From positions 1 through 64,000 of the forward strand of contig JAITOU010000004.1 of assembly GCA_031289755.1 (NCBI GenBank): DNA of 64,000 nucleotides, read 5' to 3'. Source of the stretch: Clostridiales bacterium. GTDB taxonomy: Bacteria; Bacillota; Clostridia; Christensenellales; JAISNN01. Position numbers and translations under genes: made by a program. The notes beneath the pieces are model-generated. The model saw only the letters and a list, made by a program, of their open reading frames with translations. It was not told where the DNA came from and searched no databases. Positions 1 through 64,000 of this stretch are shown one piece after another (positions within the stretch are counted from its first letter, which is position 1; each line of letters opens with the position of its first letter).

Positions 1-60
1 GAAAGTTGTCATCTGTACAAAATATCGTTAGCTGCATTATGATAAAGCAACGCGGAACGG

Positions 61-537
61 TTAATCGGCTCGCAATATTTTTTCCATATTGTCCGCCAAA
101 TATTCGGCTATTTTTCCGCTCAAAGCTTCCACGAGTCCGCAGTCGGCGGATATCAGCTGCATTACGTTGTCGTCGGAGATTTTGCCGACTATGCCGACCA
201 AGCCTACGTCGCCGTAGCGTTTGTCCTTTTTGCCGACGGCAAAGCCCGCGCCTATGCCGCGCTTGCTGATTTTGATATTGCCGATTTCCTTTTCGCCGCC
301 GAGACAGGCGTCTACGGCAATGACCGCGCTGTCCTTGTGAACCTCTCTGATAAAGCTGTCATAGCTGTCAATATTCTCTCCGTTGATGTTGCGGCCGGTT
401 ATGCCGTAGACATATGCGCCGAGATTATAATCGCTTATCAGCCGCCGCCCTACCTCCGGCCCTAAAATATCGCCAGATACCTTGTCGCTTCCTATACACA
501 TTATCACAGGAAGCCCCGTCTTTTTTCTTTCCGTCAT
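61..537 (-). CDS. yyaC: YyaC-family spore protein (DUF1256)
   Basis: A 158-residue protein of the YyaC/DUF1256 family, small sporulation-associated proteins with a hydrogenase-maturation/germination-protease-like fold and no settled biochemical role. The family pattern is visible: an N-terminal V-I-M-C-I-G-S-D-K stretch, L-G-P-E-V-G, G-x-N-I-N-G-E-N, and the central A-V-D-A-C-L-G block. The start at 537 is chosen because AAGGAG lies just upstream; an in-frame upstream start would add 15 basic residues without family similarity. The gene stands alone, with a minus-strand terminator for the next gene upstream of it. It supports an endospore-forming host. Family assignment is firm; function is inferred from the family only. 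Confidence 0.88.
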   Translation of the reverse strand: MTERKKTGLPVIMCIGSDKVSGDILGPEVGRRLISDYNLGAYVYGITGRNINGENIDSYDSFIREVHKDSAVIAVDACLGGEKEIGNIKISKRGIGAGFAVGKKDKRYGDVGLVGIVGKISDDNVMQLISADCGLVEALSGKIAEYLADNMEKILRAD

Positions 538-882
538 ACGGCATCTCCTTTTTTTTGAAGCCGCATATTTAAGTCGCGTCACCTTAATGACTCAAATCTA
601 CGGCTTCTCAACCCCGATTCTCAAATTTTAAAAGAAATCAGGCAAGAGAATTGTTGACAAAAAACGCCCTTGTTAAAACGTCCGCCCCTATCTTAGCAAT
701 GTACAAAAAGCTAATAAAATGACGTATTTAGTAACATTAAATATTTTAATTAATAAAGATGTACATTTTGTGAATTTTTGGGTATAAAACAAGAAATCTT
801 TATATAAAAAAAGCGTCCGATTGTTTAAGACGCTTTTTGTGAACTAATAAGGATTTCTTATTAGCTGCATTTTAATTCAAAA
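538..882. other. Gene-free stretch upstream of yyaC
   Basis: AT-rich non-coding DNA between yyaC and the next minus-strand gene. It holds the terminator at 808-838, and the remainder presumably carries the yyaC promoter. I see no convincing sigma-A hexamer pair and cannot assign a sporulation-sigma promoter with confidence. Confidence 0.6.
808..838 (-). terminator. Intrinsic terminator after the 883-1116 gene
   Basis: A perfect 10-bp stem (AAAAAGCGTC / GACGCTTTTT) with an 11-nt loop and a U tract in the minus-strand reading. It lies 45 bp past the stop of the small upstream gene. The A/T-flanked stem could work in both directions. Confidence 0.85.
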
Positions 883-1116
883 TTATTTCGGAGCCGGAAT
901 CCTGTCCGGCGGCATAAAATCGTGAATTTTCAAATCTTCTTCTCGAACGGAAATATCGACAATATCCTTTCCCGTGTGAAATTCCGAAAAGATAACCTGC
1001 CATTCTCCGTTTTGCGCCTGTTCGGACATCACCGCTCCGAACATTCCTTTATAAACTCCGTTTTTTTTGTATCTTTCACGGTCGTTTATCAATTCGACCA
1101 AATCATATATTTTCAT
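883..1116 (-). CDS. Small DUF4926-like protein
   Basis: A 77-residue soluble protein beginning MKIYDLVELIND, with a G-x-F-G-A-V turn and a W-x-V-x-F strand. This resembles the small beta-barrel DUF4926-type proteins, in which a Y-D-x-V-E-L opening is followed by a G-x-x-G-x-V hairpin. The resemblance is by eye and tentative. The start at 1116 is chosen because the alignable sequence begins there; upstream GTG and TTG codons are possible, with AGAAAGG nearby. It is the last gene before a strong terminator and lies 38 bp after the CPBP protease gene, probably co-transcribed with it. Function unknown. Confidence 0.6.
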   Translation of the reverse strand: MKIYDLVELINDRERYKKNGVYKGMFGAVMSEQAQNGEWQVIFSEFHTGKDIVDISVREEDLKIHDFMPPDRIPAPK

Positions 1117-1154
1117 AAAAAACACCAAACCTTTCTGTCATTTGCTGGACTTAA

Positions 1155-2081
1155 TTACAAAAGCCTTACGACAAAAAGAAATATATAAATAATAAATACA
1201 AAAATCATTAAAATTTTATCGATTTTTGTATATTTAGCTATTAAATATTTATGCTCTTTTTTCTCAAATAAACGAATAAGAAAAACAAACAACATTGAAG
1301 ATATTATCACAATTATTAAAGAAATTAACGCATAAACATATAATTCGGAAGATAGTACAATAGTTTTTGTCAGTTTTTGTGGTTCAAACGGTAAAATGAT
1401 ATAATATGTAAAAATCAGAGATAAAAAATTATTAATAAAATGAACAATATACAAATAAATAATATTATCGGTTCTATTTATTATAAAAAACAAAAATAAT
1501 GAAATCAACAATGCCGTTATCGCAGTATCTAACGGAGTATGCAATAACGTAAAAGGCAATACCGATAAAAGCAATGCCGATTTTTTACCCGACGAAGATT
1601 GGTACAGTAAACCCCTGTGCAATGTTTCTTCTATAAGACACGGTAAAGCGGTCAAAACAAAAAATAAAATCAAAAAACTCTTAAAAGGCAATTCTGGGGC
1701 TTCTTCTATTAATCCGTTAAAATTTGTAACGGCAAGCAATAAATCAAGATAAAATAAATTAAAAAACTTTATAACCGCAAAAATTACGAACCCGATGACA
1801 AAAGAAATTATTAAACCCCTCTTTGTCGGTTTTTCAAATAAATTGCCTAAAAAATATAAGCTCTTTTTTTCCTTGTTTTTTTCAGTAAAAAATAAGATAG
1901 CTAATATAGGAATTATATATACTATCAGTTGACTTAACAGCACAAATTTTACATCATTTGTTTCAACGTCTTCCCCGTATAAAGAAGTAAAGATAAAAGG
2001 CAAAATGATATGCGAAAATAAAATACTTAACAACAAATAAATAAAAATTATTAATACCGACTTATTGTATTTTTTCATCAT
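1155..2081 (-). CDS. CPBP intramembrane metalloprotease (CAAX/Abi family)
   Basis: A 308-residue polytopic membrane protein of the CPBP (CAAX protease and bacteriocin-processing/self-immunity) family. All three diagnostic motifs are present: EExxxR at residues 151-156, FxxxH at 177-181 and HxxxN at 214-218, each in or next to a hydrophobic helix. These residues form the glutamate/histidine catalytic centre in the family. About eight membrane segments can be seen. GAGG lies 7 nt before the first of two adjacent ATG codons. Bacterial members process or protect against peptides, or act in regulated proteolysis; the substrate here is unknown. Its neighbours are a secreted and a membrane-anchored protein of unknown function, possible partners. 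Confidence 0.88.
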   Translation of the reverse strand: MMKKYNKSVLIIFIYLLLSILFSHIILPFIFTSLYGEDVETNDVKFVLLSQLIVYIIPILAILFFTEKNKEKKSLYFLGNLFEKPTKRGLIISFVIGFVIFAVIKFFNLFYLDLLLAVTNFNGLIEEAPELPFKSFLILFFVLTALPCLIEETLHRGLLYQSSSGKKSALLLSVLPFTLLHTPLDTAITALLISLFLFFIINRTDNIIYLYIVHFINNFLSLIFTYYIILPFEPQKLTKTIVLSSELYVYALISLIIVIISSMLFVFLIRLFEKKEHKYLIAKYTKIDKILMIFVFIIYIFLFVVRLL

Positions 2082-2181
2082 TTTATATCCTCAAAATTCT
2101 GAATATCACTATTTTAAATTCTGTTTAATAAAGATAATGTTTTTCAATTAAAACCGGCTTATTGATAATTTTTATTTTGTA

Positions 2182-2979
2182 TTAAGCATTTGAAACCGAT
2201 TTTAAAAAGGATAAAATCCCGTCCTTTGTGTCCAAAAAATTTCCGTACTGCGTTCCGATAAGCGTTGTTACGGCTCTCGTTATCCCGTCGTCAAGTTTGT
2301 ATCTGATTATCGGTTTTACGATAGTCAAAGAAAAATCGTCCGTATGATAAGGTATAGGAATATTCAAATCGGTTTTTTCCTTTGCTTCGAGCAGCGTCTC
2401 GCCGTATTTTTCTTGTCCGAAAAACAAGCCCAACAAATCCAACCGACTATCCGTAAGATTTTCTGCTGTTAACAGAAAATTCGGCTCATTGAGAAATAAA
2501 TAGTATCTCAAACTCAGTTTATCCATGACGTTGTTATATTCAAATTGCTCGATAATCAATTCTCCGACATCAAAGACTATCCCTTCTCCGTAAACGAAAC
2601 GCAACTGCCGCAAAGTAAACGGCTCTCCTTCCAAACCGAAAGTAATCTCTATACTTTTTTCTTCATACAATTTATTTGAAGCGACGGTCGTTATCTCGAC
2701 CTTATCAACCTTTATCGCTTGTTCCCCGACAATATACAAGCCGTGAGTCAAAAAATCATCGTCAGCGTTCTTAACGTTAAACATTTTGTATGTCAGCGTA
2801 ACGCTGTCGCTGTCGGCTTCGGAATAATAACCGTAAACCTTTTGGAAATATATACCTTTTTTGTAATCCTTGTACATATTGACATATACTACCGTTATTA
2901 TTGACGATACTATTATCAAAAGCACGGCAAAAAATAAAATAAACACGCTTAAACTTCTGTCAATGACTATCTTTCTCAT
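2182..2979 (-). CDS. Membrane-anchored hypothetical protein
   Basis: A 265-residue protein with one N-terminal membrane helix (about residues 8-34) and a long, mostly polar and beta-rich extracytoplasmic part. I recognise no family. The start at 2979 (MRKIVIDR) follows AAGGA at suitable spacing; an upstream start would add 11 residues. The gene lies 71 bp downstream of a secreted Ser/Thr-rich protein on the same strand and about 100 bp upstream of a CPBP protease, so the three look like one transcription unit that handles an exported product. No catalytic motif is visible. Confidence 0.7.
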   Translation of the reverse strand: MRKIVIDRSLSVFILFFAVLLIIVSSIITVVYVNMYKDYKKGIYFQKVYGYYSEADSDSVTLTYKMFNVKNADDDFLTHGLYIVGEQAIKVDKVEITTVASNKLYEEKSIEITFGLEGEPFTLRQLRFVYGEGIVFDVGELIIEQFEYNNVMDKLSLRYYLFLNEPNFLLTAENLTDSRLDLLGLFFGQEKYGETLLEAKEKTDLNIPIPYHTDDFSLTIVKPIIRYKLDDGITRAVTTLIGTQYGNFLDTKDGILSFLKSVSNA

Positions 2980-3050
2980 TATACTTCCTTTTTGAAATAA
3001 ATACGGTTTCAATATCTATTTATTAAATTTATAGTGTACTATTCATATTT

Positions 3051-3656
3051 TTATGATTGTACGGTAGCGTATCCTTGACTAAGACTGTATTCATTTATCG
3101 AACTGTATACCGTTTTAGATGATAAATTTATATACAAAAATAAAATTTTCTGTTGCGATGTTTGTTTATCAGAAAAATAATGTATACGATATAACAAATC
3201 ATATGTATATACATCTACCGTAGTCCTTTCTTTAACTGTAATTTTAACGGTTCTTGTCTCGCTTTTTAATGTGGTGCTTGTTAATCCGGACTCAAGTTTA
3301 ATCATATCCCCCGACGCCGATATTGTTCCTGTGACCTGTGAGCCCACAGTATTAGTTACTGAAATCTCCATTTCTTGGAGTATGTCGGTATCGTTCCTAA
3401 AACGAAATTGATGTTTGAGATTTTGCTCGATATTAACAGTTTCCACTTTGGTTCTCGTAAACTCATGTTTAACACGGCTACTAGAAGAATTTGTCATTAA
3501 TACAAGTGTGGGATTTGCCGTTGTAGTATAATATACTTGAGTTGCCAGACCGCCGCTTGCTGCAACATTAAGATTTTTTTCAGTGTTACTTGATAGAAGC
3601 ACTGCTACAATTATCAAGCTAAGGACCAAAAATAAACCTAAATATTTTCTTTTCAT
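3051..3656 (-). CDS. Secreted Ser/Thr-rich hypothetical protein
   Basis: A 201-residue protein with a clear signal peptide: MKRK, then a hydrophobic core to about residue 22. The mature part is rich in Ser, Thr and Val and looks beta-structured, with no cysteine and no obvious anchor. I do not recognise the family. AGGAGG lies 5 nt upstream of the ATG, one of the strongest ribosome sites in the window. It is the first gene behind a consensus promoter at 3769-3797, which suggests high expression. The downstream genes (a membrane-anchored protein, then a CPBP protease) may process or respond to it; that link is inferred from context only. Confidence 0.72.
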   Translation of the reverse strand: MKRKYLGLFLVLSLIIVAVLLSSNTEKNLNVAASGGLATQVYYTTTANPTLVLMTNSSSSRVKHEFTRTKVETVNIEQNLKHQFRFRNDTDILQEMEISVTNTVGSQVTGTISASGDMIKLESGLTSTTLKSETRTVKITVKERTTVDVYTYDLLYRIHYFSDKQTSQQKILFLYINLSSKTVYSSINEYSLSQGYATVQS

Positions 3657-3768
3657 AATAACCTCCTAAGACTTCTCAAATATTGAAACCGCATTCATTC
3701 CTATATAAAAGAAATCCTATTTTATAAATGCACCGTCTTATGAGATTATCATTATATATACGATTTCT

Positions 3769-3797
3769 ATTATATCATAATTGCCTAATGTTGTCAA
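3769..3797 (-). promoter_or_regulatory. Sigma-A promoter for the 3656 operon
   Basis: TTGACA (3797-3792) and TATAAT (3774-3769) with a 17-bp spacer, a perfect consensus on the minus strand. It lies about 115 bp before the start codon of the secreted protein gene. Confidence 0.85.
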
Positions 3798-3851
3798 TTT
3801 TTAATTTTTATAAATAAGCACCCTCCTTTCATTTCATATAAGTAAAGTTTT

Positions 3852-3900
3852 TTGTGCTATAAGATTTGCTTATAGCACAAACCGCCGTACGGCGGTTTTT
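3852..3900 (+). terminator. Twin hairpins ending in a T run
   Basis: A perfect 12-bp stem (TTGTGCTATAAG / CTTATAGCACAA, 5-nt loop, 3852-3880) is followed at once by the perfect palindrome ACCGCCGTACGGCGGT (3881-3896) and a T run. In plus orientation this is a textbook terminator, yet no plus-strand gene lies upstream of it in this divergent region. Confidence 0.7.
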
Positions 3901-4156
3901 AGAAAAAATCCGTTACGATTTGTTGTATGTTCTTATATTAATACAAATTATTTGATTTGTCAATATGTTTATAAAAAATTTTTTAATTTATTAAAAATGT
4001 AAAAATACGTTCTTTTTAAACAACCGCGCCGTGTGACGGACATTTTTTTTTGACGTTCCGAATACACTTTATAAGTAAAGATTTAATAAGTCCGACTATG
4101 CCGTGCCGATATTTGAGAAAGGCTTTTTAAAATAACGGCACTTTGGAGATAACGAT

Positions 4157-4447
4157 ATGAACGAACCTGCAAAAAACGGCGCGTCCCCTATCAAACGTCC
4201 GCATTCGCTGCACTTAGAGGGCAACGCACGCCTGACTATCGGCGGCGTCATAAGCGTAAAGAACTACAATGACAAGGAAGTGACGCTCGCGCTCTGCGAA
4301 TACATACTTTGCGTCGGCGGTGAGAATCTGAATATGGATAAGCTTGACATCGACGACGGCGCGGTCGTCATCGAAGGGCTTATTCTAAATCTGCGCTATT
4401 TAAAATCCGCCGAGAAGGGCGGCTTTTTAAAAAGGCTGGCAAAATGA
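4157..4447 (+). CDS. yabP: Sporulation protein YabP
   Basis: A 96-residue YabP/YqfC-family protein, required in Bacilli and Clostridia for spore formation and made in the mother cell. The family pattern is visible: R-P-H-S-L-x-L-E-G, L-T-I-x-G-V, N-Y-N-D, and a C-terminal I-D-D-G-A-V-V-I-E-G-x-I-L-x-L-R-Y. GGAG lies 8 nt before the ATG. The gene overlaps yabQ by 4 bp (ATGA), so the two are translationally coupled. In many relatives the S4-domain gene rqcP/yabO sits directly upstream; here it is 27 kb away. Role inferred from the family. Confidence 0.93.
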   Translation: MNEPAKNGASPIKRPHSLHLEGNARLTIGGVISVKNYNDKEVTLALCEYILCVGGENLNMDKLDIDDGAVVIEGLILNLRYLKSAEKGGFLKRLAK

Positions 4448-5079
4448 GCGGTTCGTCGCTCCAACCTGCGGAATTTTTGATTTTTGCCGCCGCCGGCTTT
4501 GTCTGCGCGCTTATTTACGCGGTTTTTTGGCTGTGCCGTCATTTTGTCAAAAAGGACGGCTTTTGGGAGATGCTCTCCGATTTTACTTTTGTCATCGTGT
4601 CGGGAGCGATTTTTCTTTTTTGTCTGACCCAAAAGAGCGACGGCACTTTGAAATTTTTTTATTTTTTCGCATTTCTGTTGACATTATCTACGATTTTGCT
4701 GACGCTTAGTATCTTTAAGGAAATTTTAATTGCTTTTTTTAAAGGTCTTTATAGCCGTCTAAAAAAATCCGCCCCGATAGTCTTTGTATCTGACAAAATA
4801 AAAGCTCTCTCTTTAAAATCAGCCGCACGCGAACAAAAAAGGTTTATATCCGCCGAGCTTTACCGCCTTGCAAAAATTAAAAAACGTCAAGAAAAAGCCG
4901 ACGAAAAAATAGCCGCGAAAGCCGCCGTAATAGCTCAACGCAAAACAAAACGCGACAAAAAAGCCGCCTTAAAGCAAGCGGCAAAAATCTCGGAGCAAAA
5001 AAGCCGTCTGCTTAAAGAAAAACAACGCTCCGATAAAAGGCGGCAAAAAAGCGTCAACGCGACTGTTACCGATAAATAA
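4444..5079 (+). CDS. yabQ: Spore cortex protein YabQ
   Basis: A 211-residue YabQ-family membrane protein needed for spore cortex formation. Three hydrophobic segments lie in the first ~105 residues (about 8-30, 45-62 and 68-92), as in the family. The last ~90 residues are extremely rich in Lys, Ala and Arg and probably form a long cytoplasmic coiled coil or disordered tail; this is less typical and may be lineage-specific. It overlaps yabP by 4 bp. No divIC-like gene follows, unlike the Bacillus yabP-yabQ-divIC order; instead convergent dnaA follows after 49 bp. Confidence 0.88.
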   Translation: MSGSSLQPAEFLIFAAAGFVCALIYAVFWLCRHFVKKDGFWEMLSDFTFVIVSGAIFLFCLTQKSDGTLKFFYFFAFLLTLSTILLTLSIFKEILIAFFKGLYSRLKKSAPIVFVSDKIKALSLKSAAREQKRFISAELYRLAKIKKRQEKADEKIAAKAAVIAQRKTKRDKKAALKQAAKISEQKSRLLKEKQRSDKRRQKSVNATVTDK

Positions 5080-5128
5080 CACCGCATTAACGCCTGTCTT
5101 TATTTTTTCTATTATGTAAATTTCGTTT

Positions 5129-6526
5129 TTACCGTTTTACTTCGGCTATATATGTCTGTATGTCGATGATTTTGGCTTTTGTACGGGGGTCGGATTTGAT
5201 TTTGTCGGCGATTTTGTCGCGTGCGTGTATGACCGTAGTGTGGTCTCTGCCGCCAAAGAGCTGCCCTATCGATATGAGCGGAAGCGACAGCATATCGGTA
5301 ATGATATATATCGCTATCTGACGCGGCTCGACGACCTCTTTATTTTTTCGCTTGCCGGTTATCTCGCTCTTTGTGATGTTAAAATAATTACAGCAAGCAT
5401 CGATGATATCATAAGCCGTAAGGCTTTCCTTTTTGACGTCCACATAATCCTTTAACGCTTCGTTAGCCAGCGTCAGATTATTGGCGGGCTTGCCGACGAG
5501 ATTGGAATAAAAGACTACACGCGAAAGCAGACCTTCCATTTCTCTGATATTGCTGTCGATTTTTTCGGCTATAAAATTTATGACGACGGGGTCGACGTTA
5601 TATTTTTCTTGAAGGGCTTTCTTTTTGAGAATAGCCACTCTCGTTTCAAAATCCGGTGGCTTGATATCGGCGATAAGTCCTGAGAGAAAGCGTGACCGCA
5701 AGCGTTCCTCTAAGTGTGAAATCTCTTTCGGCGGCTTATCGGAGGTCATGATAATTTGTTTGCCGTTTTGGTACAAGTCGTTAAAGGTGTGAAAAACCGC
5801 GTCCTGAGTACCCGCCTTACCCGACAGAAACTGAATGTCGTCCATCATGAGTATGTCGGCTTTGCGGTATTTTTCGCGGAATTCACGCGTGTCCTTGCTG
5901 TTTTTTATGGAATCTATAAGCTCGTTGGTGAATTTTTCGGTAGGAACGCAAACAATTTTTAGCGCGGGATTTTTTGCGCGAATATAATTGCCTATGGCGT
6001 GCATGATATGCGTTTTGCCCAAGCCGACGCCGCCGTATATAAAAAGCGGATTGTATGTCGAGCCGGGGTCTTCGGCAATAGCCTGAGCCGCCATCGCCGC
6101 CAAATGGTTGGATTCCGCGACGACAAAATTGTCAAAGGTGTATTTCGGCATAAAAACCGCGTCGCTATCGTCTTTTTTGTCGGCAATAACAGCCGCCGCA
6201 GCTACGGCGTTGGTTTTTTCGATATATTCCTCTTTTTGCACTTCCGTGATGACTTCGGCGTCGGTCACATTAAAGTTCTCGACATCCTTCAAATCGTCGT
6301 TGCATAAGCTTTCGCGGCAACGCTTAGCAAGCGCGGTGCGTATCTCGTCCAAATAATTCTTGTTTATAATAGCCTGCGACGATAAAGACGGCGTTATAAG
6401 GATAAGCTTTTCCTTGACAATGCACAACGGTACAAGCGTCTTTATCCAGACGTCGTAGCTCACCTGCGACATGGAGGCGGAAAGGGTTTCCAATATGTTA
6501 GACCAAAATTCATTAAGCTTTTGCAT
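5129..6526 (-). CDS. dnaA: Chromosomal replication initiator DnaA
   Basis: A 465-residue DnaA of normal length and domain order: an N-terminal DnaB/self-interaction domain (about 1-85), a variable Ala-rich linker (about 105-130), an AAA+ domain with Walker A GGVGLGKT and Walker B I-L-M-M-D-D-I-Q, and a C-terminal DNA-binding domain with the signature G-G-R-D-H-T-T-V-I-H-A. It opens the origin by binding DnaA boxes. The usual neighbours dnaN, recF and rpmH are absent; instead yabPQ lie on one side and DUF4143 ATPase genes on the other. The start codon lacks a Shine-Dalgarno site and lies only 9 nt after a TATAAT box, so the mRNA is probably leaderless. Confidence 0.98.
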   Translation of the reverse strand: MQKLNEFWSNILETLSASMSQVSYDVWIKTLVPLCIVKEKLILITPSLSSQAIINKNYLDEIRTALAKRCRESLCNDDLKDVENFNVTDAEVITEVQKEEYIEKTNAVAAAAVIADKKDDSDAVFMPKYTFDNFVVAESNHLAAMAAQAIAEDPGSTYNPLFIYGGVGLGKTHIMHAIGNYIRAKNPALKIVCVPTEKFTNELIDSIKNSKDTREFREKYRKADILMMDDIQFLSGKAGTQDAVFHTFNDLYQNGKQIIMTSDKPPKEISHLEERLRSRFLSGLIADIKPPDFETRVAILKKKALQEKYNVDPVVINFIAEKIDSNIREMEGLLSRVVFYSNLVGKPANNLTLANEALKDYVDVKKESLTAYDIIDACCNYFNITKSEITGKRKNKEVVEPRQIAIYIITDMLSLPLISIGQLFGGRDHTTVIHARDKIADKIKSDPRTKAKIIDIQTYIAEVKR

Positions 6527-6535
6527 ACAAGTATA

Positions 6536-6564
6536 ATTATACTATCAACGCACGGATTTTTCAA
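6536..6564 (-). promoter_or_regulatory. dnaA promoter, nearly abutting the start codon
   Basis: TTGAAA (6564-6559) and TATAAT (6541-6536) with a 17-bp spacer on the minus strand. Only 9 nt separate the -10 box from the dnaA ATG, so transcription should begin within a few bases of the start codon. Confidence 0.75.
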
Positions 6565-6839
6565 GAAAATGTGACAAGAAATTTGTCAAAATCCGCGAAT
6601 AAAAATCCGACCGGAATACAGTTTGTGCCGAAAAAATTTTCCGAACACAAGACCCCCGTATAACGCCAAAAACACCTGCCATTTCTCCGAAGAACTCTCC
6701 GAGCGTCCGCCGACCTTTTGCCAAAATAAGTCAAATTGTGACACATATTCCGACGCGTATTATGCGTTTATTTTAAATTTACACCGCCGCCCAACTTTAA
6801 AAGCTCGTTTCTCTTTTGCTCCCTTTACGAACACTTAAA

Positions 6840-7004
6840 TTATTCACACCTTTTTCTTGCCGGTTGCTCTGCTTATTCATGCTTTTTTCTTGCCGGTTGC
6901 CCTGCTTATTCATGCTTTTTTCTTGCCGATTTCCCGACTTATTCATGCTTTTTTCTTGCCGATTGCTCTGCTTATTCATGCTTTTTTCTTGCTTTACTTA
7001 CCGT
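6840..7004 (+). repeat. Five-copy 33-bp tandem array
   Basis: Units start at 6840, 6873, 6906, 6939 and 6972, exactly 33 bp apart. The unit begins TTATTCATGCTTTTTTCTTG, followed by CC and a more variable G-rich/CTCTGC part. The first unit reads TTATTCACA instead of TTATTCATG. The last unit runs into the -35 box of the ATPase promoter. The spacing is about three helical turns, which would place all copies on one DNA face. Probably an operator array for the downstream ATPase; a role in dnaA control is possible. Confidence 0.9.
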
Positions 7005-7017
7005 TTTGTGGTATATT
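6989..7017 (+). promoter_or_regulatory. Promoter of DUF4143 ATPase A
   Basis: TTGCTT (6989-6994) and TATATT (7012-7017) with a 17-bp spacer. The -35 box lies inside the last unit of the 33-bp array, which suggests that proteins bound to the array control this promoter. Confidence 0.65.
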
Positions 7018-7036
7018 ATATACGGCAAGGAGAATT

Positions 7037-8356
7037 ATGGCTATGCTAAAACGTAAAATTACCGACAAACTTCTCGAATGGAAGACCGAAAGCAACAAGC
7101 CGTGTCTTTTGATTAAGGGGGCGCGTCAAGTCGGCAAAACCTTTATTATCGACAGCTTCGCAAAAGAGAATTACGAAAACTATTTGTATGTCAATTTTGA
7201 ATTTTATCCCGAATACAGAAGTATATTTGACGGCAATCTGGATTTTAAGACGCTGCGGTTTAAGCTCGAAGCTACCTTTCCGAACGTCAATTTTGTTCCT
7301 GAAAAAACCGTGCTGTTTTTAGACGAAATTCAAGCCTGCCCGAACGCCCGCGTCGCGCTCAAAGCCTTCGCCTTAAACGGGGCGTTCGACGTCATTGCCT
7401 CCGGCTCTCTGCTCGGCTTGAGCTATAAGGATATATCCTCTTATCCCGTAGGCTATGAGCGCGTGATAGAGCTTGCGCCGCTCGATTTTGAAGAGTTTCT
7501 TTGGGGGGCGGGCTTTAAGGCGGATTTAATCGCTATCGCCCGCGAAGCGTTTGTTCAAAAAAAGGAATTAAATCAATATTTAATCGACAGATTTGCCGAG
7601 CAATTTAAATACTATACGCTCGTCGGCGGTATGCCGAAAATCGTCGATACGTTTTTTACATCGAACAGCCTGAGCAAGGTCCTGCAAATGCAACGCGCTT
7701 TGATAGAAAACTATATGACCGACATAGCAAAATATGCCAAGCAAAGCGACAAACCCAAAATCAACAAATGTTTTTTAAGCATTCCGTCGCAGCTCGCAAA
7801 GAAAAACAAAAAGTTTGCTTATACCGATATAGACGGCGGAAAACCTAACAACGGGGCGCGGCAATATGAGAACAGTCTCGATTGGCTTCGTGACGCCGGT
7901 ATAGTGCATTATTGCTACAACCTAAACGAACCCGCAATTCCGCTTATATCCAACATAAAGCTTGACTGCTTTAAGGTCTATATGCGCGACACCGGACTGC
8001 TGATAGCCATGCTCGAATCTGGCGTTCAACGCGCTATAATGGAACAGGACTTCTATATCAACGAGGGTGGAATTGTCGAAAATATTTGCGCCGCCGAAAT
8101 CGCCGCACGCTACGAACGCATCATGTATTTTGACCGCAAAAGCCGGCTTGAAATAGATTTTGTCCTAAACATTGACGGTTTAGCCGCCGCAATCGAAGTA
8201 AAATCCGGCGGCAACACAAAAGCAAAATCTCTCGACTCCATCATAGAAAACTATAAAACCGTAAAGCGGTACATTAAGTTTGAAAAGAATTGCAATATAT
8301 ACGTCGATGAAAAAAACATCGAACACTATCCGTTATTTATGATAATGTTTTTGTAG
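7037..8356 (+). CDS. AAA+ ATPase with DUF4143 nuclease-like domain (copy A)
   Basis: A 439-residue protein of the AAA_14/DUF4143 family, multi-copy ATPases of unknown role in anaerobes. Walker A is GARQVGKT (28-35) and Walker B is L-F-L-D-E-I-Q (D96, E97). A middle region with the family pattern S-G-S-L-L-G, F-x-E-F-L and V-G-G-M-P is followed by a winged-helix-like part. The C-terminus carries E-I-D-F-V-L (D374) and I-E-V-K-S-G (E387, K389), a PD-(D/E)xK-like arrangement. The start at 7037 follows AAGGAG; the open frame extends upstream only because the 33-bp repeat lacks stops. It lies in tandem with paralogue B, 176 bp downstream. DNA or RNA cleavage is inferred, not shown. Confidence 0.88.
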   Translation: MAMLKRKITDKLLEWKTESNKPCLLIKGARQVGKTFIIDSFAKENYENYLYVNFEFYPEYRSIFDGNLDFKTLRFKLEATFPNVNFVPEKTVLFLDEIQACPNARVALKAFALNGAFDVIASGSLLGLSYKDISSYPVGYERVIELAPLDFEEFLWGAGFKADLIAIAREAFVQKKELNQYLIDRFAEQFKYYTLVGGMPKIVDTFFTSNSLSKVLQMQRALIENYMTDIAKYAKQSDKPKINKCFLSIPSQLAKKNKKFAYTDIDGGKPNNGARQYENSLDWLRDAGIVHYCYNLNEPAIPLISNIKLDCFKVYMRDTGLLIAMLESGVQRAIMEQDFYINEGGIVENICAAEIAARYERIMYFDRKSRLEIDFVLNIDGLAAAIEVKSGGNTKAKSLDSIIENYKTVKRYIKFEKNCNIYVDEKNIEHYPLFMIMFL

Positions 8357-8383
8357 ACGACACTCTCTCATCAGTCCGCGAGT

Positions 8384-8462
8384 GTCAAAAAATCTGCAAT
8401 TTTTAATAATTCATGGTCAAAAAATCTGCAATTTTTAATTTTTTATGGTCAAAAAATCTGCA
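8384..8462 (+). repeat. Three-copy 32-bp direct repeat before ATPase B
   Basis: The 15-mer GTCAAAAAATCTGCA occurs at 8384, 8416 and 8448, each followed by an AT-rich filler that gives an exact 32-bp period. The last copy ends 7 bp before the -35 box of the promoter at 8470. Likely operator sites for copy B. Confidence 0.9.
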
Positions 8463-8469
8463 TTATTGC

Positions 8470-8498
8470 TTGACTGCATGTCGGTTTTGATGTATACT
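8470..8498 (+). promoter_or_regulatory. Promoter of DUF4143 ATPase B
   Basis: TTGACT (8470-8475) and TATACT (8493-8498) with a 17-bp spacer, 35 bp before the start codon and directly downstream of the 32-bp repeat array. Confidence 0.8.
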
Positions 8499-8532
8499 AT
8501 CGGTAAATAACGGCTTCGTTCGGAGAACAATT

Positions 8533-9837
8533 ATGCTAAAAAGAAAATTTATGGATACTCTCCTTGAATGGAAACACACCAAAAGCAGGGAGTGCCTTCT
8601 CATAAAAGGCGCAAGACAAATCGGCAAGACCTACATTATACGCGAGTTTGCAAAAGCAAGCTACTCGAATGTAATCGAAATCAACTTTCTGCGTGATACA
8701 CGGTTTAAGAAGGCTTTTGAGCAAGCACCAGACCTTTCCTTCAATGCTGTTTTTTCACAGCTTACGCTTATTGAGCCGTCTATACACTTTATGCCTAATC
8801 AGACCTTGCTTTTTCTCGATGAAATACAAGAGTGCGGCGCGGCGCGGACCGCGCTCAAATTTATTGCCGAAGAAGACCGCGTCGATTGTATAGCGTCAGG
8901 CTCAATGCTCGGTATCGCCTATAAAAAAATATCGTCTATTCCCGTAGGTTATGAACGGCAAATTGAAATGTTCTCGCTTGATTTTGAGGAATTTCTCTGG
9001 GCAAAGGGCTACGATAAAGCTCAACTTTCTATCTTGCACGGCTTTTTTGACCGAAAAGAAAAAGTCCCGACGGCTGTAAACGAGACTATGCTCGGCTGTC
9101 TGCGTGAATATATGGCGGTCGGCGGAATGCCGTATGTTGTCCAAACCTATATTGATACAAATAATTATGCTTTGGTTTTTGCGGAGCAAACAAAAATCAT
9201 TAGCAGTTATTTAGACGATATCGCAAAGTATACTTCGGAATCTGAAAAGCCAAAAGCACGTAATTGCTATCTGTCTATTCCGCGTCAACTCGCCAAAGAA
9301 ACGAAGAAGTTTCAATATTCTGTCGTCGAAAAAGGCGGCACATCGCGCAAGTTTGATAACAGCTTGGATTGGCTAAACGATGCGGGGTTAATCAAATTTT
9401 GTAAGAACGTATCACTCCCTGTTTTTCCGTTAAAGGCATATATCAAAGACGACCAATTTAAGGTTTATCTTTCGGACATAGGACTTCTCACGGCAATGTA
9501 CGATTTTGATATGAAATCCGCTATCGTAAACAACACGCTTACAGGCCCGGCCAAAGGCGGCATATATGAAAACCTGATAGCGGACATCCTTTTCAAAAAA
9601 AACTGCCCGTTAAATTACTATAAGACCGATAACAACACACAAGAAATAGAATTTTTATTGACCGAAAATGCCGCCGTTATTCCGATAGAAGTTAAGTCCG
9701 GCAACGGCGCGACTCTCTCGCTTAACGAAATAACGGCAAAATTCAATCCGCCGTATACTCTAAAATTCATCACCGGCAATGTCGGTGTTTCCGACAAAAA
9801 AATAACCTATCCGCTGTATATGGCAATGTTTTTATAA
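8533..9837 (+). CDS. AAA+ ATPase with DUF4143 nuclease-like domain (copy B)
   Basis: A 434-residue paralogue of copy A, recognisable along its whole length from the shared start M-L-K-R-K to the shared end. Walker A is GARQIGKT (26-33), Walker B is L-F-L-D-E-I-Q, and the C-terminal nuclease-like motif is E-I-E-F-L-L followed by I-E-V-K-S-G. GGAG lies 7 nt before the ATG. Despite the tandem arrangement it has its own promoter and its own repeat array, different in sequence from that of copy A, so it is probably regulated separately. It overlaps the convergent membrane-protein gene by 6 bp. Biological role unknown. Confidence 0.88.
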   Translation: MLKRKFMDTLLEWKHTKSRECLLIKGARQIGKTYIIREFAKASYSNVIEINFLRDTRFKKAFEQAPDLSFNAVFSQLTLIEPSIHFMPNQTLLFLDEIQECGAARTALKFIAEEDRVDCIASGSMLGIAYKKISSIPVGYERQIEMFSLDFEEFLWAKGYDKAQLSILHGFFDRKEKVPTAVNETMLGCLREYMAVGGMPYVVQTYIDTNNYALVFAEQTKIISSYLDDIAKYTSESEKPKARNCYLSIPRQLAKETKKFQYSVVEKGGTSRKFDNSLDWLNDAGLIKFCKNVSLPVFPLKAYIKDDQFKVYLSDIGLLTAMYDFDMKSAIVNNTLTGPAKGGIYENLIADILFKKNCPLNYYKTDNNTQEIEFLLTENAAVIPIEVKSGNGATLSLNEITAKFNPPYTLKFITGNVGVSDKKITYPLYMAMFL

Positions 9838-10707
9838 CGGCTCTACGTCGTTGTCGTTTTTTGTCGTTTGCTCCGTATATATAAGCCGCAAGCCTTTCGG
9901 AGAATTTGCCTTGTCTTGCCTATCCAATTCGGTTTGAATTACCTTATCTAAATAGTACGGTCTGAATATATTTACATATATGACCTGCGTCCAAGCCCCC
10001 AAAAAAACAAACCCAATCAAACCGTAGTCATGCAAATCAACAAATAAGTTTTGCAAAAAATAAACGGCAAAGGCGACAAAGACTATAAAGGCTTCTTTGT
10101 AAAAAGAAAAGACGGGAAGCTCGCAGGACTTCTTTGTCACACGGTATTTCCAATAATAAAAGCCTTCAAAAAGGACAAAGCCGACGCCGATAACTACGGC
10201 AAAAATTTGTTTATCGTCAATCTCTGCGCCCATCAAAAGAAGCACAACCAAAGGAATCGCCACCGCGTTATTCTGTAAATTTGCTTTTGCATAAGGCTCT
10301 AAATCACTGCCCGAACGCAACATCAATTCCTTATGGCTGACTACCAAAAAGCTTTTTTCGGTGAGCTTCTTTATCTTGATAAACAAAGCTATTGCCAATC
10401 TCGCCGCCAACAGCACCGCAACGGCGATTAAAAATCCCGTCCTTGCCGATACGAAGAGATACAAGACTTCAAGGACGATAACCGATAGATTGAACAGCGT
10501 ATATCCTGTTTTTATGACGCGCGATTTGACAAAAAAGCCTGTGGAAAACAATCCGATATTGCAAGTACCTATCGCGGTAAATAATATCAAATTTAATACG
10601 TTGCCGACCAACGCCGCGCCGCTTTGAAGAGAAACAAATAAAAAGACTCCGCTCAAAATCGAAAGAGCTTCCAAAAGAATGATATATCTAAAATCTCTCG
10701 TTCTCAT
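9832..10707 (-). CDS. Polytopic membrane protein, unknown
   Basis: A 291-residue integral membrane protein with about eight hydrophobic segments spread over residues 5-245, and a hydrophilic C-terminal tail of about 40 residues. I recognise no transporter or enzyme motif. The ATG follows GGAG at 7 nt. It is the last of three membrane-protein genes reading in the same direction from 11404; the gap before it is 70 bp. Its end overlaps convergent ATPase B. Function unknown. Confidence 0.7.
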   Translation of the reverse strand: MRTRDFRYIILLEALSILSGVFLFVSLQSGAALVGNVLNLILFTAIGTCNIGLFSTGFFVKSRVIKTGYTLFNLSVIVLEVLYLFVSARTGFLIAVAVLLAARLAIALFIKIKKLTEKSFLVVSHKELMLRSGSDLEPYAKANLQNNAVAIPLVVLLLMGAEIDDKQIFAVVIGVGFVLFEGFYYWKYRVTKKSCELPVFSFYKEAFIVFVAFAVYFLQNLFVDLHDYGLIGFVFLGAWTQVIYVNIFRPYYLDKVIQTELDRQDKANSPKGLRLIYTEQTTKNDNDVEPL

Positions 10708-10777
10708 ACAGTATCTCCGAATCTTATTTCTTTTGCATAAAGCGTTTCGCTTTGCTTATTATCGTACCGTACTTCTT

Positions 10778-11119
10778 TTATGCCTTGCTTTCCTTGTTCT
10801 TTTTGAGCCTTCTAAAAAATCTGATATTTGTGATAAAAAAGGTTAGATAATAAACTATAAACCCCGTCAAAAACGACATACTGATAAACATAGGATTTGC
10901 TTTGATGTTCCACAAAGCTATCAATATAACGGTAAAGACGAGTAATTCCGCTATCATTGCTATCCATGCTTTTTTATACGGTTTTTTTAATTCCGCATAC
11001 CGCTTAGCCATGACGACGGTCATTCCGACAAAAAAGGCGGTCAAAATAAAAACTGCCGCAAAAGGTATGAAAAATTGAAAAAACTTTAAAACCTTTAATC
11101 GTTCAATATATTCGTCCAT
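10778..11119 (-). CDS. Small membrane protein, unknown
   Basis: A 113-residue protein with three clear hydrophobic segments (about 13-34, 48-68 and 75-97) and a basic C-terminal tail. It starts 6 bp after the stop of the gene before it, so the two are certainly co-transcribed and probably coupled. A weak AGGTGA site precedes the ATG. No known family recognised; the paired arrangement hints at a two-component membrane complex. Confidence 0.65.
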   Translation of the reverse strand: MDEYIERLKVLKFFQFFIPFAAVFILTAFFVGMTVVMAKRYAELKKPYKKAWIAMIAELLVFTVILIALWNIKANPMFISMSFLTGFIVYYLTFFITNIRFFRRLKKNKESKA

Positions 11120-11125
11120 AATTCG

Positions 11126-11404
11126 TCACCTACTTCTTTCGATTTTTTTCTTAACAAAATAAGCTACCGACAGATACAAAAAGACGGATAATACGTTTGT
11201 CAGCATGATAAATAACATTATCGTAAATAAATTGATATTGGTTTCTCTTGTCGAAAAATACATGCCCATAAAACCGCCCATAATATAAGCTTGAACGTCT
11301 ACAAATTTTCCGCTTTTGTATTTATTTTGTCTGTGCCGATGCAGCAATATAAAATTGATTGTAAGACTTATAGTTACATATCCGATAGCGATATACTCCC
11401 ACAT
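11126..11404 (-). CDS. Small membrane protein, unknown
   Basis: A 92-residue protein with an N-terminal and a C-terminal hydrophobic segment and a central G-G-F-M-G-M-Y-F stretch that vaguely recalls small DUF1294-type membrane proteins; this likeness is weak. It is the first gene of a three-gene membrane-protein cluster running to 9832. The ribosome site is poor (GGGGGA close to the ATG). Function unknown. Confidence 0.6.
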   Translation of the reverse strand: MWEYIAIGYVTISLTINFILLHRHRQNKYKSGKFVDVQAYIMGGFMGMYFSTRETNINLFTIMLFIMLTNVLSVFLYLSVAYFVKKKIERSR

Positions 11405-11764
11405 AAATCCCCCTAAGGCGCAGTCAAAAATTTTATCTAATTTGCGCGGTATCGCCCTTATATATATTTATTATATCACGTTTTGCGGCGCGTTTAAATA
11501 CTTTTTGAGAAATTTTTTATGAAATGAGATTTTTAAAAGCTTCGTTTTTTCAACGTTCCTTTTGGCTTTTCACTTGCAAAAAACACAAAAAACCTTTAAC
11601 GACGGCTATATGCCGTGCTTTTGGGATAAAAAATGTCTAAAATATACCGTTTTTTTATTTCTTTTAAAAAAATTTAATTAAAAACCTAAAATAATGTTGT
11701 ATAATATATATGTATAATTATACGATTTTTACGGCTTGACAAAAAAGCCGAAAGGATATTTAAA
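11405..11764. other. Gene-free divergent region
   Basis: 360 bp between the small membrane-protein cluster and the GH95 gene. Two TATAAT-like boxes (about 11700-11717) could serve the GH95 gene, but no good -35 is seen. A short hairpin (CGGCTT 11732-11737 / AAGCCG 11745-11750) lies directly before the GH95 ribosome site AAAGGA and may affect its access. Nothing else recognised. Confidence 0.5.
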
Positions 11765-14113
11765 ATGAAGCTTTGGTATAAAAATCCTGCCGAAACATGG
11801 ATAGACTGTATGCCGCTCGGCAACGGCAAATTAGGCATGATGCCGGACGGCGGCGTATTCAGAGAAAAGATATATTTAAATGACGACACGCTGTGGTCGG
11901 GCTATCCTAAGGACGCTGACCGCCAAAATCCTTCCGCAGGCAAAAGCCTTGACAAGGTGCGCACGCTCATACTCAAAGGACACCGTTTGATTGCCGAAAC
12001 GTTGTTAAAGACTACCTCGCTCGGCGACAACCCGGAGGCATATATGCCGTTCGGCACGGTCTTTATCGACTACAAAACCGAAGGGCAAATCGGCGACTAT
12101 GTGAGAGAGCTTGACATCAAAACGGCTCTGCACACGTCAAAATTTAATCTCGGCGGTAACGCCGTTGAAAAACGCGCTTTTTGCAGCTTTCCCGACAAAG
12201 CCGGCGTCATGAATATCCGCTCGGTCAGGAAGCTGTCCTTTGTCATTTCCTTTAATACTCCCCTGTCTTACGAAACCCAAACCGATACCGATACGCTGTA
12301 TATTTCGGGACACGCGCCCGACACGATAAATCAGCTTTCGCTCGCTCTCGGTCAAGCTCCCGCCTTTGAGGGCAAGGGCATGGCTTTTGCCGGCGGCATC
12401 AAGGTAGTAACCGACGGAAAAATCAACGACGAAGGCGGCGCGTTATCCATAGCGGACGCGACCGATACCCTTCTCGTTTTTTATACCGCGACGGGCTTTG
12501 TTTCTTATGACGTCATGCCCGTGACCGACGCAAAGGTCGTCAGACAAAGGGTTAAGGACTTTTTTAACAGACGGTTCGACTTCGATTATATGTTTGACCG
12601 CCACAAAAACGACTACTCCGCTCTCTTTAACCGAATATCTCTCAAACTCAAAAAGAACCGCAAGGACGGCGAAGTGCAAAATCCCGAATGCGGCTCTTAC
12701 GGTTATGATACGGACAACGGTAGCGAAACGCCGTCCGACGAGCTTTTGGCGGCGGTAAAACGCGGAGCAGAGCCGTCCGCCGCACTTGTGGAGCTTTATT
12801 ACAATTACGGACGTTATTTGCTCATCTCGTCGTCGAGAGAAGGCTCGGAGCCCGCCACCCTGCAAGGCATATGGAACAAAGAAATCAAACCGCCTTGGGC
12901 GTCGGCATACACCGTCAATATCAATACAGAAATGAATTATTGGCTATCCGGCTCATGCAATCTCTACGACTGCGCCGAGCCGTTTAGACGTTTTATGAGA
13001 GAATTGCGCGTCAGCGGCAAAAAGACCGCCGCGTCGAACCTAAAAGCTCCCGGCTTCGCGGCTTTTCACAACAGCGACATATGGCGCAAAACCACGCCCG
13101 TCAAGGGCGACCCCGTATACGCATATTTTCCCGTCGCCGGAATATGGCTGACAAACGAGCTTTATTCTCAATACGCTTCTTCCGCTCATTATTCCGCGCC
13201 GTCCGGCGATGCCGAGACGCAGGACTTATTTGAAATAGTAGAGGATTGCGCACGGTTTGCCAACGGCTGGCTCATTCCGCACAAAAACGAATACATTACC
13301 TGTCCGTCCACCTCGCCCGAACACAAATACCGCCACAATCTCATCAGATATTCCGTCGATTACGCGTCGGTATGCGACATATCGCTCATTTGGCAGCTAA
13401 TCGAAAACTACAAGGACCTTTGCCGCAAGCTCGGTATAACGTCTAAGCTGCTCGCGGAGCTTTTGGAGAAGCAAAGCAAGCTGCCGCCGATAGGAGTAGG
13501 CTCACGCGGCATTTCGGAATGGTATCAGGACTATGGGGACGGCGAAACGGGTCACCGCCATTTTTCGCCGCTGTACAGCCTTTATCCCGGAAACCGTATC
13601 AGGTACAACAATCCCGACGACAAGGAGCTTATTGCCGCCTGTGCTGAATTTATGAAAAACCGCGTGGACAACGGCGGAGCTTCGACGGGTTGGAGCGCGG
13701 CGTGGGCAATCGCTCTCTACGCACGGCTTCATGACGGCGAAAAAGCCTATGCGTCTTTAAAGAAGCTCTTAGAACAATTCACCTTCCCGAGCTTTTTGGA
13801 CAAGCACCCCCCGAATATCTTTCAGATAGACGGAAACTTAGGCGCGGTCGCCGGAATAAATGAAATGCTCGCCCAAAGTGAAAACGGAATAATCGAGCTC
13901 CTTCCCGCACTTCCCGACCGCTTTGCCGACGGCTTTATATCGGGGCTGACGGTCAAGGGCGGCTACGTCATCGATATGCAATGGCGCGGCAAAAAAGTCG
14001 TCGCTCTCGACATACGCCACCTGCGCACAGGCGCGCCGAAGCCTAAGGTCAAGGTAAAGAACGTCAATCTCGCCGACGACCTGTTTAAAGACTCTAATAT
14101 AACCTTGATTTAA
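11765..14113 (+). CDS. Glycoside hydrolase family 95 (alpha-L-fucosidase/galactosidase)
   Basis: A 782-residue GH95 enzyme; the family removes alpha-1,2-linked L-fucose, or in some members L-galactose, by an inverting mechanism. The N-terminal signature is present: W-Y-x-x-P-A-E-x-W, P-L-G-N-G-K-L-G and L-N-D-D-T-L-W-S-G. The (alpha/alpha)6 domain carries N-I-N-T-E-M-N-Y-W (about 386-394, the catalytic Asn pair), S-P-E-H (acid Glu near 519) and Q-I-D-G-N-L-G (Asp near 688). There is no signal peptide, so it acts in the cytoplasm on imported oligosaccharide. No transporter lies next to it. A terminator hairpin follows. Confidence 0.93.
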   Translation: MKLWYKNPAETWIDCMPLGNGKLGMMPDGGVFREKIYLNDDTLWSGYPKDADRQNPSAGKSLDKVRTLILKGHRLIAETLLKTTSLGDNPEAYMPFGTVFIDYKTEGQIGDYVRELDIKTALHTSKFNLGGNAVEKRAFCSFPDKAGVMNIRSVRKLSFVISFNTPLSYETQTDTDTLYISGHAPDTINQLSLALGQAPAFEGKGMAFAGGIKVVTDGKINDEGGALSIADATDTLLVFYTATGFVSYDVMPVTDAKVVRQRVKDFFNRRFDFDYMFDRHKNDYSALFNRISLKLKKNRKDGEVQNPECGSYGYDTDNGSETPSDELLAAVKRGAEPSAALVELYYNYGRYLLISSSREGSEPATLQGIWNKEIKPPWASAYTVNINTEMNYWLSGSCNLYDCAEPFRRFMRELRVSGKKTAASNLKAPGFAAFHNSDIWRKTTPVKGDPVYAYFPVAGIWLTNELYSQYASSAHYSAPSGDAETQDLFEIVEDCARFANGWLIPHKNEYITCPSTSPEHKYRHNLIRYSVDYASVCDISLIWQLIENYKDLCRKLGITSKLLAELLEKQSKLPPIGVGSRGISEWYQDYGDGETGHRHFSPLYSLYPGNRIRYNNPDDKELIAACAEFMKNRVDNGGASTGWSAAWAIALYARLHDGEKAYASLKKLLEQFTFPSFLDKHPPNIFQIDGNLGAVAGINEMLAQSENGIIELLPALPDRFADGFISGLTVKGGYVIDMQWRGKKVVALDIRHLRTGAPKPKVKVKNVNLADDLFKDSNITLI

Positions 14114-14136
14114 AACCGTATTTTGCTTTTTTTGCG

Positions 14137-14234
14137 CCTATCGGTAACACTGTAATATATATAGGTTGTAAGTAAAGATATAACGGATAATGTTTATTTA
14201 AAAACCTATCGGATAACACTGTAATATATATATA
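14137..14234. repeat. Direct repeat pair
   Basis: Two 27-28-bp copies differing by one inserted base, each starting CCTATCGG and ending in alternating TA, at 14137-14163 and 14205-14234, between the GH95 stop and its terminator. Meaning unknown. Confidence 0.8.
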
Positions 14235-14240
14235 CAAATA

Positions 14241-14286
14241 GGGCTTGTCTTTTGCAATCGCTTTAAGACAAGCCCCGTTTTTTTTA
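14241..14286 (+). terminator. Intrinsic terminator after GH95
   Basis: A perfect 11-bp stem (GGGCTTGTCTT / AAGACAAGCCC) with a 13-nt loop, then CG and a run of T. It lies between the convergent GH95 and ABC permease genes. A second partial copy (AAGACAAGCC) follows at about 14307. Confidence 0.9.
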
Positions 14287-14324
14287 TGCAAAGCATTTTT
14301 AAGTTTAAGACAAGCCGTGTTTTT

Positions 14325-15158
14325 TTAAAAATCGCGTTTTTTGTAAAAGATATAAGAGCCGAATACAAGCATCGGTATCAGAATAACCGCGATAATTATA
14401 CCTGCCGCTCCGTATGCGCCGCTTCCTATTCCTGCGGACGATACCACAAAGTCGCCGACGGACAAAAAACTGAACGGACAGATATATTTCAAAAACTCCA
14501 ACCCTTTCGGACCTATCGAGCTTAAATATCCCAAAAGATAAGTCCCGAACAAAATCCCCAGCCCGACCGCCGCCGGCTTGACCGATTTTTTTAAAAAGCA
14601 CGCCGCAAAGAAGCCTATCCCGACAAAGAGCAGCGCGGTGAGATATGCCAAAAGCATTCCTGTGATAATGACTCCCGATTTTATTTCGTCGCTTGCGGAT
14701 ATCGCGCCGCAGACGAGTGCCGAAAGCGTCACCGACACTATGAGAGCCGTAACAATTGTGACGGCGGCGGTTGTTTTTGCCGCCCAAAGCTCGGTTCTGG
14801 AAACGGCGCACGCATAGGTAAATTCTATCGAACCGCTCGTTTCCTCTTCGCGAAAAATTCCGCCCCCTAAGCTTACCGCAAACGCGCTGATTATAACTAT
14901 AATTATCGCGGCAATCGACGCGAAGTAGCTGTTATAATCGGTAAAAGCCGAAGAATCGCTCATGCCGAAAAGCTCCATAAGCTCGGGCGGAAAGGTTTGC
15001 ATCTGCGTGACGAACATATCCTTGACCATAGGATATAGCAGCATATAGAGAGCCGTTATTCCGAACAAAGCCGCGCACCAGACAATAAGGCTTTTTTTAC
15101 GGCGTTTCAACTCGTTGATATATATGCTTTTAAAGTTTTTTATTTCAAAGCTTTTCAT
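14325..15158 (-). CDS. ABC-2 type transporter permease
   Basis: A 277-residue membrane protein with about six hydrophobic segments, matching ABC-2 type export permeases. An N-terminal amphipathic stretch, a large loop after the first helix and the conserved F-R-E-E-E-T-S-G-S-I-E-F segment after the second helix are all seen. It is preceded by, and overlaps by 14 bp, the ATP-binding subunit. With the TetR gene upstream this forms a tetR-ATPase-permease operon, the usual arrangement of a drug or peptide exporter. Substrate unknown. Confidence 0.88.
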   Translation of the reverse strand: MKSFEIKNFKSIYINELKRRKKSLIVWCAALFGITALYMLLYPMVKDMFVTQMQTFPPELMELFGMSDSSAFTDYNSYFASIAAIIIVIISAFAVSLGGGIFREEETSGSIEFTYACAVSRTELWAAKTTAAVTIVTALIVSVTLSALVCGAISASDEIKSGVIITGMLLAYLTALLFVGIGFFAACFLKKSVKPAAVGLGILFGTYLLGYLSSIGPKGLEFLKYICPFSFLSVGDFVVSSAGIGSGAYGAAGIIIAVILIPMLVFGSYIFYKKRDF

Positions 15159-15990
15159 CTTCCGCTCCTTGTGTGCCGGTATAGTAGTATTTCATAAATT
15201 CTTCTTCAAGGCTTTCGGGGGTTATCGTTATTGTTGTGATTTTTTTTGCCGAAAGCGTTTTTAACAATTCGTTGATGTCGCCGCCGTAGCTCAAAACGGT
15301 ATTTTTGCCGTCCGCCGTAGTATACGCGACCTTTAACTTGCTGTTTTTGCGCCGCTCGTTCAAATCAAATTCGTCTACTATTGCGCCGTCCTTGATAATC
15401 AAAACGCGGTCGCAGTATTTTTCCACTTCGGCGAGATTATGACTCGACAGAAAGACCGTCATTCCGGCATCTCTTTTTTCGCGGAGCAGCTTAAAGAGCT
15501 TTTCTTGAATCAAAGGGTCGAGTCCGTTTGTCGGCTCGTCCAAAATCATCAGACGCGGATTTTTGATGAGTGCCTGCACGATACCGACCTTTTTGCGGTT
15601 GCCGAGACTAAGCTCGCTTATCCGCCTTGACGTGTCCAATTCAAAATACTCGCAAAGCCCCGCGATTTCTTTTTGTGCGCCGTCGGCAAACTCCGCCGCA
15701 TAACTCAATATCGCCGACACCCTGCTGCCTTCGTAATACGCGACTTCGCCGGGAACATAACCTACGGCTCTTTTGACAAGCTTTGCGTCGGCGACACAAT
15801 CCAAGCCGTCTATCCGCGCCGCTCCGTCCGTCGGAAAAATCATATTCATGAGCGTGCGTATCGCCGTCGATTTACCCGCGCCGTTCTGCCCGACAAAGCC
15901 GCATATTTCCCCTTTTTTGACGGTGAACGAAACGTCCTTTATTCCGTACTTTTTACCGTACAATTTTGTCAGATTACTTACCGCTATCAT
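15145..15990 (-). CDS. ABC transporter ATP-binding protein
   Basis: A 281-residue ATPase subunit with all ABC motifs: Walker A GQNGAGKST, a Q-loop region, signature L-S-L-G-N-R-K-K, Walker B L-M-I-L-D-E-P-T-N-G-L-D-P and a switch His in S-S-H-N-L. The signature Ser-Gly pair is altered (LSLGN instead of LSGGQ), as in many ABC-2 exporters. The start at 15990 follows GAGGAG at good spacing; an in-frame upstream ATG would add seven residues. It overlaps its permease downstream. It energises export of an unknown substrate. Confidence 0.93.
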   Translation of the reverse strand: MIAVSNLTKLYGKKYGIKDVSFTVKKGEICGFVGQNGAGKSTAIRTLMNMIFPTDGAARIDGLDCVADAKLVKRAVGYVPGEVAYYEGSRVSAILSYAAEFADGAQKEIAGLCEYFELDTSRRISELSLGNRKKVGIVQALIKNPRLMILDEPTNGLDPLIQEKLFKLLREKRDAGMTVFLSSHNLAEVEKYCDRVLIIKDGAIVDEFDLNERRKNSKLKVAYTTADGKNTVLSYGGDINELLKTLSAKKITTITITPESLEEEFMKYYYTGTQGAEDEKL

Positions 15991-16031
15991 AAAATCACTC
16001 CTCAAAGTCATAGATTTAAGCTATGCCGTCA

Positions 16032-16607
16032 TCAATTTTCCTTGTAAAATACCTTTTTTAACACGTCGGTAAATTTTTTAAATTCTTTCATTACGTCGCC
16101 GACGTTTGATTTTGACATATCCGCGTCCTTGATAAAGCCCGCGCTGCACCAAAAAATTATTTTTATCATATAGTCAAGCTCTATTCCGTCCTTAAAGCGC
16201 GACATATCCACGCCGTCAAAATACTTTGAAGCGTCGCTTCCGGGCTGTGAAAAGTCGATTACCTTTTGGTCCTTGTCGTTTGCCAAGCTCATTGAAAAAT
16301 CAAAGAGCGCGGCGTTCTTTTGTAATATACGCAGTTTGGCTTCCGAAAAAGCTTCCAAACGCTCAAAAAAATCCGTCTTGTAAAGTCCGTCAAAGGATTG
16401 CAAACCGTCCGTCACCGTATCGATATAATAATTGAGCAAATAAGAATATAAGCCGTCCTTAGAACCGTAATAATGAAAAATCAAAGCCTTTGACACTCCG
16501 GCGCTTTGGGCTATGTCGTCTACGGAGGTTTTTTTGTAGCCGTTAAGCGCAAAGCATTTAAAGCCTGCGTCTATTATCCTTCGGTTGCTTTCTTCTTTTT
16601 TTTGCAC
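16032..16607 (-). CDS. TetR-family repressor of the ABC exporter
   Basis: A 191-residue TetR-type regulator starting at GTG 16607, chosen because AAGGAG lies 6 nt upstream. The N-terminal helix-turn-helix is typical: R-R-I-I-D-A-G-F-x-C-F, Y-K-K-T-S-V-D-D-I-A and S-K-A-L-I-F-H-Y-Y-G-S-K-D-G-L-Y. The C-terminal part is the variable ligand-binding domain. Two near-identical 19-bp palindromes (16646-16664 and 16680-16698) flank its -10 box, so it almost certainly represses itself and the downstream ABC genes, releasing on ligand. The gap to the ATPase gene is about 40 bp. Confidence 0.92.
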   Translation of the reverse strand: MQKKEESNRRIIDAGFKCFALNGYKKTSVDDIAQSAGVSKALIFHYYGSKDGLYSYLLNYYIDTVTDGLQSFDGLYKTDFFERLEAFSEAKLRILQKNAALFDFSMSLANDKDQKVIDFSQPGSDASKYFDGVDMSRFKDGIELDYMIKIIFWCSAGFIKDADMSKSNVGDVMKEFKKFTDVLKKVFYKEN

Positions 16608-16645
16608 GTTCCGCTCCTTAACGGCTTTCTTCCGATAAAAAAAGT

Positions 16646-16698
16646 ATTGACCAAATCGGTCAATACCATTATACACCTTATTGACCGATTCGGTCAAT
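16646..16698 (-). promoter_or_regulatory. TetR operator pair overlapping the promoter
   Basis: ATTGACCAAATCGGTCAAT (16646-16664) and the perfect palindrome ATTGACCGATTCGGTCAAT (16680-16698), 34 bp centre to centre. On the minus strand the distal operator supplies the -35 (TTGACC) and TATAAT lies between the two operators, with an 18-bp spacer. Binding would block the promoter. Confidence 0.9.
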
Positions 16699-16749
16699 AG
16701 TTTTTTATATATTTTTTAACGTTTTTACAATTTTTTTTTAAAACGGCAA

Positions 16750-16986
16750 TTATCCTATGATTTTCAAATAATTATCTAAACGTGCTTCTATATATTCGGC
16801 AAATAAATTTACCGTTGCCGCAAGGTTATTATTACCGTAATATTCATCGAAGGCTTTACAATAGCGCGACCTGTCTTCAAATTTGATATCTATGGGCATA
16901 TATCCGGCTTTCATAAGTTCAAGATTGGCAATCAATCGTCCCGTTCTGCCGTTCGATATAATATACCGATATCGGAATAATGTCAA
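16750..16986 (-). pseudogene. Fic-domain C-terminal remnant
   Basis: The frame preserves the end of a Fic (AMPylator) domain: N-G-R-T-G-R-L-I-A-N-L-E-L-M-K-A-G-Y, then D-R-S-R-Y-C-K-A-F-D-E-Y-Y. The N-terminal helices and the catalytic H-P-F-x-D-G part that should precede N-G-R are missing; the upstream sequence (T-L-F-R-Y-R-Y-I-I-S) is unrelated. The break coincides with a promoter-like sequence (16958-16986). The product could not catalyse AMP transfer. Regarded as a decayed gene, although a short peptide could still be made. Confidence 0.8.
16958..16986 (-). promoter_or_regulatory. Promoter-like sequence at the Fic break point
   Basis: TTGACA (16986-16981) and TATTAT (16963-16958) with a 17-bp spacer containing the palindrome CCGATATCGG. 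It points into the Fic remnant and towards tetR. Confidence 0.6.
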
Positions 16987-17035
16987 GCTGTTTTAGCCTA
17001 TTAGCGGAAGGATACAAATAAAAACGCTTAACATT

Positions 17036-17065
17036 AAAAAAGCTTGCGGAAAAATCCGCAAGCTT
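17036..17065 (-). terminator. Terminator after tuf
   Basis: A perfect 11-bp stem (AAGCTTGCGGA 17040-17050 / TCCGCAAGCTT 17055-17065), 4-nt loop and a U tract on the minus strand, 50 bp past the tuf stop. It ends the str operon. Confidence 0.93.
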
Positions 17066-17113
17066 TAAATGCCGTTTAAAACTTATAACATTTACGATAT
17101 ACTGCCGTTAAGA

Positions 17114-18319
17114 CTATTCTAAGACCTTAGCGACTACGCCCGAGCCGACGGTTCTGCCGCCTTCTCTGATAGCAAAACGCAAGCCTTCTTCGATAGCGAT
17201 AGGCGTTATGAGCTTAATGTCCATATCGATGTTATCGCCCGGCATAACCATTTCGACGCCCTGCGGCAACTTGATGCTTCCGGTAACGTCTGTCGTTCTG
17301 AAATAGAACTGAGGACGGTAGCCGTCAAAGAAAGGAGTATGTCTTCCGCCTTCTTCCTTTGTCAAGATATACACTTGGGAAGTGAAATGCGTATGCGGTT
17401 TGATACTGCCCGGCTTAGCGAGAACCTGACCTCTTTCGATGTCTTTTCTCTCGATACCGCGCAGCAATGCTCCGATATTGTCGCCGGCGATAGCCGAATC
17501 GAGCAATTTTCTGAACATTTCGATACCGGTAATAACCGTTTCTCTCGGCTTATCTGCAAAACCTACGATTTCGATTTTGTCGGAAAGCTTGATTGTTCCT
17601 CTCTCTACTCTTCCGGTAGCGACTGTTCCGCGTCCCGTGATGGTCATGGTGTCTTCTATCGGCATAAGGAACGGCTTGTCGGTCTCACGCGGCGGGTCAG
17701 GAATGTATGAATCAACGGCGTCGAGTAAGTCTTGAAGCGACTTAGTCCATTCGTTGGTGTAATTGCCCGCTACGCAAGCTTCGGAAGCTTTAAGAGCCGA
17801 ACCTCTGATGATAGGGGTCTTATCTCCCGGAAATTTATATTGGTTGAGAAGCTCTCTGACTTCGAGCTCTACAAGCTCCAAAAGTTCAGGGTCGTCAACC
17901 TGGTCAACCTTGTTTAAAAACACGATAATGTAAGGAACACCGACCTGACGTGCAAGTACGATATGTTCTCTCGTCTGAGGCATCGGACCGTCTGCCGCAG
18001 AAACGACAAGTATAGCTCCGTCCATCTGAGCTGCGCCGGTAATCATGTTTTTTACATAATCGGCGTGACCCGGACAGTCAACGTGGGCATAATGCCTTTT
18101 GGCGGTCTGGTATTCGACGTGAGCCGTATTGATTGTGATTCCTCTGGCTTTTTCTTCCGGAGCCTTATCGATTTCGTCATATTTCATGACCTTCGCCATG
18201 CCTTTGGAAGCGCAGTACATAGTGATAGCGGCGGTAAGGGTGGTTTTACCATGGTCGACGTGACCGATAGTGCCGATATTGACATGCACCTTATCTCTTT
18301 CAAATTTTGCTTTTGCCAT
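17114..18319 (-). CDS. tuf: Elongation factor Tu
   Basis: A 401-residue EF-Tu, which carries aminoacyl-tRNA to the ribosome as a GTP complex. G-domain motifs are intact: G1 G-H-V-D-H-G-K-T-T, effector A-R-G-I-T-I-N, G3 D-C-P-G-H-A-D-Y and G4 N-K-V-D. Domains 2 and 3 follow, ending V-V-A-K-V-L-E. AGGAGG precedes the ATG. It is the last gene of the str cluster, 111 bp after fusA. That gap holds a TATAAT box without a clear -35, so an extra promoter is possible. A strong terminator follows. Only one tuf copy lies in the window. Confidence 0.98.
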
Positions 18320-18430
18320 TTAATTTTCCTCCTAAATCTGTGAACATCTAATATTATAATATATTTTAAAAAATTTTTCCACTAATTTACACTGTTTTTT
18401 TAGTAGATTTTTAAGTTTTTTATCAAGTTA

Positions 18431-20515
18431 TCAGCCGTTTTGGGTTTTTCCCCTGCCAAGTATTTGTTCGCTGACGCTTTTTGGCACAGGACTGTAATGA
18501 GAGAAGAGCATTGTGAAGTTTGCTCTGCCCTGCGAAAGTGAGCGAAGCGTCGTCGCATAACCGAACATTTCAGACAGCGGAACTTGCGAATCTATAACTT
18601 GTATGCCGTTGCGAAGCTCGAAGCCCCTTATCGAACCGCGCCTTCCCGTGATGCTGCCGATGACGTCGCCGTAATATTCGTCCGGAGTCGTGACCTCGAC
18701 GTTCATGACCGGTTCGAGAAGTATCGGACCGGCGGCGGCGGCGGCTTCTTTAAAGCCCATTGAACCTGCTATCTTAAACGCCATTTCAGACGAGTCCACT
18801 TCGTGGAAGCTTCCGTCTACAAGACGTATCTTAAAGTCTACGGTCTCATATCCAGCAAGTACGCCGGATTTAGCCGCTTCTTGTATACCGTTATTGATAG
18901 GCGAGATGTATTCCTTAGGGATTACGCCGCCGACGATTTCGTCCAAAAACTCATAGCCCGTTCCCGGTTCTTTCGGCGATATGATGATAACGCAATGACC
19001 GTATTGTCCGCGTCCGCCCGATTGGCGTATATATTTTCCTTCCTTTTTGACTTCCTTAGTGATAGTTTCCTTATACGCGACCTGCGGCTGTCCCACCTTG
19101 CATTCGACTTTAAATTCGCGGAGCAAGCGGTCGACGATGATTTCGAGATGCAGCTCGCCCATTCCGGCGATGATGACCTGTCCCGTTTCTTGGTCGGTAT
19201 TGGTCTTAAAGGTAGGGTCTTCTTCGGCAAGCTTAGAGAGAGCGATACCCATTTTTTCTTGACTTGCTTTTGTTTTAGGCTCGATGGCGATTCGGATAAC
19301 GGGGTCTGGAAACTCCATGCTTTCGAGTATGACCTGTCTTTTTTCGTCGCAAAGCGTGTCGCCCGTCGTCGTGTCTTTGAGACCGACGATAGCGGCGATG
19401 TCGCCCGAGTATACCTTGTCTATATCCTGTCTGTTATTAGAGTGCATTCTGATAAGACGTCCGACTCTTTCTTTTTTGCCCTTAGTAGTATTGTATACAT
19501 ACGAACCGCTGTCTAAGCAGCCGCTGTACACCCTGATAAAAGCCAGCTTTCCTACAAAAGGGTCTGTCATTATCTTAAAGGCGAGAGCCGAAAAAGGCTC
19601 TGCGTCGGACGAATTGACGACTATTTCGTTGCCCGTGCCGACTTCCGTGCCGACTATCTGCCGAACGTCGAGCGGCGACGGCAGGTATTCGACTACCGCG
19701 TCGAGAAGCTTTTGAACGCCTTTGTTTTTGTACGCGCTTCCGCAAAAGACGGGAACGATTTTCATGGCTATAACGGCTTTTCGGAGCGCGCTCTTGACGT
19801 CGTTGTCGGGTATTTCCTTGCCGTCGAGATATCTTTCCATTATGCTGTCGTCAAAATCGGCTACGGATTCGAGTAATTCTACTCTCAATAAATCCGCTTC
19901 GTCTTTTAAGTCCGCCGGAATATCGGCGATTACCTGGTCTTTGCCGAGGTCGTCGCTGTACAAGGTCGCTTTCATCGTTACAAGGTCTATTACGCCCCTA
20001 AAATCGCTCTCCTTACCTATCGGGAGTTGGAGCGCGACCGCCTTGACTTTAAATCTGTTGCGTATCATGTCGACGACGTTAAAGAAATTTGCGCCGTTGA
20101 TGTCCATTTTGTTGACAAAGGCTATACGCGGTACATGATATTTGTCCGCCTGACGCCAAACCGCCTCGGACTGCGGCTCGACGCCGCCCCTTGCGCAAAA
20201 CAATGCTACCGCGCCGTCCAAAATTCTCAGACTGCGTTCTACCTCTACGGTAAAATCGACGTGACCCGGCGTATCTATAAGATTTATACGGTGTTGCTTC
20301 CATTCGGTGCTTGTGGCGGCGGAAGTGATGGTTATACCCCTTTCCTGTTCCTGCGCCATCCAATCCATAGTAGCCGCGCCTTCATGAACCTCGCCGAGCT
20401 TGTGAACAAGTCCGGTATAAAATAAGATTCTCTCGCTGACCGTAGTTTTTCCGGCGTCGATATGCGCCATAATTCCTATATTTCTCGTTTTGTCGAGCAA
20501 AAATTCTCTAGCCAT
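18431..20515 (-). CDS. fusA: Elongation factor G
   Basis: A 694-residue EF-G, the ribosomal translocation GTPase. It has G1 A-H-I-D-A-G-K-T-T, effector E-R-G-I-T-I-T, G3 D-T-P-G-H-V-D-F and G4 N-K-M-D, followed by domains II-V with the domain IV signature Y-K-E-T-I and G-G-R-G-Q-Y-G-H. Length and order are normal for the main EF-G. AGGAG precedes the ATG. Between rpsG and this gene lies a terminator-like hairpin and a structured leader, so its expression may be partly uncoupled from rpsG. Confidence 0.98.
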
Positions 20516-20632
20516 TTTCGTCTCCTGTGACTCTTTTCTTGTATGTATTTATATAGCCGTCAACCGCATTCTGCGGTTTATCACGGAAATAGGTCTGCCG
20601 CAGGCTATATAACGGTTTTTTAAAAATTATTT

Positions 20633-20663
20633 AAAAAAGCCGGAAATATACCATACCGGCTTT
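20633..20663 (-). terminator. Terminator-like hairpin between rpsG and fusA
   Basis: AAAGCCGG (20636-20643) pairs with CCGGCTTT (20656-20663). In the minus reading the stem is followed by a U run, 25 bp past the rpsG stop and inside the str operon. It probably attenuates read-through into fusA. Confidence 0.8.
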
Positions 20664-20687
20664 GAACGCATTGACAATGCGGTCTGT

Positions 20688-21158
20688 TTACCAACGAAAA
20701 TGCGCGAACGCTTTGTTGGCTTCTGCCATACGGTGGGTTTCTTCTTTCTTTTTAAACGCGCTGCCCGAATTGTTGTAAGCGTCAAGCAATTCGCCGGCTA
20801 TTTTTGCGTCCATGTTTTTTTCTCCGCGTTTTCTCGCGGCGTTGACTATCCAACGAATACCGAGAGTTTGCCTTCTGTCGGTTCTGATTTCGAGCGGAAC
20901 TTGATAGGTCGAACCGCCTACCCTTCTCGCCTTGACCTCCAAAGCCGGCATGACGTTTTCAAGCGCTTTGTTAAAGACGTCCAACGGATTTAGATTGGAT
21001 TTTTGTTCAATCATTTTAAAGGCTTCGTAGACGAGATTTTGTGCCGTGCCTCTCTGTCCGTCGTACATGACCTGATTTATAAATTTCGTGACTACTTTGC
21101 TCTGATATATAGGGTCGGGCAAAACGTCGCGTTTCGGCACCCCTGCTCTTCTTGGCAT
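20688..21158 (-). CDS. rpsG: 30S ribosomal protein S7
   Basis: A 156-residue S7, which nucleates assembly of the 30S head and contacts the E site. The start M-P-R-R, the L-x-N-x-x-M block, [12 protein letters not shown] and the C-terminal A-H-F-R-W are typical; the length matches bacterial S7. AAGGAG precedes the ATG. It follows rpsL after 249 bp, a wider gap than in most genomes, and is followed by a terminator-like hairpin. Confidence 0.98.
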
Positions 21159-21407
21159 ATCAATATCTCCTTAATAAGGTTTTTAGGTTGATTCGGGTTA
21201 TTTTCGCGACCCATTATACGGCGCGAAAGTAATTGTAACTATCCAATTTTAATATCTTTTAATGTTATCTAAGACATCTCTTTGACGCAGCCGAAAATTT
21301 TTATATCCGTATTACAGAATATTATCTGCAATAAAACACACAAAATACAACGGTCGCCGTCTTTTTTGACAAAGACAGAAATGTCAAAATGCGCCGATTA
21401 AACGGCT

Positions 21408-21803
21408 TTATTTCTTTTTGACGGGAGCGTTGGCGGCTGTTTTGCTTGCGCCGTATTTTGAACGCGCTTGCTTACGCTTGGCTACGCCGGCGGTATCGAG
21501 AGTGCCGCGTATAATGTGATATCTCACGCCCGGCAAATCTCTGACCCTGCCGCCTCTTATCAAAACCACGCTATGCTCTTGAAGATTGTGTCCTATGCCC
21601 GGAATGTATATCGTACCTTCCGAACCGTTTACAAGGCGCACTCTCGCGATTTTTCTGAGAGCGGAATTAGGCTTTTTTGGCGAAGTTGTCGTAACGGACA
21701 AGCATACTCCTCTTTTTTGAGGGCACGCGTCCATAATCGGAGCTTTGGACTTCGATATACGCTTTTCTCTTCCCTGCCTGACCAATTGATTGATTGTTGG
21801 CAT
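21408..21803 (-). CDS. rpsL: 30S ribosomal protein S12
   Basis: A 131-residue S12, the decoding-centre protein. The T-I-N-Q-L-V-R start, K-K-P-N-S-A-L-R-K and G-G-R-V-x-D-L-P-G-V-R-Y-H blocks are clear. Residue 88 (the classic streptomycin position Lys87/88) is Arg, encoded AGA, while Lys43 of the other streptomycin site is retained. The C-terminus is extended by a short Ala/Lys tail. AGGAGG precedes the ATG. First canonical gene of the str cluster, 100 bp after the L7Ae-like gene. Confidence 0.98.
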
Positions 21804-21903
21804 TGTGTTCCTCCTGAAATAAAATGATAAAATCGGACGAGCTACCCATTCAACCCCAAATGTTTAACTCAAAATATATATTGCCGCAAGAGCCTTAAAA
21901 AAA

Positions 21904-22170
21904 TCATTCTTTAAGAATCCCCGTCACGCTTGCACCCACCTCTATACCGCAAAGAGACCCTAGCTCCTTCATCGACGGACCGTCGAAAAATTCTGCTCCG
22001 TACTCTTTACAAAGAGCGGCGAACCGCGAACGGATATGCTCTCCGGCGTCAAAGGCAACTATCACACACCTGACTCCGCCTTTCACGACACCCTTCTCCG
22101 CCTGCTTTGCACCCACAAGCTTAAAAGGACTTTTAAGCAAATCTTTATAATTGTTACCGTCATTACCCAT
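21904..22170 (-). CDS. L7Ae-family ribosomal/K-turn-binding protein (YbxF-like)
   Basis: An 88-residue protein of the L7Ae/L30e family, kink-turn RNA binders found just before rpsL in many Bacillota (YbxF/RplGB). The pattern V-G-A-K-Q, V-K-C/R-V-I-V-A-x-D-A and the C-terminal S-M-K-E-L-G-x-x-C-G-I-E-V-G-A match. The start is uncertain: ATG at 22170 lacks a good Shine-Dalgarno, and a TTG at 22206 would add 12 residues. The place between purM and rpsL keeps the usual order apart from the inserted purM. Confidence 0.88.
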   Translation of the reverse strand: MGNDGNNYKDLLKSPFKLVGAKQAEKGVVKGGVRCVIVAFDAGEHIRSRFAALCKEYGAEFFDGPSMKELGSLCGIEVGASVTGILKE

Positions 22171-22633
22171 ATCAATATAACCGCAAGCTTTGTTAAACTC
22201 CGCCAAAAGCGCAATTTACGCTCGTTTTTTTGCAAAAACACGACCTTTTTTTGCGTCAAATGCTCATAGCTAAAAAACGTGTTATTTCTTCGGATAACAC
22301 AAGCAAGGACTATTTTAACATTATTTTGAAGCTATGTCAAACAAAATAAAGGAATATTTTAAAAATAAATGCGTCTTATCGTTAAAAATCCTATTATTTG
22401 ATAAAATTCATACAAACAACGACCTTAATCCCAATAAAACAAAAGCCGAAAGAAGACTCGATAATGTTCCGATAAGTTATAATATCATAAAGGGACGGGA
22501 TTTGCAACGCTTTTTTGTTGCATTCATAAAATGCAACAAAATTTCGTTGCATTAACTCAATGTAGCTTGTGATAAAAAAGGAAATAATGCAAATTACGCT
22601 TTATTTCCCTTTGGTGTTTTATGATGAATATGC
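22171..22633. other. Gene-free stretch between purM and the L7Ae-like gene
   Basis: 463 bp of AT-rich DNA. It holds the purM terminator (22574-22608) and a second perfect hairpin, TTTTGTTGCATT (22513-22524) with AATGCAACAAAA (22530-22541), followed by a further TTGCATT. A promoter for the str genes should lie here, but I cannot pick one. A 73-codon plus-strand frame here shows no gene character. Confidence 0.55.
22574..22608 (-). terminator. Terminator after purM
   Basis: GGAAATAA (22580-22587) pairs with TTATTTCC (22601-22608), with a six-base U run on the minus strand, 25 bp past the purM stop. Confidence 0.82.
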
Positions 22634-23665
22634 TTACACTTTCAGCTTCCCTTCAAAATTAACCGTCTTATTGCCCTTGACTATCCCGCCTATCTTGTAG
22701 CAATCCGTGCCGAAGGCCGCCATGTGTTTTATGAAGTCTTTTTCGGAGCCGTCGCGGACGACTATGGTCATGCCGACGCCCATATTAAAGGTTTTGAGCA
22801 GCTCGGCGTCGTCGGTATTGGTCGTTTCCTTGATGTATTTAAATATCGGGAGCAGACGTATGAGCGATATATCGATATCCGCGCTAAGGTTGTCGGGAAG
22901 GATTCTGTTTAAGTTGCCTTGTATGCCGCCGCCTGTGATGTGCGCCATGCCGTGCAAATCTTGATTGTCAAAGAGCTTTATAAGCTCCTTATAATACGAT
23001 TTGTGCGGTTTGAGTATGATATCGATAAATTTTTCTCCGTCGATAAGGGCTTCCTTGACCTGCGGCTTTTCTTTCATAAGCATACGCAAAAAGGAATAGC
23101 CGTTTGTGTGAATGCCGTTCGAGGCGAGAGCCAGCACGGAGTCGCCGTCCTGTATCTTTGAGCCGTCTATAATTTTATCCTTTTCGGCTATTCCGACAAT
23201 GCTCGACGTGAGAATATATGTGCCGATATCGACTACGTTGGGCTGTTCGGACGTTTCGCCGCCCGTCAATACGCTGCCGTTTTCAAGGCAAGCTTTGGCA
23301 ACCGTCTTGACTATTCTGTCCACTATATCCGGCTCTATTTTTCCGCATATTATGGCGTCCTGTACGGTCAAGGGGGTTGCACCCATGACAAGTATGTCGT
23401 TTGTGAGATGATTTATCATATCGTAACAGACATTTTCCACCCTGTCGTATTCGACGGCAAGCTTTTGCTTCGAGCCGGGTTCTTCCGTTTTGAGAACGAG
23501 AACGGGGTTTTTGATTTCGGGGAATTTTATGTCGAATACCGAAGCGAACGCGCCGGTCTTATTTAGCACTCTTTTATTTTTGCCGTCGATATATCCCGCC
23601 ATTTTCTTTTTTGCCGCGTCTGCGGCGGTTATATCCACGCCCGATTGTTTATAAGTAATTCCCAT
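22634..23665 (-). CDS. purM: Phosphoribosylformylglycinamidine cyclo-ligase
   Basis: A 343-residue PurM (AIR synthetase), which closes the imidazole ring in purine synthesis using ATP. Typical parts are the Y-K-x-S-G-V-D-I start, the M-x-N-D-I-L-V-M-G-A-x-P-L block, G-G-E-T-x-E and the C-terminal A-H-I-T-G-G-G-I-x-x-N-L. AAAGGAG precedes the ATG. It is isolated from other pur genes and sits between rpoC and the L7Ae-rpsL genes, where purine genes are not usual. Its own promoter and terminator make it an independent unit. Confidence 0.95.
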   Translation of the reverse strand: MGITYKQSGVDITAADAAKKKMAGYIDGKNKRVLNKTGAFASVFDIKFPEIKNPVLVLKTEEPGSKQKLAVEYDRVENVCYDMINHLTNDILVMGATPLTVQDAIICGKIEPDIVDRIVKTVAKACLENGSVLTGGETSEQPNVVDIGTYILTSSIVGIAEKDKIIDGSKIQDGDSVLALASNGIHTNGYSFLRMLMKEKPQVKEALIDGEKFIDIILKPHKSYYKELIKLFDNQDLHGMAHITGGGIQGNLNRILPDNLSADIDISLIRLLPIFKYIKETTNTDDAELLKTFNMGVGMTIVVRDGSEKDFIKHMAAFGTDCYKIGGIVKGNKTVNFEGKLKV

Positions 23666-23707
23666 ATAAGACTCCTTTATTTTAAAAGCTTGCAGTCTTT
23701 CTTCTTC

Positions 23708-23736
23708 ATTTTATATAAGATTGTAAAAGCGGTCAA
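23708..23736 (-). promoter_or_regulatory. purM promoter overlapping the post-rpoC hairpin
   Basis: TTGACC (23736-23731) and TAAAAT (23713-23708), 17-bp spacer, minus strand. The -35 lies in one arm of a hairpin (AAAGCGGT 23726-23733 / ACCGCTTT 23747-23754) that follows rpoC and may act as its terminator. Confidence 0.65.
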
Positions 23737-23799
23737 TTTGTGATTAACCGCTTTAAAAATTTTACGCTGTTTTATCTTCGAGCGGTTGCCGACTCCCGA

Positions 23800-26700
23800 C
23801 TATTCCTCTAAGCTTCCGAAAATGTCGATATTGACGACTTCCAAAGGCTCGATATCGATAGGCCGGTCGAGCAAGGCTTCGTCTTCGGCGTCCTTTATCT
23901 TGGTCTGATTGACAGGGACGGTATAGACGTTTCTGTACTGTTTCATTCCCGTTCCTGCCGGTATGAGCTTACCTATGATGACGTTTTCTTTAAGACCGAT
24001 TAGGCGGTCGGTTTTGTTTTTTATAGCCGCGTCGGTCAATACTCTGGCTGTCTCTTGGAAGGATGCCGCCGCAAGGAATGACTCTGTGGCAAGCGACGCC
24101 TTTGTTATGCCGAGAAGCGTTCTCTTTGCCGTAGCCGGTACGCCGCCGTTTAACAAGGTCTTTTCGATATTTTCTTCATAGTTAAAGATGTCTACAAGCT
24201 CGCCCGGAAGCATATCCGTATCGCCTTCGGTCTCTATCTTTACCTTGCGGAGCATCTGTCTGACAATGATTTCGACGTGCTTGTCGTTGATTTCAACGCC
24301 GGAGATTCTGTATGCCGCCTGGACTTCTCTGGCAAGATAATCCTGTACGCCCTTGACTCCGCGTGTTCTCAGTATGTCCTGAGGGTTGATAGAGCCTTGT
24401 GTAAACGGTGTTCCCGGCTCTACCGTATCGCCGTTCTGGACTATTATTCTCGCGCCGTAAGGGAGCAGGAAATCCTTGGCTTCTCCTTCGGGAGTCGTGA
24501 CTTCGATAGATTTGCGGTTCTCGTTATCGATGATTTTGACCGTACCGGCAACCTCCGATACGATAGCCATACCCTTCGGCTTGCGCGCTTCAAATAATTC
24601 TTCGACACGCGGCAAACCTTGTGTGATATCGTCGCTGGTCGCTACGCCGCCCGTATGGAAGGTTCTCATCGTAAGCTGCGTACCCGGCTCGCCTATGGAC
24701 TGTGCGGCGATTGTACCGACTGCTTCGCCGATTTTGACTATCTTGCCGCTCGCCATATCTCTGCCGTAGCATTTGGCGCAAACGCCGTAACGCGCTTTGC
24801 ACGTCAGGACGCTTCTCATAAGGACTTCTTCTATTCCCGCGGCTTCGACCGCCGCCGCAGCTTCGTCGGAAATCATCTCTCCGCCGGTTATTATCAGCTC
24901 GCCCGTCTTTGGGTCTACGACGTCGCTTATCGCGAATCTTCCCGCGATTCGGTCGCGCAAAGGCTCGATAATCTCGCCCTTTGTACCCCTTATCGCCTGT
25001 ATAGCCGTACCCTTGACGTCCTGGCAGTCTTCGCTTCTGATAATCATCTCCTGCGCTACGTCTACGAGTCTTCTTGTGAGATAGCCGGAGTCGGCTGTTT
25101 TCAAAGCCGTATCGGCAAGACCCTTTCTGCCGCCGTGAGAAGAGATGAAGTATTCGAGAACGGTCAAGCCTTCTCTGAAACTCGATTTAACCGGAAGCTC
25201 CATAATTTTTCCCGTCGGGTCGGACATAAGTCCGCGCATACCGGCAAGCTGTCTTATCTGAGCCGAGTTACCTCTCGCGCCCGATTTGCTCATCATTCTT
25301 ATCGGGTTAAACTCTCCGAGTGAGCTGAACAACGCTTCTTCGACCTTAGCCGTAGCGTCCTTCCAGGTCTTGACGACCTCGTTGTATCTCTGTTCTTCGG
25401 TGACGAAGCCCCTTTTGAAGCGTTTTTCGATATCGATAATTTTGTCTTCCGCTTCGCCTACGACCTGTTTTTTGATATCCGGTATCGTCATATCGAATAC
25501 GCTTGCCGTGATAGCGCCGACCGTCGAATATTGGAAGCCCATTTCTTTGATTTTGTCCAAAACCTCGGCGGTAGCCGTCGAACCCTTTGACTTATATACC
25601 AAATCGATTATCTTGCTCAAAAGCTTCTTGTCTACGAGCTGGTCGACCTCTAAGTCGAGCATTTGTTCGGGGGTATTTCTCGGAACCATTCCGAGGTCCT
25701 GCGGAATATTGTCGTTAAAGATGATGCGTCCGACGGTCGTATTAAGATTTTTGGTAATAATTACGCCGTCTACTTCCATTCTCTTTCTGACGGTGATTTT
25801 TGCCTGCAAATCTATCTCGCCGATTTCGTAAGCCATTGTGGCTTCGTTGGCAGATTTAAATCTCCTGCCCTCGCCCTTAGCCTCCGGCTTTTCTATCGTG
25901 AGATAGTATATGCCGATAACCATATCCTGCGTAGGCGAAACGATAGGCTTACCGTCGCTCAGCTTCAAGATGTTGTTGGTCGAAAGCATAAGGAATCTCG
26001 CTTCGACCTGCGCTTCTATCGACAAAGGAACGTGGACAGCCATCTGGTCGCCGTCAAAGTCGGCGTTAAAAGCCGAACAGACGAGCGGATGTATTTTGAG
26101 AGCTCTGCCCTCGACCAAGACCGGCTCGAATGCCTGAATACCCAATCTGTGCAGTGTCGGCGCGCGGTTCAAGAGAACCGGGTGGTCTTTGATGACGTTT
26201 TCGAGAATGTCCCATACGACGGGCTTGCTTCTCTCTACAAAGCGTTTTGCGCTCTTGATATTGTGGCAATGATTTTGGAATACAAGCTCTTTCATGACAA
26301 AAGGCTTAAACAGCTCCAACGCCATTTCCTTAGGCAGACCGCACTGATAGAGTTTCAGCTCCGGCCCGACTACGATAACAGAACGGCCCGAATAGTCTAC
26401 ACGTTTTCCGAGAAGGTTTTGACGGAAGCGTCCCTGCTTGCCCCTGAGCATTCCCGAAAGGGATTTCAGCTCTCTGTTGCCCGCCCCCGACACGGCTTTG
26501 CCGCGCCTGCCGTTATCGATGAGAGCGTCTACGGCTTCTTGAAGCATTCTCTTTTCGTTTCTTATGATGATATCGGGAGCGGAAAGCTCCAACAGTCTTT
26601 TCAGACGGTTGTTTCTGTTGATTACGCGCCTGTAAAGGTCGTTCAAATCGCTCGTGGCGAACCTGCCGCCGTCGAGCTGAACCATAGGACGGATTTCCGG

Positions 26701-27408
26701 CGGAATGACCGGCAGTACGTCGAGTATCATCCATTCGGGACGGTTGCCGCTTCTTTTAAAGGATTCGATAATATCGAGTCTTTTGACGGCTTTGAGTCTT
26801 TTTTGACCGGTAGACGTCGCTATAATATTTCTTATGCTTGCCGATTCTTTTACGAGATTGATTTCGGACAAAAGCTTTTTGATAGCTTCCGCGCCCATGC
26901 CTACGGAAAAAGCCTTCGCGCCGTATTTTTCGACGTTTTCTCTGTATTCTTTCTCAACCAAAATCTGTTTTCTCAAAAGCGGCGTTTCGCCGGGATTGAG
27001 AACGACGTAGGCGACAAAATACAAGACCTGTTCGACTTCCTTAGGCGACATATCGAGCGCAATGCTTATTCTCGACGGCACTCCGCGAAAATACCAGATG
27101 TGCGAAACGGGAGCCGCAAGCTCTATATGCCCCATTCTCTCGCGGCGCACCTTGCTCTTTGTCACTTCGACGCCGCATTTGTCGCAGACGACGCCTTTGT
27201 AACGTATTCTCTTATATTTTCCGCAAAAGCATTCCCAATCGTGCGTAGGCCCGAAGATTCTTTCGCAAAAAAGTCCGTCGCGTTCGGGTTTTTGAGTGCG
27301 GTAATTGATTGTTTCGGGTTTTGTGACTTCGCCGTGCGACCATTCTCTTATTCTTTCGGGAGAGGCTACCCCTATCTGCATCGCTTCAAAATTATTGAGT
27401 TCAAACAT
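23800..27408 (-). CDS. rpoC: RNA polymerase beta-prime subunit
   Basis: A 1202-residue beta-prime subunit of normal length for Bacillota. It contains the N-terminal zinc site (C-F-C-G ... C-D-K-C), the catalytic [12 protein letters not shown] loop, the bridge-helix/trigger-loop region with [17 protein letters not shown], and the second zinc site (C-x6-C-A-K-C). The start lies 3 bp past the rpoB stop, with AAGGAGG inside the last rpoB codons, so translation is coupled. Long open frames on the opposite strand are by-products of its codon use. Confidence 0.99.
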
Positions 27409-27411
27409 CGA

Positions 27412-30400
27412 TTATTCCTCCTTGTCGTCCGACAATAAAGCTTTGAGTAGTTCCTCTCCGCTTCGCAAATCTATCTCGCCGCCGCCGAACATCTCGGAAA
27501 AAACGTCCGTGTCGTCGTTTTCGTCCTTTAAGTCGCCGCCAAAATCGTCGAAGATGCTGATTTCCTTACCCGAACCGTCTATATCGTTCAAATCTATATT
27601 CATTTCCTTGAAATCTTCGATTTCGTTATCGGTAATGTCGCGGTCTTCGTCGCTCAGACTTGAAACCTTGATTTCCTGCATATCCTCGGTCAACAGCCTG
27701 ACGTCGAGAGCCAAGCTCTGAAATTCTTTGATAAGGACTCTAAAAGCTTCCGGAATGCCGGGGTCGCTGATGTTATTGCCCTTTACGATAGACTCGTAGG
27801 TCTTGACCCTGCCTACAACGTCGTCGGATTTTACGGTGAGAATTTCCTGCAAGATATTCGCCGCGCCGTAAGCCTCCAACGCCCAAACCTCCATTTCTCC
27901 GAATCTCTGTCCGCCGAATTGCGCTTTTCCGCCGAGCGGCTGCTGCGTGACGAGCGAATAAGGACCCGTGCTTCTCGCGTGTATCTTGTCGTCTACAAGG
28001 TGGACGAGTTTGAGCATATACATATAACCGACGGTTACGCGGTTTTCAAATGGCTTGCCCGTCCTGCCGTCGTACAGCTGTATCTTGCCGTCCTCCGGCA
28101 AAAAGTTTTCTTTAAATAACAGCTTGATATCGGTTTCGCTCGCGCCGTCAAATACGGGCGTTGCGACCTTCCAATCCAAAAGCTTAGCGACGAGTCCTAA
28201 GTGGACCTCCAAGACCTGTCCGATATTCATACGCGAAGGAACGCCGAGCGGATTTAAAACTATTTGGAGCGGAACACCGTCCGCCATAAACGGCATATCT
28301 TCTTTCGGCATAATGCGCGATATGACGCCCTTATTGCCGTGACGTCCCGCCATCTTGTCGCCGACGGAGATTTTTCTCTTTTGGGCGATATATACTCTGA
28401 TGAGCTTATTGACTCCCGGAGCTAATTCGTCTTTGTTTTCTCTCGTAAAGGTCTTGACGTCTACGACTATGCCGCCTTCGCCGTGCGGAACTCTGAGCGA
28501 AGTATCTCTGACCTCTCTCGCCTTTTCGCCGAAGATTGCTCTCAGCAATCTCTCTTCGGGCGTCAAGTCCGCTTCTCCCTTAGGAGTGACCTTGCCGACA
28601 AGAATATCGCCGGAACGGACTTCCGCGCCGACCATGACTACGCCGTCCTCGTTGAGATATTTCAAAACGTCGTCGCCGAGATTCGGGATATCTCTCGTTA
28701 TCTGTTCGGGTCCGAGCTTGGTATCTCTCGCGTCGATTTCGTGTTCTTCTATGTGGATAGATGTAAATACGTCGTCCTTGACAAGCTCTTCGCTTATCAA
28801 TATAGCGTCCTCGAAGTTGTAGCCTTCAAAGGACATAAAGCCTATCAAAATATTTCTGCCCAAAGCCAGCTCGCCGTTTTGGGTCGAATGTCCGTCGGCA
28901 AGTATGTCGCCGTTTTTGACCTTGACGCCTTTTTTGACCAACGGCTTTTGGTTGATACAAGTGCCTTGATTGCTCTTGACGAATTTTTGAAGGACATATT
29001 CGTAATTTACTCCGCCGGTGCTTTTGACCGTTATCTTGTCGGCGGAAACGTCTATTACATCGCCGTCGGTCTTAGAAAGTACCATTACGCCGCTGTCATA
29101 AGCGATTTTGTGTTCGATTCCCGTACCTATTATCGGTGCTTCGGGCTTTAAGAGAGGCACTGCCTGTCTTTGCATATTAGAGCCCATGAGAGCTCTGTTG
29201 GTATCGTCGTTTTCGAGAAACGGAATGAGCGCGGTAGCGACGGATATGAGCTGCTTAGGCGATACGTCCATATAATCGACCAAATCGCAGTTGACTTCTC
29301 TTATATCCTCTCTTATTCTCGCCGTCACTCTGTTGTTTTTGAAGTGTCCGTCATCTAAGAGCGGCTCGTTCGCCTGAGCGACTATATATTTGTCTTCTTC
29401 GTCGGCGTCCAAATATTCTATGTTCTCGGTGACAATTCCCGTCGCTTTATCGACCTTTCTGTAAGGAGATTCGATAAAGCCGTATTCGTTGACCTGCGCA
29501 TAAGAGCTTAAAGACGAGATAAGTCCGATGTTCTGACCTTCCGGCGTTTCTATCGGGCACATTCTGCCGTAATGCGAATGGTGAACGTCGCGGACTTCAA
29601 AGCCTGCGCGTTCTCTGTTTAAGCCGCCGGGTCCGAGTGCGGAGAGCTTTCTCTTGTGAGTCAGCTCGGCGATAGGATTCGGCTGGTCCATAAACTGCGA
29701 AAGCTGCGAAGAACCGAAAAATTCTTTTATCGCGCTCGACACGGGTCTGACGTTGATAAGACTCTGCGGAGTGACCTGAGCAAGGTCCTGCGTTATGGAC
29801 ATTCTCTCCTTGACTACGCGTTCGAGTCTTGTCAACCCCACTCTTAGCTGCGCCTGCAAAAGCTCTCCGACCGACCTTACGCGCCTGTTGGCGAGATGGT
29901 CGATATTGTCTATCGAGCCTATACCGTAGCAAAGTCCGAGATTGTAAGAAACGATAGAGATTATGTCGTCTAAGGTTATGGTTTTTCCGACGAGTTTTTC
30001 GGCGTTTTCCTTGATGATTTCCTTTAACTCGGCGGCATTTTTGTCCTTATTGGCGTCAAGTAATTCTTTGAGAGCGGGCAAATAAACGTCCTCTTTGATA
30101 CCCAATTCGGTAGCTTCGACGTCGATTATTTCGGGCAAATGCGCTTTGATGTTTACTCTCGCGTTGCCGATTAATTTGTAAGGCTTGCCGTCGGGGCGTT
30201 TTAAATATACGACGTTTACACCGGCATCCTGAGCGGCTCTGGCTTCGGTATAAGAAAGCGACTTACCCTTTTCGCCGATGATTTCTCCCGTTTCGGTATT
30301 GACGATATCCTCCGCAAGCTCACGCTCCGCCATTCTCGATGCAATCGAGAGCTTTTTGTTAAACTTATAGCGTCCGACTCTCGCGATATCGTAGCGGTTT

Positions 30401-31194
30401 TTGCTGAAAAATAAGTTGTTTATAGTCGAAGTGATGCCGTCCATAGTCGGCACTTCGCCCGGACGGAGTCTTTTGTAAAGCTCGATTTTGGCTTCGTCCT
30501 CGGACTTATTCATGTCCTTTGCGACGGTAGCCGCCATAACCTCGTCGTTGCCGAAGAGCGCGTTTATGGCGTCGTCGTTGCCAAGACTGAGCGTTCTCAA
30601 AAGAGTCGACGCCGTTATCTTCCTTCCCCTGTCGACGTGCACCCACAAAATGCCGTTGGAATCCTGTTCAAATTCCAGCCACGCGCCGCGGCCGGGTATA
30701 ACGGTGGTGTTAAATCGGTCGATACCGTTCTTGTCCTGAACCTTTTCGCAATAGACGCTCGGGCTTCTGACCAATTGGCTGACGACGACCCTTTCCGCGC
30801 CGTTGATGACAAAAGAACCGTTTTCCGTCATAAGCGGAAAATCGCCCATAAAGACTTCGTTTTCGATAATCTCGCCGCCGTTCTCTCTGTTGATGAGCCT
30901 GACCTTTACCTTTAAAGGAATAGAATAGGTCGCGTCGCGGTCCTTGCATTCCTTAATGATATACTTAGGCTCTCCGTCAAAACGGTAATCGAGAAAATGT
31001 AATTCAAGTCTGTTGCTAAAATCGGTCATAGGCGAAAAATCGTCCAAAACTTCCTTGATACCCGACTCGATAAAGTTTTGATACGAATTCTTTTGAATCT
31101 CGACTAAATACGGTATCGGTAAAATGTCCTTGATTTTCCCGAAGGACATACGTTCCGTGTTGCCGCATATAATCTTGTGGATTTTTGAAGGCAT
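27412..31194 (-). CDS. rpoB: RNA polymerase beta subunit
   Basis: A 1260-residue beta subunit. The rifampicin region [10 protein letters not shown]-x-N-P-x-A-E-L-T-H-K-R is wild type at the usual resistance positions. The [13 protein letters not shown] block near the end is present, followed by a long very acidic tail (about the last 75 residues, rich in Asp/Glu) as in some Clostridia. AAGGAG precedes the ATG. Unlike the common order, rplJ-rplL do not lie upstream: the gene heads its own transcription unit, divergent from rqcP. Confidence 0.99.
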
Positions 31195-31685
31195 GAATTG
31201 TTCTCCTTAGAAAATTTGTAAGTATTTATTGAAAATATAAAATTATGTATAAGACGGTGTTACTCTGTAAACGCCAAATCCCGACATTCAGGCTTTACGG
31301 AGTAATAGGGATAAAAAAAATCCTGTCGGCTTATCATTCGCAAAAAATTTTTCAAATCGCCTTTAATAAGCGAAAAATGCAAAATTTGCAAAGCCGGCAG
31401 AACCTCCCCTAAATAAATTTGTAATACGTTATTTAAAATAATTGTATTGACAAATCGCAATTTATAATGTACAATTAAACAAACCTTATATTTGACCGTC
31501 GGTCTTATCGCCGGTTAAACATAATTTCCCCTACCCGCCGCAAATCGGCGAACAAGGCGATAATTGACCATTATCGATATTGACACATTTTAATATTATA
31601 AACTCTTTTTTGTCAACCGTCAAGTATTTTAAAGACTATTTTAAAATTTTTTTATATATCGGCGGTGATTTTTTGGGGAATTGCG
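31195..31685. other. Divergent rpoB / rqcP intergenic region
   Basis: 491 bp without a convincing gene; a 66-codon minus-strand frame here begins at TTG without a ribosome site. It must contain the rpoB promoter and probably a leader of 200 bp or more, and the rqcP promoter on the other strand. AT-rich hexamers are present but no pair with good spacing convinces me. Confidence 0.5.
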
Positions 31686-31934
31686 GTGAGAATAGACAAA
31701 TTTTTAAAGGTATCGCGCCTTATCAAGCGCAGAACGGTAGCCAACGAAGCTTGCGGCGCGTCGAGAGTCAGCGTCAACGGCAAGCCCGTCAAGCCGTCTA
31801 AGGAATTGAAAATCGGCGACAAGGTTTCTATAATGTTCGGCTCAAAAACCGTAACCTTCGAGGTTCTCTCGCTAACTGCCGCCGTCAAAAAAGACGAAGC
31901 GTCGGAAATGTACAGGATTTTGGAAGAAGCCTGA
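31686..31934 (+). CDS. rqcP: S4-domain ribosome quality control factor RqcP
   Basis: An 82-residue S4-domain protein matching RqcP/YabO nearly end to end: V-R-I-D-K-F-L-K-V-S-R-L-I-K-R-R-T, V-N-G-K-P-V-K-P-S, and the K-K-D-E-A-S-E-M-Y-R-I-L-E-E end. RqcP works with RqcH to add C-terminal alanine tails to peptides stuck on obstructed 50S subunits. The start at GTG 31686 gives the family N-terminus, with GGGG about 7 nt upstream. In many relatives it precedes yabP; here it is separated from yabPQ and precedes ispDF. Confidence 0.9.
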   Translation: MRIDKFLKVSRLIKRRTVANEACGASRVSVNGKPVKPSKELKIGDKVSIMFGSKTVTFEVLSLTAAVKKDEASEMYRILEEA

Positions 31935-32051
31935 CCCTGTTTTTGACAAAGCTCCGCCCGTCAACCACAATCAAATATGCTGCAAAAACACTCACGCATA
32001 ATAAGATAAATTTACGCGGTGTTGCCTTGCCTTAAATCACAGATTTACCGT

Positions 32052-33260
32052 ATGAATATAAATGTAATCATAGCTGCATCGGGACGCGGAAGACGCGCCG
32101 GTACGCCGCAAAACAAAATATTTTCAAAGGCCGCCGACGGAAAAACCGCACTGGAATATTCCGCCGCTTCTTTTATATGCATTAACGGCATTCAAAAAAT
32201 CATCGTCGCGGCACGCCCCGAAGAGTCCGCGCTTGTCCGCGACATATTTTCAAACGGAACGCTCGCGGAGTTTTTTAACGCGCCCTTGCTCGCGGAACGC
32301 AACGCTCCGCGCCTTGTCATTGTCGACGGCGGCGAAACACGCGGACAAACCGTGCAAAAAGCACTCTCCGCAGTCGATACGGATTGCGACATCGTACTGA
32401 TACACGACGCCGCAAGACCGTATGTCAAAGAGCCGCTGATACAAAGAGTTATTGCCGACGCCGCAAGGTACGGCTCGTCTATCCCCGCGCTAAAAGTGAC
32501 GGACACGCTCAAACACACGGACGGCTCGAACGCCGACCGCAGTCAATATCTGACCGTAGCCGCGCCGCAAGGCTTCGCCTTTAAAGAAATCCAAAAGGCC
32601 TATTCCCTTTTAAAGGACGGCGAAGAATTTACCGACGATTCGGCCGTATACAAAAAATATATCGGCGCGCCCCATATGACCGCCGGACAGTCCGACAATA
32701 TCAAAATCACTACGCCCGACGACGTGGAAATGTTTTCGGTATACCGTTCAACGGATTTTACGGCCTCTCAAAACACCGTCCCGAATATCTCCGTCGGCAA
32801 CGGCTACGACCTTCACAAGCTGATACAGGGCGGCGCATTGATACTCGGCGGTGTGCATATCCCCCACCCGACGGGCTTGGACGGACACAGCGACGCCGAC
32901 GTTTTGACCCACAGCATAATAGACGCGCTGCTCTCCGCCGCGGGCGAAAGCGACATCGGAACGCTTTTTCCCGACGACGACGCTCTCTATAAGGATGCCA
33001 ACAGTATCGGGCTGTTAAAAAAAGTCGGCTGCATACTCTCGCAAAAAAATCTCCGTATAATAAATATTTCTTCGGTCATAATCGCGGAAGCCCCGAAGCT
33101 CTCGCCCTTTACCGCCCGAATAAAGGACACACTCGCCGCCGCTCTCGCTCTCTCGCCGTCCAAAATATCCATAGCTTGTAAGACCAACGAAGGCTGCGGC
33201 GCGGTCGGCAAACGGCAAGCAATCGCCGTCCACAGCGTCTGCCTGTTGTCCGTCGGATAA
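32052..33260 (+). CDS. ispDF: Bifunctional IspD/IspF isoprenoid enzyme
   Basis: A 402-residue fusion catalysing two steps of the non-mevalonate pathway: CDP-ME formation (IspD) and ring closure to MEcPP (IspF). The N-terminal ~230 residues carry the nucleotidyltransferase pattern (A-A-S-G-R-G-R-R-A-G, then H-D-A-A-R-P-Y-V, V-T-D-T-L-K). The C-terminal ~155 residues carry the IspF metal site D-L-H and H-S-D-A-D-V-L-T-H, then E-S-D-I-G-T-L-F-P. The start at 32052 begins the IspD domain; an upstream start would add 11 residues. No IspE lies between, as usual for the fusion. A terminator follows. Confidence 0.96.
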   Translation: MNINVIIAASGRGRRAGTPQNKIFSKAADGKTALEYSAASFICINGIQKIIVAARPEESALVRDIFSNGTLAEFFNAPLLAERNAPRLVIVDGGETRGQTVQKALSAVDTDCDIVLIHDAARPYVKEPLIQRVIADAARYGSSIPALKVTDTLKHTDGSNADRSQYLTVAAPQGFAFKEIQKAYSLLKDGEEFTDDSAVYKKYIGAPHMTAGQSDNIKITTPDDVEMFSVYRSTDFTASQNTVPNISVGNGYDLHKLIQGGALILGGVHIPHPTGLDGHSDADVLTHSIIDALLSAAGESDIGTLFPDDDALYKDANSIGLLKKVGCILSQKNLRIINISSVIIAEAPKLSPFTARIKDTLAAALALSPSKISIACKTNEGCGAVGKRQAIAVHSVCLLSVG

Positions 33261-33324
33261 TGATATTTATTTATGATTTGAAACGTACGTCTTTGAGCGT
33301 CCGTCCGCGTTGTATTTTATCTAA

Positions 33325-33360
33325 AAAAATAAAGAAGCTTTTTAGGGCTTCTTTATTTTT
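33325..33360. terminator. Bidirectional terminator after ispDF
   Basis: A perfect 14-bp stem (AAAAATAAAGAAGC / GCTTCTTTATTTTT), 8-nt loop, between convergent ispDF and the M23 gene. Either strand gives a U tract. Confidence 0.92.
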
Positions 33361-33395
33361 TATACGATAATGAATGCGGATTTAGAGAGTTTAGA

Positions 33396-34034
33396 TTATT
33401 TATTTCCTTCTAAATACGCCGTCGGGTCTACGTTTTGGTTATCGACGGTCATTTCAAAATGCAAGTGCGGACCCGATGCGCTTTCGAGATATCCGTTTGC
33501 AGAAATCTCACCTATCTTCTGCCCTGTCGTAACCTTTTGGTTGACAAGCACGCTAGCATTGTCGCCAAGACATTTGTAAATCGACCTTACGCCGCCTTCG
33601 TGGCGTATAACTATAACCGTTCCCCATATCTCGTTATTCTCGATAGACTCCACAACGCCGTCCGTCACTGCAAAAACATCACTTCCGGCAGGAGCGAGAT
33701 AGTCTATTCCGTAATGAGCCTGCCACTGATTGAGCGTCGGACAATATTGAAGCTCATCTTCATCATATACAAGACCGTAGCCGGTGCTGTTCGAGACCGG
33801 AAGCGCGTACTCAATCGGTTTTGTGCCGGTATCCGTATCGCCGCCGCCGCCGTCGCCGTCTACTGCGCCGCCCGGAACATTGGGGTCGTCTGTCGGCGGC
33901 AAAGTTGTGTTCGCCTGAAGGACTGCCACGGTTATCATTGTGCCTATGGCGACCACGCAGACGGACATAATAACATAGTAATAATTCTTTTTGAAAAAGC
34001 CCTTGACTTTTTCGGCAAATTTTCGATTATCCAT
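33396..34034 (-). CDS. SpoIIQ-like M23 (LytM) membrane protein
   Basis: A 212-residue protein: short cytoplasmic basic segment, one membrane helix (about 20-40), an acidic Gly/Asp-rich linker (50-72) and a LytM/M23 domain (about 85-208). This layout is that of SpoIIQ, the forespore half of the engulfment channel. The zinc ligands H107 and D111 (H-Y-G-I-D) and the H190-L-H192 pair are kept, but the third catalytic histidine in the usual Y-x-H-L is Cys (Y-K-C-L), so hydrolysis is doubtful. SpoIIQ is inferred from layout and a spore-forming context; a cell-wall endopeptidase is the alternative. Confidence 0.82.
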   Translation of the reverse strand: MDNRKFAEKVKGFFKKNYYYVIMSVCVVAIGTMITVAVLQANTTLPPTDDPNVPGGAVDGDGGGGDTDTGTKPIEYALPVSNSTGYGLVYDEDELQYCPTLNQWQAHYGIDYLAPAGSDVFAVTDGVVESIENNEIWGTVIVIRHEGGVRSIYKCLGDNASVLVNQKVTTGQKIGEISANGYLESASGPHLHFEMTVDNQNVDPTAYLEGNK

Positions 34035-34147
34035 GATTTTCCTCCGTTTGTTGGTTTAATTATTGTCAAAGTTTATCTCTTTATACGCCCTTTATCCGAA
34101 ATTTTCAAAAAAAGAAAAAAAGCTTGAATTAGCGGAAATTCCGTGCG

Positions 34148-34522
34148 TCAAAATCCGTCGGGTATATACGGAGAGCCTACGAGTATATATTCGCCGTTGT
34201 CGGCTATCTGAAAATTTATAAGGCTTCCGTTCAAAAGATACCTTCCGCTAAGTCCGCGTGAATATCCGAAGCAGACAGTTATCCCCGCCGTCATCTCACA
34301 CCTTACAATACTACCGTTCAAAATATCCGCAAGCGTCTCCGCGCTCACCGCGCCCGACTTTATCTTTACAAGCTCCGCATAAACATTTTCGCCGACGAGA
34401 TAACGGTAATATGTATATCCTTCCGCCCCTTTAAACGCCGCCATACATTCTTCCAAGCCATAACGCCTGCAACCAAAGAACGACAATACCAAAAAAAGCG
34501 ACAACACTATTCTCTTAAACAT
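34148..34522 (-). CDS. Small lipoprotein, unknown
   Basis: A 124-residue predicted lipoprotein: M-F-K-R then a hydrophobic core and the lipobox L-S-F-F-G-C, with Cys at about residue 18. The mature part is about 105 residues without a recognised domain. The start at 34522 is chosen for the signal peptide; the frame stays open a further 41 codons upstream, but this runs through a repeat element. The ribosome site is weak (GGCGG, distant). It lies 113 bp downstream of the repeat and before the M23 gene on the same strand. Function unknown. Confidence 0.65.
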   Translation of the reverse strand: MFKRIVLSLFLVLSFFGCRRYGLEECMAAFKGAEGYTYYRYLVGENVYAELVKIKSGAVSAETLADILNGSIVRCEMTAGITVCFGYSRGLSGRYLLNGSLINFQIADNGEYILVGSPYIPDGF

Positions 34523-34829
34523 AGAATAATTATTGCCGCCTTTATAGATATTAAACGTGTTTTTTAATGTTTGTGATGTCTTTTCGGTTAAATTAATTGC
34601 AGGGACGGATTCCACATCCGCCCGATTCAATATCAAAATGTACACCGTATAAAAAAACCATTATCCGAATACAATGATATCTATTGTAGGGGCGACCCTA
34701 CACAAACGTTTGTTTGCAAAATCGGGCGACCACACAGAGTCGCCCCTACACCGTCAATCATGTTTTGGGTTGTAAAGCAAAACGGGCGGATATGGAATCC
34801 GCCCTTACTGTTCTGTAAAGTAAATTGTA
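34523..34829. other. Intergenic region filled by a palindromic element
   Basis: 307 bp between the GH13 gene and the lipoprotein gene, almost wholly occupied by the nested palindromes at 34602-34805. No promoter for the lipoprotein gene is clearly visible. Confidence 0.6.
34602..34805. repeat. Nested palindromic (MITE/REP-like) element
   Basis: Outer arms GGACGGATTCCACATCCGCC (about 34603-34622) and GGCGGATATGGAATCCGCC (about 34785-34803) are imperfect inverted copies of each other, and each is itself a palindrome. Inside lies a perfect 12-bp inverted repeat, TGTAGGGGCGAC (34685-34696) / GTCGCCCCTACA (34739-34750), with a further GGGCGAC at 34724. No transposase is present, so it would be non-autonomous. 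The right arm can serve as the GH13 terminator. Confidence 0.8.
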
Positions 34830-36671
34830 TTACAGTTTATTGAGAAGCAAAAAATATCCGTCGTTTTCCAAAGTGACGCTTTTATTTTTCGGGTATTTTG
34901 CGCCGCTCAAAAAGTCGCGGCTGCTTCGCGTGACGATATATTCCATTTTTTGCCCCGTGCAATTTACGACGACGGTTGCAAAATTTCCGGCAATCTTGTA
35001 TACGAGCAAGCCGTCGGCGTTGTCTACAAAAGAAATGCTATTTAAGCTATCCTTAAACTCTTTTCGGAATTGTCCGAGCCTTCTGTAAAACTCCAAAAGC
35101 TCCGTATTTTCCCTTCCGTAAGGGTATGCCGCACGGTTAAGGGGGTCTTCAAAGCCCGTAAGCCCTACCTCGTCGCCGTAATACACCGACGGTATGCCGG
35201 GCAGTGTAAACTGTATGAGAGCCGCCGCTTTGAGCTTTTTTACGGCTTTGTCCAACGCCGGTTGCGGAATGACAAAGCTTCGTTTCCGGCTTTTTGTCCA
35301 ATCGGACACGTCGATATCGAGAAAATAATTGACGGCTCTAACGGTGTCATGGGTGTCGATGATATTCATGAGCAGCGAAACTGCATAAGGCGGATAATTT
35401 TCGAGAAGGCTCATAACCGTTTCGGTCAAGCCGTTTTTATCGCCGTTTTTGACAAAGCCGAGTATCGCTTCTTTAAAAGGATAATTCATGACCGAATCAA
35501 GCTGACTGCCGAGCAAATACGGACGCATAACGCCGTAGCTGACCTTTGTTGAAGCGTCTTCCCAGACTTCGCCCAAGAGATAAGAATCCGCGTACAGGCT
35601 CTTGACCGTCCGCCTTATATCGTAAATATAATCCTTAGGCAATTCGTCGGCGACGTCGAGCCTTAGACCCTTTATTCCGAACGATATCCATTTTGAAACG
35701 ACATCTCCGACAAGCTTTCTCACGCCCGAATGCGATTTGTTCAGGGTCGGCACAACCGTTATGCCCCACCAGCAATCGTACTTGTCCGGAAATTTTTTGA
35801 AGGTATACCAATCATAATACTCCGACGCCGCGCTCTGATACGCTCCGACGGTATCATAATTTCCGAATTTGTTAAAATATCGGCTGTCCGCTCCCGTGTG
35901 ATTGAATACGCCGTCCATCATGATATATATACCGCGTTTATCGGCTTCGTCAATCAGATTTTTTAGCTCCTTTTCGTCGCCGAGCATCGGGTCTATCTTA
36001 AAATAATCGCCCGTATCGTATCTGTGATTTGACGCCGCTTCAAATATCGGCGAAAGATATATCGCGTTTACTCCGAGCGACGCGATATAGTCGAGCTTAT
36101 CCGCAATACCGCGCAGATTACCGCCGTAAAAATCGTTAGCGCGAAAAACGCCGTCGGGGTCGGCGACGGTAGGAAGCTCGTTCCATTCCTTTGAGACGGA
36201 ATGTTTTTTGACGGAAGACGGCAAATATCCGCCCTTGCAAAATCTGTCGGCAAAGACATGGTAGATTATACCGCCGGACAAAGGGTGGGGCTTTTCGGGA
36301 TAAGAGCCGTAGACGGTGAGCTGCCATTGTTCGGCGGGCGGCTCTGACGCACAAACGGCTGCGCCGCCCTTTCCGCGCCCGCAAAAGACCGTTCCGCTAC
36401 CCGTATAAATTTCAAAATAATAAAAATAAATCCCCTCTTCCGAGAGGATTAAATCTGTCGAAAATTCAAAAAAAACTTTATCGGCGGTCATTAGGCTCAT
36501 GGGTAGCTTGACCGTTTCGCCGGTGTATTTTTTGACTATAAGACTGACTCCGTATATGATGCTTTCCGCGTCGGCTTCAAAAGGAAAGTTAAACCTTACC
36601 GAACTGTATATGCGAACCGCACCGAAAGGACTTTTGCAAAGAGCTTCTCTTGAATTAAACAAAAAACGCAT
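34830..36671 (-). CDS. GH13 alpha-glucan hydrolase (neopullulanase-like)
   Basis: A 613-residue alpha-amylase-family enzyme. Residues ~1-125 form an N-terminal beta domain as in maltogenic amylase/neopullulanase types; then the barrel with D-G-V-F-N-H (253-258), G-L-R-L-D-V-A-D (nucleophile D339), L-L-G-E-V-W-E (acid E368) and I-I-D-T-H-D (D442), and a C-terminal beta domain. No signal peptide is seen, so it should act on imported maltodextrin or cyclodextrin. The start codon lacks a clear Shine-Dalgarno. It is followed by a G/C-rich hairpin that belongs to the repeat element. The exact subfamily cannot be fixed by eye. Confidence 0.92.
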   Translation of the reverse strand: MRFLFNSREALCKSPFGAVRIYSSVRFNFPFEADAESIIYGVSLIVKKYTGETVKLPMSLMTADKVFFEFSTDLILSEEGIYFYYFEIYTGSGTVFCGRGKGGAAVCASEPPAEQWQLTVYGSYPEKPHPLSGGIIYHVFADRFCKGGYLPSSVKKHSVSKEWNELPTVADPDGVFRANDFYGGNLRGIADKLDYIASLGVNAIYLSPIFEAASNHRYDTGDYFKIDPMLGDEKELKNLIDEADKRGIYIMMDGVFNHTGADSRYFNKFGNYDTVGAYQSAASEYYDWYTFKKFPDKYDCWWGITVVPTLNKSHSGVRKLVGDVVSKWISFGIKGLRLDVADELPKDYIYDIRRTVKSLYADSYLLGEVWEDASTKVSYGVMRPYLLGSQLDSVMNYPFKEAILGFVKNGDKNGLTETVMSLLENYPPYAVSLLMNIIDTHDTVRAVNYFLDIDVSDWTKSRKRSFVIPQPALDKAVKKLKAAALIQFTLPGIPSVYYGDEVGLTGFEDPLNRAAYPYGRENTELLEFYRRLGQFRKEFKDSLNSISFVDNADGLLVYKIAGNFATVVVNCTGQKMEYIVTRSSRDFLSGAKYPKNKSVTLENDGYFLLLNKL

Positions 36672-36728
36672 TTATATTTATTCTACTTAATTTATTCGCT
36701 TGAAGTATGCCGCTCGGCACAATAATGA

Positions 36729-38063
36729 TTATTGCGCGCCGTACAGAACGGACTCGATTTCGCGGCGTCTGTTATTGATGATTTTTACACGGTCTACTAT
36801 CATAGATATAAAGGCGAAGATAAGAAGCGCGCCTACGACGCCCAAGATTATCACCTTAAACTGTGCCAATACCGCGTCGATTTTGAGCGTCAATTCGGTC
36901 TTGCCGTTTAATCTGCCGTAATTTTTGGTATCGGTTATTGTCGCTTTGTCGTCGCTTTTGTTGCCCAATATACCGTTAGAAGTATTGCCTATGACCACCG
37001 CGTTGTTTTTGCAGCCGGAAATCGTCGTATTCTCAGCCGTCGCTCCCGAATCGGTTCTGCCGGCTATGCCGCCGGCTATTCCAGACGTACCGGTCGCTTT
37101 GACAAGACGGTAATTGTTGCTGTCTTGTATCAAGCCTTTAAATACTCCGGCTATGCCGCCTGCCGCAGACTCGCCTATGACCGAAGCGTTGTTTTCGCTT
37201 GCGGATACCGTACCGATAGATATTCCGGCTATGCCGCCGGCGTACGGCGCTTTGCCGCTGACGTCGCCGTAGTTTTCACAGCCCGTTATCGTTCCTTCGT
37301 TGCGTCCGGCTATGCCGCCCGCATATAAGCGCGACGTGCCTACGACGCCGTTGTTTATAGAATTTTCTATCTTGCCTTCGGCTAAGTTAAAGCCGACTAT
37401 GCCGCCCTGCCCCGTCGTATCGCCGTGATTGACGCAATCCCTTATCGTGCCGCTGTTGAGTGCAGCCAAGCCGCCGTTGACCGAAGAAGCCGTAGTGGAC
37501 GCAGTCACATTCGCGTTGTTTACAACGCTCTCTATAAGACCCTCGTTATTAGCCGTTATGACCGAGCCGCTTGCCGTGCAGGTGGCGTCTATAACGAGAT
37601 TTTTGATTTTGCCTTTGTTGACGGTAAAGATACCGTTGCCGCCGGTTATCGCGGCGTTTGTTATCTTATAACCGTTACCGTTAAATACACGCCCGACAGC
37701 CAAGCCGACCGTCGTACTTCTCAGAGCCTTGCCGAGAAAGCTTATGTCAGACGCGAGAATGTAATCTCTCCCCGCGACAAATTCGTATCCGACAACGGTA
37801 GCTGAACCGATACCGCCCATAACCTTTGTAAAAATCGTCGTATCGTCAAGCGACGACGCGCGTATAATTCTGTAATTGATGCCGTTTTCGGCATCGTAAT
37901 AATACGTTGCGTCCGACGGTATACTTATATGACTTGTACTTGCGTCGGTTATCGCGTACACATATCTCAATCTCGGATTGTCAATATTTCTGAAATAAGG
38001 CAATAACAAATACGATGTGCCGAAGGCAATGACAAAAATCAACGCGTATATCAGTTTTTTCAT
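36729..38063 (-). CDS. GLUG-repeat cell-surface protein
   Basis: A 444-residue protein: signal peptide (about 1-22), a ~90-residue region, then a Gly/Asn-rich right-handed beta-helix (about 120-385) with repeated G-G-I-A-G and C-x-N-x-G-x-V units typical of GLUG motifs, and a C-terminal membrane helix (about 400-425) with a basic tail. It is exported and held in the membrane. GGAGG lies 8 nt before the start at 38063; an in-frame upstream start would add 11 residues. GLUG proteins are often adhesins or surface enzymes; no catalytic site is visible. It stands between GH13 and rnr genes. Confidence 0.85.
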   Translation of the reverse strand: MKKLIYALIFVIAFGTSYLLLPYFRNIDNPRLRYVYAITDASTSHISIPSDATYYYDAENGINYRIIRASSLDDTTIFTKVMGGIGSATVVGYEFVAGRDYILASDISFLGKALRSTTVGLAVGRVFNGNGYKITNAAITGGNGIFTVNKGKIKNLVIDATCTASGSVITANNEGLIESVVNNANVTASTTASSVNGGLAALNSGTIRDCVNHGDTTGQGGIVGFNLAEGKIENSINNGVVGTSRLYAGGIAGRNEGTITGCENYGDVSGKAPYAGGIAGISIGTVSASENNASVIGESAAGGIAGVFKGLIQDSNNYRLVKATGTSGIAGGIAGRTDSGATAENTTISGCKNNAVVIGNTSNGILGNKSDDKATITDTKNYGRLNGKTELTLKIDAVLAQFKVIILGVVGALLIFAFISMIVDRVKIINNRRREIESVLYGAQ

Positions 38064-38259
38064 GCGGTTTTCCTCCGAGTAAGCAAAGAGCTGCAACCGT
38101 TCCTTATTTTACGGCATATTTTCTGACGTAATATATCCCGAAACTATCAGTTATAAGCAAAAGAATAAAATATTACTTTTTATATTATATTATATATTCA
38201 CCTCAAAGTCAATACGTTTTTGAAATTTTAGCGGTAATTTTTGCCGTAACATGATATCT

Positions 38260-40356
38260 CTATTCTATCACGGGCGAAAAATTGACTTGACGTATGAGTC
38301 TGTCCGCGCTTTCAACCCTTATTTTTATCTTGTCGCCGAGAGAATAGCCGTGTTTTTTGCCGCATATTTTATATTTGCGCTCGTCGTACAGGTAGTCGTC
38401 GGGGGGTAGCCATTCGGTTCTAATCAGTCCTTCGACGGTGTTAGGCAATTCGACGAATATCCCGAAAGCCGTCACGGAGCTTATCACGCCGTCGTATTCC
38501 TTTCCGGTTTTGTCTTCCATGAAGTACGCCTTGTAATAATCCTCGCATTGTCTTTCCGCGCTTTCGGCGGCTTTTTCTCTTTCGCTGGAATTGACGGCGG
38601 CTTCGGCGCAGAACGCCGTCATTTTTTTTATCGACGCACCGCCCAATTCTCCGTTGAGCATCATTTTGATTATGCGGTGCACGACAAGGTCGGGATATCG
38701 GCGTATAGGCGACGTGAAGTGGCAGTAATATTGTGCCGCCAGACCGAAATGTCCCCTGTTTACGATGTCGTAACGCGCTTTTTGCATAGACCGCAGCATG
38801 ATTTTATTGACAATACCGCGATACTCGGTTTCTTCGGCGAGCAGGAGATATTTTTGAATTTCATGCGGCTTGACCTCTTCTTTGAGCTTGATTTTAAAGC
38901 CGATGCCCGTCATAAACTGTTTAAAAACTTCCATTTTTTCATTAGACGGCGTTTCGTGGACGCGGTAGACGAAGGGATATTCCATATGGTTGATATATTC
39001 CGCGACGGTTTCGTTTGTGATGAGCATAAATTCCTCGATAAGCGAATTTGCGTCGCTGTATTCGTAAGGCTTTATGTCGGTCACTCTCCCCTTGTCGTCG
39101 GTGACGATGACGCTTTCCTTAGATTCAAAAAAAATCGAACCCCTGTTGACGCGCCTTTTGTTGAGTATAAGGCTCAATTCGTGCATAGATTTAAGCATAG
39201 GGGTTATCTCTTTGTATTTTTCCGAAAGCTCGGGGTCGCCGCCGAGTATTTTCGCGACGTTTTTATATGTCATGCGCGCATGAGAATTTATGACGCTTTC
39301 GGATATCTTATGACCCTTGACGACGCCGCTTTTGTCAATCAGCATTTCTACCGAAAGGGTCAGCCTGTCGGTCTTTTCGTTTAACGAACAAATTCCGTTG
39401 GACAGCTCCTGCGGAAGCATAGGTATTACATTGCCGGGAAAATACAGGCTCGTTCCCCTTTTAAAGGCTTCGTCGTCTAATACCGACTTATGCTTGACAT
39501 AATGCGACACGTCGGCGATATGCACAAAGAGCTTATAGTCTTCGCCGCAGCGCGTGAGCGATACCGCATCGTCCAAATCCTTAGCGTCGTCGCCGTCTAT
39601 CGTGACGGTCAAAAGTCCGCGCAAATCGTTCCTGCCGTCCGACGATAACGGCAAAGCGGATATAAGCTCCGCCTGCTGTTTTACCGACTTATCAAAGCCG
39701 TCCGAAAAGCCGAAGGTGCGCGTTATCGCCAGCACTTCGGTCAGCGGCTTGCCTGCCTTTCCGAGTATTTCCGCCACTTCTCCTTCGGGATTTTTGCCGG
39801 AATCGAAGTCGGTAATGCGCGCTACGACCTTATAACCGTCCTGTGCGCCGCGAAACTTGTTTGCGGGTATGAAGACGTCGTTAAAATAATCCTTGTCGTC
39901 GGGTATGACAAAAGCGCAGTTCTCTTCTTTTTTGAAAGTGCCGATGACCTTTTTCATACCCCTTTCGAGTATGGAAAGCACCTCGCCTTCGCGTCTGTTT
40001 TTGCCGTCCTTTTCGACCTTGACCTTGACAAAAACTCTATCCTTGTGAAGCGCGCCTTTGAGATTTGAATGCGGAACAAAGACGTCGCCGCCGCCGCCGT
40101 CGGGAATAAAAAAAGCAAAGCCGCGCTTGTTACCCTGCAAAACGCCCTTTACCGCGCCGATAGCTTCGGGCGTATAATATTTGGAGTCGCCGCCGAGTAT
40201 CAGTACGCCGTCTTTTATCAGTTCTCTAAGGGCATCTTTTATTTCCGTTTTTTCAAAGCCCGAATGAACGCTCAGTCTTACAAAAAGCTGTTTTTCGTTA
40301 AATCCGTTGAGATTGAGCGCGTTTATCCGCTCAAATAGTTTTGTCTTGAAGTTCAT
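38260..40356 (-). CDS. rnr: Ribonuclease R
   Basis: A 698-residue 3'-5' exoribonuclease of the RNB family that degrades structured RNA. N-terminal helix-turn-helix and cold-shock domains precede the RNB core with T-I-D-G-D-D-A-K-D-L-D-D-A-V (the four catalytic Asp cluster), H-I-A-D-V-S-H-Y-V and F-T-S-P-I-R-R-Y-P-D-L-V-V-H-R, followed by a C-terminal S1 domain (about 620-695). AAGGA precedes the start at 40356; the frame is open 36 codons further upstream. It follows secG, the usual secG-rnr pair, but a terminator hairpin separates the two. Confidence 0.96.
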   Translation of the reverse strand: MNFKTKLFERINALNLNGFNEKQLFVRLSVHSGFEKTEIKDALRELIKDGVLILGGDSKYYTPEAIGAVKGVLQGNKRGFAFFIPDGGGGDVFVPHSNLKGALHKDRVFVKVKVEKDGKNRREGEVLSILERGMKKVIGTFKKEENCAFVIPDDKDYFNDVFIPANKFRGAQDGYKVVARITDFDSGKNPEGEVAEILGKAGKPLTEVLAITRTFGFSDGFDKSVKQQAELISALPLSSDGRNDLRGLLTVTIDGDDAKDLDDAVSLTRCGEDYKLFVHIADVSHYVKHKSVLDDEAFKRGTSLYFPGNVIPMLPQELSNGICSLNEKTDRLTLSVEMLIDKSGVVKGHKISESVINSHARMTYKNVAKILGGDPELSEKYKEITPMLKSMHELSLILNKRRVNRGSIFFESKESVIVTDDKGRVTDIKPYEYSDANSLIEEFMLITNETVAEYINHMEYPFVYRVHETPSNEKMEVFKQFMTGIGFKIKLKEEVKPHEIQKYLLLAEETEYRGIVNKIMLRSMQKARYDIVNRGHFGLAAQYYCHFTSPIRRYPDLVVHRIIKMMLNGELGGASIKKMTAFCAEAAVNSSEREKAAESAERQCEDYYKAYFMEDKTGKEYDGVISSVTAFGIFVELPNTVEGLIRTEWLPPDDYLYDERKYKICGKKHGYSLGDKIKIRVESADRLIRQVNFSPVIE

Positions 40357-40480
40357 TGATTTTTCCTTATAAACCGTAGTTGCGTTTATTATATAATTAT
40401 CTTTGACCGGAGCCGATATAAAAGCGGTCGGTTTTGCATACGGCTTTAAAAAGGCATTTTGCAAAATTTCCGCTTCAAAA

Positions 40481-40511
40481 AAATAAGCTTAGAGATTCGC
40501 CCCTAAGCCTT
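40481..40511 (-). terminator. Terminator between secG and rnr
   Basis: AAGCTTAG (40485-40492) pairs with CTAAGCCTT (40503-40511, one bulge), followed on the minus strand by a U-rich tract, 20 bp past the secG stop. Confidence 0.75.
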
Positions 40512-40531
40512 ATTGATAAAAACAATGTTTT

Positions 40532-40825
40532 TTATTCCGAAAGAGTCCAAACGATAAAGAACGCAATCGATGTAACAAGCAAGGCTATGCCGACATAAAT
40601 CGTTCTGCGCTTAAATTTGCTTTCTCTCGTCTTGACTTTATTTTTGCCCAAAAAGGTTTCCGTATTCCCCGAAATCGCTCCGAGGTCGGCGGTATTTCCG
40701 TCCTGACTGAGTACGAGTATTATCATAAATATCGACAATACAACCATCAGTATCATAAGCACCGGATAAAGCACGCTCCATACCGAATAAGGTATCGTCA
40801 AAGCGGCCGACAAAATATTTTTCAT
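40532..40825 (-). CDS. secG: Preprotein translocase subunit SecG
   Basis: A 97-residue SecG, the small subunit of the SecYEG protein-export channel. Two membrane helices are seen (about 18-40 and 74-94), joined by the family loop L-V-L-S-Q-D-G-N-T-A-D-L-G-A-I-S-G-N-T-E-T-F-L-G. The start at 40825 (M-K-N-I-L) follows GGGGG; an upstream ATG would add six residues. It precedes rnr as in most Bacillota. The 200-bp upstream gap to the carboxylase cluster gives it its own transcription unit. Confidence 0.94.
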   Translation of the reverse strand: MKNILSAALTIPYSVWSVLYPVLMILMVVLSIFMIILVLSQDGNTADLGAISGNTETFLGKNKVKTRESKFKRRTIYVGIALLVTSIAFFIVWTLSE

Positions 40826-41060
40826 TATAAAGCCCCCAAACAATATAAGTACATAATAAACAACCCTACTATCTTAACACAAATTGTTCGACAAAACAAG
40901 CAATTTGAACAATATTTTTATATATTAACGCGAAAACAAGCCGTTTTGACCTTTTTTGGCGCGGATATTCGCCGCCTTAGCAATAATTATCGGCTAAAAA
41001 ATACACACCGCCGGTATTATACGGCTCGCCGCCTTGTCTTTAAATGTTTTTTAGCTAAAA

Positions 41061-42461
41061 TCAAACCGGATGAATGAGATTCTTTTTGTCGCCGAGTACG
41101 CTGTCCGCGCCGTATTTTTTGGCTTGTCTGTACTTAAAGTAATTTAAAGCCACCTGCGGAAAGAGCGCGTAGGACAGGACGTCCTCTTCTTGTTCGTAAT
41201 ATTCCTTTATCTCTTCCTTGTACTTTTCGTATTCCGGTTTGAGCGCGTCGGCAGGTCGGTAGGTTATGCGCTTTTCGTCGCCGAGTATCTTCTTGACAAT
41301 CTCAGGGTCCGGCTCGGCGGGAAGTCTGCCATACTCGCCTTTGATGACGCCCTTCGTTTCTTTTGTCACAAGCTTATAGCGTTCGCCGCTGATGACGTTT
41401 AACACCGCTTGCGTACCGACTATCTGGCTTGTCGGGGTGACGAGCGGCGGATATCCGAGATCCTTGCGGACACGCGGCACTTCTTCTAAAACTTCGAGAT
41501 ATTTGTCGGAAGCGTTCTGCTCTTTGAGCTGACTGATAAGGTTGCTCAGCATTCCGCCCGGTACTTGATAGATAAGCGCGTTGACGTCTACCTGCAAAAC
41601 CTTGTCGCTCAAAAAGCCTTCCTTTTTGAGTCTGTCCGCCACCTTGCGGAAATGCACTGCTATTTCACTCAACAGAGAGAGATCAAGCCCCGTGTCATAA
41701 GGAGTCCCCCTGAGCGTCGCCACCATAGGCTCGGTCGCCGGCTGGCTCGTGCCGTTGCCTAATGGCGAAAGGGCGGTATCGATGATATCGACACCGGCTT
41801 CGATGGCTTTGAGATAGGTCATGTCGCCCGTTCCAGACGTATTGTGGGTGTGAAGATGTATAGGTACTTTGATTTTTTCTTTCATTCCCTTTATCAGCTC
41901 GTAAGCTTCGTAAGGGAGAAGGAGATTTGCCATATCCTTGACGGCTATCGTGTCCGCACCCATTTTTTCGAGTTCGCACGCAAGATTGATAAAATATTCG
42001 CGCGTATGCACGGGGCTTGTCGTGTAGCTTATACACGCTTCGGTTATGCCGCCGTACAGCTTGCAGGCCTTCATCGCCCTTTCCATATTGCGCGTATCGT
42101 TGAGCGCGTCGAATATTCTGATGATGTTTATGCCGTTCTCTATGCTTTTTTGGACGAATTTGTCTACAACGTCGTCGGCGTAATGCTTGTAGCCGAGAAT
42201 GTTTTGACCGCGCAGCAGCATTTGAAATTTTGTATTAGGCATAGCCTTACGCAAAATTCTCAGTCTTTCCCACGGGTCTTCGTTCAAAAATCTCAGACAG
42301 CTATCGAATGTCGCGCCGCCCCACATCTCCAAGGAATAATATCCCACTCGGTCGAGCTTCTCCGCGACGGGAAGCATATCGTCTATCGACATACGCGTCG
42401 CCGCCTGCGACTGATGCGCGTCTCTCAAAATTGTTTCCGTAATCAAAACTTTTTTTGCCAT
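41061..42461 (-). CDS. oadA: Oxaloacetate/pyruvate carboxyltransferase subunit (OadA/PycB/5S-like)
   Basis: A 466-residue carboxyltransferase of the OadA/PycB/transcarboxylase-5S family, which moves CO2 between oxaloacetate (or pyruvate) and biotin. The metal site and active-site signatures are present: T-E-T-I-L-R-D-A-H-Q-S near the start, K-D-M-A-N-L-L, H-L-H-T-H-N-T-S-G, and T-P-T-S-Q-I-V-G-T-Q-A. There is no C-terminal biotin domain; biotin is supplied by the separate carrier at 43857. It is the last gene of a five-gene cluster that also contains a second, acyl-CoA type carboxyltransferase. Acts with the Na+-pumping beta subunit at the membrane. Confidence 0.93.
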   Translation of the reverse strand: MAKKVLITETILRDAHQSQAATRMSIDDMLPVAEKLDRVGYYSLEMWGGATFDSCLRFLNEDPWERLRILRKAMPNTKFQMLLRGQNILGYKHYADDVVDKFVQKSIENGINIIRIFDALNDTRNMERAMKACKLYGGITEACISYTTSPVHTREYFINLACELEKMGADTIAVKDMANLLLPYEAYELIKGMKEKIKVPIHLHTHNTSGTGDMTYLKAIEAGVDIIDTALSPLGNGTSQPATEPMVATLRGTPYDTGLDLSLLSEIAVHFRKVADRLKKEGFLSDKVLQVDVNALIYQVPGGMLSNLISQLKEQNASDKYLEVLEEVPRVRKDLGYPPLVTPTSQIVGTQAVLNVISGERYKLVTKETKGVIKGEYGRLPAEPDPEIVKKILGDEKRITYRPADALKPEYEKYKEEIKEYYEQEEDVLSYALFPQVALNYFKYRQAKKYGADSVLGDKKNLIHPV

Positions 42462-42530
42462 TTATATACCCTGCCTTTTTTTCGATTGTCGATTGTCGTC
42501 TTATGTAGATACCGTGCAAGCGGCGTTTGC

Positions 42531-43766
42531 TTAGCCGCCGAAGACCGCCAAAAGTATGCCTGCGGCGACCGCCGAGCCGATGACTCCGGCGACGTTAGGA
42601 CCCATAGCGTGCATAAGTAAAAAGTTGGACGGGTCTTCCTTTTGCCCTACCATCTGGGCGACCCTTGCCGCCATAGGCACTGCCGAAACTCCGGCAGCTC
42701 CTATAAGCGGATTGATTTTGTTTTTTGAAAAGAGATTCATAAATTTTGCTATCAATACGCCCGACGACGTAGCCACCATAAAGGCGAATAGCCCGAGAAA
42801 TATAACCATAAGGGAGTCAAGCTTTAAGAATGTAGGGCCGTAAGCCTTCGAGCCTACGACTATGCCCAAAAATATCGTTACGATATTGATTAATTCGTTT
42901 TGCACGGTCTTTGAAAGCCGTTCTACGACGCCCGATTCTTTTAAGAGATTGCCGAGCATGAGCATTCCGACGAGCGGTATCGCCGCCGGCAGGATTATGC
43001 CGCAGACGACGGTGACTATTATCGGAAAGAAAATCTTCATGCGTTTTGACACGGGTTTGAGCGCGGTCATTTTTATCAGACGCTCTTCCTTTGTCGTAAA
43101 GAGCTTCATGATAGGCGGCTGAATTATAGGAATGAGAGCCATATAGGAATATGCCGCTATGGCTATAATGCTGACGCTTTCAGGAGCTAACTGCGATGTG
43201 ACGTAGATAGCGGTCGGGCCGTCCGCGCCGCCGATAATGGCGACCGACGCCGCGAATTTTTCGGGGTCGGAAACGTCGATATATTTGAAGAGTATAAGAC
43301 CGATAAAGAGCGTGAGAAATATACCTATCTGTGCCGCAGCTCCGAGAATAAGACTCTTAGGGTTGGCTATCAGCGGACCGAAATCGGTCATTGCGCCTAT
43401 ACCGAGAAAGATAATCGGGGGAAAGATGACGAGCTGTACGCCTTGATAAATGTAGTACAAAAAACCGCCGATACCGATTGTCTTTATCGAATTAAGACCT
43501 TCGGCAAGGCTTGTTATCTCGACCTCGGGTTCTTTCATCAGGACGTCGTGCGCCCCCGGAATATTGATGAGCAGCATACCGAAGGCTATCGGCAAAAGCA
43601 GTAACGGCTCGAATTTCTTGACAATAGCAAGATACAAAAGTCCGCAAGCCAAAATTATCATGATAAAATTTAGATACAACGGTTCGTCCGCAGTACCGGC
43701 CATAAATCCCGTGCTGTTCCAGAGATTTACAAGCATATCTTTTATCGTATTCCACACTTCTTCCAT
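42531..43766 (-). CDS. oadB: Na+-pumping decarboxylase beta subunit
   Basis: A 411-residue polytopic membrane protein of the OadB/MmdB/GcdB family. It decarboxylates carboxybiotin and couples this to Na+ export. The key G-G-A-D-G-P-T-A-I-Y region (with the essential Asp) and the C-terminal N-P-L-I-G-A-A-G-V-S-A-V-P segment are conserved. About ten hydrophobic segments are seen. AAGGA precedes the ATG. It lies between the biotin carrier and the OadA-like gene. Confidence 0.95.
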   Translation of the reverse strand: MEEVWNTIKDMLVNLWNSTGFMAGTADEPLYLNFIMIILACGLLYLAIVKKFEPLLLLPIAFGMLLINIPGAHDVLMKEPEVEITSLAEGLNSIKTIGIGGFLYYIYQGVQLVIFPPIIFLGIGAMTDFGPLIANPKSLILGAAAQIGIFLTLFIGLILFKYIDVSDPEKFAASVAIIGGADGPTAIYVTSQLAPESVSIIAIAAYSYMALIPIIQPPIMKLFTTKEERLIKMTALKPVSKRMKIFFPIIVTVVCGIILPAAIPLVGMLMLGNLLKESGVVERLSKTVQNELINIVTIFLGIVVGSKAYGPTFLKLDSLMVIFLGLFAFMVATSSGVLIAKFMNLFSKNKINPLIGAAGVSAVPMAARVAQMVGQKEDPSNFLLMHAMGPNVAGVIGSAVAAGILLAVFGG

Positions 43767-43856
43767 ATAGTTTTCCTTATAAAACGATAACGTCCGCCGA
43801 ATGCCTTTAAAGACAATTCCGCCGCCGCTTTGCTTTACTTCACCGCATAAGCGGTA

Positions 43857-44258
43857 TTATTTTACTACGGCGATAAGCTGATTTTGAGCGACGTTCTCAC
43901 CTTGCGCTATTGCAAAGGTTATCACGCCGTCGGCAGGACTTGCGATGTCGTTTTCCATCTTCATGGCTTCGATGACAAGGATTGTCTGTCCTTTTTTGAC
44001 GGTCGTTCCGCTCTGAACCTTTAAACTCAAAACCATTCCCGGCAAAGGCGAATTTATCTTTACGCCGTCATCGGGAAGGGCTGCCTTAGGGACTGCCGGA
44101 GCGGGAGCTGCCGCTTTCGGAGCTGCCGAAGCCGCAGGAGCTGCCGAAGCCGCAGGTGCAGGAGCGGCAGCAGGAGCTGCCGACGGCGCGCCGCCGGATA
44201 TTTCGTCTACCTCTACCTGATATGCCTTACCGTCAACGGTTATATTGAATCTGCGCAT
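43857..44258 (-). CDS. Biotin carboxyl carrier protein
   Basis: A 133-residue biotin carrier (MmdC/GcdC type). A short N-terminal domain (1-20) is followed by a flexible Ala/Pro linker (about 24-62) and a biotinyl domain with E-A-M-K-M, the biotin-accepting Lys being residue 100. It shuttles the carboxyl group from the soluble carboxyltransferases to the membrane beta subunit. GAGG precedes the ATG. It is the only biotin domain in the cluster, so both carboxyltransferases must share it. Confidence 0.95.
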   Translation of the reverse strand: MRRFNITVDGKAYQVEVDEISGGAPSAAPAAAPAPAASAAPAASAAPKAAAPAPAVPKAALPDDGVKINSPLPGMVLSLKVQSGTTVKKGQTILVIEAMKMENDIASPADGVITFAIAQGENVAQNQLIAVVK

Positions 44259-44315
44259 TTTATACCTCGCTTATATTGTTTTTCTGTATTTTTTTAAGAT
44301 AATAATGATTTAAAA

Positions 44316-44687
44316 TTATACGAGCTTACGAATATCTCTGACAACAAATTTAGATTTGGAATTTACGCCGAAACGTTCTTCGCTCATCAAAGCGACCGCC
44401 GCCGTAATTGCGGCGATTACCGACGGGTCAACCGCACCTTCGCCTTGCGTCAAGAGCGCGCGCTCTTGTGCCGGTGCGAGTATTTTTCTCTCTTCCGCCG
44501 CGTTTAAGGCTTCTTTTTTGGCTTTTGCTCCGATTTGCAAGACCGACAATTTGCTTTCGAGAGCCTTAAAGCCCTTTACGACGTAGACGAGCAAAAGCAG
44601 AACGAGAAAAACAAGAAATATGCCGAGTATTACAACCGCTACGCTGCCGCCGAAGCTCATCTCCGACAAAATGTTACCCAATCCCAT
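44316..44687 (-). CDS. Decarboxylase delta/gamma subunit (OadG/MmdD-like)
   Basis: A 123-residue protein with one N-terminal membrane helix (about 15-37), a Lys/Glu/Ala-rich middle, and a C-terminal segment ending F-V-V-R-D-I-R-K-L-V. Such small subunits anchor the biotin and carboxyltransferase parts to the beta subunit. The start at 44687 follows AAAGGGGG at good spacing. It lies between the acyl-CoA carboxyltransferase and the biotin carrier, matching the mmdA-mmdD-mmdC-mmdB order. Confidence 0.85.
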   Translation of the reverse strand: MGLGNILSEMSFGGSVAVVILGIFLVFLVLLLLVYVVKGFKALESKLSVLQIGAKAKKEALNAAEERKILAPAQERALLTQGEGAVDPSVIAAITAAVALMSEERFGVNSKSKFVVRDIRKLV

Positions 44688-44713
44688 AATACGACCCCCT
44701 TTTAAGTACAAGC

Positions 44714-46120
44714 CTATTGATTTGTCAGCATGAGCAGCACACTGGCAAGATAAGGTCTGATAAGTGCCGGCTCGATGATATTATCCACATAGCCGTTCTT
44801 TGCCGCTATATAAGGATTAGCCGACTCTTCGGCGTATTTTTTGTTGAGTTCTTCTCTCTTTTTTATCGGGTCGGCGGCTTTTTTGAGTTCTTCGTCATAG
44901 AATAAGACGGTAGCCGTCTCGGGATTGACGGGAGAGATTACGCTGTCTACCGTCGCAAAGACATAATTGTAGCCCAGCTCCTTAGCCGCAAACGCGCTGT
45001 AAGCATAGCCTATCGCATTGCCCGTGATGACCGATATTTTGATGTTTTCGGAGATGGCGATATTGCTCAAAAGCGCGGACGCCGCGCCCGCCACTCCGCC
45101 GTATTCGCTCTCTACCGACGGCTCTATGCCCTTGCAATCGACAAAATTGACCAAAGGAATGTCGAATGCCGAAACGGTATATATAAATTTCGACGCTTTT
45201 TTGAGTCCGTCCGCCGTGACAAATTTGTTGACCTTAGGGTCGAAGGCTATAAATGCCGCCGTGATTCCGGCTATCTTGCCGAGAACGCACTTGACTTCCC
45301 TTGCGTAGTCCGCATATACTTCCGTATATTTTGCGTCGTCTATGACGGCTTTAAACAGGCTTTCCGCATCGGCGGCTTCGTTTAGCGTCGGCGTTTCGCG
45401 GTTGATATCGTCGGTATAATCATCCGACGCGATATATCCGGCACTCGGAAGCAGTGCGAGCAGTCCGCTCAAATTGTCTTTAAGCTCCTGCGCCGTCTTG
45501 TAAAGGAAGGATATGCCGTTGGTTTTTTCGGCAATTTTTTTTGCCGAAAGCGCGTCTGCGGAGGTCTTTGACGACGCCGCCGCGACGAGCGGAGATGCGA
45601 CCGACAGCTTGGCTTTTTCATCGGCAAAAACAAAGTCGGCGGTATCGGCAAAGACGCTCATCATTCCGACGCAATTGCCTTTGACGACGGCGATATGGGG
45701 AACGCTCCCCGATATGTCGTTAGCCGCTTTGATTATCTTGGCGTAGCCTTCGCTGACGCTTATGCCCTCGCCTATCCGTGCGCCCGCCGAATCTATGATA
45801 GATATAAAAGGTATGCCGGCTTTGTCCGCCGCATAAATATTTTTTGCAATCTTATCGGCGTGCGCCTTGCCGAGAGAACCCGACAAAAGCTCCGAATTTT
45901 GAGCAAAAAGATAGACCGGAATGCCGTCGATAGACGCATATCCGGTGATAACGCCTTCGCCGAGTGCGTCCGTTCCGTCCAAAAAATTTGTTCCGGCGAG
46001 AAAAATATCCGTCTCGATAAGGCTCTTCTCGTCCAACAGTCCGCTCAAAAAGCTCCTGATTTTTTTGGACGCTTCGGTCACCCTGTCCGAATTGCTCTCC
46101 AAAATCTTTATCTTATCCAT
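44714..46120 (-). CDS. Acyl-CoA carboxyltransferase (MmdA/12S-like)
   Basis: A 468-residue protein with the two-halved crotonase-fold carboxyltransferase domain of MmdA/PccB/transcarboxylase-12S. Recognisable parts are F-L-D-G-T-D-A-L-G-E-G-V, D-S-A-G-A-R-I-G-E-G and, in the second half, V-D-C-K-G-I-E-P-S-x-E-x-E-Y-G-G-V-A. It is somewhat short and diverged: typical members exceed 500 residues, and the usual D-x-P-G-F segment reads V-D-C-K-G. Substrate could be methylmalonyl-CoA or another acyl-CoA. GGAGG precedes the ATG; it heads the cluster. Confidence 0.85.
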   Translation of the reverse strand: MDKIKILESNSDRVTEASKKIRSFLSGLLDEKSLIETDIFLAGTNFLDGTDALGEGVITGYASIDGIPVYLFAQNSELLSGSLGKAHADKIAKNIYAADKAGIPFISIIDSAGARIGEGISVSEGYAKIIKAANDISGSVPHIAVVKGNCVGMMSVFADTADFVFADEKAKLSVASPLVAAASSKTSADALSAKKIAEKTNGISFLYKTAQELKDNLSGLLALLPSAGYIASDDYTDDINRETPTLNEAADAESLFKAVIDDAKYTEVYADYAREVKCVLGKIAGITAAFIAFDPKVNKFVTADGLKKASKFIYTVSAFDIPLVNFVDCKGIEPSVESEYGGVAGAASALLSNIAISENIKISVITGNAIGYAYSAFAAKELGYNYVFATVDSVISPVNPETATVLFYDEELKKAADPIKKREELNKKYAEESANPYIAAKNGYVDNIIEPALIRPYLASVLLMLTNQ

Positions 46121-46341
46121 TTATACCTCCGAAATCCGTAATTCCGTATCTCTATTCAAATTTTGTTAAATTTATTTTGTTCGCCGCATTTTTTATATGC
46201 GGATTTTACCTTTTATCGCTTCTCTGTCCTGTTTTCGTGCGGATTTTTAACCGACACAGCATTTTTTATCGTCTTGTACGCTTGTCAAAAAACCGTCCGC
46301 GAACGCCTTTGTCTTAAAAAAACAAATATTCCGACTATAAT

Positions 46342-46370
46342 ATAATAATTCATTTCCGCAAAAAAATCAA
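46342..46370 (-). promoter_or_regulatory. Promoter of the carboxylase cluster
   Basis: TTGATT (46370-46365) and TATTAT (46347-46342) with a 17-bp spacer on the minus strand, about 220 bp before the first start codon. Confidence 0.6.
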
Positions 46371-46460
46371 GGATATTGACCTCCCATTTCAATTTTTTCG
46401 CACCGCCGCCGCTTTTTTAAGGACACATAACAATAACGGCAAAAACAAGCGTCCTTATAA

Positions 46461-46494
46461 AAAAAACAACGGATGCCGTCAAAAATCCGTCGTT
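46461..46494 (-). terminator. Terminator after DUF4143 ATPase C
   Basis: AACAACGGAT (46465-46474) pairs with ATCCGTCGTT (46485-46494, one G-U pair), with a U run on the minus strand, about 140 bp past the ATPase stop. Confidence 0.75.
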
Positions 46495-46632
46495 ATTTTG
46501 TTTGATTGTCGTTTTTATAGCGGCTTTCCGTTCAGTACGATTTTGACAAAACAAAGTACCGTTCCCCGTATGTGTCTGCAAAATTTTGCTTTACACTGTG
46601 GGCATGAAATCCGTAGACACCGTCTATTAATT

Positions 46633-47901
46633 TTAGTCCTTTAAGCACCCTATCGGTAAGACATACACGCCGTCTGGACGACGGTAGGCGTAACCGGTCG
46701 CGGTAAGCACAAGCAAAAACGACGGCGGATTCATTTGCTCCGTGTCGATTTTTTCCCGCAATTGGAGCAGGTGCTTCGCCCCGAGCGCAACCGCGCTATC
46801 GCCGCCAAGCTTAATCTCTATCGCTCCCCATTTCCCGTTGTTCAAGTGAATGACGGCATCGGTTTCTAACCCTGCTGAATCGCGGTAGTTATACACCGTT
46901 CCGCCTAATCGTTGTGAATACACCCTTAGGTCGCGGATACACATCGACTCAAATAAAAAGCCGAACGTATTGAGGTCTTTCATAATGTCTGTCGATGTCG
47001 CACCAAGAACCACCGCCGCCACGGAAGGGTCTACAAATTGGCGTGTGTCAGTCGTGCGCAGAGCCGCCTTTGAGCGCAGATACGGTGACCACGCCGCCAC
47101 GTCTTCTATCACATACAGCTTCTTAAAGGCATTCACATAAGAATCAAAGGTGCGCGGGTCGGCTACCGTTCCTTTCATTTCCGCGTCGGAGAGAAGCGTA
47201 CCTATACGCGTGCCTTGCGAAATATTCCTTGCGTAAACTCTCAGTATAGCCCTTGCGCGAGCCGGGTCGCGCTTGATTTCATCAATCTCTACGATATCCT
47301 CCGTTACAAGCGCATCCACGTAGTTTACCGCCGATGTCATCGCGACGACAGGGTCGGCTTCGGTCACCGCCGCCGGCCAACCGCCGCGGCATACGATTTT
47401 CGCTATATCGGTTAAGTTGTGCTTAGCGCGTCCCGATGCGCTTGCCGACCCGTCAAATAAAGCTTCGAGCGAAACCGTACCATCCGAGTCATGCGACTCC
47501 CACATTGACATTGGGCGCATTACCACCCTTTTCATTCTGCCCGTTCCGCTGTGACGGTTTTTGTCTTCTTTGGGTTTTGCCGAACCTGTAAGAATAAATT
47601 GTCCTTTACCGCCGCGCCTGTCCACTTCGGCACGCACATAATTCCATAGCTCCGGTATTGCCTGCCATTCGTCGAACATTAGCGGCGTTTCGCCTGTAAG
47701 CAACGCCGCGTCGCCCGTCGAAGCAAAAATTTTGTATTGATTAAATGTAGGCGGCCATTGCAACTCAACAATCGTTTTTGCAAACAATTTTGCCGACGTA
47801 CTCTTTCCGCACCATTTTGGTCCTTCGACTACAACGCACCCGACCTCTTTTAGCGAGCTTTGTATCGTGGCGTCGATTAGACGCGGTAAATAGCTATCCA
47901 T
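46633..47901 (-). CDS. AAA+ ATPase with DUF4143 nuclease-like domain (copy C)
   Basis: A 422-residue member of the AAA_14/DUF4143 family, clearly different from copies A and B. Walker A is G-P-K-W-C-G-K-S-T, Walker B is L-M-F-D-E-W-Q, the sensor-like T-G-S-A stretch follows, and the C-terminal nuclease-like pair is E-T-D-A-V-I and A-I-E-I-K-L-G-G. The ribosome site is GGGG about 10 nt before the ATG. It has its own promoter with three 23-bp repeats directly upstream of the -35. A toxin-antitoxin pair lies just beyond. Role unknown. Confidence 0.88.
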   Translation of the reverse strand: MDSYLPRLIDATIQSSLKEVGCVVVEGPKWCGKSTSAKLFAKTIVELQWPPTFNQYKIFASTGDAALLTGETPLMFDEWQAIPELWNYVRAEVDRRGGKGQFILTGSAKPKEDKNRHSGTGRMKRVVMRPMSMWESHDSDGTVSLEALFDGSASASGRAKHNLTDIAKIVCRGGWPAAVTEADPVVAMTSAVNYVDALVTEDIVEIDEIKRDPARARAILRVYARNISQGTRIGTLLSDAEMKGTVADPRTFDSYVNAFKKLYVIEDVAAWSPYLRSKAALRTTDTRQFVDPSVAAVVLGATSTDIMKDLNTFGFLFESMCIRDLRVYSQRLGGTVYNYRDSAGLETDAVIHLNNGKWGAIEIKLGGDSAVALGAKHLLQLREKIDTEQMNPPSFLLVLTATGYAYRRPDGVYVLPIGCLKD

Positions 47902-47967
47902 AGAAATATTCCCCCATTATCCCGAAAACCGTAGATTTCAGTCACGTCATCAGCGACTTTCCCATAT

Positions 47968-47996
47968 ATATTATACCCAAAAAACGAATTTGTCAA
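47968..47996 (-). promoter_or_regulatory. Promoter of DUF4143 ATPase C
   Basis: TTGACA (47996-47991) with TAATAT (47973-47968) at 17 bp, or the overlapping TATAAT at 15 bp, on the minus strand. The repeat array ends just upstream of the -35. Confidence 0.75.
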
Positions 47997-48002
47997 GCAC
48001 AA

Positions 48003-48063
48003 TGCAGAGTTTGAGACGTTTTTAATGCAGAGTTTGAGACGTTTTTAATGCGGAGTTTGTAAA
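48003..48063 (-). repeat. Three-copy 23-bp direct repeat before ATPase C
   Basis: On the minus strand GTCTCAAACTCTGCA recurs with a 23-bp period (plus coordinates 48003-48017, 48026-48040 and a diverged third copy from 48049). The core is similar to that of the ATPase B array. The spacing equals about two helical turns. Confidence 0.9.
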
Positions 48064-48094
48064 AAACCGAATTTTGCAGGCGCAACCTGCAAAA
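48061..48094 (-). terminator. Terminator of the toxin-antitoxin pair
   Basis: A 9-bp stem (TTTTGCAGG 48072-48080 / CCTGCAAAA 48086-48094), followed on the minus strand by UUCGG and six U residues. It is related to the palindromes at 48931-49012. Confidence 0.7.
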
Positions 48095-48225
48095 ATTCCG
48101 CATAATAGAAACAGCGTATTATTCGGCATAATGCAAAACGGCAAGCATTTGCCCGCCGTTGTTTATACTTTTAGTTTCGCATGACTAACACTTGCCGAAA
48201 AAGCCGCCGCGACTAATCTACTATC

Positions 48226-48561
48226 TTAATTCTTTTCTTTATCTGCTTTTGGTGCAAGCAATTTTAATGCCGACAAATCCCTTGCCGTATTCAGAACGAG
48301 AGTGATGTAAATCGCGTCCTTGCCTATATAGTACAGGGTCGCGTAATTTCGATAGGTTAGAATGTATTTGTATTTGGTTTTTTGTTTGAGTTTATTTTGC
48401 AGGTTTGCACCGCTTTCTGGCATATCGGCGATATTTTCGATAGCGTCGAGAATAGCCCCGACGACCTTTTCCGCTTGTACGGGGTCGTCACGGGAGATGA
48501 AGTCCTTTATCGCTTTTAAATCGTCATAGACCTGCGGATTGATAATCAAAACATTTTTCAT
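48226..48561 (-). CDS. RelE/ParE-family toxin
   Basis: A 111-residue basic protein of the RelE/ParE toxin superfamily: an N-terminal strand, a two-helix hairpin (D-D-L-K-A-I-K-D-F-I-S, A-E-K-V-V-G-A-I-L-D-A-I), and C-terminal strands with Y-I-L-T-Y-R-N-Y-A-T-L-Y-Y-I and I-T-L-V-L-N-T-A-R-D. Members either cut mRNA at the ribosome (RelE) or act on gyrase (ParE); which applies cannot be told here. Its start overlaps the antitoxin stop by 4 bp, the classic coupled arrangement. Confidence 0.88.
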   Translation of the reverse strand: MKNVLIINPQVYDDLKAIKDFISRDDPVQAEKVVGAILDAIENIADMPESGANLQNKLKQKTKYKYILTYRNYATLYYIGKDAIYITLVLNTARDLSALKLLAPKADKEKN

Positions 48562-48806
48562 ATACCGAGCTTGGCTTTCAATTCGTCAAGCGTGAGTGTA
48601 GCTTCGCCGTTTTGCACACGCGTCTCCGCTTCGGCGATTCGGGCAAAAAGAGCCTTTTCCGCTTGGTCTTGTTCGTATTCCGCTATATCCAAAAGGACAA
48701 AACGACCCCTGCCGTTTTTTGTCAAATACACCGGCGCGCCCGCGACGCAATCTTTGAGTACCGTATTGTAATTACGCAAATCCGATATCGGTTTTATGTT
48801 CGCCAT
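48558..48806 (-). CDS. Phd/YefM-family antitoxin
   Basis: An 82-residue antitoxin: an N-terminal Phd/YefM DNA-binding fold (I-K-P-I-S-D-L-R-N-Y-N-T-V-L, V-Y-L-T-K-N-G-R-G-R-F-V-L-L-D-I) and a C-terminal acidic helix that would wrap the toxin. It precedes the toxin, overlapping by 4 bp. A good promoter lies upstream on the minus strand (TTGTAT, 17 bp, TACAAT), with GGGGGG before the ATG. The protein should repress its own operon together with the toxin. Confidence 0.9.
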   Translation of the reverse strand: MANIKPISDLRNYNTVLKDCVAGAPVYLTKNGRGRFVLLDIAEYEQDQAEKALFARIAEAETRVQNGEATLTLDELKAKLGI

Positions 48807-48930
48807 ATAAAATCCCCCCTTACTATCTTATTCCGCTGTTTTTATTGTACCACAATTTTACGAAGAATACAACGGCATTGACAAAGCTTATCTAAAACAT
48901 CGTCGGTTTTTACGGATTTTTTACGACCGC

Positions 48931-49012
48931 ATTCCGCAAACACCGCCTGCAAAATTCGATTTTGCTCCGCAGATAAAAATTCCGCAAACGTTGCTTGCGG
49001 AATTCGATTTTG
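48931..49012. repeat. Pair of 34-bp palindromic repeats (includes MMPL terminator)
   Basis: Two 34-bp copies (48931-48964 and 48979-49012) share ATTCCGCAAAC at the left end and ATTCGATTTTG at the right end, with a 48-bp period. The second contains a perfect 10-bp stem (AATTCCGCAA 48978-48987 / TTGCGGAATT 48995-49004) followed on the minus strand by U residues, so it can terminate the MMPL gene that ends at 49076. Confidence 0.75.
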
Positions 49013-49075
49013 TTCGGGTTTATTATTTTGCGTAAGCCATTTGTATTCGCCGACTTCCCTGTTTCGTTTATCCGT

Positions 49076-52000
49076 CTATTTCTCTCCGCTCTGCAAAGCC
49101 TTATTCTTAAAAAACCTTGCTTTTAGCGTAGTTTTTTCGATATATTTATCGGTGAGCAGGAGTATTTGCGGCAGGACTGCCAGGACGGTTATCAGCGATA
49201 CGAGCGTTCCGCGCCACAGGAGATTGCCGATTGACGAGACGGCGACCGAGGTGGATATTGTGCCTATTGTGATTCCGGCTATGATTAAGACCAAGCCCGA
49301 CGTCATGATAGGTCCGATTGCCGATTTTAGAGCCGCCGAAAGAGCTTCGAGCTTAGGCTTTGTCTTTCGCTGTTCGATATAGTTGCTCGACAGTATTATT
49401 CCGTAATCGATAGTCGCCCCCATTTGTATACAGCTTGCTATGATATACGCCATAAAAAACATCGGCGAACCGGTCAAGGTATTGACCGAGAAGGATATCC
49501 AGACGGAGCTTTGAATGACAAGCATTATGATAAACGGAAGCAAAAGCGAACGATAAGTGAGCATGACCACCAAAAGGATAAAGAGAATGGATATTACCGT
49601 CGTCAGCATGATATCAAATTCAAAAGCCGTACCGATATCTTTTAGCCCCACCAGATTGCCTGCGAGATATATCTCTTCGTCACCGTAGACTATCGCCGCG
49701 ATGTTGCGCATCGTATCGACAAAGGCAAAGCCTTCGGGCGAGCCGTCCTTGACGTTCAGGACAAAAATCATGCGCGAAAAGTTTTCGCCGTTAAACATTT
49801 TTTCGCCTATCGCCAGCTGCTCCTTGTACGCCGTAAGCGTTTCGGTATGTTCGTCCGATATAAAATCCGATATGAGCGGCCTTTCGGTTAGCGAAAGGGT
49901 AAAATCTATTATCTCAGAAACTCTTATCGGCAACGCTTCAAATCTGCCGTAATCGACAAAATATTTTACATATACCTGCTCAATGAGCGACGCGTCTAAT
50001 GTCAGCCCTGCTCCGTCGGTCAAAGCCGTCAATTCCCCCGACACGGTGTCCAAGCAGCCGCTTATAACGGCGGAAAGCCGTTCATAATCATATGTCCTTG
50101 CGCTCACATAAACGCTGTGAAAATCATTGATTGCCGACAACAGCACAAACAGATTCGGCGTATACAAGGTATCTCCCGACCCGTCGTCGGCTATCGTTGC
50201 AAAAGCGTCGGCGGCGATTCGCGATATCAGCGCGCTGTAAGTATCGGAGGCGTCGTCCGACAGTGCCTGCATATAGAGAAGCATTTCGGATATCGTATAC
50301 TTCAAGGCGTTTCTCGACACGCTGACCGGAACAAGACCGTTGCGTATCGCGTACATGATGTAGACGGTTTTGGTTTCTTCCGCAGAGAAGGCAACGCCGT
50401 TCACACCCGAAGCGGCCGTAAGCTCGGCTATAAAGCCCGTCAAGTCCGCCGCGCTCATAGCGAGGTCTTTTTTGATACCGACCGTTTCGAGCATACCGAA
50501 CGCTCCGTTTAAGGCGGCGGCGTCCGACCCCAAAAAGTCCGAGATGAGCTTGATATATTCCGCATCCGATTCGTCGGTCACGCTTTGCATATACGCGCCA
50601 AATTCCGTCAGGCTCATAACTCCTTCCAAGAATGCCGCTTCCGACGGACTTTCCTGTATAAAATACAGGATATACGCTTGCTTGATAAGGTCGGCGTCAA
50701 AAGCCGAAGCCGACATAATGCCCGTCAAAAGCTCTGCCGTTTCGGAGTAGTCAAGGGAGATTTCTCCCGTGAAGGCTCTGAGTAATCTTTCGGCTTGATG
50801 AGCGTCCATGCCGCCGCCGTTCAGGACACCGGCGATAGCCGCGCCCAAAAAGCCTTCGTCCGCGCCTATTATATCGGCGAGATAGCTTATAAACTCTCTG
50901 CCTTGTATTTTATATTCTCCGCTCGATATTCCGTTCGGGCGGTATTCGGTATCGTACATTATATAGACCTGTTCGCTCAGTCCGACGTCGATAGCGGTCG
51001 TCATGCCGACCTTCTCCGAAATGCCTTGCAGTATATCCGTAATATCCGTATACGAGTATCCTTGTCCGTCGGTATAGGCGGCATACGCTTCGCTTATCCC
51101 GATAAGCGTGTCTACATACGAAGCGTCTTCGATATACGACGCTACCGTAGCGTTGTATATTGAAGAATCATAATAACCCTTTGACGGGTCGCCGTTCAAC
51201 AGCCTTGCGGTAAAGGCTATGACGTCCGCAGCCGGCGCGCTTGCGCTCATCAATGTGTGCGTCGGAATAGCCGTCGTAGGATTGTAGTTGAACGCGGGAT
51301 TTTTTTCAAAATGATATAATTTGTACAGTAATAAGGTCGTCGGTTCGTCTAATTCGATATTGCGCAAATTTACAAAAAGAATAGAGGCTAAAGCGAATAT
51401 ACCGTTTAAATAAGCCGACATTTCCCCGTAGGTATAATAAGTAGACGTACTGCCGAAGAGCTTGAGCAGATTGATGTCGCTTGCGTCTATTCCGAGTAGA
51501 ATAGGAGCTTTTTCCGCTAAAAAGTCTATAAAGGTCGCCGTGTTGATATAAAGACCTTCGACTCTCGCCGCGATATCAAAATCCGCATATACTCCGCTTG
51601 TACCGTCGTATAGGTTATATTTCTCCGTGTACAGCGCGTAAATAATATTGATATGCGTCTGCGTCAAAGTAACGTCGCCTACGATGTCCTTTGCCGCCTG
51701 GCTGTTGAGCAAGTCAAAGAATTGCACCGCGTCCGTATAGGTCGGCAAGGCTTCCGACATAAAATATTTTACAAGCGATAATTGGCTCTTTAAGGAATCT
51801 TCTATAAGGTCTGCAAACTCCGACGACGCGATACCGTCGGCGTACAGAATAAATTCTTCCACGCTCATTAGCGGCAATGCCGCTCCGTTGTTTTTGTACA
51901 GATAATTTCCGTAAAGCTGACGTATATACAGCTCGCTTATGTCAAGACCCGGAGCTAAGTAAGCCAGCCTAGCCATGGCTTCAAAAAAATCTTCCGCAGA

Positions 52001-54172
52001 ATTTTGCGTGTCCAACGCGTCTATCAAGCCCTTTAAGCGCAATATATTCTCTCCGTCTTCCGCGCTTATCACGCCGTCCAAGGAAATTATTCCGCCGCCT
52101 TCCAAAAGCTTAAAGATATATTTGACAAGCCCGTCCAAAGGTAGCTTATACGTTCCCTGCCCGAAGAAGTAATTGCCGTAGAGAATGTATATATATTCTC
52201 TGTAACCCGAAATGTCGATACCCAAAAGGCTCTCTAAGCTTATGAGCATATCGAACATCGCGTCTGCGGTTAGCGGTCGGTCTAAGTTGTTGACGAGAGT
52301 CGTAAAGGCTATTATGACGGCGCGTGTGTTTTCGTCCAAAAACGACAAATCTATTCCCGAATTGATTTTGCCCGTCAATAGCCCTTCGGTATAATTCAAA
52401 AATTCTTTGAGCGTCATTTTGCCCAATTCAAGCGGATACTCGTCGTAATATTTCATTCCGTAAAGCTGAATTATATAGTCCTTAAAAGCTTCCGCGTCTA
52501 TATCGACGCCGTACTCGCCCGTGTCCTTTATAAATGCCGTCAGCTCCGCCGCCGTCATCGCGGTGTCGGACGATTTAAGCAAAAAATTTAAAAGCAGGAT
52601 ATATTCGGCACTGCCCGATATCGCCGACGCAATGTCCGCCGATGCCGATATTTGCCTTTTGCCTTCGATAATCTCCGCCGCAAAATCCAAAAAGCTCTTC
52701 ATGCTTATGCGGTTTTCTTGCAGCATACCGTTTTCGAGATAGTAAGTCCCGAAAAGCTGGCTCATTAAGGCAGGGTCGATATTCATGAGCCGCGCCGCGT
52801 CGTCGGACGTCATTTCACGCGCTACCGTCGTCGGGTACGACAGGACGTCCTTGACCATTTTCTCGCCCGACTCGTTGTAATATCTAAGGAGCATTTCGGT
52901 CAGTCTTATTTGTTTATCATAATCCGCTTGGCTTTGAGCCTTAGGCAGGGTCATGTAGACCTGAACGCTCGGACCGAAGGTCGTTACGACGTCGTTCGGT
53001 ATTCTTTTTTTGTTTTCTTCCAAAAATTCATATTTTAACTGCGATTGCAGGACAAAGCACCCGGCTACGATGACAAGCATGACCAACGGTACGATTTTTT
53101 TTGTCTTATTCAAAAACTTTACATAAGTGCCTTTATTTGTCTTGGGTTTTTTGGACCTGAATAATTTTAAAGGCTCGAATTTGAATTTTTCGATAGACTT
53201 ATTTAAAAGCACGATAAGTCCCGGCATCAACAGAAAGACCGTCAGTACGCTTATTACAAGAGCTTTTATCATGACGACGCCTATATCCGCGCCTATTTTA
53301 AAGGTCATAAATACTATGGCAAAAAGCGAAGCTATCGTCGTCAGCGAGCTTGCCGAAACGACCGAGAACGACTTTTTGAGAGCCTTAGCCATAGCGATTT
53401 TTGCATTCGGCTCATGCTCCTTGATTTCCTTATAATTGTGCATTGTCACGATAGAATAATCCATGGCGAGAGCCATTTGAAGTATCGCCGCGATAGATTT
53501 GACTATGTAAGAAATTTCTCCGAGAAACATATTCGAGCCGAGATTGATAAGGACCGATATGCCTATGACCGCGCCTATGATTATCGGTTCTAACAGCGAC
53601 TTCGACGTAAAAATCAAGACCGCCGCGACAATAATTATGGCTAAGATAAACATGATTGTCATTTCGCCCGATATGCGGTTTTTCAAATCCAGATTGCTGA
53701 CCGCCTGTCCGTTGAGCGCAATGTCATAGAGCTTAAATTCTTCCTTTAAATCGGCTATCAGCCCTTCGGCGTTAGCCGAATAATCGTCGCCGTCAATGAC
53801 GATTTTAAAGAGCGCGTCGCCTACGCCGTTGCCGTCGGTATCATAAAAATACGACGGGTCGTTAAAAAATGTCACCATAACGGCATTGTCTAAGGCTTCT
53901 ATGCGCTTTTTGAGCGACAAGGCTTCTTCGACCGTCACCGTCCGTATCATTATCTCCGCTTGTCCCGAAAGCCCGAATTCTTCTTCCATTATGTCTATCG
54001 CGGCACGCGTATCGGAGTCATCAGGCAGATATCCGGCAAGATTATAGTTGATATTGACGCGGCTCATCGCCCATACGGAGAAAGCCGCCATAAAAATATA
54101 TAAGGCTATTATTACAAACCTGCTCTTGATAATAAAATTGGGGACTAACGTCCTTTCACGATTTCTTGACAT
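49076..54172 (-). CDS. Giant MMPL/RND-family transporter
   Basis: A 1698-residue MMPL exporter. An N-terminal membrane helix (about 15-35) leads to a small periplasmic-type loop, then the first five-helix MMPL block (about 172-325, with the D-Y-S motif in M-A-L-A-M-D-Y-S-I) and a helix near 362-376. A huge extracytoplasmic insert (about 382-1519) follows, then the second MMPL block (about 1520-1675, with A-T-I-D-Y-G-I). The insert consists of about ten related helical repeats with L-Y-G-x-Y-like cores. The start at 54172 (M-S-R-N-R) has GGAG upstream; a further 16 codons are open. Divergent from a TetR gene. Substrate probably lipid or hydrophobic. Confidence 0.92.
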   Translation of the reverse strand: MSRNRERTLVPNFIIKSRFVIIALYIFMAAFSVWAMSRVNINYNLAGYLPDDSDTRAAIDIMEEEFGLSGQAEIMIRTVTVEEALSLKKRIEALDNAVMVTFFNDPSYFYDTDGNGVGDALFKIVIDGDDYSANAEGLIADLKEEFKLYDIALNGQAVSNLDLKNRISGEMTIMFILAIIIVAAVLIFTSKSLLEPIIIGAVIGISVLINLGSNMFLGEISYIVKSIAAILQMALAMDYSIVTMHNYKEIKEHEPNAKIAMAKALKKSFSVVSASSLTTIASLFAIVFMTFKIGADIGVVMIKALVISVLTVFLLMPGLIVLLNKSIEKFKFEPLKLFRSKKPKTNKGTYVKFLNKTKKIVPLVMLVIVAGCFVLQSQLKYEFLEENKKRIPNDVVTTFGPSVQVYMTLPKAQSQADYDKQIRLTEMLLRYYNESGEKMVKDVLSYPTTVAREMTSDDAARLMNIDPALMSQLFGTYYLENGMLQENRISMKSFLDFAAEIIEGKRQISASADIASAISGSAEYILLLNFLLKSSDTAMTAAELTAFIKDTGEYGVDIDAEAFKDYIIQLYGMKYYDEYPLELGKMTLKEFLNYTEGLLTGKINSGIDLSFLDENTRAVIIAFTTLVNNLDRPLTADAMFDMLISLESLLGIDISGYREYIYILYGNYFFGQGTYKLPLDGLVKYIFKLLEGGGIISLDGVISAEDGENILRLKGLIDALDTQNSAEDFFEAMARLAYLAPGLDISELYIRQLYGNYLYKNNGAALPLMSVEEFILYADGIASSEFADLIEDSLKSQLSLVKYFMSEALPTYTDAVQFFDLLNSQAAKDIVGDVTLTQTHINIIYALYTEKYNLYDGTSGVYADFDIAARVEGLYINTATFIDFLAEKAPILLGIDASDINLLKLFGSTSTYYTYGEMSAYLNGIFALASILFVNLRNIELDEPTTLLLYKLYHFEKNPAFNYNPTTAIPTHTLMSASAPAADVIAFTARLLNGDPSKGYYDSSIYNATVASYIEDASYVDTLIGISEAYAAYTDGQGYSYTDITDILQGISEKVGMTTAIDVGLSEQVYIMYDTEYRPNGISSGEYKIQGREFISYLADIIGADEGFLGAAIAGVLNGGGMDAHQAERLLRAFTGEISLDYSETAELLTGIMSASAFDADLIKQAYILYFIQESPSEAAFLEGVMSLTEFGAYMQSVTDESDAEYIKLISDFLGSDAAALNGAFGMLETVGIKKDLAMSAADLTGFIAELTAASGVNGVAFSAEETKTVYIMYAIRNGLVPVSVSRNALKYTISEMLLYMQALSDDASDTYSALISRIAADAFATIADDGSGDTLYTPNLFVLLSAINDFHSVYVSARTYDYERLSAVISGCLDTVSGELTALTDGAGLTLDASLIEQVYVKYFVDYGRFEALPIRVSEIIDFTLSLTERPLISDFISDEHTETLTAYKEQLAIGEKMFNGENFSRMIFVLNVKDGSPEGFAFVDTMRNIAAIVYGDEEIYLAGNLVGLKDIGTAFEFDIMLTTVISILFILLVVMLTYRSLLLPFIIMLVIQSSVWISFSVNTLTGSPMFFMAYIIASCIQMGATIDYGIILSSNYIEQRKTKPKLEALSAALKSAIGPIMTSGLVLIIAGITIGTISTSVAVSSIGNLLWRGTLVSLITVLAVLPQILLLTDKYIEKTTLKARFFKNKALQSGEK

Positions 54173-54264
54173 ATACCGCAATCTCCGATATTTTATGCGT
54201 ACAAACCAAATTGTCGCCATATCTAATCTGTAACGCTATTTTATTTATTTTTATATCTAAATAG

Positions 54265-54294
54265 ATTATATACCAAACCTGATTTGTTTGTCAA
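54265..54294 (-). promoter_or_regulatory. MMPL promoter with candidate TetR operator
   Basis: TTGACA (54294-54289) and TATAAT (54270-54265), 18-bp spacer, minus strand. The spacer holds CAAAC-N7-GTTTG, a likely half-site pair for the divergent TetR protein. Confidence 0.75.
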
Positions 54295-54469
54295 TTGATT
54301 TATAGGAATAAATTTTTTTAAATTATCTTGACTTTACAGAATAGCGGAGACAGCGCAGGCACGCGCCCGCAAACAACTCCTATAATGTATTTGAAAAAAC
54401 CACTTGCAAAGCAAAAACACTTAAAAGCCTCTCAAAATACACTTTCGTACATTTTATTCTCAAACTCAC

Positions 54470-54498
54470 TTTACAGCCGCAAATATTTATGGTATTAT
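54470..54498 (+). promoter_or_regulatory. tetR promoter, leaderless
   Basis: TTTACA (54470-54475) and TATTAT (54493-54498) with a 17-bp spacer. Only 6 nt separate the -10 from the ATG at 54505, so the transcript should start at or beside the start codon. Confidence 0.7.
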
Positions 54499-54504
54499 AT
54501 ATAT

Positions 54505-55089
54505 ATGGAAAAAACAAAAGGCAAAAAGCGTTTAAGCACACATTTACAAATTCTTCATGTATCAAAAAACCTTTTCGAGCAAAACGGCGTATCTAATACC
54601 ACCATCGACGACATCGCCGCCGATTCGGGCATAGCGCGGTCGACCTTCTTTACACACTTTGCTTCGCTTGACGAGCTGTATGCAGAGCTTGCCGACAGAG
54701 AAGCCGAAGACCTGTTGGAGACGATAAACGCCTTGCAGGAGAGCGATTTGCCGCCGGATAAGCTGTTAAAGGGGTTATTTTCTAAGCTTGTGGACGACAC
54801 GACAAAATACCCGAAAACCTTTGTGGAGCTTTTGATAAAGGGTCTGCTTTTCAAAAAAGCCCCTATTCAATACTTTATCAAGCTCGAAGAAGTAATTTCG
54901 GCTCATCTCGTCTACGCACATCCGCCGCTTAACGACAACTTGACTATCCACGAGATGTATGCGACGCTGACCGGCTTGTATTTCGGGCTGATTTATTGCA
55001 ATCTCCTGCGCGGAGAAAATATAAGCGATATTCAGGCAATCAAAAACTGTATAAACAAATACATCGATTCTCTTGATATAAAAAAATAA
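54505..55089 (+). CDS. TetR-family regulator
   Basis: A 194-residue TetR-type regulator. The helix-turn-helix is clear: R-L-S-T-H-L-Q-I-L-H-V-S-K-N-L-F, then N-T-T-I-D-D-I-A-A-D-S-G-I-A-R-S-T-F-F-T-H-F. The remaining ~140 residues form a ligand-binding domain. The start at 54505 lacks any Shine-Dalgarno and matches the expected transcription start; 59 further open codons upstream cross the promoter and are rejected. It diverges from the MMPL gene and probably represses it. A terminator follows. Confidence 0.9.
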   Translation: MEKTKGKKRLSTHLQILHVSKNLFEQNGVSNTTIDDIAADSGIARSTFFTHFASLDELYAELADREAEDLLETINALQESDLPPDKLLKGLFSKLVDDTTKYPKTFVELLIKGLLFKKAPIQYFIKLEEVISAHLVYAHPPLNDNLTIHEMYATLTGLYFGLIYCNLLRGENISDIQAIKNCINKYIDSLDIKK

Positions 55090-55099
55090 ACCGAACGTC

Positions 55100-55146
55100 A
55101 AAACCGAAAACCCTTTCTATCAGGAGAGCGGCTTTTCGGTTTTTTC
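55100..55146 (+). terminator. Terminator after tetR
   Basis: AAAACCGAAAA (55100-55110) pairs with TTTTCGGTTTT (55133-55143), ending in a T run, 10 bp past the stop. Confidence 0.88.
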
Positions 55147-55162
55147 ATCAATAGACTTGTAT

Positions 55163-55297
55163 CCTAACTTAGACGGCGGTATCTATTTCGTCTTTTAGGA
55201 TTATACATCGTTGCATTTTCCTAATGTAGCGATGCTACGCGTCGTCAAATGCGCCTTGTCTAACCCAAAAATCCAAAAAATCTCCGCCTAAGTTAGG
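55163..55297 (+). promoter_or_regulatory. Structured element before the aminotransferase operon
   Basis: A 135-bp segment closed by a perfect 10-bp inverted repeat (CCTAACTTAG 55163-55172 / CTAAGTTAGG 55288-55297). Inside are GTAGC-GAT-GCTAC (55226-55238) and GCATTT / AAATGC arms, so it can fold as nested stems. It ends 26 bp before the ribosome site of the operon. It could be a leader RNA or a small palindromic mobile element. Confidence 0.5.
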
Positions 55298-55337
55298 CTG
55301 CAAATCTAATTTAAAAAACAATAAGGAGTAAAACAAT

Positions 55338-56837
55338 ATGAGCAACGGTTATTCGATAAGCAAATGGGAAGACGCCGCCGCTATCAATGCGGAGCTGAAA
55401 AATCTCACAAGCCAACCGATATGGTGCATATCCGACGAAGCCTTGAAGGATATTTTGGACAACTACTACGGCAAAAAATGCCAAAAATCAAAAGCCCTGT
55501 ACGACGAGGCTAAGCAATACATTCCCAACGGCGTACAGCACAATCTCGCCTTTAACTATCCGTTCCCCCTTTGCTTTGAAAAAGCCGAAGGCGCGTACCT
55601 TTACGATGCGGACGGCAACAAATACATCGATTTTTTGCAAGCGGGCGGCCCTACTATCTTAGGCTCGAATTACCCGGCCGTCAGACGCGAAGTCGAGAAG
55701 CTTTTAAATACCTGCGGCCCCGTCACGGGACTGTTTCACGAAGCGGAGCTTTTGCTGGCGCGTGAAATCAACCGCCATATGCCGGCGGTCGAGATGTTCC
55801 GTATGCTCGGCTCGGGTACGGAAGCCGTCATGGCGGGCGTCCGCGCCGCACGCCTTTATACCAAGAAAAAGAACGTCGTCAAGGTCGGCGGCGCATATCA
55901 CGGCTGGTCCGACCACATGGTCTACGGACAAAAAGTCCCCGGTTCGGGCAGACTCGAATCTCACGGCATACCGGTGCGCACCACGTCTTTAACACGCGAA
56001 GTACCGCCGAACAATCTCAAAGCTCTCGAACACGCTTTGATGTTTAATCTCGTAAGGGGCGGTACGGCGTGCGTCATCGTCGAGCCGATAGGACCGGAGA
56101 GCGGCACGCGTCCCGTGGACTTCGATTACAATAAGGGCGTCCGCGAGCTTTGCGACAAATACAAATGCCTGCTCGTCTTTGACGAAGTAGTGACGGGCTT
56201 CCGCATCGGCTTAGGCGGCGCGCAGGGTTACTTCGGCGTCAAGCCCGACCTTACAATCTTCGGCAAGATTATCGCAGGGGGCTATCCTGCGGCAGGCGGC
56301 ATAGGCGGTTCGAGAGAGATAATAAGCAAAACTCTCGCGGCGGGACTTCAAAGCGGAAGCAAAAAAGCATATATCGGCGGCACGCTTGCCGCAAATCCGC
56401 TGTCGTCTCTCGCAGGTTATTACACAATCAAGGAGATAGAGCGCACAAACGCCTGCGAAAAAGCCGGTATTGCCGGAGACAATTTGGCGTCGGGTATCAA
56501 AGCCCTTATCAAAAAATACGAATTGCCTTTTGTCTGCTTCAATCAAGGCTCTATCATTCATCTCGAATGCTCCGGCGCAATGGCTTTCGACGTTTCTTCG
56601 CCTGTCAAAATCGCTTCGCTGCTCAAACTCTTAAAAAACAAGGACAACGTAATGCAGAGAAAGACGGCTATGGAGAGAATGGGCGCGGCATACATGGCTA
56701 ACGGCATCGTCACCTTAGCGGGAAGCCGCCTTTATACGTCTATGGCCGACACCGAAGAAGTAGTACAGGAAGCACTCGCAAAATTTGACAACGTATTCAA
56801 AACCGTTATCAAGGGCGCGGAAATGACCGAAAGATAA
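55338..56837 (+). CDS. Class III PLP aminotransferase/aminomutase (HemL-like)
   Basis: A 499-residue PLP enzyme of class III, closest by pattern to glutamate-1-semialdehyde aminomutase. It has L-G-S-G-T-E-A-V-M-A-G-V-R-A-A-R (158-172), Y-H-G-W-S-D (187-192), F-D-E-V-V-T-G-F-R (281-289) and the PLP lysine K310 in F-G-K-I-I-A-G-G-Y-P. An extra ~50 residues at the N-terminus are not typical of HemL. No haem genes are nearby, so a true HemL role is unlikely; a kinase and an aldolase follow, pointing to catabolism of an amino or keto sugar-like compound. AAGGAG precedes the ATG. Confidence 0.88.
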   Translation: MSNGYSISKWEDAAAINAELKNLTSQPIWCISDEALKDILDNYYGKKCQKSKALYDEAKQYIPNGVQHNLAFNYPFPLCFEKAEGAYLYDADGNKYIDFLQAGGPTILGSNYPAVRREVEKLLNTCGPVTGLFHEAELLLAREINRHMPAVEMFRMLGSGTEAVMAGVRAARLYTKKKNVVKVGGAYHGWSDHMVYGQKVPGSGRLESHGIPVRTTSLTREVPPNNLKALEHALMFNLVRGGTACVIVEPIGPESGTRPVDFDYNKGVRELCDKYKCLLVFDEVVTGFRIGLGGAQGYFGVKPDLTIFGKIIAGGYPAAGGIGGSREIISKTLAAGLQSGSKKAYIGGTLAANPLSSLAGYYTIKEIERTNACEKAGIAGDNLASGIKALIKKYELPFVCFNQGSIIHLECSGAMAFDVSSPVKIASLLKLLKNKDNVMQRKTAMERMGAAYMANGIVTLAGSRLYTSMADTEEVVQEALAKFDNVFKTVIKGAEMTER

Positions 56838-56894
56838 ATCGCTTATAAACCGATACGGTAACGGCGTATAGGTATACGCATTATAGGGATTATT

Positions 56895-58424
56895 ATGAAA
56901 GACTCACAATATATTATTGCCCACGATATGGGTACAAGCTCGGACAAAGCCGTTTTGATAGATTTTAACGGAAGGATAGTAGCGTCGTCAAAGGAAGATT
57001 ATCCGACCTACTACCCCTTCCCCGCATGGGTGGAACAAAATCCGGAAGATTATTGGAACGCCGTATGCAAAGCGTCAAAAAAGCTTGTCAATGAGAACGG
57101 CATTCCAAAAGAAGCCGTAAAGGGTATAATCTTTTCGACTCAATCGATGGGCGTCATTCCGGTAGACAAAAACGGCACTCCCCTGTACAACAACATTACA
57201 TGGGTGGACGGAAGAGCCGAAAAACAAGCGCACGGTCTGATGAAGAAGCTCGGCGGCAAGACGATTTTTTCGCTCGTCGCCGGCACGCCTATAATGGGCA
57301 AGGACGTCATTGCAAAAATCCAATGGGTCAAGGAAGAACGTCCCGACGTCTACAATCATACAAAATATTTTCTCGACGTCAACGGGTATCTAAAATTCCG
57401 CTGCACCGGAAAAATGGTCGCGGAGCTTTCGGGCGCGTCGTCATACGGACTCGACCTAAAAAAGAAGCAGTGGCTCTCCGCACTCAAACTCGTCGGCACG
57501 GACATGAACCGCCTGCCGCCCCTTGTCAAGAGTACGGATATCGTAGGCGGACTTTTGAGCGAAGCCGCCGACGCTATGGGGCTTGCCGCCGACACGCCGG
57601 TCTTCGGCGGTTCGGACGACGTACAGAGCGCGGCGATAGGCTCGGGAATGAATGCCGACGGCGACATACATATATATCTCGGCACGTCCGCATGGGTATG
57701 CGTATCGTCGCGTGACAAGACGCAGTTTAAGCACGGCGCGGCCGCCATACAGAGCGCAGACCCGTCAATGAATCTCATCGTCGGCATAACCGAAGCGGCA
57801 GGCTCGAACATACAATGGCTGTGCGACCAATTTTTTCGCCGCGAACAAGAAGAGCAAGGTGCGAACATTTACAGCTATATGGACGGCATTATCGAGACAA
57901 TACCGCCCGGCTCGGATTATCTTATCTGTACTCCTTGGATGCTCGGCGAGAGATGTCCCGTCAGCACGACCACGACGAGAGCTACTCTCTACAATATCAA
58001 TCCGGAGCATACGCGCAGTCATCTCATGAGAGCGGTCTACGAAGGCATAGCCTACAATCTCCGCTGGATACTCGAAAATCTCTGTAAGGACTACGGCTTT
58101 AATTCGGAGCATTTCAGAATAATCGGCGGCGGCGCGCTCGACAAGGCGTGGATGCAGATAATCGCCGACGTAACGGGCAAAGAGTTTTCCGTCATCGAAA
58201 ATCCGAGAAACGCAGGCGCGCTCGGCGCGGCGATAACCGCGCTCATCGGTCTGGGCGAAATCAAAGGCTTCGATTCGGCACGCGATTTTGTCAGGGTCAG
58301 TGAAAAATACAAGCCCGACCGCTCAAATAAGGAAATATACGACAAGCTGTTTACAAACTATAAGGAAGTATACGAAGGTCTTAAAAAAGCCTACAAAAAC
58401 ATCAATTCCGAAAGATTTACCTGA
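56895..58424 (+). CDS. FGGY-family carbohydrate kinase
   Basis: A 509-residue kinase with the FGGY fold: N-terminal phosphate loop D-M-G-T-S-S-D-K-A-V-L, the W-V-E-Q-N-P-E-D-Y-W region, substrate-side W-V-D-G-R, and the second ATPase half with G-G-S-D-D-V-Q-S-A-A-I-G, L-G-T-S-A-W-V and I-G-G-G-A-L-D-K-A-W-M-Q. Family members phosphorylate xylulose, ribulose, fuculose, erythritol or AI-2-like compounds; the substrate here is unknown. It lies 57 bp after the aminotransferase and 79 bp before the aldolase. Kinase plus class II aldolase is the normal pair in deoxy-sugar breakdown. Confidence 0.92.
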   Translation: MKDSQYIIAHDMGTSSDKAVLIDFNGRIVASSKEDYPTYYPFPAWVEQNPEDYWNAVCKASKKLVNENGIPKEAVKGIIFSTQSMGVIPVDKNGTPLYNNITWVDGRAEKQAHGLMKKLGGKTIFSLVAGTPIMGKDVIAKIQWVKEERPDVYNHTKYFLDVNGYLKFRCTGKMVAELSGASSYGLDLKKKQWLSALKLVGTDMNRLPPLVKSTDIVGGLLSEAADAMGLAADTPVFGGSDDVQSAAIGSGMNADGDIHIYLGTSAWVCVSSRDKTQFKHGAAAIQSADPSMNLIVGITEAAGSNIQWLCDQFFRREQEEQGANIYSYMDGIIETIPPGSDYLICTPWMLGERCPVSTTTTRATLYNINPEHTRSHLMRAVYEGIAYNLRWILENLCKDYGFNSEHFRIIGGGALDKAWMQIIADVTGKEFSVIENPRNAGALGAAITALIGLGEIKGFDSARDFVRVSEKYKPDRSNKEIYDKLFTNYKEVYEGLKKAYKNINSERFT

Positions 58425-58503
58425 TGTATCGCGGACACCGTTTAATATGACGATTACTTCTTGAAAAACATTTTTTATTTTTAAAGTATAAGGAGCATTT
58501 TAT

Positions 58504-59769
58504 ATGCCGGATATCAAAAGTCTCAACGACGTTTTTAAGCGTCTTTCTTCTCTCGGTCTTGCCGACGGACTGACTATCGGCATAAGGACGGGCGATAACG
58601 CCTTTTCGGCGGTCACGCCGACGGCAAATGCGGCGGATATTACCGAAAAGGATATCATAGCCGTGACGCTCTCCGATTCCCTGCCCGACAACAAAGGCGC
58701 GTTAAGCATCTTAAAGACGGTGTATTCCTTAAAGCCCGAAGCCGCCGCCGTCATCACGGCGTCGCCGATATACCTGTCGGCTCTGTCCGAATGCGCTATC
58801 ACTATACCGCCCATTCTCGACGACTTCGCACAGATAATAGGACCGACCTTAAAGACCGCCGAAGATACTTCAAAAATCCTTGCGGCGTTAAAGGGCCGCA
58901 ACGGCTGTATGCTCAAAGGCAGCGGCGTAATAGTCTGCGGCTCGTCGCTCACCGAAGCGGTCACCGCTCTCATCGTAGCGGAGAAAGCCGCCAAAACCTA
59001 TGTCTTGTCGGGCTTTTTGTCTAAGCCCGCACCACTGCCGCTTTGGGAAGCCGTCCTTATGAATTTTATCTACAAGAAAAAATACAGCAAAACCGAAGAA
59101 AAAGCCAAAGCAGCTCCCGCCGCCGAGCCGACCGTCCTGACCGAAACCCAACCGCGCACTCTTCTCGCCGAATACGGACGCCGTTTGGTCAAAGAAAATC
59201 TCGTGCAAGGCACATGGGGCAATATCTCCGTCCGCTTAGACGAAAAGCGAATGCTTGTCACTCCGAGCGGAATGGACTATATGAATCTCTCTCCGTCCGA
59301 CATGGTAGAGGTCAATATCGAAACTCTCGAATACACGGGTCCGTTAAAGCCGACAAGCGAAAGAAAGCTCCATGCGGCGATATACAGAGCGCGCCCCGAA
59401 ATCGGCGCGGTCATACACACCCACTCCGAATATTGCAGCATAGCCGCCGCCGCACGCGCCGAATTGCCGTCAACGCCCGAAACGGTAGCCGTCATCGGCG
59501 AAACCCTGCGCTGCGCCGCCTACGGACTGCCCGGCACAAAAAAAATGACATCGGCGACAATAGCGGCATTAGCTAACCGCAACGGCTGCTATCTCGCCAA
59601 CCACGGCGCGGTCGTATCTGCGGCTACACTCGAATCCGCATTCGACGCCTGCAAAGCTCTCGAGCTTGCCACAAAAGAATATATCGAAGTCTCCGTCGTC
59701 AAAAAATCCGACGGCAAAGCCGATATTTTTTCCGACGAATTGGCAATCGGGTTGTTTAAAAATATTTAA
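58504..59769 (+). CDS. Two-domain class II aldolase
   Basis: A 421-residue protein made of two class II aldolase/adducin domains. The C-terminal domain (about 213-400) is intact: G-T-W-G-N-I-S-V-R, S-G, E286, the zinc pair H305-T-H307 and H367 in A-N-H-G. The N-terminal domain (about 1-172) has the same layout but lost every ligand: the H-x-H site reads T-A-S-P (85-88) and the A-N-H-G site reads K-G-S-G (138-141). A Lys/Ala-rich linker (190-210) joins them. It should cleave the phosphorylated product of the upstream kinase. AAGGAG precedes the ATG. Confidence 0.9.
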   Translation: MPDIKSLNDVFKRLSSLGLADGLTIGIRTGDNAFSAVTPTANAADITEKDIIAVTLSDSLPDNKGALSILKTVYSLKPEAAAVITASPIYLSALSECAITIPPILDDFAQIIGPTLKTAEDTSKILAALKGRNGCMLKGSGVIVCGSSLTEAVTALIVAEKAAKTYVLSGFLSKPAPLPLWEAVLMNFIYKKKYSKTEEKAKAAPAAEPTVLTETQPRTLLAEYGRRLVKENLVQGTWGNISVRLDEKRMLVTPSGMDYMNLSPSDMVEVNIETLEYTGPLKPTSERKLHAAIYRARPEIGAVIHTHSEYCSIAAAARAELPSTPETVAVIGETLRCAAYGLPGTKKMTSATIAALANRNGCYLANHGAVVSAATLESAFDACKALELATKEYIEVSVVKKSDGKADIFSDELAIGLFKNI

Positions 59770-59792
59770 GCCATTAGGAATACGGAAATAAT

Positions 59793-60035
59793 ATGAAATT
59801 ACAAGAGGCGGTGGCAATCAGATTGACGGAATTGTTAGTCAAAAAAAATATGACCCGCTATTCACTATGCCGAAAGATAGCCATGAACGAGTCTACCGTC
59901 TACAATATAATCAACGGCCGCTGCAAAAGCATAAATATGTCGACTCTTTTTTTGATTGCACACGGTCTTGACATCACTCCGTGCGAATTTCTCGACAACG
60001 CAATCTTTGACAAGGACAAAATCGAAATCGACTAA
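59793..60035 (+). CDS. XRE-family DNA-binding protein
   Basis: An 80-residue Cro/CI-type regulator, nearly all of it the helix-turn-helix domain: R-L-T-E-L-L-V-K-K-N-M-T-R-Y-S-L-C-R-K, N-E-S-T-V-Y-N-I-I-N-G-R and N-M-S-T-L-F-L-I-A-H-G-L-D-I-T-P-C-E-F-L. It starts 23 bp after the aldolase gene and so probably belongs to that operon; it may control the operon or the adjacent ATPase D gene. The hairpin at 60127-60165 follows. Confidence 0.88.
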   Translation: MKLQEAVAIRLTELLVKKNMTRYSLCRKIAMNESTVYNIINGRCKSINMSTLFLIAHGLDITPCEFLDNAIFDKDKIEID

Positions 60036-60126
60036 GGCTTAAAAAGTTTTAAAAGCCGGTATCTCAAAAAGATTTTGATTTTTTAAAAGAGAATAAATCC
60101 GATAAAAAACTATCCGAATGAAAAAA

Positions 60127-60177
60127 TCTTGACTATTTTGGAGTACAACTCCAAATTAGTCAAGATTTTATTATTTT
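60127..60177 (+). terminator. Long inverted repeat / terminator
   Basis: An 18-bp inverted repeat with one mismatch (TCTTGACTATTTTGGAGT 60127-60144 / ACTCCAAATTAGTCAAGA 60148-60165, 3-nt loop), then a T-rich tail. It can end the XRE gene. Its right arm is repeated with one change at 60241-60258, so it may also be an operator. Confidence 0.75.
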
Positions 60178-60203
60178 AAACGGTTGTTTTCTCTCAAATT
60201 TGT

Positions 60204-60258
60204 TTGACACCGCGCCGATTATTGACTATAATGGAATTGTACTCCAAATTAGCCAAGA
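60204..60258 (+). promoter_or_regulatory. Promoter of DUF4143 ATPase D with repeated operator arm
   Basis: TTGACA (60204-60209) and TATAAT (60227-60232), 17-bp spacer, perfect consensus. Directly downstream lies ACTCCAAATTAGCCAAGA (60241-60258), a copy of the right arm of the inverted repeat upstream. The promoter is thus flanked by the repeated element on both sides. Confidence 0.85.
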
Positions 60259-60273
60259 AAAGGTGTCAATATA

Positions 60274-61503
60274 ATGTATATTAAAAGGCATATCGAAGCC
60301 GCAATCGACAGAATAGCAAAGCGCAAATCCGTCGTAGTTATCACGGGCGCAAGACAGGTCGGCAAATCTACCATGCTCAAAGAAGTCAAGCACGGCGTCA
60401 ATTATGTCGCGCTCAACAGACCGCTTGTCCGTCAAAGCGCAATCGACAGTCCGTCGTTGTTTTTTGAAAACTACATACCGCCCGTGATTGTCGACGAGAT
60501 ACAAAAAGCACCGGAGCTTTTTGAGTATATAAAGGACATTGTAGACGGCAACGGAGCAAAGGGGCAGTTTTATTTGACGGGTTCTCAAAGCATGAAGCTG
60601 ATGAAGAATGTCACCGAAAGCTTAGCCGGACGTGCCGGAATCGTCAAAATGCTCGGTCTGTCGCTCCGTGAATTAAACGGAATATCCTACCGCGAACCGT
60701 TTTTGCCGACACGCGGACATTTGTCGGACATAGTTAAAGAGCGTACCGCTTTTAATTACGGGCAAATAACGGAGCGCATTCACAAAGGCGGCTTTCCCGA
60801 ATTATACGAAACGGATAGCTCCATTCGTGATTGGGCGGACTATTACAGCTCGTATTTTCAAACGTATATCGAAAAGGATATCAAGGATTTGCTCAATATT
60901 CGCGACGAAGCGGCATTTGTAAAATTTGTCAAAACCACCGCTTCGCTGACCGGCAAGCTGTTAAATTACAGTACAATTGCAGAAATCTGCGGCAAAGATA
61001 TAAAGACGGTGCAAAGCTGGATGTCGGTACTCGAATCGGGCGGACTTGTCTATCTATTACAGCCGTATTATAATAATCTAAACAAGCGTCTTGTCAAAAC
61101 GCCTAAGCTGCATTTTTTGGACACGGGACTTGCCTGTTGGCTCTTGGGGTGGAACACTCCGAATCAGCTTGTAAACGGCGCGATGTGGGGGCATATTTTT
61201 GAAACGTTTGTATTTTCGGAAGTATTAAAAAGCTATTATAACGACGGCATTTGTGACGCGCCGCTGTATTTTTACCGTGACAAAGAAAAGAACGAGATAG
61301 ACCTTGTCATCGAGAACGGCGGAATATTGTATCCGATAGAAATCAAAACGACGGGCGACCCGACAAAAGCTATGGTAAGCAATTTTAAACGGCTTGCTGA
61401 CATTGCCGGAAAGACCGTCGGCGAAGGAGCGGTTATCTGCCTTGCAAAAGAACCTTTGCCGCTTACCGATACGGTTCAAATCCTGCCCGTTGATTTAATT
61501 TAA
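60274..61503 (+). CDS. AAA+ ATPase with DUF4143 nuclease-like domain (copy D)
   Basis: A 409-residue DUF4143-family ATPase of a subtype distinct from A-C. Walker A is GARQVGKST, Walker B is V-I-V-D-E-I-Q, followed by L-T-G-S-Q-S. A winged-helix-like part (S-T-I-A-E-I-C-G-K-D-I-K-T-V-Q-S-W) is recognisable, and the C-terminus has N-E-I-D-L-V-I and Y-P-I-E-I-K-T-T-G, the PD-(D/E)xK-like pair. A weak AAGG site precedes the ATG. It is convergent with uvrA. Function unknown. Confidence 0.88.
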   Translation: MYIKRHIEAAIDRIAKRKSVVVITGARQVGKSTMLKEVKHGVNYVALNRPLVRQSAIDSPSLFFENYIPPVIVDEIQKAPELFEYIKDIVDGNGAKGQFYLTGSQSMKLMKNVTESLAGRAGIVKMLGLSLRELNGISYREPFLPTRGHLSDIVKERTAFNYGQITERIHKGGFPELYETDSSIRDWADYYSSYFQTYIEKDIKDLLNIRDEAAFVKFVKTTASLTGKLLNYSTIAEICGKDIKTVQSWMSVLESGGLVYLLQPYYNNLNKRLVKTPKLHFLDTGLACWLLGWNTPNQLVNGAMWGHIFETFVFSEVLKSYYNDGICDAPLYFYRDKEKNEIDLVIENGGILYPIEIKTTGDPTKAMVSNFKRLADIAGKTVGEGAVICLAKEPLPLTDTVQILPVDLI

Positions 61504-61551
61504 GCCTATTATAAAGTACGGCGTGTGCCGTTGCTTTGCTTATTAACGCTC

Positions 61552-64000
61552 TCAACCCTTCAAAACATCTTTGAGATATTGCCCCGTATAGCTTTTTTCG
61601 CACAAGGCGACTTCTTCGGGTGTTCCGGCGGCTACGAGCGTGCCGCCGGCATCGCCGCCTTCCGGTCCGAGGTCTATTATATAGTCGGAGGATTTTATGA
61701 CGTCGAGATTGTGTTCTATGATGAGAACGGTGCTGCCGTTCTTTTTTAATCTTTTTAGGATAGTAAGGAGCTTATCGACGTCGGCGACATGAAGTCCCGT
61801 CGTCGGTTCGTCCAATATATAAATGGTCTTGCCCGTTCCGCGCTTGGACAGCTCGGTCGCAAGCTTGACCCTTTGAGCTTCGCCGCCGCTGAGCGTCGTC
61901 GCCGGCTGACCGAGCTTGACATAGCCCAAACCTACGTCGTACAAGGTCTTTATCTTGGCGTAGACCGACGGCACGTTTTCAAAGAAGGTGCAAGCTTCTT
62001 CTACGGGCATTTCGAGTACGTCATAGATGTTTTTGCCCTTATATTTGACTTCCAGCGTTTCTCTGTTGTAGCGTCTTTCGCGGCACACCTCGCACGGCAC
62101 ATAGATGTCGGGCAGGAAGTGCATTTCGATTTTGATTATTCCGTCGCCGCCGCAATTTTCGCATCTTCCGCCGTGAATATTGAAGCTGAACCGTCCTTCC
62201 TGATAGCCCCTGACCTTAGCGTCCTGCGTTTCGGAAAAAAGCTTTCGGATATTTGTAAAAACTCCCGTATAGGTGGCGGGATTGCTGCGCGGCGTCCTGC
62301 CTATCGGGCTTTGGTCTATGTCGATGACCTTATCAAAAAATTCTACGCCCTTTATCGCGCCGACGCTCCCGAAGGTCATCGTCTTTGCAAAATTCAATTT
62401 ATGCGCCAGATACGGATATAAAATCTCGTTTATAAGGCTGCTTTTGCCGCTGCCCGAAACGCCCGTGATGCAGGTCATCAATCCGACTGGAATGTCGATA
62501 TCTATATTTTTGAGATTGTTTTGCTTCGCGCCGATTATTTGAAGGTAGCGACCGTCCGGCTTTGTCCTTGCCTTGTCTATCTCGATTTTTTTTGCGCCGG
62601 AGAGATATTGTCCCGTTATCGATTCGGCGCACGCGCCTATCTCTTCGGCAGTGCCGGTCGCGACCAAGCTGCCGCCGTTGATTCCCGCGCCCGGACCTAT
62701 ATCTACTATATAGTCCGCCGCACGCATGGTTTCCTCGTCGTGTTCTACGACAATAAGGGTATTTCCCAAATCTCTTAGCCGTTTAAGGGTCGCGAGAAGC
62801 TTGCCGTTATCTCTCTGGTGCAGACCGATACTCGGCTCGTCGAGAATGTACAATACCCCCATAAGTCCGCTGCCTATCTGTGTCGCAAGCCGTATTCTCT
62901 GCGCTTCGCCGCCGCTCAATGTCCCCGCGCTCCTTGACAGAGTGAGATAATTTAGTCCGACGTTGCGGAGAAAATTTAAGCGCGCCGATATCTCCTTGAT
63001 AATCTGCTGCGATATCAGCGTTTCGGTCTCCGTAAAGCTTATGCTTTCTATAAAGACGCTCAATGCGTCTATGGACATTTCACTTATTTCGTTTAAATTC
63101 TTTTCGCCGACCGTGACCGCCAAAGCTTCTTTTTTTAACCGTTTGCCGTGACAGGCGCGGCAGGGCGTGCTTACCATAAGGTTTTCTATCTCACGCTTTA
63201 CATAGTCCGAGGTCGTTTCCTTATACCGTCTCAAAAGATTGTTGACAACGCCTTCGTATGCCGACATATACTTGCCCGAAAACGTGCTGTTATTGTACTT
63301 GACCTCCACCTTTTCTCCGCCGTTGCCGTACATAAGCATACGTTTGACGTCTTCGCCGAGTTCTTTGTAGGGCGTATCGAGCGAGAAACCGTATCTGTCC
63401 GCAAGCGCGACAAACATGGCTTCGGCTATTTTGCCGCCGTCCATATTCCAGCCCGAAACGTCCACCGCTCCCTGCGCTACCGTCTTGTCGGGGCGAATGA
63501 TTTTCAGAACGTCTATCTCGTTTGTAAAGCCCAAGCCCGTGCATTCGGGACAAGCTCCGTAAGGCGTGTTAAAGCTGAACAAGCGCGGCTCTAACTCTTC
63601 TATGCTGATACCGCATTCCGGGCAGGCGTACTTGGTACTGTACAGCACTTCCGTTCCGTCGACGTCGGCGATTAACAGTCCTTCCGCGAGTTTGAGCGCG
63701 GCTTCTACGCTGTCGTTCAAACGGCGGCGCATATCGGCTTTGACGATTAATCTGTCCACAACCGTACTGATATCGTGTCTTACGTTTTTGTCTATATCTA
63801 TGTTTTCTTCGAGTTCGTATATTATTCCGTCTATTTTAACTCTGACATAACCGCTCCGCTTCATGCTCTCCAAGAGCTTGACAAATTCGCCCTTTCTGCC
63901 GCGCACGACGGGAGCCATGACGATAATTTTTGTGCCGTCGGGATTTTTCATGATATTGTCGCATATTTCATCGACGGTCTGACGGCTTATCTTCCTGCCG
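61552..64000 (-). CDS. uvrA: Excinuclease ABC subunit A (partial)
   Basis: The C-terminal ~816 residues of UvrA; the N-terminus with the first Walker A lies beyond the window, and the frame stays open to the last base (it reads G-R-K-I-S-R-Q-T-V-D-E-I before the first Met). UvrA is the damage-recognition ATPase of nucleotide excision repair. Visible are two zinc sites (C-P-E-C ... C-P-E-C and C-E-N-C ... C-E-V-C), two ABC signatures L-S-G-G-E-A-Q-R, the second Walker A G-V-S-G-S-G-K-S-S and two D-E-P blocks. Not interrupted by any frameshift. Confidence 0.98.
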   Translation of the reverse strand, partial: GRKISRQTVDEICDNIMKNPDGTKIIVMAPVVRGRKGEFVKLLESMKRSGYVRVKIDGIIYELEENIDIDKNVRHDISTVVDRLIVKADMRRRLNDSVEAALKLAEGLLIADVDGTEVLYSTKYACPECGISIEELEPRLFSFNTPYGACPECTGLGFTNEIDVLKIIRPDKTVAQGAVDVSGWNMDGGKIAEAMFVALADRYGFSLDTPYKELGEDVKRMLMYGNGGEKVEVKYNNSTFSGKYMSAYEGVVNNLLRRYKETTSDYVKREIENLMVSTPCRACHGKRLKKEALAVTVGEKNLNEISEMSIDALSVFIESISFTETETLISQQIIKEISARLNFLRNVGLNYLTLSRSAGTLSGGEAQRIRLATQIGSGLMGVLYILDEPSIGLHQRDNGKLLATLKRLRDLGNTLIVVEHDEETMRAADYIVDIGPGAGINGGSLVATGTAEEIGACAESITGQYLSGAKKIEIDKARTKPDGRYLQIIGAKQNNLKNIDIDIPVGLMTCITGVSGSGKSSLINEILYPYLAHKLNFAKTMTFGSVGAIKGVEFFDKVIDIDQSPIGRTPRSNPATYTGVFTNIRKLFSETQDAKVRGYQEGRFSFNIHGGRCENCGGDGIIKIEMHFLPDIYVPCEVCRERRYNRETLEVKYKGKNIYDVLEMPVEEACTFFENVPSVYAKIKTLYDVGLGYVKLGQPATTLSGGEAQRVKLATELSKRGTGKTIYILDEPTTGLHVADVDKLLTILKRLKKNGSTVLIIEHNLDVIKSSDYIIDLGPEGGDAGGTLVAAGTPEEVALCEKSYTGQYLKDVLKG

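Follow-up and report, generated by a model that had tools for sequence, protein, structure and literature searches.

An MMPL-family exporter from a Clostridiales bacterium with about ten copies of a predicted helical repeat in its second extracellular loop

A long MMPL exporter beside a divergent TetR gene

The window (a stretch of 64,000 nucleotides of contig JAITOU010000004.1, from the Clostridiales bacterium assembly GCA_031289755.1) contains a long gene of the MMPL family and, divergently, a gene for a TetR-family regulator (Table 1). MMPL (PF03176) is the sole Pfam family in the 1714-aa protein. It matches in two stretches (147.4 bits against a cut-off of 20.5; E 6.4e-43), and these two blocks flank residues 398-1529, which agrees with a sequence-only reading of this DNA that had called the protein an MMPL transporter. 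The NCBIfam matches are to the MmpL, HAE3, and HpnN subfamilies, which have the MMPL core in common with the exporter. Each match is far under its curated cut-off, and the exporter does not qualify as a member of any of them: 112.3 vs. 874.7 bits for TIGR00833 (actII/MmpL), 91.5 vs. 351.9 bits for TIGR00921 (HAE3), and 58.8 vs. 751.85 bits for HpnN. The closest solved structures are MmpL4, MmpL5, and HpnN. The true start of the protein is likely M17, at 54172, because this codon is preceded, at about 11 nt, by a GGAG and because the ortholog from a genome of the same genus (G004) begins nearby. (M17 aligns near the N terminus of that ortholog.)

Hydropathy places TM1 around residue 33, a cluster of transmembrane helices at 181-344, TM7 around 376, and a second cluster at 1529-1694. 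This is the two-fold pseudo-symmetric arrangement, with a large extracellular loop after the first TM helix of each half, and the N- and C-terminal halves of the protein detect one another by both BLAST and profile comparison. The second of these loops, between TM7 and TM8 (residues 398-1529; window 49634-53029), holds the repeats described below. Both TM blocks contain an Asp-Tyr pair (in LAMDYS near residue 254 and in ATIDYG near residue 1605), and both pairs are kept in the G004 ortholog. In MmpL3-type transporters, the Asp-Tyr pairs of the two TM blocks are the proton relay. The family and the Asp-Tyr residues can be read directly from the sequence, and on that footing we predict that the protein is a proton-driven MMPL pump of the RND superfamily.

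The ORFs adjoining the exporter encode the TetR regulator, an aminotransferase, and proteins of the ParE and Phd/YefM types. The exporter is probably controlled by the divergent TetR. The same divergent TetR-MMPL layout is found at six other loci of the family, in other branches (L038, L081, L129, L130, L132, and L133), and the TetR neighbour is absent from the orthologs in three genomes of the genus (G003, G004, and G005). Neighbours differ among those three orthologs, where we found no conserved operon partner. As for the host, a search of its genome (93% complete) yielded no Omp85, and a control set gave positives in the expected diderms. The host is probably a monoderm, judging from its gene content, and the earlier suggestion of a Gram-positive cell looks likely.

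Table 1. Features of the exporter locus. Positions are those of the window; i-E is the score against the 84-position repeat model.
Feature	Residues	Window positions	Strand	Evidence and remarks
MMPL/RND-family exporter with expanded second extracellular loop		49076..54220	-	1714 aa as listed
N-terminal core: TM1, first extracellular domain, TM2-7	26-397	53030..54145	-	Pfam MMPL 165-342; hydropathy; N-block model 26-397, E 1e-179; DY in LAMDYS
Second porter domain, first half, preceding the array	398-479	52784..53029	-	76% identity to ortholog; dN/dS 0.11
Repeat copy 1	480-564	52529..52783	-	i-E 2.8e-23; leave-one-out 1.5e-9
Repeat copy 2	580-659	52244..52483	-	i-E 1.6e-20; leave-one-out 4.2e-9
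Repeat copy 3	674-749	51974..52201	-	i-E 5.5e-15; leave-one-out 1.3e-5
Repeat copy 4	761-838	51707..51940	-	Repeat model and leave-one-out
Repeat copy 5, decayed	855-936	51413..51658	-	i-E 8; position and spacing only
Repeat copy 6, decayed	965-1063	51032..51328	-	i-E 0.038
Repeat copy 7	1076-1165	50726..50995	-	Repeat model and leave-one-out
Repeat copy 8	1173-1264	50429..50704	-	i-E 1.4e-14; leave-one-out 5.5e-9
Repeat copy 9, second half diverged	1278-1340	50201..50389	-	i-E 7.2e-11; leave-one-out 7.6e-5
Repeat copy 10, runs into second half of porter domain	1408-1485	49766..49999	-	i-E 2.6e-19
Second porter domain, second half, and TM8-12	1486-1705	49106..49765	-	Pfam MMPL second stretch; MmpL4 alignment from residue 1481; DY in ATIDYG
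TetR-family regulator, 194 aa, divergent		54505..55089	+	PF00440, E 5.7e-11; ATG at 54505

An 84-residue unit recurs in the loop, eight times clearly and twice in decayed form

Residues 480-1485 are an array of eight clear and two decayed copies of a unit of about 84 amino acids. Our model of the unit is an iterated 84-position profile (consensus GIDAELIEQLYGMYYFENGTLGAEKLSLKEFIDYLADLIDGEEEYNIDISGLLGEEAKEALELLKALLDAADTPLTAAELAAAL), against which the eight clear copies score i-E 7e-11 to 3e-23. The decayed copies 5 and 6 are told apart mainly by their spacing. The sequence-only reading had counted about ten repeats, with start points running from residue 472 to residue 1402, and all ten of those positions match our copies, each a few residues early. 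"About ten" copies is a fair description; "ten strong copies" would overstate it.

The repeats are not a chance resemblance, since the best i-E was 0.5 among 160 shuffled sequences and 0.06 among reversed sequences. The periodicity is also significant within the exporter alone, as all eight clear copies are recovered in leave-one-out comparisons (i-E 7.6e-5 to 1.5e-9). Moreover, a model built only from the first copy in four other species' proteins picks up six additional copies in the exporter, five of them at i-E 3e-10 to 5e-4 and the last at 0.06. The copies of the exporter are only about 20% identical to each other, so the unit duplications are old. (The low identity also explains why comparing the insert to itself with plain BLASTP gave no matches.) Given these diverged copies, the intact ORF, and the same architecture in independent genomes, an assembly artefact is unlikely.

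The array is strongly acidic (net charge -85), with one cysteine and no tryptophan. While the MMPL/RND family of pumps is known, as one that exports lipids and drugs, the repeat unit is new to the domain libraries that we searched: no Pfam or NCBIfam model covers it. Literature searches of open-licence papers found no description of the array.

The units are predicted to be helical and to pack closely

For a segment of two units (residues 474-667, in an alignment that included further copies from the exporter and its ortholog), AlphaFold predicts an all-helical structure (pLDDT 79.4, pTM 0.75), with about four helices per unit and two short bridges. For the whole insert, modelled from two sequences (the exporter and one ortholog), pLDDT was 35 and only the helix content is usable; this model does not give the overall shape, the length, or a lumen. 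A Foldseek search of the two-unit model against the PDB and viral libraries found nothing under E 0.5, and no solved structure convincingly matches the unit.

The two-unit model contains helix-loop-short-strand-helix elements, and the repeats have LS.KEF-like motifs, which suggested EF-hands. We rejected this idea. None of 26 copies has an EF-hand match in Pfam at E 1, the loop columns of the repeat lack conserved D/N acidic ligands for calcium, and when the PDB was searched by fold, EF-hand proteins came up only at E > 1, with TM of about 0.2.

In a relative from G868, nine copies lie head to tail, mostly with 1-4 residues between the matched ends. This nearly gap-free spacing argues for packed units rather than beads on long linkers. 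Because the two-unit model is confidently helical and the spacing in G868 is so tight, we favor contiguous packing, and it is quite probable, going by these models, that the array forms a contiguous extracellular helical solenoid. The helical fold of the units is predicted; we infer the packing across the whole array and its outward projection. The earlier reading had offered a long solenoid or a tunnel through the wall. Our results favor the solenoid, and do not extend to a tunnel, to the passage of substrate, or to the crossing of the wall.

Two array-bearing MMPL proteins (L129:2824-6969 and L130:3132-7172) have eight to nine nearly gap-free units and an adjoining divergent TetR_C_8 gene. 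These would be better structural targets than the exporter in the window.

Relatives form a series from zero to about fourteen copies

Relatives of the exporter have anywhere from zero to about 14 copies. In the exporter, the gap between the N- and C-terminal core blocks is 1077 aa, as compared to 83-89 aa in zero-copy relatives from the order, which bears out the earlier claim that the loop is far longer than usual: it has been lengthened about tenfold. One-copy relatives have core gaps of 140-170 aa, and their unit lies at the C-terminal edge of the insertion, abutting the C block. Four of these (G252, G279, G794, and G703, all Clostridia) have the same core as the exporter and the same unit at the same edge, and three of the four have a divergent TetR gene, but they total just 747-777 aa, with one unit instead of about ten. 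Copy 10 of the exporter is the counterpart of their single copy. Expanded relatives have 4, 5, 7-9, about 10, or about 14 copies. The core gap is 505 aa with four copies, 457 aa with five, and 1518 aa with about fourteen, and overall it is well described by 66 + 96 x copies (r2 0.97).

Long versions are present in all five genomes from the same genus. Those in G004, G005, and G003 have 1513, 1740, and 2164 aa, and those in G001 and G002 are pieces cut by contig ends. (G001 and G002 also hold shorter paralogs with repeats.) In the rest of the order, the strong MMPL matches among those listed fall in open frames of roughly 640-1070 aa. The class adds two more relatives, with eight or nine copies in proteins 1347 and 1382 aa long. 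A match of any kind is rare: it occurs in 10 of 297 genomes for the order, in 9 of 343 for the class, and in 3 of 398 for the phylum. One match, to a 571-aa protein from G432 (L131) with two TM helices, lacks the MMPL core, and we regard it as a chance resemblance between helical sequences.

The closest ortholog is from G004 (a Clostridiales MAG; the protein is the one at L079) and is about 67% identical in the best segment. It lacks two whole units of the exporter, and both indels are in register. One is a unit of 88 aa (residues 715-802, from inside copy 3 to inside copy 4), and both of its edges fall at position 49/50 of the repeat model. The other is a whole unit at residues 1074-1174, with the break where copies 7 and 8 begin. 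Such in-register gain and loss of units is what recombination between repeats predicts. Together with the fixed insertion point at the C-terminal edge and the series of copy numbers, it suggests that the array grew by duplication of whole units, starting from the single unit that is present at this spot in ordinary relatives. In a tree of the core (with the insert left out), the expanded proteins fall in more than one lineage, and a single-clade origin of the expanded forms is rejected (AU test, p = 3.6e-5), with the long branch of G100 as a reason for caution.

The repeats are under purifying selection, as judged from codon comparisons: the exporter and its G004 ortholog give a dN/dS of 0.23 for the repeats, as compared to 0.11-0.12 for the core, although these ratios are approximate because dS is high (about 1.2). 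In the same comparison, conservation is highest in the first copy (69% identity) and the last (67%), and the middle copies are 51-63% identical.

In G491, from another class of the phylum, two fragments of array-bearing MMPL proteins lie at the ends of contigs (L100:1-2619 and L099:2-2740). Copies within one of these proteins are up to 50-58% identical, which suggests that the duplications in G491 are more recent than those in the window's exporter.

Comparison with known exporters

Like the exporter, the mycobacterial proteins MmpL4, MmpL5, and MmpL10 combine an MMPL/RND core with a long all-helical insertion in the second extracellular domain (PD2), and they too have a thick envelope to export across. 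Efflux by MmpL5 depends on a coiled-coil insertion of 196 aa, located in periplasmic domain 2, that has been modelled as a tube of about 13 nm (PMC12501195). In MmpL10, the extension drives trimerisation (PMC12183618). The site of insertion also corresponds. Residue 1481 of the exporter aligns with residue 710 of MmpL4, so that the C-terminal edge of the array coincides with the end of the MmpL4 coiled coil, and at this edge the exporter has the helical insertion in the second porter domain that marks the MmpL4/5/10 subgroup. In contrast, the antiparallel coiled coil of about 200 residues was not found in the exporter. Members of the subgroup also have an MmpS partner gene alongside; the ORFs that adjoin the exporter are of the TetR, aminotransferase, ParE, and Phd/YefM types. 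The MmpL insertion is an antiparallel coiled coil of about 196-255 aa that makes a tube by trimerisation, whereas that of the exporter is about 1000 aa of tandem four-helix units. The two are unrelated in sequence (the insert has no sequence match to the MmpL structures), and the host of the exporter is a probable monoderm.

The gene layout recalls FarR/FarE from S. aureus, a divergent TetR-RND pair that confers resistance to antimicrobial fatty acids (PMC10019231). FarE, like the exporter, is an RND-superfamily pump from a Gram-positive bacterium beside a divergent TetR-family regulator, and the window has this arrangement as well. The likeness is one of description and gene layout, and the account of FarE used here describes no repeat array (PMC10019231).

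What the array might do

We propose that the units would pack end to end as a contiguous helical solenoid that stands off the porter domain, outside the membrane. This arm might receive a hydrophobic substrate (a lipid, a fatty acid, or an amphiphilic toxin) from the porter and lead it away into the wall, as has been proposed for the coiled-coil tube of MmpL4/5. We favor an outward arm that leads substrate away because the array ends where the MmpL4 coiled coil does and because of the roles of the extensions in MmpL5 and MmpL10. The picture as a whole, a TetR-linked MMPL exporter with a helical solenoid arm leading substrate outward, seems to us about evenly balanced between right and wrong. 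A role of the array in conducting substrate or handing it off, if taken by itself, is a tentative suggestion by analogy to MmpL proteins, and by that analogy a wall-spanning conduit is plausible. The substrate conduit, the class of substrate, and the oligomeric state are speculative.

Some of our observations speak against this picture. The copy number shifts between close relatives, which fits poorly with a length that is tuned to the thickness of the wall. The acidic array is not obviously a hydrophobic path, and the unit is no coiled coil and matches no known structure significantly. Nor do the orthologs in G003, G004, and G005 share the TetR neighbour. In a bolder form of the idea, the exporter would be a single-gene, Gram-positive alternative to tripartite efflux, with the solenoid as a covalent conduit in the wall whose reach is set by the number of units and altered by recombination between repeats. 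We consider this unlikely.

The strongly acidic composition could also fit, and variation in copy number among congeners would be expected, if the array were an arm for binding a surface or anchoring to the wall (via peptidoglycan, teichoic acid, or an extracellular partner), or else a variable surface, with no substrate moving along it. The middle copies diverge fastest, as surface repeats would. But known wall-binding domains match no copy, and the dN/dS of the repeats indicates that the array as a whole is constrained rather than under diversifying selection. Also, the insertion sits inside the porter domain, where MmpL extensions serve export, and we think this explanation is rather improbable. 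The selection on the repeats also argues against a passive spacer, or a largely non-adaptive expansion that was tolerated in an exposed loop and grew by unequal recombination. Such an array could explain why differences in length are exact units with breakpoints at equivalent positions of the repeat, why two copies have decayed, and why expanded forms arise in separate lineages yet are rare (with any match in just 9 of 343 genomes of the class). Against it, long ORFs are intact in several species, and copies that are only about 20% identical imply that arrays have persisted since very ancient duplications; we view it as unlikely too. The least probable explanation, in our judgment, is that the array serves chiefly for oligomerisation, holding the protomers of the pump together. 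The array does occupy the same position in the domain as the MmpL extension, including the trimerising one of MmpL10. However, it does not resemble a coiled coil, relatives from the same family manage with one copy or none, and oligomerisation does not call for ten or more units.

If the array is an outward arm, as we favor, then this is a pump with an evolving, modular outer arm that varies among relatives from no units to about 14. RND pumps from monoderms have received little study, and it is an open question how lipids or drugs that have been exported from the membrane get across a thick wall. The family provides a natural length series, in which a single homologous module varies in number at a fixed site, and with it the effect of extracellular reach on export can be tested directly.

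Other genes near the exporter and its relatives

The genome that contains the window also encodes an RND protein of the AcrB family (PF00873, E 1.7e-125) on contig C35 (L041:1009-6174, + strand). At 1722 aa, it is well over the usual length for AcrB, with about 670 residues before the second TM helix, and it has no copies of the exporter's repeat. Beside the closest ortholog of the exporter, L079:184-3612 (+ strand) encodes a 1143-aa leucine-rich-repeat protein of the BspA type, with Listeria-Bacteroides repeats. Within the window, the ParE-type toxin and the Phd/YefM-type antitoxin form a pair just downstream of the exporter (48226-48806, - strand), and two genes for AAA_14/DUF4143 ATPases lie less than 15 kb apart, at 46633-47901 (- strand) and 60274-61503 (+ strand).
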